A DNA stretch of 25,638 bases from the NCBI GenBank assembly GCA_001799195.1, contig MGSU01000243.1:1-25638 (forward strand). The letters are read 5' to 3'. The notes under the pieces are model-generated. The model did not search any database. It was not told the origin of the DNA and saw only the letters and a program-made list of their open reading frames with translations. Of this stretch, positions 1-25,638 are shown in pieces. The stretch comes from Deltaproteobacteria bacterium RIFOXYA12_FULL_61_11 (GTDB lineage: Bacteria; Bdellovibrionota_F; JAHFAK01; YA12-FULL-61-11). Every line of letters starts with the position of its first letter. The first letter of the stretch is position 1. Both the position numbers and the translations under genes were made by a program.

Positions 1-1
1 G

Positions 2-850
2 CTCGAGGAGGTCGGAGGAGATTTGCATCGTCTCGAACAAGCTCTCGGCCAGGGAGAGTTCGATAAAAAACTGGAAGTTCTCGAAACCCTTCTTGCCAAC
101 GCAGCAACAGTGCAGAAGAATCAGCACACTTACCTTCACCAACTGGCACAGAGTACTGAGCTGCTCGGTGCCTTGGAACAACGACTGAAAGAACATCCCG
201 GTCGTACAGGGGAGGTCCTCGAAACCTTAGACCGTCAACTCGAAGCCCTACGGCAGCGTCACGGCGAGACCTTCCGGGAATTGGAGCAAGACATGGTGGT
301 GCGGTTGACCACCATCCTACGTAGTATCCCCGAGGGGGCGAAGGCGGAGACGCGTCTTGCTCTCACCTCCTATGGAGAAGAGCTGAATGGGATCAACCGG
401 ACCCTGAACAACCTGATCGAACAACTTACTCCGCGTATAGAAGGCAAATTCACGCATCTCATTGAAAAAATTTCCACCTCTCTCACCCCCCCGGGGAAGG
501 ATTCGGACAACCAGACCCCTATGATCCTCGCAACCCTGCAGGAACTCCAGACTCGCACAAGCGAAGACAAGGTCGCACTCCTTGCCGTGATCGACCGGCT
601 CGAAAGACTCGATCAGGCTTTGCACCCGTTCCAGGAACAACTCGACACCCTTGGACAAACCGCGATGACAACGCTCTCAACCGTTCGCCTCCTCCTCGAA
701 CAGAAGGTTGCGCAGGTCCAGCCCTCGGGTGAAGACCGCCGACTCGAACTCGTCATAGACAGCCTCAGCGAAGCGCTCGGGAAACTATCACGGTTACGTT
801 CTCCAACCGTGACAGCACCGGCATCCTCCGAGCCGAACAAATTGCCTTGA
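2..850 (+). CDS. Coiled-coil protein, C-terminal part (5' end outside window)
   Basis: I do not recognise this protein. The frame is open from base 2, so the gene most likely begins before the window; a TTG at 23 preceded by a purine-rich GGAGGAG is the only local start candidate and its spacing is short. The roughly 275 visible residues are almost entirely helix-forming, rich in Leu, Glu, Gln and Arg, with heptad-like stretches and few Gly or aromatics. A short Pro-containing break lies near residue 155. The tail (last 20 residues) is Pro/Ser/Ala-rich and probably disordered. No transmembrane segment is visible in this part. Such a tail could belong to a chromosome, cytoskeletal or envelope-spanning coiled-coil protein, but nothing here decides. 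It converges on the UbiB-like gene with only 8 bases between stop codons. Confidence 0.7.
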   Translation, partial: LEEVGGDLHRLEQALGQGEFDKKLEVLETLLANAATVQKNQHTYLHQLAQSTELLGALEQRLKEHPGRTGEVLETLDRQLEALRQRHGETFRELEQDMVVRLTTILRSIPEGAKAETRLALTSYGEELNGINRTLNNLIEQLTPRIEGKFTHLIEKISTSLTPPGKDSDNQTPMILATLQELQTRTSEDKVALLAVIDRLERLDQALHPFQEQLDTLGQTAMTTLSTVRLLLEQKVAQVQPSGEDRRLELVIDSLSEALGKLSRLRSPTVTAPASSEPNKLP

Positions 851-851
851 A

Positions 852-869
852 CCGAGGTTCAATCCTCGG
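852..869. terminator. Hairpin between convergent genes, possible bidirectional terminator
   Basis: A perfect 6-bp inverted repeat CCGAGG-TTCAAT-CCTCGG sits exactly at the junction of the two convergent genes and overlaps the stop codon of the minus-strand gene. Neither side has a strong T run, so it is not a classical intrinsic terminator. Its position is the main argument. Confidence 0.35.
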
Positions 870-2151
870 GGAGGTAGGGTTCCACAATACGGCCGAAAAC
901 CCCTCGGGCACCTAGACGCCGTAACGTGGAGTATTGACCCAAGATCATCCGGTCGATGAGGACCATCTCGGAGATCGGGCGGAGCTGTAGCGCATAGCGG
1001 AGATTGCGCCGGCCGAGGTGGAGGAACATACTGACCAGGTTGTGAACTCCGAAATCGAAGGGTTTCACGGGGTGAAAAACCCTGTTCAAGATTTTCACGT
1101 ATGGTTCTAAGAGCGCTGGGCCGAAGCGATGCGCTGGATCTACATACGCTCCCATAGAGGCGAGGGTTGCCTCCAGAGTTTCGTAGTCTCGTCGGTAAAT
1201 CGCACGGACCAGGGTGCGCAGACGTAAACGCCATTCCTCGGGCAGGACCTTGAGCGACCCGAAATCGAGGAAGGCGATACGCCCGTCCGGTCTGAAGAGG
1301 AAATTGCCTGGATGGGGATCGGCATGGACTAACCCCACTTCCAGGCATTGACGGAAGATCAACTCGAGCAAGTTCCACCCCAAACGGTCGCGTTGTTCCT
1401 GCGTATAGCGTTCCATCACGGTGTCCAGGTCATCGCCTTCGAGATACGACAGGGTCAGCACCTTGGAGGTGGAATATTCGTCCAAGACTGCGGGCAGGAG
1501 CAGGTTCTCCGACTTTCCCATTGCTTCGGTGAAGCGTCGGAGATTGTTCGCTTCCTTGGTATAGTCCAGCTCTTCTTGGATACGCTGGCGTACTTCCTTA
1601 TATACTGCCTCGATATCAAAGGTCTTCCTGCTCAGGCCGTCGAAAGAGCGCACCAACAGCTTCAATCCATCCAGATCGTTCTGAACCATGTCCACGATAC
1701 CTGGATATTGGACCTTGACCACCACTTCGCGGCCATCCAGGGTTCGAGCTCGGTGGACTTGCCCAATTGACGCCGAACGGAAGGCCTGCCGTTCGAAGGA
1801 GGCAAAACGTTGTTCCGGCGGTGCTCCGAATTCCTCCACGAGCAAGCTTTCTATCTCGGCATAGGGCACGGGGGCAGCTTGCTGCTGCAACTGTGCAAGA
1901 GGACGTAATACCTCTCCGGGGAAGAGATCGGCCTGAATACTCAACATCTGGCCGAACTTCATGACCAATCCTTTCAGATCACCAAGAGTTTCGGCGATCC
2001 GTTGCGCATTCCGCACATGCACGGCCAGACGGCGCCGCTCTCCTTCCTCCGAACCCAAGCTATCCTGAACCTTGGACGCAAGATAACTTGTTGATATTTT
2101 AGCCGCAAGGCCCGACAGTCGGAGCATACGCGACAGTTTACCCTTCGTCAT
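859..2151 (-). CDS. ABC1/ADCK/UbiB-family atypical kinase
   Basis: A 430-residue member of the UbiB/ABC1 (ADCK) protein-kinase-like family, whose members act as ATPases in ubiquinone or other isoprenoid lipid metabolism at membranes. The family hallmarks are all visible: the KxGQ-type motif KFGQ at residues 65-68, the Ala-rich nucleotide loop SASIGQVHRA at 126-135 that replaces the Gly-rich loop of ordinary kinases, the ATP-binding Lys in VVVKVQYPG (K146), the catalytic loop HADPHPGN at 276-283 and the metal-binding DFG at 296-298. No C-terminal transmembrane pair like that of E. coli UbiB is obvious. The ATG lies 30 bases after the stop of the small membrane-protein gene on the same strand, so the two are probably co-transcribed. 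No ubiquinone or menaquinone gene is adjacent, so the lipid substrate is unknown. Confidence 0.93.
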   Translation of the reverse strand: MTKGKLSRMLRLSGLAAKISTSYLASKVQDSLGSEEGERRRLAVHVRNAQRIAETLGDLKGLVMKFGQMLSIQADLFPGEVLRPLAQLQQQAAPVPYAEIESLLVEEFGAPPEQRFASFERQAFRSASIGQVHRARTLDGREVVVKVQYPGIVDMVQNDLDGLKLLVRSFDGLSRKTFDIEAVYKEVRQRIQEELDYTKEANNLRRFTEAMGKSENLLLPAVLDEYSTSKVLTLSYLEGDDLDTVMERYTQEQRDRLGWNLLELIFRQCLEVGLVHADPHPGNFLFRPDGRIAFLDFGSLKVLPEEWRLRLRTLVRAIYRRDYETLEATLASMGAYVDPAHRFGPALLEPYVKILNRVFHPVKPFDFGVHNLVSMFLHLGRRNLRYALQLRPISEMVLIDRMILGQYSTLRRLGARGVFGRIVEPYLPED

Positions 2152-2181
2152 GGCACCAAGGCCTTGTATGAGATTGTGGGA

Positions 2182-2631
2182 TCAGAGCAACACAACGAGG
2201 AGGGAACCACCTAGCGTGGCCAATTTGAGGACATGCGGATAATAATCCTCTTTCCAGAACTCGACCAAATTACTGGTTTGAATCATGGATATTTCCTGAG
2301 TTTCTTCGATTTCCTGGATCTTGTTCGCGATTTCCCCCTTGAAATTGGCATTCTCGCGTAGGAAATGCAGCACCGCCCAGCATACCAAGATCAGTCCGGC
2401 AACAACCAATCCTTTGGCTAGAATACCAGCAAAGATCCCGGGGCTTGCCCCAGCAAAACCTACTCCGACAAGGATCGCGAAGGTGAGAAAAAAGAGTTGA
2501 TCCTCCCGGGATCTCAGATAACGGTATTCCTTGACCAGTTTCTGGTAATACGGCACGAGGAAAGGATGTCCTCCGGGAAGGGTGCTTCCGGTCTTTGTAT
2601 CCTGTCCACTCTCGATCTTCGATGGGCTCAT
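2182..2631 (-). CDS. Small membrane protein with 2-3 transmembrane helices
   Basis: I do not recognise a family. From the ATG at 2631 the product has 149 residues. An N-terminal polar segment of about 45 residues is followed by two hydrophobic helices (about 46-66 and 70-91), a charged and probably coiled stretch (92-118), and a short hydrophobic C-terminus (about 135-149) that could be a third helix. The frame stays open upstream to 2715, but the candidate -10 box for this gene lies at 2669-2674, inside that extension. An AGAGGGGG ribosome site sits about 10 bases before 2631, so 2631 is preferred over 2640 and 2715. It is the first gene of a pair with the UbiB-like kinase and is divergent from the long lipoprotein/kinase operon. 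A role beside the UbiB-like protein at the membrane is a guess from position. Confidence 0.7.
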   Translation of the reverse strand: MSPSKIESGQDTKTGSTLPGGHPFLVPYYQKLVKEYRYLRSREDQLFFLTFAILVGVGFAGASPGIFAGILAKGLVVAGLILVCWAVLHFLRENANFKGEIANKIQEIEETQEISMIQTSNLVEFWKEDYYPHVLKLATLGGSLLVVLL

Positions 2632-2668
2632 TGCTCGCATACCCCCTCTGCACGATACGTGTCGGCGC

Positions 2669-2697
2669 ACTATAGCACCCCTGGTCCGATGTCGGAA
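2669..2697 (-). promoter_or_regulatory. Candidate sigma70 promoter for the membrane-protein/UbiB pair
   Basis: On the minus strand a TATAGT -10 box (2669-2674) follows a weak TTCCGA -35 box (2692-2697) at 17 bases. Transcription would begin near 2662, giving a leader of about 30 bases before the ATG at 2631. The -35 match is poor. Confidence 0.4.
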
Positions 2698-2730
2698 GCT
2701 CCTTTTTTCTCGCACTTCCTCATGGATGTA

Positions 2731-2760
2731 TTGACATCAAGGCTCGCTATACCCTACATA
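2731..2760 (+). promoter_or_regulatory. Candidate sigma70 promoter for the seven-gene envelope operon
   Basis: A perfect TTGACA -35 box at 2731-2736 is followed after 18 bases by TACATA at 2755-2760. The start would be near 2767, about 20 bases before the first ATG (2787), whose ribosome site GGAGG is at 2775-2779. It is divergent from the promoter at 2669-2697, so this 155-base gap serves both directions. The -10 match is only partial. Confidence 0.5.
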
Positions 2761-2786
2761 GAGCGGGTCAGCATGGAGGACGAAGC

Positions 2787-3491
2787 ATGGTCAAGCAACC
2801 CAAGCTCACGCGCAAGGAGATCAAGCAGCCCGACGAGTTCATCACCTTTTCCAACAAGGCATTTCGATGGCTCAAGGACAATCCGCGCTTGATCACCGCT
2901 ACCACCTCGGGAATCATACTGATCCTTGCCGCGGTTGTCGGCACCTTCCAATACCTCCAGCACCGCGAACGCACAGTTCTGGACGAGTATCACCTCTTGG
3001 AACAAGAATTAAGCAAAACAACCAAAGACTTGAGCGGCCACGAGCTTGATGTCAAAGCTGCCGAATTCGCCCCACGGTACCAGCAACTCGGAGAGAACTA
3101 CAGTAGGACGGCCACCGGGCAGACCGCTCTGCTACGTGCAGGCAATCTCCATGCCCGGGCAGGTCAGTTCGAACCGGCGGTCAAGGTGTTCGAGCTGGCC
3201 CTACCGAAGTTCGATAGCGACGATCCTCGCTATCACTTGATTTTGGAATCCCTGGCTTATTGTTATGAAGGTCTGCAACAATTCGAAGGGACGCTGCCGT
3301 ATCTCGAACGAATCACTACTGGTACCTCCCCTTACCTGAAAGACAGAGCCTATTTCCATCTCGGACGTATCTACCGGCTGCTCAAACGAGAGGCCGAGGC
3401 CATCGCGAACTTCAAGAAGGTGAGGGAGCTCTTCCCGGCTTCCCCTTTGGTCAGTGCCGTCGATGAGGAGATCACCCTCATTGGTAAATGA
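2787..3491 (+). CDS. YfgM-like TPR protein with N-terminal membrane anchor
   Basis: A 234-residue bitopic membrane protein. A charged cytoplasmic N-terminus of about 35 residues leads into one transmembrane helix (about 36-57). A mostly helical extracytoplasmic domain follows with about three TPR-like repeats (111-144, 151-184, 186-219), including the small-residue patterns AGNLHARAGQFEPAVKVFE and HLGRIYRLLKREAEAIANF. This topology and the BamB-like gene directly downstream reproduce the yfgM-bamB order of Gammaproteobacteria, where YfgM associates with SecYEG and periplasmic chaperones. A role in handing exported proteins to periplasmic folding factors is inferred from that. The start is supported by GGAGG seven bases upstream. 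The next frame starts before this one ends. It is the first gene of a seven-gene run. Other TPR proteins with one anchor are possible, so the name rests on architecture and context. Confidence 0.75.
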   Translation: MVKQPKLTRKEIKQPDEFITFSNKAFRWLKDNPRLITATTSGIILILAAVVGTFQYLQHRERTVLDEYHLLEQELSKTTKDLSGHELDVKAAEFAPRYQQLGENYSRTATGQTALLRAGNLHARAGQFEPAVKVFELALPKFDSDDPRYHLILESLAYCYEGLQQFEGTLPYLERITTGTSPYLKDRAYFHLGRIYRLLKREAEAIANFKKVRELFPASPLVSAVDEEITLIGK

Positions 3492-4644
3492 CGTTCGTCT
3501 CATCCTGCCGGTAGTACTCTTGCTGGCGGGCTGTGTCGGTACGCTGCGAATCCCCGCTCCCGAGACCGCTCCGAGACTGAAGGTGCTCTGGAGCCTCGAT
3601 CTGCATCGCGAAGTACCTGTCAACAAGCTCTACGGGAAACAGGAGTTTTCCTCGCCGGTCCTCGCCGACCGAAGACTGGTGGTCGCGACCTCCGCCGGCG
3701 AAGTCCATGACCTCAACCCCTTCAACCCTTCCGATCGCCGCATCCTCCCGGTGAAAAGCGATTCCCTCCTAGCAGCGCCTCTCTTCCTGCCTGACAAAGA
3801 AGATCTCCTCATCCTCGCGGACCTGGACGGAACGCTCCAAGCCCTCGCATGGCCGACGGGGAAACTCCGGTGGACCAAGCTCCTGAGCGGATCTGTCCTA
3901 CAAACCCCCGCCTATGATGGCGAACTGCTCTACCTGCTCGACACTTCGCATACCCTCACCGCCGTCACCGTAAACAAGGGTGAGGTACGCTGGACTCAAC
4001 GCCACGAGCCCGAACGTGCACAGGACCTCCTCTCAGCGATCAGCCCCGTAGTCCATCATGACGCTCTCTTCATCGGCCAAGCCGACGGAGTTCTTCAATG
4101 TCTCGAGCGACTCGACGGTAAAGAACGCTGGCGGCGAGTCCTCGAACCTCTCGGTGAAGGCCAACGCCTGATCGGTTTCGCAGCCCCGGTACAGGTCTTC
4201 GACAATCTCCTGATCGCCGCGACGTATTCCTCTGCCCTTTACGGATTGTCCTCGGAAACCGGGGACACGATGTGGCGGCGCGTGGACATTCCCGGAATCG
4301 TCGCCATGACGGCCTCGAGCGAGGGTATCCTCTATATTGGTGCCAGCGATGGCTCCTTCCACGCCCTCGACCGCGATACCGGTGCAAGTCATTGGACCCT
4401 CAACTCCTCAGCGTTCGAAGCCCGGGCAGGAGAACTCCCCTCACCCGCGCTGGTCCTTGGCGAATACCTCGTCCTCGGGTACACCCAGTCCGATCTATTT
4501 CTCCTCCGCAGGAGCGACGGCGCACTGCTCGACCGCCTCGCTCTCGGAAGTGGTCTCTGCTCGAGCCCCACCCTGGGCCCCGAAGGGACCTTCTTCGTCC
4601 TAAGCAATCTCGGAGTCCTCTACCAGCTCTCCCTGGTACAATGA
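3481..4644 (+). CDS. bamB: BamB-like PQQ-type beta-propeller lipoprotein
   Basis: An outer-membrane assembly factor candidate. In the known Bam complex, BamB is a lipoprotein beta-propeller that binds BamA from the periplasm. Here a short signal ends in a lipobox LLAGC (Cys18). Then come at least seven propeller-like repeats of the form hydrophobic strand, acidic turn, strand, GxxxW, for example TGKLRWTKLL, KGEVRWTQRH, DGKERWRRVL, TGDTMWRRVD and TGASHWTLNS. The length of 387 residues matches the family. I chose the TTG at 3481 because GAGGAGA lies 9 bases upstream and the signal peptide then has normal length; GTG 3454 and ATG 3463 are in frame but give a long polar N-terminus. The gene overlaps the TPR gene by 11 bases and the next by 4. 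BamB annotation is inferred from fold, lipobox and the YfgM-like neighbour, since propellers are sequence-generic. Confidence 0.78.
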   Translation: MVNDVRLILPVVLLLAGCVGTLRIPAPETAPRLKVLWSLDLHREVPVNKLYGKQEFSSPVLADRRLVVATSAGEVHDLNPFNPSDRRILPVKSDSLLAAPLFLPDKEDLLILADLDGTLQALAWPTGKLRWTKLLSGSVLQTPAYDGELLYLLDTSHTLTAVTVNKGEVRWTQRHEPERAQDLLSAISPVVHHDALFIGQADGVLQCLERLDGKERWRRVLEPLGEGQRLIGFAAPVQVFDNLLIAATYSSALYGLSSETGDTMWRRVDIPGIVAMTASSEGILYIGASDGSFHALDRDTGASHWTLNSSAFEARAGELPSPALVLGEYLVLGYTQSDLFLLRRSDGALLDRLALGSGLCSSPTLGPEGTFFVLSNLGVLYQLSLVQ

Positions 4645-5084
4645 ATCGTCAGGCCCGGCGCTTCCTGGTTCCCTTCCTCTCCACTGCTTTCCTCTTCTTG
4701 TTCTCCGGTCCTGGTTGCGTGCGCGAGCAGGTGGTCCTCGAACCCCGGGAGGGCTTTACCGTCAAGGCTGAGGCTCGACTCGTATTCACCACGCTGCTCG
4801 AGGTACTGGAAGAAGAAGGGATCCCTCTATGGTATGTCAATCCGGATGCCTACTTGTGCACCACCAAATGGATCTTCCTGGGCAGATACAACCGTTTCCG
4901 TATCACTGCCAGTGTCTATCCCTTGAGCGGTGCCTCCTTCGTGACCCTTTTCATCCACGAGAAAGCCTTTGACAAGGAGAAGGGGACCTGGCTAGTCTAT
5001 CCACGCCTACCGGAACAGGCCCGCCCCATCCTCGATGCCCTTCAAACCCGACTGAGCGGCCTCGAGCAGGACCGAACTCGCTGA
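4641..5084 (+). CDS. Small putative lipoprotein, unknown function
   Basis: I do not recognise this 147-residue protein. Its start is set by an ATGA overlap with the propeller gene. The frame remains open far upstream, but that part is the propeller gene in another frame. The N-terminus NRQARRF followed by a hydrophobic stretch is a signal peptide, and Cys26 in SGPGC is a possible but non-canonical lipobox (Gly at -3 and Pro at -2). The mature part looks alpha/beta: a helix near 45-60 with TLLEVLEEEG, then alternating strands around WIFLGRYNRFRITASVYPL and FVTLFIHE, ending in a helix with LDALQTRLSGL. This resembles small envelope lipoproteins of the BamC/DUF type only in general shape. Its position between a BamB-like protein and a kinase suggests an envelope role. 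Confidence 0.72.
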   Translation: MNRQARRFLVPFLSTAFLFLFSGPGCVREQVVLEPREGFTVKAEARLVFTTLLEVLEEEGIPLWYVNPDAYLCTTKWIFLGRYNRFRITASVYPLSGASFVTLFIHEKAFDKEKGTWLVYPRLPEQARPILDALQTRLSGLEQDRTR

Positions 5085-5097
5085 CGCGGAGGATGAT

Positions 5098-6141
5098 ATG
5101 ACCGAGAATACCCAGGTCATCGGCGAGAAATACTCCATCGTAAAAAAAATCAACCAGGGAGGCATGGCCGAGGTCTTCCAAGCGAAAGATCCCGGGGGCA
5201 AGATCTGGGCGGTGAAGTTCATATTACCGGAGTATTCGACGAATCAGCACTTCATCAAGATGCTGATAGAAGAGGCGAAGAATACCGCGGTGCTCAAACA
5301 CCCCAACATCCTACGCATCTCCAGCCTAGGCCTGGACAAAGCGAGTAGCCGCTACTACGTGGTCATGGAATACATCGACGGCAAGAACCTCTGGGAAGTC
5401 ATTGCCAGACTCATCAAACAGAAGAAGCGCTTTCCCCAGGAAACCGCGCTCCTCATCATGCAACGTATACTTTCCGGTCTCTATTTCGCACACACCCTCA
5501 AGACCTACTACAATGAAGGCGTGAACCTCGTCCATCTCGACGTCAATCCTCCTAACATCATGGTATCCTTCGACGGTAAAGTAAAAGTCGCCGACTTCGG
5601 CATCGCCAGGGCGCGCAGTCTCTCCTACAAGAAGAGCGAACAGAAACTCGAGGGCTTACGCGGGAAATTCAGCTATATGTCCCCCGAGCAGGCAGCCGGA
5701 GATGCCGTCGACCATCAAACCGATCTCTATGCGTGCGGTATCATGCTCTGGGAGATGCTCACGCTCACCAAGTGCTTCCAATACAAAGATCCCAAAGAGG
5801 CTATCGAACTCATCAAGAAGGGCGAGATCGTCCCTCCCCGTCGGCTCAACCCGGATATTCCGCCACGTCTCGAGCACATCGTCCTGAAGGCCCTGCAACG
5901 CAACAAACGCAAGCGTTATCAGAACTGCCAAGACTTCAACTACGACCTCATCCGTTACCACGAAACCGCCTATCCGCACCGAGTGCATAACAACATCAAG
6001 CAATTCATGGCGACCTTGTGGCCGGACGGCTCCCATCTCTGCGCCGGGGTCAAGCCCCTTCCCCTGGACGATGAAACAATCAAGGACAAGCGAACCTTGA
6101 TGGAGAAGACCCCCCTCTTCCGTAAATTATTCGGTTGGTGA
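5098..6141 (+). CDS. Soluble Ser/Thr protein kinase (Hanks type)
   Basis: A eukaryotic-like Ser/Thr kinase of 347 residues. The Gly-rich loop INQGGMAEVF is at 18-27, the ATP-binding Lys is K40 in WAVKF, and the helix-C Glu is probably E59. The catalytic loop is HLDVNPPN (146-153), with Asp148 as base and Asn153 for metal. DFG follows at 166-168, and SPEQ with the usual DLYACGIMLWEML comes after it. The HRD Arg is replaced by Leu, so it is of the non-RD kind, and the loop Lys is replaced by Asn; similar V-x-P loops occur in many bacterial kinases, so activity is likely. There is no transmembrane segment or PASTA/sensor region, so it acts in the cytosol. The tail of about 65 residues after the kinase fold is unassigned. 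GGAGG lies six bases before the ATG. Its substrates are unknown, and the surrounding operon encodes exported proteins. Confidence 0.95.
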   Translation: MTENTQVIGEKYSIVKKINQGGMAEVFQAKDPGGKIWAVKFILPEYSTNQHFIKMLIEEAKNTAVLKHPNILRISSLGLDKASSRYYVVMEYIDGKNLWEVIARLIKQKKRFPQETALLIMQRILSGLYFAHTLKTYYNEGVNLVHLDVNPPNIMVSFDGKVKVADFGIARARSLSYKKSEQKLEGLRGKFSYMSPEQAAGDAVDHQTDLYACGIMLWEMLTLTKCFQYKDPKEAIELIKKGEIVPPRRLNPDIPPRLEHIVLKALQRNKRKRYQNCQDFNYDLIRYHETAYPHRVHNNIKQFMATLWPDGSHLCAGVKPLPLDDETIKDKRTLMEKTPLFRKLFGW

Positions 6142-6169
6142 GATCCAACCAGGCCCTCCAGGGAGTGTT

Positions 6170-8977
6170 ATGGTACCATTCATCGACCTCCTCGCCCGGA
6201 GAACTGCCATGCCGCTGTTGCTCGCGATCGTCCTGCTCGTCCTTTCCGGTTGCCCAGATCAGCAAGAAAGTGCCACCATGCAAACCACCCTACAGGGACG
6301 TATCGAAGTACCCTCCTCTAGCCTGTATAGCAAAGCGATAGACAATGACGAGCTAGGGCTGAAGATTCTGCCACGGGGAGAGGTGCGGACCGCTCACTCC
6401 GAGGTTTCAGGCTCCATCGTCTTCAGCATCGAAGGCGATCCTCCGGAGACCATCTACCTCGTTTACCTCGGTCCACCGGAAAGTCCCTTGCTCCGAGTGC
6501 CGGTTTTCGCTCGCGAGGATTTCCGGCTCGACGTTCCTGCCGAGGTGGCCACCATCCTGTTCGAAGCCTTCGTCTTCCCCTACGCCGAACGTTTCAAATC
6601 ATACTCCCCGCACTATGCCCTCCAGGCCAGGGAGTTCTTCCGAAACCTGCACGAGCTGAGCACCGAGTTCGCAAAACCTGACGACGACGTCTCGTCCCTC
6701 CTCGCTACGCTCCTGCTCATCTCCGGCAAGCCCCGACCTTCCCTCCTGGAACTCCTCCAATCCGAGGTCGTCCTGACCACGACAGAACTCGAACAGGTCA
6801 TCCTCGACCATCTCGGCGAGCTCCCCATCGAGCCCGAACAATACCTTGCGCTCTTCGACGCGGGTAAACTCAGCGCTGCGGATCTGTTGCGTTACACCGC
6901 CCGAGCCACTGCACACGACGAAGAACTGACCATACTCGTGTTGGCCAGGGTCCAGGGCAAGAGCGAAGGGGGTGACAACGAGATCATAGTACCTTTCCGC
7001 TGCTGGGATCTCGATCGGGATCATCGCATGGACCTGGAGGAAGACCTCAACGGCGACAACCTCTGGAACGTCGACGATTGCCTCCCGCCACCCTCCACGG
7101 ATCCAGATCCCACCGACGACGATCAGGTAGGACCTGAACAGGTCGCCGAGAACGACCCGACCTCCGATGAGCCCTCACTCCCCATCGACCCCTCTTCCGA
7201 CCCTCTTGAACCTGAACCTCTCGAGGGACCGATCCTCTGGACCGGCGAACCTCCTGGAGCAGCGCAGATCGGTTTGCCCTTCTCCTATCGCATTCTTGCG
7301 ACGTCGACGACCGACACCGAACTTCGCTACGCAATCGTCGATGCCCCCGCCTTCCTCGAGCTCGTCGGCAATCATCTCTCGGGAACCCCGGCCGCAACCG
7401 ACCTCGGCTCCTACGATTACGTGTTGGTCGTCACGAACGGATCGGGCGGCACCCTCAGCCGAACCTTCCATCTCACGGTCGTTGTCACCAATGCCGCTCC
7501 ACTCTTCACCTCCACCGCTTGTCTCACCACGGCTTACCAAGGTCTGACCTATCGTTGCCAACTCCACGCCGAGGATGCCGACGGCGATGGGCTTTCCTTC
7601 GTCCTCGTCTCGGCTCCCACCGGTATGACCCTGGGGCAACAGACCGGCGAGTTGCTCTGGACCCCTGGCCCCGCTCACCTCGACACCCAGGCAGAAGTCG
7701 TGGTCGAGGTCCGCGACCAGCTCGACTCCGACCAGTACCATTTCATCCTCAACGTGGTCGCCTCGCTCGGCGACAGCAGGGTGGTCGAATTGCTCGGCAC
7801 GGAGACCCTGGAAGCGAATCCCACTGACGATCTCCAAGTTGCTATCAGCGAGGAGTATACCCTCGACGTGGCGGGCGATGTTGCCTCCTTCGGCTTCACC
7901 ATCACCGGGCAATACCTCGATGGCTCCATTGCCCGCGACATGGACCTCTATTCCTTGCTCGCCCCGGATGGCCAGATGCTCCTCGACCCAGACCCGAACG
8001 CTCTCTCTCCCATTGGTCCGACCAACGCGCGTTTTCCTGGACAACCCTCGATCAGCCTTGTCGTGCCCAACTCGATCAGCTTTGTCCGTGTCCTGCCCGA
8101 TAACACTATCGAGATCGTGGACAATCCTTCCCATCCCCTCCAGACCGGGCACTATCGCCTGCGTGCCCAGAGCTTCGGGGAGGCCACCGAGATTGCGGTC
8201 CACGCCGTGACCAAACGCGATGCCGACCTCTCCCGGGGGACCCTCCACCTCAATGTCTTCCTGGTCGGCCAGGCCTTTACCGGGGACCCCCTGGACAAGC
8301 TCTACAAAGACGGGGATAACACGACCGTCTTCGCGAAACTGCAGGCCAAGCTTGCCGCGGCGAACCTCGACCTCGTGCTGTCGCACGTCGAGGTCATCGA
8401 CGACGTACCGGCCTTCCAAGACGGTACCCTGTACATCGATGCGACCGGTTGGAACGAGGTGCTCAACCAACGCTTCGCTGACTTGCTGGAGCTCAGCTCC
8501 AGAGGGAACTCGGGCGCGGTCTCGGTCTTCATGCTCCAAGAACTAGCCGAGTCCGACTCTCCAGAAGACAGCATCCTCGGCTACTCCGCGGAGATCCCCG
8601 GCGCCTTGATCAACGGGACCTCGACCTCCGGCCTGGTGGTAACGACCATGCAGCAACGCATCTCGGAGCTCAACAACACCTCCCGCAACCAACTCGCCTT
8701 CACCATCGCCCACGAGTTGGGGCACTACCTCGGTCTGTACCACACCTCCGAGAACTTCGATCTTCATGACCCCCTGCCCGACACCCCCGAGTGCACCGAG
8801 GACCGGCTGGGTACCTCGGGAGGGTTCGCGCGGGACGATTGTGCAAAAATCTCGGAGGACCAAGAAGACTACGGGGCAGCGAACCTCATGTTTCCCTTCC
8901 CCGCACTGGATTACCTCAATCTGGAACTCACGCCTCAACAGCGTTTCATCCTACAGGTGAACCCATGGGTACGCTGA
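6170..8977 (+). CDS. Large multidomain lipoprotein with C-terminal M43-like metalloprotease
   Basis: A 935-residue exported protein. A signal peptide with an Arg pair ends in LSGC (Cys28), which predicts a lipoprotein. Residues 29-275 are an unassigned, mostly helical region. Residues 278-304 form a Cys-bounded, Asp/Asn-rich segment with EF-hand-like calcium loops. An acidic Pro-rich linker follows to about 354, then two Ig-like (cadherin/He_PIG-like) domains at about 355-440 and 446-535, the first with TGEPPGAAQIGLPFSY. A beta-sandwich region spans about 545-680. The C-terminal zinc protease has HELGHYLGLYH (848-858; Zn ligands H848, H852, H858, base E849), then DTPEC and the Met-turn NLMFP (M907). 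This order matches pappalysin-like M43 metzincins. ATG 6209 is an alternative start with its own GGAGA; 6170 gives a better-charged signal. It is placed 28 bases after the kinase and overlaps the next gene by 13. Substrate unknown. Confidence 0.9.
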   Translation: MVPFIDLLARRTAMPLLLAIVLLVLSGCPDQQESATMQTTLQGRIEVPSSSLYSKAIDNDELGLKILPRGEVRTAHSEVSGSIVFSIEGDPPETIYLVYLGPPESPLLRVPVFAREDFRLDVPAEVATILFEAFVFPYAERFKSYSPHYALQAREFFRNLHELSTEFAKPDDDVSSLLATLLLISGKPRPSLLELLQSEVVLTTTELEQVILDHLGELPIEPEQYLALFDAGKLSAADLLRYTARATAHDEELTILVLARVQGKSEGGDNEIIVPFRCWDLDRDHRMDLEEDLNGDNLWNVDDCLPPPSTDPDPTDDDQVGPEQVAENDPTSDEPSLPIDPSSDPLEPEPLEGPILWTGEPPGAAQIGLPFSYRILATSTTDTELRYAIVDAPAFLELVGNHLSGTPAATDLGSYDYVLVVTNGSGGTLSRTFHLTVVVTNAAPLFTSTACLTTAYQGLTYRCQLHAEDADGDGLSFVLVSAPTGMTLGQQTGELLWTPGPAHLDTQAEVVVEVRDQLDSDQYHFILNVVASLGDSRVVELLGTETLEANPTDDLQVAISEEYTLDVAGDVASFGFTITGQYLDGSIARDMDLYSLLAPDGQMLLDPDPNALSPIGPTNARFPGQPSISLVVPNSISFVRVLPDNTIEIVDNPSHPLQTGHYRLRAQSFGEATEIAVHAVTKRDADLSRGTLHLNVFLVGQAFTGDPLDKLYKDGDNTTVFAKLQAKLAAANLDLVLSHVEVIDDVPAFQDGTLYIDATGWNEVLNQRFADLLELSSRGNSGAVSVFMLQELAESDSPEDSILGYSAEIPGALINGTSTSGLVVTTMQQRISELNNTSRNQLAFTIAHELGHYLGLYHTSENFDLHDPLPDTPECTEDRLGTSGGFARDDCAKISEDQEDYGAANLMFPFPALDYLNLELTPQQRFILQVNPWVR

Positions 8978-9408
8978 ACCTCCTCTTCCTCTGTCTTTTG
9001 AGTACCTTCCTGGCCTGCAACAGAGCCCCTCAAATCGAGCATCTGGAACACGAACTCGCACGGCAAGAGGGTTTCGGTTCAGCTCCGTTCATGGCGACCT
9101 TGTCGTCCGCCGAACTCCAACACCTCAACGCTATTGCACGCGATCCCGAGGCCGCCACGGCCCGCCGACGCCGGGCCGTGCACGTGCTTGGTTTCAACGG
9201 CAGCGACGAGGCAAAAGACCTGCTCCGCCAACTCCTTGCGCACGTCGAGCTCACCCCAGCGGTCGGTATCGCCGTCGTGCGCAACGTGGCACGGGTGTTC
9301 TCGGGCCAGGAGCGTCTCGAGCTTCTCACACGAGCCGCTCAACAGGCCACCGACCCACGACTCCGTTCGGAACTCGAACGCCACCTCGTACCGCCGCCCA
9401 AAGACTAG
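8965..9408 (+). CDS. Small HEAT-like putative lipoprotein
   Basis: A 147-residue protein that I cannot place in a named family. The ATG at 8965 begins 13 bases before the stop of the protease gene and gives a signal peptide MGTLNLLFLCLLSTFLAC with a likely lipidated Cys18. The frame is open upstream only as a shadow of the protease gene. The mature part, from about residue 45, is helical and resembles HEAT/ARM-type repeats: ATARRRRAVHVLGFNGSDEA, then KDLLRQLLAHVELTPAVGIA, then a third helical pair ending at the C-terminus. Such repeats usually bind another protein. Because it overlaps the protease gene, a role as an inhibitor, chaperone or anchor partner of that protease is possible but is inference only. 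Confidence 0.75.
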   Translation: MGTLNLLFLCLLSTFLACNRAPQIEHLEHELARQEGFGSAPFMATLSSAELQHLNAIARDPEAATARRRRAVHVLGFNGSDEAKDLLRQLLAHVELTPAVGIAVVRNVARVFSGQERLELLTRAAQQATDPRLRSELERHLVPPPKD

Positions 9409-9410
9409 CG

Positions 9411-10238
9411 ATGTCCAGAGAAACCTCCCCCCGGCTCCTCCTCAGTTCGGACTTGCACGTCGATTACCCCGAGAACCGGGCCTGGTTGGAAAAGCTCTCC
9501 ACCGGGGAGTACCAAGACGATATCCTCGTGCTGGCAGGAGACATCTCCCATTCCAGGGACAAGCTCTGCAGGGTCTTCTCCGCTCTCGCCTCTCGTTTCC
9601 GCAAAGTCCTGTTCGTACCCGGCAATCACGACCTGTGGATGGCTCCGGGAGAACCTGGGGACTCTTTCCAGAAATGCGACCACGTTCTAGCGCTGGCCGA
9701 AGCTCACGGAGTATGTACCGGAGTGCTGCACTGCGGAGCGTTCGCACTCGTCCCGCTCCTCGCATGGTATGACTTCACGTTCGCGCAACAGACTATAGGA
9801 TCCACGGTATGTTGGCTGGATCTCCTGCGCTGCCGCTGGCCGGAGAACGCGGATTGCATGGAAGTGACCTCGCGTTTCCTCCAGCGCAACGAAGCGCGCT
9901 TCGGGTCGTGCCAGCACAAGGTCATCACCTGCAGCCATTTCCTGCCTCGGCTCGATCTCTTCCCCTGGGAATTGCCTCCTCATGCCCAGCAACTCTTCCC
10001 CTTCCTCGGCACTTGGCGTCTCGACCAGCAACTCAGGAGGCTGGGTGCAATCGGGCACCTCTATGGTCATTCCCATGTGAATGCGAACTGTCTTCGGGAA
10101 GGAGTGTGGTACCTCAACAACGCGCTGGGCTATCCCCACGAGCGGGCTATCGCTCGTCGCGCGCTCGTCGAAGTCTTACCAGAACAAGGACTCGGAAAGA
10201 TCCTCGAGGATTTCAGACCTGGTTATCAAGGTCTCTAA
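9411..10238 (+). CDS. Calcineurin-like metallophosphoesterase
   Basis: A 275-residue cytosolic phosphoesterase of the calcineurin-like (two-metal) superfamily. All five signature blocks are present in order: DLH (D14, H16), GDISH with D44, GNHD with N72 and H73, SHF with H176, and GHSHVN with H220 and H222. There is no signal peptide, so unlike its operon neighbours it acts inside the cell. The family covers protein phosphatases, cyclic nucleotide phosphodiesterases and nucleotidases, and the sequence does not say which. Being co-transcribed with a Ser/Thr kinase makes a counter-acting phosphatase conceivable, though that activity normally belongs to PP2C or PPP types and this short, single-domain form may hydrolyse small molecules instead. 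The ATG lies two bases after the preceding stop, with no good ribosome site, which suggests translational coupling. It closes the seven-gene run. Confidence 0.93.
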   Translation: MSRETSPRLLLSSDLHVDYPENRAWLEKLSTGEYQDDILVLAGDISHSRDKLCRVFSALASRFRKVLFVPGNHDLWMAPGEPGDSFQKCDHVLALAEAHGVCTGVLHCGAFALVPLLAWYDFTFAQQTIGSTVCWLDLLRCRWPENADCMEVTSRFLQRNEARFGSCQHKVITCSHFLPRLDLFPWELPPHAQQLFPFLGTWRLDQQLRRLGAIGHLYGHSHVNANCLREGVWYLNNALGYPHERAIARRALVEVLPEQGLGKILEDFRPGYQGL

Positions 10239-10419
10239 GCAAAGCGCAGCAATCCTGCACATCGAGGTCGTGGACCAGGTCCAACAGTTCCTCATCGCCG
10301 TAGACCAATTCATCTTCGCCGACTAGGATCCGACCATGCGCTGTCTTGCCCAGGTCCCTTCCAAGGCCGAAATTCTTGGTTATCGGATCAGTGGGAAAGG
10401 CGTCATCGAGCAGTACCAT
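10213..10419 (-). CDS. Possible small acidic protein (68 residues)
   Basis: This candidate occupies most of the 323-base gap between the metallophosphoesterase and the S41 protease (10239-10561), overlapping the end of the former by 26 bases on the other strand. From ATG 10419, preceded by AAGG at a six-base spacing, it encodes a strongly acidic product without signal or membrane helix. It contains GEDELVYGDEELLDLVHDLD and a C-C pair near the C-terminus. Codons largely begin with G and end with C or G, as in neighbouring real genes. The frame also extends upstream to 10482. I recognise no family. It could be a chance frame; conservation in relatives would decide. Confidence 0.45.
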   Translation of the reverse strand: MVLLDDAFPTDPITKNFGLGRDLGKTAHGRILVGEDELVYGDEELLDLVHDLDVQDCCALLRDLDNQV

Positions 10420-10500
10420 AGTATACCTTCGTCCGGTCCATGAGTTGTCCAAGCCAATAGCAGCTTTGCACGGTAAAAGCAACCCTTCCTCGTCCCACCA

Positions 10501-10529
10501 TTGCCTTCAGGGGCGGTTCGTGGTATGGC
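10501..10529 (+). promoter_or_regulatory. Candidate promoter for the S41 protease gene
   Basis: TTGCCT (10501-10506) and TATGGC (10524-10529) are 17 bases apart, and the implied start near 10536 is about 26 bases before the ATG at 10562. Both boxes are imperfect. The 323-base gap and the end of the preceding operon make a promoter here likely in any case. Confidence 0.33.
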
Positions 10530-10561
10530 CAGACCATCGAGAAAACCTCTGGGAGACATCG

Positions 10562-12100
10562 ATGCCGCGCTTGCTTATCCTACTGTTGCTATTTGCGTCA
10601 ACAGGTTGCGGCAGCAAGCTCTCCAAGGACTTCAAGGACGACCTCAGCTACCAGTACGATACCCCTTGCTCGGAATACCACCATCTCTGCTCCCTTGCCC
10701 TCCAACGCCACGTCACCCGTTCACCCAAGGAATATGACCTAATACAATCCAACGTTTTGAAAGCACTTCGGGACCATCATCAGGTCGAGGGCGAAGCCGA
10801 GCTCCCGGCCGACGCTACCCCCGAGGAACAGACGTGCCTCTCCCTCGACTACATCGCCGCGCACGGTCAGGACGTGACCAGTCCTATCGGGCTCGCTCAA
10901 GAAGCCTTAACCCGCTTCATCGCTTCTCTAGATGCCCATTCCCGCTATATCGTCGCGGAAGAAAAAGCCGAGGAGGACGAGGAAGACCAAGCCCGCGCGG
11001 TAGGGCCTGGCTTCGAACCAGCCGTCACCCTGGACGCTCTCCTCGGTAAACCCATCCAATATTTAGAAATCGAACAGGTTTTTCAAGATGGTCCGGCGAA
11101 CGGCAAGGTCTCTCCCGGCACCCGCATCGTCGCGGTGGACGGTACACGCATTGCGGCGATAGAACCGGCCGAGTTCAACTTCTACCGAGCCAGGAGCGCC
11201 CTGCTCGGCAAGACCGGCACCACCCTGACCTTGACCGTAAGCTCTGACGGAGGTGAACGCGAGGTGACGCTTACGCGCCGCCCCTATCATCACTCACCGC
11301 TCCTCCTCGTACCACTCGCCGATCATAAGCACCTACTCTACCTCAAGCTCCGCCGTTTCACCGCCGAGGCTTCGGCCGAAATGGAAACCACCCTGCGTTC
11401 GCTAGGCAAGGACTATCCCGGTGGAAAAGCGCTGCTCTTCGACCTGCGCAACAACCCGGGAGGGTATCTCGACGAGGCAGTGAATATCGTGGACCACTTC
11501 ATCGACAAAGGAGTGGTCCTCACGACCAGGGGCAAAACTGACTACCAGAAGGTGAACAACACCTATGCTGCGGCGACCCGCGGGGCCTTGACCGACTTGC
11601 CGCTGCTGGTCCTGATCAATCAACGCAGTGCTTCCGCCTCGGAAATAGTCGCCGGAGCCTTGCGCGATTACCACCGCGCGCTCCTGGCCGGAGAACGCAG
11701 CTTCGGAAAAGGATCGGTGCAGAGCGTCCTTGATCTACCCAAGGACTCCCTCCTCGGTGGTGGCTTGCGCTTGACCACTGCTCGGTATTACTTACCGGCA
11801 GGCCGTTCTCCTCAACTCGAGGGACTCGGTCCGGACCTCGCCCTCCAACTCCAGGGGCTGACAAAATGGATCAAGCTGTTCACCGAGAAAGGAAATGTTT
11901 TCCGAGAGCACGACTACGGTAATCAGGCCCTACCGGCCTCGACCATACCCACCACCTTCCAGCCTCCAGCAGATCTCAGCGCAATTCTGACCACCTTGAA
12001 AGCAAAGCCATTACCGCAACCCCCGGAACAACCAGACCAGCAACGCGACCAAGCCGCGTCGCTCCTCGAACGCTGGCTCGAGAATACCAGCACACCCTGA
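10562..12100 (+). CDS. S41 family C-terminal processing protease, lipoprotein
   Basis: A 512-residue carboxyl-terminal processing peptidase (CtpA/Tsp family), which cleaves proteins at exposed C-termini in the periplasm. The signal peptide MPRLLILLLLFASTGC ends in a lipobox (Cys16). Residues 35-145 are an N-terminal helical region with an acidic patch near 133-143. A PDZ-like segment covers about 148-240, with PGTRIVAVDGTRI. The S41 core follows: DLRNNPGG (294-301), SASASEI with the catalytic Ser358, and SFGKGSVQ with Lys383 twenty-five residues later, the Ser-Lys dyad spacing seen in Tsp. The ATG at 10562 has GGGAGA upstream; the frame is open for another 72 codons, but these add only a non-signal sequence. 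It follows a probable own promoter and converges on grpE. A role in envelope quality control or in trimming lipoprotein or cell-wall enzymes is the usual one for the family. Confidence 0.93.
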   Translation: MPRLLILLLLFASTGCGSKLSKDFKDDLSYQYDTPCSEYHHLCSLALQRHVTRSPKEYDLIQSNVLKALRDHHQVEGEAELPADATPEEQTCLSLDYIAAHGQDVTSPIGLAQEALTRFIASLDAHSRYIVAEEKAEEDEEDQARAVGPGFEPAVTLDALLGKPIQYLEIEQVFQDGPANGKVSPGTRIVAVDGTRIAAIEPAEFNFYRARSALLGKTGTTLTLTVSSDGGEREVTLTRRPYHHSPLLLVPLADHKHLLYLKLRRFTAEASAEMETTLRSLGKDYPGGKALLFDLRNNPGGYLDEAVNIVDHFIDKGVVLTTRGKTDYQKVNNTYAAATRGALTDLPLLVLINQRSASASEIVAGALRDYHRALLAGERSFGKGSVQSVLDLPKDSLLGGGLRLTTARYYLPAGRSPQLEGLGPDLALQLQGLTKWIKLFTEKGNVFREHDYGNQALPASTIPTTFQPPADLSAILTTLKAKPLPQPPEQPDQQRDQAASLLERWLENTSTP

Positions 12101-12156
12101 TCCGCGTCGTCCCTTCAATTCGCGCGGAAAGGTTCACGCGCTGCTCGAGGTCAGGC

Positions 12157-12690
12157 TCACGCTTCCTCTGCGCACTCGACCGGGTTGCGCACGACTACCA
12201 CCTTTGCCGGATAAAGACACCGTTGCTCGCGCATCAAACCCGGAGCGACCTCTTCGAGAATCTCGTCATCGTCCTTCCCGGGAGAGGGGCTGGTGCATAC
12301 AGCCTCGTGCAGGCGGGGATCAAAGCGCTGCCCGATGGTCGGAATTCGGACGCAACCTTCTCGTTGCACCACAGTTTCTATCCTGCGGATAACCAACTCA
12401 ATACCTTTGCGGAGTTGAGCCTCGGCTTCAGGGCTCTGAGCAAGAGCCCTCTCGAGGTCATACTGGACGGCCGCTAAATCCAGGAGAACTATTTCTTTCC
12501 CGATCGCGACCATACGCCGCTGTTCTTTCTCTGCATGCCGTTTGTAGTTGGTGAAATCTGCTTGGAGCCGTCGCAGATTGTCGAGCAGCAGAGCCGGATC
12601 AATTTCGGGCGCTACCTGCTCGGTTTCCTCATTCTTGCCCTCGGCACGGTTCTCAGGAGTAAGTTCTTCCTTTGCCTCTGAGTGACTCAT
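12157..12690 (-). CDS. grpE: Nucleotide exchange factor GrpE
   Basis: GrpE releases ADP from the chaperone DnaK. The 177-residue product has the acidic disordered N-terminus and long helix of the family, with RRLQADFTNYKRHAEKEQ at about 40-57. The C-terminal beta domain contains GQRFDPRLHEAV, the most conserved GrpE stretch. The length is normal. A GGAG site lies a few bases before the ATG. It follows dnaJ by 21 bases on the same strand and is almost certainly co-transcribed with it. No dnaK occurs in the window, so the main chaperone must be encoded elsewhere. One oddity is a Cys-containing C-terminus (VRNPVECAEEA). Confidence 0.96.
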   Translation of the reverse strand: MSHSEAKEELTPENRAEGKNEETEQVAPEIDPALLLDNLRRLQADFTNYKRHAEKEQRRMVAIGKEIVLLDLAAVQYDLERALAQSPEAEAQLRKGIELVIRRIETVVQREGCVRIPTIGQRFDPRLHEAVCTSPSPGKDDDEILEEVAPGLMREQRCLYPAKVVVVRNPVECAEEA

Positions 12691-12711
12691 CCTACTCTCC
12701 AGGCAAGGTGC

Positions 12712-13686
12712 TCAAGCATGAGCACGCGGGTTATAGTCGTTATTGCGCATGAACTCGCGGATGAGTTGCTCAGAACGCTCGTCGACATGCTCGGGGAGCA
12801 TGATCTTCAACCGTACGAGGTGATTTCCACCTTTTATGCCTTTCCCCTTCAGTCTGAGCACCTGTCCGCTCTGGCTGTGGGCAGGAATCTTGACGTTGCA
12901 CGACCCCTGAAGGGTATTGACCTGGACTTGTGCGCCAAACAAGGCTTCACCAAGGGTCAACGGAAGATCTGACAAAATATCGTTGTTCTTCCGTTCGAAA
13001 ACGGGATGTTCGGCGACCTGCAACTCCAACAGCAGATCCCCAGCTTCCCCTCCCGTGGCTCCTGATTCCCCCTTGCCGCGCAATCGGATTTTCGAACCAG
13101 TCATCACACCAGCGGGAATCTTGACCTTGAAGCGTTGTTCCCTCCCCCCGGGGAGGGATAAACTGACCTGTTTTTCCCCTCCCAATGCGGCTTCGATAAA
13201 CTCGACCTCGAGGGTACTGCTGAAATCGCGGCCACGAGCAGGAGGGCGCTGGAAGCCACCGAAACTCTCCTGATCAAAGGTTTGGCTAGGCTTCTGATGC
13301 TGGCTAAAACCGAAAAGGTCATCGAAGATGTTCCCGGAACCGCCATCAGCGCTGCTCGGGCGCCCCCTCCTGCCGCTGGACCGTCTTTTACCGCCGAACA
13401 CCTCCTCGAAAATTTTCCCGAGGTCGTCACCGCTGAAGGAATAGCCCCGACTTCCGCTTTCACCCATGGGGCCGGCATGGCCGAAACTATCGTACTGGCG
13501 GCGCTTCTCCTCATCGGAGAGCACGACATAGGCCTCGGAGAGTTCTTTGAAGCGCTCCTCTGCCTGTTTGTTCCCCTTGTTCTTGTCCGGATGGTATTTC
13601 TTGGCAAGTTGTCGGTAAGCCTTTTTGATCTCGGGCTGAGTGGCTTGCCGACCTACCCCTAGAACCTCGTAATAATCGCGGGCCAT
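12712..13686 (-). CDS. dnaJ: DnaJ-type co-chaperone without zinc finger (CbpA-like)
   Basis: An Hsp40 co-chaperone of 324 residues that stimulates DnaK ATPase and delivers substrates. The J domain (1-68) carries HPD at 32-34. A Gly/Ser/Phe-rich region follows to about 155 and then two beta-type substrate-binding domains, the last including [21 protein letters not shown]. The four CxxCxGxG zinc motifs of class A DnaJ are absent, so it is class B, like CbpA. It starts at ATG 13686 with GAGG eight bases upstream. The 152-base gap before it contains, on the minus strand, a CCCTTGACA string at about 13739-13747 that fits a -35 box of either sigma70 or heat-shock type; I could not find a convincing -10. 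The gene is followed by grpE. It may be read from its own promoter or from the dap operon upstream. Confidence 0.93.
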
Positions 13687-13696
13687 GATCGTCGCC

Positions 13697-13750
13697 TCAG
13701 CATCCCACGCCGAGTAAGGGTAAGCATCGAGGTCTCGCTGTCAAGGGCAT
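13697..13750 (-). CDS. Possible 17-residue leader peptide upstream of dnaJ
   Basis: On the minus strand AAGGAG lies three bases before an ATG at 13750 that opens a 17-codon frame ending in TGA at 13697, ten bases before the dnaJ ATG. The peptide would be [17 protein letters not shown]. The stop overlaps the start of the dnaJ ribosome site, an arrangement compatible with translational coupling. The spacing of the ribosome site is short and the frame is small enough to arise by chance. If transcription begins at the TTGACA box inside it, it would not be made at all. Confidence 0.25.
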
Positions 13751-13838
13751 GAACTCCTTATAAATATCATTAACATGCTGTTTTCATTCACGAAGAACAG
13801 TCTACAGGAACGTGGTCCCGGTTGCCGTCACGGTTCGA

Positions 13839-14726
13839 TCAGGCCATCAGTCCGAGCTGGACGAGGACGCGATCGACCTTGGCCGCACTTGCTTCGGTGA
13901 GTGGCACCAGGGGCAAGCGCGTGGTCGAACCACACAATCCCATTTTCGACAAGACGTACTTAACCGGCACCGGATTGCTTTCGACGAAGTTGATGTTGAG
14001 GAGGGGCAGCCAGCGGTAATGCAAAGAACGAGCTTCTTCGATACGCCCAGCTCTCGCCAGATCCACAAGTCTCGTCATTTCGGCCGGGATCTCATTGGAG
14101 GCGACGGAGATGACCCCATCAGCGCCGAGCGAGACCATTGCCAAGGTCAGGGCATCATCCCCGGACATTACCGAAAAGCCCTCGGGGCGAGCTGCTAGGA
14201 TCGCCATGATCTGATCGAGGTTGCCCGAGGCCTCCTTCACGGCGACCAACCGGTCGTGCTTGGCCAACCTTAAACAGGTTTCGGCCGAGAGGTTACTGCA
14301 GGTCCTGCCAGGGACATTGTACAGGATGATCGGTATTTTCGCGGTATCTGCCTGACGCATGAAGTGGGCATACAGCCCTTCCTGAGTCGGTTTGTTGTAA
14401 TAGGGGCATACACTGAGCGCGTAATCATAACCCAGGTCCTGGGCTATGGCATTGGCTTCGAGACTCTGCGCAGTATCGTTGCTGCCGGTCCCCAAAACCA
14501 TGCGTACTCTTTTCGTTACTCGTTTGATCGCGTACGTGGCCACCCGACGATATTCGTCATCGTGGAGCGTGGCTCGCTCACCCGTGGTTCCACAAACGAC
14601 CAAGCCTCCAACCCCCCCTTCGAGCTGATGATCAATGAGCTTACCGAAGGCATCGAGGTTCACCGCTCCACCTTCGGCGAACGGTGTGACGATGGCCGTG
14701 TAGGTACCTTGAACGAGTTCGGTCAT
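13839..14726 (-). CDS. dapA: 4-hydroxy-tetrahydrodipicolinate synthase
   Basis: DapA condenses pyruvate with aspartate semialdehyde, the first committed step of lysine and diaminopimelate synthesis. This 295-residue TIM-barrel protein has the Schiff-base Lys164 in VKEASG, Tyr136 in ILYNVPGRT, the substrate loop GTTGE (46-50), Arg141, YYNKPTQEGLY and GADGVISVASN. Compared with E. coli DapA from memory, the residues that bind feedback lysine are changed: H53 becomes Asp56, H56 becomes Tyr59 and E84 becomes Gln87, while N80 is kept as N83. Feedback inhibition may therefore be weak. The ATG overlaps the dapB stop by four bases and has AAGGAGG upstream. It lies at the end of yebC-dapB-dapA, 152 bases before dnaJ. 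Confidence 0.97.
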   Translation of the reverse strand: MTELVQGTYTAIVTPFAEGGAVNLDAFGKLIDHQLEGGVGGLVVCGTTGERATLHDDEYRRVATYAIKRVTKRVRMVLGTGSNDTAQSLEANAIAQDLGYDYALSVCPYYNKPTQEGLYAHFMRQADTAKIPIILYNVPGRTCSNLSAETCLRLAKHDRLVAVKEASGNLDQIMAILAARPEGFSVMSGDDALTLAMVSLGADGVISVASNEIPAEMTRLVDLARAGRIEEARSLHYRWLPLLNINFVESNPVPVKYVLSKMGLCGSTTRLPLVPLTEASAAKVDRVLVQLGLMA

Positions 14727-15460
14727 GAAGGTCCTCCTTGTGAGCGACAGATATCCCCGAACACCTCGGGGAAATGGAACACTCCTTTTCGCCCTGGCAA
14801 CCAGGACGCACCGAGCAGCGCGCCTTGGGCAAAACCAATGCGGCTCTTGGCAGTGTGGGTCAAAGTCAGGCTGTCGGATTCACCGTCGATAGCCACGACG
14901 TGTTGACCAAAGGTCGCGCCCACGCGCAACGCTGAGATGACTAGTTCGTCGGGAGCCGGCGCCCGCTCTCCCAAGGCCGAGAAAATTTTCGTCTTCTGAG
15001 GATAATGTTGTAGCACCAGACCGGCCAGGGTCTTGGCTGTCCCGCTTGGAGCATCTTGTTTACCGCGGTGATGTTGCTCGAAGATGGCCACATCGAAACC
15101 GGACAATCCTGCAAGGCGTTGCAGGGTCTCCCGAGCAACCTCGAACAGCAGGTTCATGCCGATGGAGAAATTGGATGAGTACAGCACTCCAATCCGATTG
15201 CCGACCAGGGACTCGATCCGAGCCCGGTCGACCGCCCAACCCGTTGTCCCGAGTACGAGGTCTACACCGTGGTGTACTGCCAACTCGAGGTGTTGCCAAG
15301 CCATCGAACCCACGGAGAAATCGATCAACACCTCACATGAGGATAATTCCCCCCATTCTGTTCCGAGCTCGCGGGTCCAGACCACCTCCTGTCCTTGGAA
15401 CCGTGCCAATTCTTCGACTGCACGGCCCATGCGGCCTAACCCGATCAACCCCAGGCGCAT
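14723..15460 (-). CDS. dapB: 4-hydroxy-tetrahydrodipicolinate reductase
   Basis: DapB reduces the DapA product with NAD(P)H. The product of 245 residues has the Rossmann motif GLIGLGRMGR at 4-13, GTTGW, SSNFSIGMNLL and the catalytic block EQHHRGKQDAPSGTA, in which the His and Lys are those used for hydride acceptance. It is slightly shorter than E. coli DapB (273 residues) but covers both domains. The ATG follows the yebC stop by three bases, with GGAG inside the last yebC codons. Its own stop overlaps the dapA start, so reductase and synthase are made in a coupled fashion. Confidence 0.97.
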   Translation of the reverse strand: MRLGLIGLGRMGRAVEELARFQGQEVVWTRELGTEWGELSSCEVLIDFSVGSMAWQHLELAVHHGVDLVLGTTGWAVDRARIESLVGNRIGVLYSSNFSIGMNLLFEVARETLQRLAGLSGFDVAIFEQHHRGKQDAPSGTAKTLAGLVLQHYPQKTKIFSALGERAPAPDELVISALRVGATFGQHVVAIDGESDSLTLTHTAKSRIGFAQGALLGASWLPGRKGVFHFPEVFGDICRSQGGPS

Positions 15461-15463
15461 CGA

Positions 15464-16204
15464 TTACTCCAACAATTCGTCAGGAGGCTCGAAATTGGTG
15501 CTGACCTCGGTCACATCGTCGTGATCCTCGAGCGCGTCGATCAGCCGCATGGCCTGTTGCGCTTCCTTACCCGCCACCTCGGTCATGGTCTTGGGGAAGA
15601 GCCCGGAGGTCACTTCCTCGCACACGACTCCTTTCTCCTCGAGCGCGAGTTTGACCAAATAGAGTTCGGTTGGAGCGGTGTAGATTTCAAAAAAGGACTC
15701 ATCCTCGGATTTGATGTCCTCGGCTCCTGCTTCGAGGGCCAGTTCCATCATGCGATCCTCCTCCCAGGACGCCTTGGCTACAGAGATGTAACCGCGCCGC
15801 TCGAACATCCAGGAGACGGCTCCGTTCTCTGCGAGATTGCCGTTGTTCCGGGAGAAGATGTGTCGAACCTCGCCGACGGTGCGGTTCTTATTGTCGGTGG
15901 CGACCTGGACCATGATGGCCACCCCACCCGGACCGTACCCTTCGTAGGTCATTTCTTCAATGGTCTCGCCTTCGAGTTCGCCGGTGCCCTTCTTGACCGC
16001 CCGATCGATATTGTCCCTCGGCATGCTATTGGCTTTTGCCTTGTCAACGGCTTGCCGCAAGCGGGGATTGGAGTCGACATCCCCCCCTCCCATTCTAGCG
16101 GCTACGGTGATCTCCTTGATGAGTTTCGTGAAGATCTTGCCACGTTTGGCGTCTGCCGCACCCTTCTTATGCTTGATGGTCGACCATTTGGAATGACCGG
16201 ACAT
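15464..16204 (-). CDS. yebC: YebC/PmpR (TACO1) family protein
   Basis: A full-length 246-residue YebC-family protein. Members have been described as DNA-binding regulators and, for the YebC/TACO1 group, as ribosome-associated factors that help translate difficult stretches such as polyproline. Family signatures include MSGHSKWSTIKHKKGAADA at the N-terminus, KANSMPRDNIDRAVKKGTG, YEGYGPGGVAIMV and GAVSWMFERRG. The strong ribosome site AAGGAGG lies just before the ATG, and a good sigma70 promoter is about 87 bases further up. It heads a yebC-dapB-dapA operon. Several stretches of Pro codons occur in this window's lipoproteins, but no specific target can be named. Confidence 0.97.
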   Translation of the reverse strand: MSGHSKWSTIKHKKGAADAKRGKIFTKLIKEITVAARMGGGDVDSNPRLRQAVDKAKANSMPRDNIDRAVKKGTGELEGETIEEMTYEGYGPGGVAIMVQVATDNKNRTVGEVRHIFSRNNGNLAENGAVSWMFERRGYISVAKASWEEDRMMELALEAGAEDIKSEDESFFEIYTAPTELYLVKLALEEKGVVCEEVTSGLFPKTMTEVAGKEAQQAMRLIDALEDHDDVTEVSTNFEPPDELLE

Positions 16205-16290
16205 TGCTCCTCCTTACCTCTGCTTGCTCACCACCGGGCGCTCCCGATCAAGGTTTTTCAACGGCACACCCTCTCGTGGCAGGGTTTCAC

Positions 16291-16318
16291 CTTAGAGGGC
16301 CGGACCCCGTCGTGTCAA
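16291..16318 (-). promoter_or_regulatory. Candidate sigma70 promoter for yebC-dapB-dapA
   Basis: On the minus strand a perfect TTGACA (16313-16318) is followed after 16 bases by TCTAAG (16291-16296), four of six matches to the -10 consensus. The implied start leaves a leader of about 80 bases before the yebC ATG. The rest of the 223-base gap (16205-16427) holds small inverted repeats such as ACCCT-N8-AGGGT at 16268-16285, within the leader, and no gene that I can support. Confidence 0.5.
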
Positions 16319-16427
16319 GCGCCCGCTGACCTCTCCGAATTACTCGATGGTCTAGGACAAGAACACGAGAACGAGGGGTTTTCGGTAAACAGAAAACAGC
16401 AGAGTAGCAGTGGGGAGGGATGTGATC

Positions 16428-16802
16428 TCAGTGGCAACCGCCGTCGATCTTGCGCTCGGTGGCACTATCGAGGGCCAGAGTGCTTTGGTCGAGCGCGCTC
16501 TGGGCTCGGGTTTTCCCGGGTGTGACCATAATCAAGATCGGTTCGTAGACCGAAAAGTCGATGGTCACGAGGCGTTCGAATTCTTCTTCGTTGTCCTCGA
16601 CGAGGATCGTATCGAAGGCCAAACCGCAGAACGCCAGCCCTTCTTCTAGGCGTTTCTGGTCTTCCTGATCGAACCCATTGGGAACATAGATGTTACATTC
16701 TTTACCTTCTTCATAGGTCAGCGTGATGGCTCGGGTCGGGCAGGCTAAAGCAGCACCGACGAGGATGGACGAAGCGAGTGCGACGAGAATGAAACGTGAC
16801 AT
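16428..16802 (-). CDS. Small exported cysteine-containing protein, unknown
   Basis: I do not recognise a family. The 124-residue product has a signal peptide MSRFILVALASSILVGAALA with a signal peptidase I site (ALA) before Cys21; a lipidated Cys21 is possible but the -3 residue is not typical. The mature protein is acidic, has four Cys (21, 36, 59, 123) that could form two disulfides, and alternates helix (about 45-60) and strand segments such as EPILIMVTPG. GAGGT lies seven bases before the ATG. Its promoter region is AT-rich and contains several palindromes, so it is likely to be a controlled gene. It stands alone: 183 bases separate it from pduT upstream, and its stop is 223 bases from the yebC start. 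Confidence 0.72.
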   Translation of the reverse strand: MSRFILVALASSILVGAALACPTRAITLTYEEGKECNIYVPNGFDQEDQKRLEEGLAFCGLAFDTILVEDNEEEFERLVTIDFSVYEPILIMVTPGKTRAQSALDQSTLALDSATERKIDGGCH

Positions 16803-16860
16803 GGGCTACCTCATGTATTGTTGAACAACCTGACAACGAGCAAAAGCAGAAAGAATGCCA

Positions 16861-16889
16861 CATGTAACTAGTAATTATTACTAGGACAA
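16861..16889 (-). promoter_or_regulatory. Candidate promoter with embedded 17-base palindrome (operator)
   Basis: TTGTCC (16884-16889) and TACATG (16861-16866) on the minus strand are 17 bases apart. The space between them is almost exactly filled by the palindrome CTAGTAAT-T-ATTACTAG (16868-16884), with two perfect 8-base arms around one central base. A repressor bound there would block the promoter of the small exported protein. The -10 box is weak. A smaller palindrome TTGTT-G-AACAA lies at 16818-16828, next to the ribosome site. Confidence 0.45.
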
Positions 16890-16912
16890 TCACCCACAGC
16901 CCACTTGGTGCT

Positions 16913-16946
16913 GTTCAATATTCCGACGTATTCCAATATTTTGAAC
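16913..16946. repeat. Inverted repeat GTTCAA...TTGAAC upstream of the exported-protein gene
   Basis: GTTCAATATTCC at 16913-16924 is mirrored by CCAATATTTTGAAC at 16933-16946, with a two-base difference in arm length. The motif TTGAAC recurs at 16821-16826 next to the gene start, so three copies lie within 130 bases. This could be a set of binding sites for one regulator, or a hairpin ending the pduS-pduT transcript, since it lies 40 bases after the pduT stop. Confidence 0.4.
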
Positions 16947-16985
16947 AATGCAGTGCCGAATACGATGAACCATCGAGCCAAGGCA

Positions 16986-17534
16986 TCAGAACAAAGTCGG
17001 ACCAACCTGCTCGTGGGGGGAGGGGATGATCTCTGTGCGGATCAGGAGTCCGGACTGGATGCGGGCGATCGCCGCCTCCATTGCAGCATGAACCTCATGC
17101 AAGAGACCGGTGAAGGTAAAATAGGCCTTGCCTCCGATCCCCATGGCGAGGCGGATCTCGATGAGGAGGATATCTGCGGCCTTGCAAGCGGCATCCGCAG
17201 CAGTCACCACCGCGGGTGAGGAATACGTTTCGACAATACCCACGGAGCGAATCTCAGGGATCTCGGAAGAAGCCACGATGGCGGGCAGCACGAGCGGATG
17301 GACATGCTCGACGATGACCGCATCGACCTGGGTGTAGCCGGCCCAATAACGCCCGGCCTCCATGGCTTCGTTGACCTCATCGACTCCACCGGCGACAATG
17401 ATGATGAATTTCCCGGGACATACCGGGTGGCTGCGCACGATCTCCACCGGTGCTTTCTTGACCATGGCATCGACGACTACCGTACCCCGGGCGATACTGT
17501 TGAGCTCGACCACGCCGATTGCTGGATGTTTCAT
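16986..17534 (-). CDS. pduT: PduT-like trimeric microcompartment shell protein (BMC-T, Fe-S)
   Basis: A bacterial microcompartment shell protein with two tandem BMC domains (about 4-86 and 96-165) in 182 residues, the BMC-T type that forms pseudohexameric trimers. It follows Salmonella PduT closely in pattern: the opening IGVVELNSIARG, the PVCPGKF loop, VGIVETYSSPA, MGIGGKAYFTFTG and the ending IIPSPHE. In PduT the Cys of CPGKF (Cys38) binds a [4Fe-4S] cluster at the trimer axis; here it is kept as Cys39, so a cluster that passes electrons through the shell is predicted. The start ATG overlaps the pduS stop (ATGA), with GAGGAG upstream. The frame extends 16 codons further up, but those codons lie in pduS and add an Arg-rich non-family tail. 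No other shell gene is present in the window. Confidence 0.93.
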   Translation of the reverse strand: MKHPAIGVVELNSIARGTVVVDAMVKKAPVEIVRSHPVCPGKFIIIVAGGVDEVNEAMEAGRYWAGYTQVDAVIVEHVHPLVLPAIVASSEIPEIRSVGIVETYSSPAVVTAADAACKAADILLIEIRLAMGIGGKAYFTFTGLLHEVHAAMEAAIARIQSGLLIRTEIIPSPHEQVGPTLF

Positions 17535-18865
17535 GCGCGCTCCTCGAGGACGATTCTGTCCCGATCGACCATCTTGACCCACCCGGAAATGCTGGCATGC
17601 AGCGCGGCTCCGAGCGCATCCTCGGGAATGACCGCCAGGATATCCCCTCGTTCCACCGTATCTCCGACCTTGACCACGGGTGTCGCCGGAACACCTACGT
17701 GTTGTTTCAAGGGTAGTTCGACTCGCCCAACCGACTTCACCTCGCCGCGGAAAGGCATCTCGACCTGGTAACGCGACAGGCCGGTGCGCTCGAGAACCCG
17801 GTTCTTGGGAATCTTGGTATAGGAATAGGCCTCCCGGACCCGAGTAGGTACCTCATGGTGTGTGGGTTTCACCTTCTTGGCAGCGAGTTCCTTCTTGAGG
17901 CCGGCGAAGACATTGCGCGGCGAGAGACCGAGAGGACAAGCCACGACCTCACACACCCCGCATTCACAGCACAGATAGGCTTGAGTCAACTCTTCGATCG
18001 GTTCTTCGCGCCGGTTGATAATGGCACGCATGACCTTATGCGGTTCGAGCCTATGCCCGAGTTGATAGCGGGGGCACAGCTCCGTGCAAGCAACACATTG
18101 ACAACAGATTGCGATAGTGCGCAACAGCTCGAGGTTCTGGGGCATCGTACGACGCAATAGATAGGGGTGCTGGGAAGGAAGGAAGAGCAAAGCCGAGGTA
18201 GTCTTACGGACCACTCCGTTCTCCGCTGTCGGGAGAGGCCTGCCCATCATCGGCCCCCCGTCGACGACCGTGATAGCATCAACGGTTCTTCCACCGGCCA
18301 AGCGTTCGACCTCGGCGATCGGCGTACCAATGGGTAGACGATACACTCCGGGTGCACCGACCTCACCGGCCACGGTCACGGTACGAGAGGTTACCGGAAT
18401 GCCACGACAAGCTTGGAAAACATTATAGAGGGTTTCAACATTGCTACTGATACACCCGACCTTCAGTGGGATACCCCCCTCGGGAATGATGCGGCCCGTG
18501 CATTCGCGGACCAAGATGAACTCATCGCCCGAGGGATAGAAATTCCCCAGCAATTTCAGTTCGAGGTCTGACAACCCTTGCAGCGCTGTCTTCATAGCTG
18601 CAATGGCTTCGTGGTAGACTTCTTTGGTCGCCACCACACCTCGCGCTGCTCCGCTGCTGCTCATCATGAGCCGCAGACCGCCGACGATCTCGTCGGCGTG
18701 GTGTTCGAGCAACCACTGATCGGAATGGATCAACGGCTCACATTCCGCACCGTTGGCGATCACAATCTCGGCCTTGCCTGCTGCCTTGACATGGGTCGGG
18801 AAACCCGCACCGCCGGCCCCGACAACTCCTGCTGCACGGATCAACTCATCAATGCGCCTGTCCAT
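17531..18865 (-). CDS. pduS: PduS-like flavin/Fe-S electron-transfer protein (RnfC-like)
   Basis: A 444-residue homologue of PduS, the cobalamin-reductase flavoprotein of propanediol microcompartments, related to RnfC and NuoF. The flavin/NADH-binding region begins with GVVGAGGAGFPTH (13-25) and ANGAECEPL. An SLBB-type domain covers about 160-205. Two ferredoxin-like clusters follow: C254-x2-C257-x2-C260-x3-C264-P and C299-x2-C302-x2-C305-x4-C310-P, the latter with one extra residue. A barrel-sandwich domain ends the protein (about 370-440, PLKQHVGVPATPVVKVGD and HASISG), as in PduS. I placed the start at ATG 18865; the frame is open for 235 further codons, but these cover the divergent lipoprotein gene on the other strand. 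The ribosome site is weak. The gene is coupled to pduT. Which substrate it serves cannot be told, since no cobalamin or diol enzyme is nearby. Confidence 0.93.
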   Translation of the reverse strand: MDRRIDELIRAAGVVGAGGAGFPTHVKAAGKAEIVIANGAECEPLIHSDQWLLEHHADEIVGGLRLMMSSSGAARGVVATKEVYHEAIAAMKTALQGLSDLELKLLGNFYPSGDEFILVRECTGRIIPEGGIPLKVGCISSNVETLYNVFQACRGIPVTSRTVTVAGEVGAPGVYRLPIGTPIAEVERLAGGRTVDAITVVDGGPMMGRPLPTAENGVVRKTTSALLFLPSQHPYLLRRTMPQNLELLRTIAICCQCVACTELCPRYQLGHRLEPHKVMRAIINRREEPIEELTQAYLCCECGVCEVVACPLGLSPRNVFAGLKKELAAKKVKPTHHEVPTRVREAYSYTKIPKNRVLERTGLSRYQVEMPFRGEVKSVGRVELPLKQHVGVPATPVVKVGDTVERGDILAVIPEDALGAALHASISGWVKMVDRDRIVLEERA

Positions 18866-18894
18866 ATCTCTGGTCCCGAGCTCATCATCCGGAA

Positions 18895-18920
18895 CCCTAG
18901 CAAAGGGTCTAGGGCTTTGC
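18895..18920. promoter_or_regulatory. Two interleaved inverted repeats in the divergent pduS/lipoprotein gap
   Basis: CCCTAG (18895-18900) and CTAGGG (18909-18914) form one inverted repeat; GCAAAG (18900-18905) and CTTTGC (18915-18920) form a second, offset one. They lie 30 bases upstream of the pduS ATG in the 148-base gap between divergent genes. They could be an operator or alternative hairpins in the pduS leader. No clear -10 box for pduS was found. Confidence 0.4.
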
Positions 18921-18952
18921 AACCGTGAAGAAAGGATCGCGAAGACCCGATT

Positions 18953-18981
18953 TTGCTCAGCGCAGTACGAAGAGGTATACT
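18953..18981 (+). promoter_or_regulatory. Candidate promoter of the three-repeat lipoprotein gene
   Basis: TTGCTC (18953-18958) and TATACT (18976-18981) are 17 bases apart; the -10 box matches five of six positions. Transcription would begin near 18988, 26 bases before the GTG start at 19014, which supports that start over the longer open frame. Confidence 0.5.
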
Positions 18982-19013
18982 GCCCGCAGGTTCTCGCATT
19001 AGGGGGCACGACC

Positions 19014-19886
19014 GTGCGTCTCTTCCATCCTCCGACCTCCGCCGTGGTAGCGTGCTCCTTGTTCTCATTCCTGGCCTGTGGGTCCCTGGACGAGATGAAG
19101 GGAGCCCCCCCAGACGAACCCGGGAGCAGTGTGGTGGTCGAACAACCGGCCACCGACGACACCCAAACTCGCGACGACAGTCTCCTGCCCACCGCTCCGA
19201 CTACCTCCGGTACCGGCACCACCACCGATACTTCCCAGGGAACCACGACTACTCCTATGACCCCTGCGACACCTTCCCAGAACGACCAACAGGGGACCAG
19301 CACCCAGGACCCCGCAGAACAGATGGAAGTCCGCTTGATGCTCGGCGGCAACGTATACAACACAGCGGTCCAGGGCGACTCGGCCGGATCTTCCTTCCAT
19401 GTGACCTGTCCTTCGGGTAGGGTCATGGTCGGCCTCGAAGGGGCCACGAGCAATAAGGTCGAGAGTCTGCGCTTGGCGTGTTCCACCTTCATCGCAGGCT
19501 CCTTCGGACCCCGTTTGAACGGCGTGCAGGACACGGACACGATAGGCGAGGGAGGAGAGCACGATTTCACCCTGGACTGTTACGATAACAATGTGATTCG
19601 CGGCATCGCAGGGGTCTATCGGGAAGGCCTTTGTGAACTGAAAGTCATCTGTAACGAAGTTCGCAAGGATCAATTCTCCACCCGGTCGGCCACCTTCGAG
19701 GTGAAACGGGAATGCGACGGCAACATCCCCCTGATCGACACGAAGGAGAAGAAAACCTATTCCGCGACCTGCGGGACCATGTCCTTGGCCATCGGCGTGC
19801 ATGGCAGGGTGAACTCCGGGTATCTCACCGCGATTGGTCTCATTTGTCTGGACGTTGTCCGGACCAACGTGCCGGTCGCTGACTGA
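19014..19886 (+). CDS. Lipoprotein with three Cys-containing repeats
   Basis: A 290-residue exported protein, starting at GTG 19014 with AGGGGG seven bases upstream. The signal peptide ends at FLAC (Cys22), a plausible lipobox. Residues 30-103 are a Thr/Pro/Ser/Gln-rich spacer, typical of a surface-exposed linker. The rest is three repeats of about 33 residues (126-158, 182-214, 247-280). Each has the pattern aromatic-x3-Cys, a short strand ending in G-x-x-G or similar, then a Leu-rich strand ending in Cys: FHVTCPSGRVMVGLEG and LRLAC, FTLDCYDNNVIRGIAG and LKVIC, YSATCGTMSLAIGVHG and IGLIC. Similar CPxGxVxVGxxG units occur in surface proteins of deltaproteobacterial type as I recall, with no assigned function. 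A disulfide-stabilised beta (lectin-like) fold is inference. It diverges from pduS and is followed by a glycosyltransferase. Confidence 0.8.
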   Translation: MRLFHPPTSAVVACSLFSFLACGSLDEMKGAPPDEPGSSVVVEQPATDDTQTRDDSLLPTAPTTSGTGTTTDTSQGTTTTPMTPATPSQNDQQGTSTQDPAEQMEVRLMLGGNVYNTAVQGDSAGSSFHVTCPSGRVMVGLEGATSNKVESLRLACSTFIAGSFGPRLNGVQDTDTIGEGGEHDFTLDCYDNNVIRGIAGVYREGLCELKVICNEVRKDQFSTRSATFEVKRECDGNIPLIDTKEKKTYSATCGTMSLAIGVHGRVNSGYLTAIGLICLDVVRTNVPVAD

Positions 19887-19915
19887 TCTCCTGAGAAGCC
19901 CACCGGAGCCCAACA

Positions 19916-20914
19916 ATGCAAGAGGTCTCGATAGTCGTCGTCTGCGCCGCGGCGACCGACTTGACCCGTCACTGCCTTACCGTCTGTGACCAACTCTATC
20001 CTCGATCCCCCATCATCCTAGTGACCGAGGAACCCTTGCCGCCCGGTCCCTGGCCTCCCTCGCTCCAGGTCCTCTCGGCAGATACCCACAACCTCTCTCG
20101 CAAGCGCAATCTCGGCGTCGAGGCTGCCCATACTCCCTTCATCGCCTTCCTCGACGATGATGCGACCCCCTTGCCGGGCTGGCTGGAAGCCGCGTATGCA
20201 GCGCTCGGGACCGAGACCACGATCGGCTTGGTCGGAGGACCGAATCTCTCTCCGCGAGGACAACCACCGGGAAGGACTTCCGTCGGCAATGCCTGCAGGA
20301 GCTTTCTCGTCGCTGGGCCCTATGGCTACCGAAAACGCCGCGCCACAGCCAGAGACTGCGACTACCTCCCGGCCTGCAACGTGGTCTTCCGCCGCTCGAC
20401 CTATCTCATGGTCGGAGGGATGGACGAAGCCTATCCCGACATCGGCGATGATCTCGCGCTCTGCCGCCGGATGCGTGACCAGGGGCTCCGCATACGTTAC
20501 CTGCCCGAGGTTGCCGTCGAACACGCCGATCGTCCGCTGCTCGGTTTCGCACTGCAACGGCTGATCCGCGGTTCTCTGTTGGTTCCGGGCAACCCCAGGG
20601 TGGTGCTCAAGAACAACGCAAGTCTGCTGGCCTCTGCCGGCTTTGTGTGCATGCTCCTCTGCGGTCCCTTCCTGCTCTTCAATCCATTGACACGGTTATT
20701 TTTTTGGGGACTTACCGGCATTCACGGGTTAGTCTGTTTCTTCGAGGCAGCCCGGCACAGCGGCAGGCTCACAGACTTCCCAGGCACCCTGGCCGCGATC
20801 TATTTCGGTAATCTCTGCCCAGGGGTTGGACTGCTCCTCGGAAAGGTTGGGCTGTTGACCAATCGGTCTCGTTGGTACCGCCGCTCGCGCGCCGGTCTTG
20901 ATTCCCCTCAATGA
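19916..20914 (+). CDS. Family 2 glycosyltransferase with C-terminal membrane helices
   Basis: An inverting GT-A type glycosyltransferase of 332 residues. The N-terminal Rossmann-like domain has NLSRKRNLGVEAAHTPFIAF, followed by the metal/nucleotide-sugar motif DDD (80-82). The acceptor-side motif lies in DIGDDLALCRRMRDQG. From about 235, two or three hydrophobic segments (for example SAGFVCMLLCGPFLLFNPL) predict anchoring in the inner membrane, and the extreme C-terminus is Arg-rich. Enzymes of this shape add sugars to lipid-linked acceptors for polysaccharide or glycolipid synthesis; the sugar cannot be read from the sequence. The ATG has GGAG seven bases upstream and lies 29 bases after the lipoprotein gene, so the two are probably co-transcribed. 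It converges on the dikinase gene, with 24 bases between the stops. Confidence 0.92.
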   Translation: MQEVSIVVVCAAATDLTRHCLTVCDQLYPRSPIILVTEEPLPPGPWPPSLQVLSADTHNLSRKRNLGVEAAHTPFIAFLDDDATPLPGWLEAAYAALGTETTIGLVGGPNLSPRGQPPGRTSVGNACRSFLVAGPYGYRKRRATARDCDYLPACNVVFRRSTYLMVGGMDEAYPDIGDDLALCRRMRDQGLRIRYLPEVAVEHADRPLLGFALQRLIRGSLLVPGNPRVVLKNNASLLASAGFVCMLLCGPFLLFNPLTRLFFWGLTGIHGLVCFFEAARHSGRLTDFPGTLAAIYFGNLCPGVGLLLGKVGLLTNRSRWYRRSRAGLDSPQ

Positions 20915-20938
20915 GTCACCAGATTACCGTGCCGCGGA

Positions 20939-23551
20939 TCAGACGAGCCGAACCTCGCCGCGATCGCCATCGACCTCGATCAGGGCGCCGTCCGGAATGC
21001 GTCGCATGGCTTCCGAGACATCCAGGACCGCGGGTATGCCGTACTCCCGAGCAATGACAGCGGCATGGGAGAGCAAACCTCCGGTCTCGGTGACCACTGC
21101 GCCAAGTTGGGCAAAAAGACTGGTCCACCCGGGGTCGGTGAAACGGGTCACCAGGATCTCGCCCTGACCCAATTTCTTCGTTTCCGAGAGGGAGTGCAGT
21201 AAGCGAGCCCTGCCGCGGGCACACCCCGGAGAACACCCGGTGCCCTTGATAATACCCGCCGTACCCTCAGCGGAACGGGGGCGCACCTTCGAACCGATTT
21301 CATCGGGAATCTTGAAGTTTCGATAGGAAGCGTAATAGGCCCGCCTCCGGCGCAACACCTGGGCTCGCGTCTCATCCGGCCGTGGTTGTACCAGCAGAGG
21401 AGATAGTTCTTCACGTCGAAGGAAGAAGAGGTCGCCCTGTTGTTCCAACACTCTCTCGGCCAGAAGAACCTCCTCGAGGCGGAGCAGAGCCTGACGAATC
21501 AATGCGTAGGCGCGGGTCGAGCGGTCCCGCATTTCCTCACGCCACCACAAGTACCTGCGCATGCGGTTGACCTTGCCGAGGAGGAGCCGACCGGTCCACC
21601 AACGTCGCCAGAGGGGGAGAGCATGGAGTACCCGACTCTGTTCGTGTTCGAACTCGGTTCGTTGGGCCTGGTTCTGGATCAGTGGAGACGGCGATCCCTC
21701 GGGAGCAAGAGCGAAACGGCGCAGGGTCTCGAGGACCAGATCCGGTTCTTCTCCCCAGCGGGGAACGGTGAGGTCCAACTCCCTCCGACCATGGTAATAG
21801 TAGGTGTCGAGGAACGCCTCGAGTTCGTTCAGCAAGCCTGCTGCTGCGGGCAGAGCGGCCAACCGGGTGAGCAGTTCTGCAGGTTCTTCGGAGGCGGCGA
21901 GGATCGAGGCCACCTCGGGGACCGCCGCCCAACGCCGAGCTACTTCCCACAGCAGGGCCACAGGACGGAGGTGACTGAGGTCGCTGAGCCCGGTCATCAA
22001 CCGTACCATCGAAACCTCAACTCCCTGCGCAACCAACCGGTCGAGCAGGACCTTCACCTCAAGCTTGGCATTGGAATTATTGTAGATGGTCAAGAAGTAG
22101 GCGCTCTCGGTGGGGTAATACAACTCTTCGAGCAACCTTTTCAGTCTCTCGCCCAACACCGAAAGGTCCCCCGGAGCAGCAATCTCTCGACGCCACTCGG
22201 TCTCCCGGGCATCAAAATATTCCAACCATCGTCGGTCCTCAGCCAAGCGGGTCCGGTAGGAACGCAACAGCGCGAAAAGCGTGGGCAAGGCCCTCAGGAC
22301 CCCTGCGAGTGTGAACGGGGTAACTCTCGCTCCGTGTTGGTACTCTGCATCGATACCCAGATCCCTGTCGAAGCTGCGCTCGTCGAAACCCGGGACGCGG
22401 AGCATACATTCCTTCACCGCTCCGCAATTCCAGTACAGACGGCCGTAGTACTGACGCATCCAGGGAGGATCCTCGGGCCCAAGCAGGTGCAGACTGCGGA
22501 GATACCTCGACATGGTATCTCCAAAAACCCACTTGTAGAGCGAGGCCATCATGGGCGTCACTACATCCGAGGAGACTCCTCCATCTTTCAGGTCACTCGT
22601 GGTCCAGACCCAGCGCTCGTCGCGGGTGTGCAGCGTGGTGATGGCCCGAGTCTGGAGCAGGATGGGCCGTCCCTCGCAAAGCGCCCATTCGATATCCTGC
22701 GGCGCACCGTAGTGTTCTTGGACCTTCAATCCCAAGGCTATGATGCCGGCCACGGCATCATCCTCGAGTGTAGGAGCGGAAGCGCGGTCCGGAGCAAGGG
22801 TATGTTCCACAACCCGCGTCCCCTCAACCACATGAGCAAGGGTCTTTTCGGCAATATGCCGTTCGAGTACTCGTCCTTCCATCCAGTCGAACACATAACG
22901 ATCTGGGTTGACCCGCCCGGAAACCAGGGTTTCGCCCAACCCCCAAGTTGCCTCGAGCAGCATCCGGCCATCATGACCATCCCTGGGATCGACCGTGAAC
23001 AATACCCCCGAAACCTCGGCTGGGATCAATTCCTGGATCAGCACGGCCATGTTCACCGCCGCGTGATCAAAGCCCTTTCGGCTGCAATACTCGAGGACCT
23101 GCGGGTTGAAGACCGAGGCCCAAACCAGTCGGATCGCCCGGAACAAGGCCTCGGGACCATGGACACCCAACTCAGTATGGTAGAGCCCGGCGAAGGAACT
23201 CCCGGCAAGATCTTCAAAAGTGGCAGAGGAACGCACTGCCAAAAGGGTTTCAGGGGGAATACGCTCTCTCAATGCTTCTTCGAACCGAGGGGCGAACGGA
23301 TGCTCGAGGCAGACAAGTCGCATGTCCTCGATAGCGCGAGCAGAGGTCTCGCCATGCTTCCAGGTCCTCTCCCTCGAGGTGCTGCCGAAACCCGCCCCTT
23401 CGAGGTGCTGTCGGAAAGCCTCGGCGCTCAGTACCCAACTCTTCGGTAGGGGCACGTCGAGCGTCTGCAACTGCAGGAGGTTCGAGGCCTTGTAGCCACA
23501 AATACCAAAATCTCGTGGCGAGTGCTCGTCCAGAGAGAAGATCAGGGTCAT
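20939..23551 (-). CDS. Rifampicin-phosphotransferase-like ATP/His dikinase
   Basis: An 870-residue enzyme of the PEP synthase/pyruvate phosphate dikinase superfamily. An N-terminal ATP-grasp domain (about 1-315) has VRSSATFEDLAGSSFAGLYH, LIQELIPAEVSGVLFTVDP and DIEWALCEGRPILLQTRAI. A long middle domain (about 325-770) follows, and a C-terminal swivelling domain contains TGGLLSHAAVIAREYGIPAV with the phospho-acceptor His829. The PEP-binding TIM barrel of true PEP synthase is missing. This order, and the length, match rifampicin phosphotransferase, which transfers the ATP beta-phosphate to the drug via that His. The middle, substrate-binding domain is the variable part, so the acceptor here is unknown. 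I prefer ATG 23551 with GGGGA six bases upstream over TTG 23563. It follows the FHA-adaptor gene by 46 bases and may share its transcript. Confidence 0.9.
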   Translation of the reverse strand: MTLIFSLDEHSPRDFGICGYKASNLLQLQTLDVPLPKSWVLSAEAFRQHLEGAGFGSTSRERTWKHGETSARAIEDMRLVCLEHPFAPRFEEALRERIPPETLLAVRSSATFEDLAGSSFAGLYHTELGVHGPEALFRAIRLVWASVFNPQVLEYCSRKGFDHAAVNMAVLIQELIPAEVSGVLFTVDPRDGHDGRMLLEATWGLGETLVSGRVNPDRYVFDWMEGRVLERHIAEKTLAHVVEGTRVVEHTLAPDRASAPTLEDDAVAGIIALGLKVQEHYGAPQDIEWALCEGRPILLQTRAITTLHTRDERWVWTTSDLKDGGVSSDVVTPMMASLYKWVFGDTMSRYLRSLHLLGPEDPPWMRQYYGRLYWNCGAVKECMLRVPGFDERSFDRDLGIDAEYQHGARVTPFTLAGVLRALPTLFALLRSYRTRLAEDRRWLEYFDARETEWRREIAAPGDLSVLGERLKRLLEELYYPTESAYFLTIYNNSNAKLEVKVLLDRLVAQGVEVSMVRLMTGLSDLSHLRPVALLWEVARRWAAVPEVASILAASEEPAELLTRLAALPAAAGLLNELEAFLDTYYYHGRRELDLTVPRWGEEPDLVLETLRRFALAPEGSPSPLIQNQAQRTEFEHEQSRVLHALPLWRRWWTGRLLLGKVNRMRRYLWWREEMRDRSTRAYALIRQALLRLEEVLLAERVLEQQGDLFFLRREELSPLLVQPRPDETRAQVLRRRRAYYASYRNFKIPDEIGSKVRPRSAEGTAGIIKGTGCSPGCARGRARLLHSLSETKKLGQGEILVTRFTDPGWTSLFAQLGAVVTETGGLLSHAAVIAREYGIPAVLDVSEAMRRIPDGALIEVDGDRGEVRLV

Positions 23552-23597
23552 CGTCGTCCCCAAGACCTCTGGGACCGATCCCCAACCACCAGGACTA

Positions 23598-25638
23598 TCA
23601 TTCTACCTTGACGACTTCGGCTCCGGCCTTGAGGCGGGTGAGGTCGGAGATAACGATTTCCTCGCCTTCCTCCAGGCCGCTGCGCACCAGGACCTCGTCC
23701 TTGAACCACCGTTTAACATCGAGCTTGCGGGCGGAGAGCTTATCTTTGTTGAACACATAGACCTGGCCTTCTCCCTTGACGGTGAAGACCGCCTTCCGAG
23801 GTACAATTAAAAGTTTGTCCCGTTCTTCAGCAGTGGTTATCTTGGCCTTCATCCCAGGTTTATAGAGTTTATCCCGATTGGAGACCTGGAGGACCACGAG
23901 GTACTTCCCGTCATCCTGTTTCTGGAGGGACTCGAACGCGGCCTTGGCTTTACCCTTCATACCCTCGAACTCCAACTCGAAGCTGTCGGTCTGATCGATC
24001 ATTTTCACCGTGTCTTCGTCGAGCTTGGTTTCGAGATAGACATTGTCATAATCAACTAGAATCATGAGAGGTTTTCCTGGTTCTAAGGCCGTTCCTCCAG
24101 CTTCGATATTCTTGGCTGTGATAGTTCCTGCGAAAGGGGCTTTGATATCTGCTTCCTTGCGCAATTTTGCCAATTTGGTCACGCGGATCATCAGGTCTTT
24201 TACCTGCTCGGCGAACTCGCCCTTGTCCATGGCTTCTTTCTTCGCCTCGAGGTCTTTTTTTGCATTAAATAGATCATTGATTTTTAATTGTATATCATCT
24301 TTGTTCAATTCGAGGACCACCTCGCCCTTCTCGACATAATCATTCTGGACCTTGGGAAACTTGGCCACGAGACAATCGATTTCGCAGGCATAACTGAATT
24401 CTCGATAGCTCTTGACTTCGCCGGTGAACTCCGCGCGCTGGTCGATCATACCCCTGGTTACGGCCAGGACCTTGACCTCGGGCTTGGTGGTGGAGAGGAT
24501 CAAACGATAGACGACAAACCCGACGGCAGCCAGGAAGCAACATCCTAGGACAACGATGGCGACCTTGAGGAGATGCTTCGGCCGTAGGCTGACTTTTTCC
24601 TTGAGCGGCTTCTTCCGCTTCATTTTCTGGGGCAACTTCTTGAGCAACTGCAATTCAAAATCGCTGATGACGATCTTATCCTGATTCTGGAGTTGCACCT
24701 TCTCGCCCGCTTCGAGCATACGATCATTGACCAAGGTACCGTTGGAACTGCCCAGGTCCGAAATGAACAGATCATTGCCGATCTTGGTAATCTTGGCGTG
24801 TTTTTTCGAGACCGACTCGTCGTCGATACAAATATTACACGAATTCATCCGTCCAATGGTGTTGATGCCGTCATCAACCTCGTAGGTTTCATCGGTCAGC
24901 AGGTTGTGCAGATAAATTTTCACCTTGCGCGCGGGCATGACCATGGTCTTGTTCGCGTCCATTCCCGAAAAACCGGAATTGTCGTCTTCTCCTTCTTCCT
25001 CTTCCTCTGCATCGAAGGCCAATTGTTTGGCCTTGGGTTTTTCCTTCTTCATGGTCCGTTCGCGCGGCTCTTCCTCTTCCTCGATTTCTCCATCCTCTCC
25101 CCGCGGCTTCGGTCGGCGCTCCAATTTGCCCTTCTCGGCTCGCTCCTCATCGGCTTCTCTTCTCACCCCGACTGTAGGCTTACGTTTTGCGGGCGCAGGA
25201 ACAGCGTCCTCCTCCTCATCCTCATCAACTTGTTTCCGCTGAGAAGCCTTGACCACCGGTGGTGGCAAAGGAGAAACTTCGGCCTCCTCGTCCTCCTCGC
25301 CAAGTGGAGTTGGGCGCTTCTGCGTGTTCCCCAGCGAGCGTTTCTGCGGAGCAGGAGGTGGTGTACCCTCTGCATCTTGAAGTCCCTCTGGAATTCCCTT
25401 CTCGGTACCTTCCATGGCGAAGAGATCCTCGACCCGAACGGACGAGGCCGGTCCCCTGTTTTTGTCGAGCTTTGCGAGCACCGCGGTAGCATCCTCGACA
25501 AAATCCCCGATGTTGACCTTGCTCAGGGGTTCTTTGAGGTCTTTGATTTTCAAGCCGCTCTCCTTGAGCCAGGAGAACAGGTCGTAATAACCGGCCATGA
25601 ACTTCTTACCCGGAGAGGTCAGCTTGTCGAATTTCACG
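23598..25638 (-). CDS. FHA domain-transmembrane-periplasmic adaptor fusion (5' end may be cut)
   Basis: The visible part has 679 residues from a GTG at 25637, the very edge of the window, so the true start may lie outside. Residues 1-90 are partly helical, and 90-230 are a highly charged Glu/Lys/Pro-rich linker. An FHA phosphothreonine-binding domain lies at about 238-333 with GR (262-263), S276, H280 and SSNGT (297-301). A basic stretch leads to one transmembrane helix (356-381). The rest (388-679) is a periplasmic adaptor (HlyD/RND membrane-fusion type): a split lipoyl-like part around YACEIDCLVAKFPKVQNDYV and KAPFAGTITAKNIEAGG, a coiled-coil hairpin of about 40 residues between them, and beta-barrel domains ending in LKAGAEVVKV. 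The FHA lies inside and the adaptor outside. KTMVM just before the FHA may be a kinase target. No ABC or RND pump gene is visible. Confidence 0.88.
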   Translation of the reverse strand, partial: VKFDKLTSPGKKFMAGYYDLFSWLKESGLKIKDLKEPLSKVNIGDFVEDATAVLAKLDKNRGPASSVRVEDLFAMEGTEKGIPEGLQDAEGTPPPAPQKRSLGNTQKRPTPLGEEDEEAEVSPLPPPVVKASQRKQVDEDEEEDAVPAPAKRKPTVGVRREADEERAEKGKLERRPKPRGEDGEIEEEEEPRERTMKKEKPKAKQLAFDAEEEEEGEDDNSGFSGMDANKTMVMPARKVKIYLHNLLTDETYEVDDGINTIGRMNSCNICIDDESVSKKHAKITKIGNDLFISDLGSSNGTLVNDRMLEAGEKVQLQNQDKIVISDFELQLLKKLPQKMKRKKPLKEKVSLRPKHLLKVAIVVLGCCFLAAVGFVVYRLILSTTKPEVKVLAVTRGMIDQRAEFTGEVKSYREFSYACEIDCLVAKFPKVQNDYVEKGEVVLELNKDDIQLKINDLFNAKKDLEAKKEAMDKGEFAEQVKDLMIRVTKLAKLRKEADIKAPFAGTITAKNIEAGGTALEPGKPLMILVDYDNVYLETKLDEDTVKMIDQTDSFELEFEGMKGKAKAAFESLQKQDDGKYLVVLQVSNRDKLYKPGMKAKITTAEERDKLLIVPRKAVFTVKGEGQVYVFNKDKLSARKLDVKRWFKDEVLVRSGLEEGEEIVISDLTRLKAGAEVVKVE

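What the first reader, a model, noticed from the sequence alone, without database searches (positions are those of the whole stretch)
16986..18865. Orphan PduS-PduT electron conduit without a microcompartment operon
A complete PduS homologue (two four-Cys clusters, flavin loop, C-terminal barrel-sandwich) is translationally coupled to a BMC-T shell protein that keeps the Fe-S Cys39. In known Pdu loci these two sit among some twenty genes. Here the flanks are a small exported protein, a lipoprotein and a glycosyltransferase, with no aldehyde dehydrogenase, phosphotransacylase, signature enzyme or other shell gene. Either this is a satellite of a distant microcompartment locus, or the pair works as a stand-alone redox unit. 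The seen part is the two genes and their overlap; the second reading is inference.
Basis: partly seen in the sequence, partly recalled or inferred. Interest (0 to 1): 0.75.

Follow-up and report, generated by a model that had tools for sequence, protein, structure and literature searches.

The report
Displaced electron-exit module of a microcompartment
Two neighbouring genes for a pair of electron-carrying proteins, normally part of a protein-walled bacterial organelle, sit alone here, but the rest of the organelle's genes are found elsewhere in the same genome, so this is a displaced piece of a known kind of organelle rather than a new stand-alone machine.

Summary
In detail: a full PduS (17531-18865, -) overlaps by ATGA a PduT-type BMC-T (16986-17534, -) that keeps pore Cys39. 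No other microcompartment gene was found on the 32.8 kb contig. The stand-alone reading fails for this genome, because the draft assembly holds the rest of a microcompartment on other contigs. C184 carries a Haliangium-type (HO) shell operon: HO-5816-like BMC-T, HO-5815-like BMC-H, three BMC-P, an aldehyde dehydrogenase with an encapsulation-peptide-like N-terminus, and a second BMC-T. C95 carries EutB, EutC and EutL. A PduL phosphotransacylase is split over C153/C314 and a cobalamin adenosyltransferase is on C318. In Chloroflexota and Nitrospinota the same operon is intact with PduS-PduT between the dehydrogenase and BMC-P genes. In C184 PduS is missing from that position, and the BMC-T there has Ser in place of the cluster Cys (the only one of 93 examined). 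Isolated PduS-PduT pairs recur in about 15 other genomes of many phyla. All 15 have BMC-P genes and 14 have BMC-H genes elsewhere. Best reading: a satellite locus supplying the redox tile of a dispersed HO/ethanolamine microcompartment. One side lead: Neiella litorisoli has BMC-T-PduS-BMC-T with no detectable BMC-H, BMC-P or PduP.

The parts
17531..18865 (-). PduS homologue, 444 aa: FMN-binding 51K domain, SLBB, 4Fe-4S dicluster, RnfC-type barrel-sandwich
18074..18106 (-). first four-Cys [4Fe-4S] motif of PduS (C254, C257, C260, C264)
   Evidence: invariant columns; sequence
17936..17971 (-). second four-Cys [4Fe-4S] motif of PduS (C299, C302, C305, C310)
   Evidence: invariant columns; sequence
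17531..17534 (-). ATGA overlap of PduS stop and PduT start (translational coupling inferred)
16986..17534 (-). PduT-type BMC-T trimer shell protein, 182 aa, two BMC domains
17418..17420 (-). Cys39 codon, predicted ligand of the pore [4Fe-4S] cluster

Best explanation
The pair is a satellite locus of a dispersed metabolosome. PduS (NADH-oxidising FMN/2x[4Fe-4S] protein) docks on the inner face of PduT, and PduT carries a [4Fe-4S] cluster in its threefold pore. Together they move electrons between NADH or cob(II/I)alamin in the lumen and the cytosol. The shell they would join is the HO-type shell encoded on C184 (BMC-H, CcmP-like BMC-T, BMC-T, three BMC-P), which encloses an acylating aldehyde dehydrogenase. 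Ethanolamine ammonia-lyase EutBC with EutL (C95) supplies acetaldehyde, PduL recycles CoA, and a PduO-type adenosyltransferase (C318) makes the B12 cofactor that PduS would help keep reduced. The locus most likely arose when PduS-PduT left the operon position they hold in intact relatives. Shown: gene content, motifs, operon order in relatives, co-occurrence. Inferred: assembly of all parts into one shell, electron direction, the B12 role and the relocation event.
For: The genome has seven BMC-domain stretches and three BMC-P genes, most on C184, with AldDH in the same gene run. The C184 BMC-H and BMC-Tdp are closest among natural solved structures to Haliangium HO-5815 and HO-5816. C95 holds EutB, EutC and EutL. 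PduL is on C153/C314 and the adenosyltransferase on C318. Tetranucleotide usage of C184, C95, C153 and C276 matches the window (0.71-0.82) better than any of 18 other loci (at most 0.62). Intact loci L059 and L089 have BMC-Tdp, BMC-H, BMC-P, AldDH, PduS, PduT, BMC-P, BMC-P; C184 has the same order without PduS. Window PduT groups with the PduT of such loci (SH-aLRT 83). The Cys is kept in 92 of 93 PduT-like BMC-T, the exception being C184's. The genome has its own Rnf operon with RnfC on C276, so PduS is not its RnfC. 14 of 15 other genomes with isolated pairs have BMC-H and all have BMC-P. Biochemistry of PduS and its binding to PduT: PMC2982820, PMC6325248.
Against: The genome is an 87% complete draft of 342 contigs, so membership of C184 and C95 rests on binning plus composition. 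No shared promoter or regulator was shown. The PduL N-terminus lacks an obvious encapsulation peptide. EutA was not searched. The window's PduS branch is long and its place in the PduS tree is unresolved.
Confidence: 0.85

Rival explanations
1. Stand-alone redox unit: PduS and PduT work together outside any microcompartment, for example as a cytosolic or membrane-associated NADH-dependent cobalamin or ferredoxin reductase on small BMC-T assemblies.
For: No BMC neighbour on 32.8 kb. Neiella litorisoli (L104/G071) has BMC-T-PduS-BMC-T with no other BMC-domain gene, no EutN/CcmL gene and no PduP-type AldDH found, so a shell-less existence may be possible in principle.
Against: This genome encodes shell, vertex and core enzymes. 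14 of 15 other genomes with an isolated pair also have BMC-H and all 15 have BMC-P.
Confidence: 0.04
2. The pair belongs to a shell but serves mainly NAD+ regeneration by electron export, not cobalamin reduction (a variant of the best explanation, not exclusive with it).
For: PduS-PduT pairs occur in B12-independent loci such as GRM types (PMC6325248). Only 3 of 7 genomes searched have a PF01923 adenosyltransferase, so the pair does not depend on that enzyme family.
Against: This genome has the B12-dependent EutBC and a PduO-type adenosyltransferase.
Confidence: 0.4
3. Decaying remnant: the pair is left over after the C184 operon replaced PduT by a Cys-less BMC-T, and is no longer used.
For: C184 has its own BMC-T in the PduT position.
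Against: Both genes are open, overlap by ATGA, and keep all eight cluster Cys plus Cys39.
Confidence: 0.06
4. Contamination or mis-binning: the shell contigs C184 or C95 come from another organism.
For: Draft of 342 contigs with 1.23% contamination.
Against: Composition of the contigs agrees with the window, and the C184 operon is short of exactly the gene (PduS) found in the window.
Confidence: 0.06

Closest known systems
PduS-PduT of the Pdu metabolosome (Citrobacter/Salmonella)
   Same: Domain set, eight cluster Cys, flavin domain, PduT pore Cys, adjacency
   Different: About 40-42% identity to Salmonella and E. coli PduS; not in the shell operon; no diol dehydratase looked for or seen
HO-type microcompartment of Haliangium ochraceum and satellite 'EUT modules' (PMC8217296)
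   Same: BMC-P triplet, HO-5815-like BMC-H, HO-5816-like BMC-Tdp, AldDH with N-terminal peptide, EutBC+EutL satellite
   Different: A PduS-PduT satellite is not described in that paper's main text; C184 carries a Cys-less PduT-like BMC-T and a neighbouring phosphoketolase
Intact HO/SPU-like operons L059 (Chloroflexota), L089 (Nitrospinaceae)
   Same: Same order of shell genes and AldDH as C184
   Different: They keep PduS-PduT inside the operon
Carboxysome CcmK3/K4 satellite loci (PMC5853843, PMC8217296)
   Same: A shell tile encoded away from the main locus, thought to tune shell permeability
   Different: Those are pore-forming BMC-H without a redox partner enzyme

Membership tests
PduS | Complex1_51K + SLBB + Fer4 dicluster + RnfC_N barrel-sandwich in one ~49 kDa soluble protein | tested here: met
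PduS | two conserved tetracysteine motifs | tested here: met
PduS | NADH-dependent cobalamin reductase with FMN | not testable with these tools
   known for Citrobacter PduS (PMC2982820)
PduT (FeS BMC-T) | two tandem BMC domains and conserved pore Cys in C-P/S/A-G-K | tested here: met
TIGR02526 eut_PduT equivalog (NCBIfam) | curated score cut-off of 250.3 bits | tested here: not met
   133.8 bits; so called a PduT-type FeS BMC-T here, not a TIGR02526 equivalog
RnfC of an Rnf complex | encoded with RnfD/G/E/A | tested here: not met
   neighbours are not Rnf genes; the genome's RnfC lies in its own operon on C276; TIGR01945 cut-off not reached
BMC satellite locus (Axen 2014 / Sutter 2021) | shell genes distal from a main locus that has BMC-H and BMC-P in the same genome | tested here: met
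   definition in PMC4207490 and PMC8217296. With PduS present it is 'satellite-like' in Axen's wording
HO-type BMC (main locus on C184) | BMC-P triplet, HO-like BMC-Tdp, one BMC-H, AldDH with N-terminal encapsulation peptide | tested here: met
   no AldDH or shell-protein tree against the published types was made
EUT module | EutA/B/C and EutL | tested here: inconclusive
   EutB, EutC, EutL present on C95; EutA not searched

The most novel reading that the evidence does not exclude
The redox tile of this microcompartment has become a separately controlled plug-in. The shell operon carries a Cys-less (Ser) BMC-T in the PduT position, so shells can be built with or without an electron exit depending on whether the distant PduS-PduT unit is expressed, and separation of the redox unit from the shell operon has evolved repeatedly in unrelated phyla.
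Probability: 0.25. Interest if true: 0.5.

Novelty: new member of a known kind. Interest (0 to 1): 0.3.

Why it matters
It removes a false lead (a microcompartment-free PduS-PduT pair) and replaces it with a testable pattern. Isolated PduS-PduT satellites occur in many phyla, nearly always with a shell encoded elsewhere, so gene-neighbourhood surveys of microcompartments will miss their redox module. The one clear exception seen, Neiella litorisoli, is an isolate in which the stand-alone idea can be tested.

Tried and rejected
The stand-alone reading for this genome was rejected after the BMC-H/BMC-P search. The idea that PduS is the genome's RnfC was rejected because a separate Rnf operon exists. 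A first PduS tree used HMM instead of sequence coordinates to crop rows, which cut the window protein to half; it placed the window with Chloroflexota at 95/89. The corrected tree does not support that placement, and the first is disregarded. The upstream regions of PduS, the C184 operon and EutB were printed and no obvious shared operator was seen by eye; no formal motif test was made. Only one same-class genome is held, and it has neither a PduS match nor BMC genes, so close synteny could not be traced.

Full report
What is in the window. On the minus strand a 444-aa PduS homologue (18865-17531) is followed by a 182-aa PduT-type BMC-T (17534-16986), with the stop and start overlapping as ATGA. 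PduS has all four domains expected of the family and eight cluster cysteines that are invariant in an alignment with seven homologues of 39-44% identity. PduT keeps Cys39. Both genes therefore look intact. The neighbours are unrelated: a small exported-looking protein, a lipoprotein-like protein and a glycosyltransferase. No other microcompartment gene was found on the 32.8 kb contig.

The rest of the organelle. The window lies in a 4.64 Mb draft genome of 342 contigs, 87% complete. A search for PF00936 and PF03319 found seven BMC stretches and three EutN/CcmL genes. Contig C184 (8.4 kb) holds, in order, a CcmP-like BMC-Tdp, a BMC-H, a BMC-P, an acylating aldehyde dehydrogenase whose N-terminus (MDNSELIRDIVSRVLERIEH) resembles those of the dehydrogenases in other microcompartment loci, a BMC-T, two more BMC-P, a rhomboid protein and a phosphoketolase. 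The BMC-H and BMC-Tdp are closest among natural solved proteins to HO-5815 and HO-5816 of Haliangium ochraceum. Contig C95 holds EutB, EutC and EutL. A PduL phosphotransacylase is split over the ends of C153 and C314, and a PduO-type adenosyltransferase is on C318. An Rnf operon with its own RnfC is on C276. Tetranucleotide usage supports that C184, C95, C153 and C276 belong with the window; C314 is short and its value (0.53) is not decisive. The combination of an HO-type main locus with a EutBC/EutL satellite is described for HO, SPU3 and SPU6 types (PMC8217296).

Where the pair came from. In loci of Chloroflexota (L059) and Nitrospinaceae (L089) the order is BMC-Tdp, BMC-H, BMC-P, AldDH, PduS, PduT, BMC-P, BMC-P; Bdellovibrionales (L134), an Eisenbacterium (L116) and an Elusimicrobium (L125) have similar AldDH-PduS-PduT-BMC-P runs. 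C184 matches this order gene for gene except that PduS is absent and the BMC-T in the PduT position has Ser instead of the cluster Cys. Among 93 PduT-like BMC-T proteins, nearly all drawn from PduS-bearing loci, 92 have Cys at that column and the C184 protein is the exception. The window's PduT groups with the PduT of these intact loci with moderate support (SH-aLRT 83). The simplest history is that PduS-PduT moved out and a Cys-less paralogue holds the place. The origin of that paralogue is not resolved; it sits on a long branch.

How common this is. A scan of named genomes gave 80 PduS loci. Ten have PduT next door and no other shell gene or AldDH in the DNA held, which reaches up to 8 kb on each side but is short for some contigs; they include Latescibacterota, Ignavibacteriales, Opitutales, Acidobacteria and a MAG filed under Myxococcota. 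Of these 15 genomes with isolated pairs, 14 have a BMC-H gene elsewhere and all 15 have at least one BMC-P; the one without BMC-H is a draft from Synergistales. BMC-H here means a single-domain PF00936 match in a short frame. In G013, a single 3.29 Mb contig, the BMC genes are spread over five or more places. The PduS tree needs nine changes of the isolated state, at least seven forced by well-supported branches, although most isolated pairs fall in one clade of 18 rows to which the window does not belong. Displacement has thus happened repeatedly, and the window appears to be a separate case.

Mechanism. Citrobacter PduS binds FMN and two coupled [4Fe-4S] clusters, oxidises NADH, reduces cobalamin and binds PduT, and export of electrons through the PduT cluster has been proposed (PMC2982820; PMC6325248). 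With EutBC, an adenosyltransferase and an aldehyde dehydrogenase in the genome, the likely role here is to keep coenzyme B12 reduced and/or to vent electrons from NADH made in the lumen. This is inference from homology; neither assembly nor direction of electron flow was tested.

Verdict. The pair is a satellite locus of a dispersed HO/ethanolamine-type microcompartment. The stand-alone idea fails here. It stays open only for cases like Neiella litorisoli (L104), where a BMC-T, PduS and PduT lie among what look like polysaccharide-degradation genes and no BMC-H, BMC-P or PduP-type dehydrogenase was found; the only aldehyde dehydrogenase match was a 31% one in an 895-aa open frame, probably AdhE. 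A search of 58 relatives of that genome found only two further matches, at 40-41% identity, whose neighbourhoods were not examined.

Noticed in passing
L104:7393-9885 (Neiella litorisoli HB171785): BMC-T, PduS and PduT in a row in an isolate genome with no detectable BMC-H, BMC-P or PduP-type dehydrogenase; the best candidate seen for a microcompartment-free PduS/BMC-T unit.
   Followed up: partly
L011:5157-5726 (own contig C184): PduT-like BMC-T in the PduT position of the shell operon with Ser in place of the cluster Cys; the only such case among 93 proteins.
   Followed up: partly
L011:7052-8391 (own contig C184): A phosphoketolase gene follows the BMC-P genes on the same strand, after a rhomboid gene; it would make acetyl phosphate, the product also expected from PduL.
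   Followed up: no
L012:1028-2029 (own contig C95): A tyrosine recombinase (Phage_integrase plus Phage_int_SAM_4 domains), resembling integron integrases, lies directly upstream of EutB on the same strand.
   Followed up: no
G013 contig C1 (loci L040, L054, L055): In a single-contig 3.29 Mb genome the BMC genes are scattered: PduS-PduT near 92 kb, BMC-H near 586 and 875 kb, BMC-P near 906, 1162 and 2850 kb.
   Followed up: partly
L046:8684-10231 (own contig C276): RnfC of a separate Rnf operon, near 2-oxoacid:ferredoxin oxidoreductase genes; the PduS query reported an in-frame TGA within the open frame of this match.
   Followed up: no
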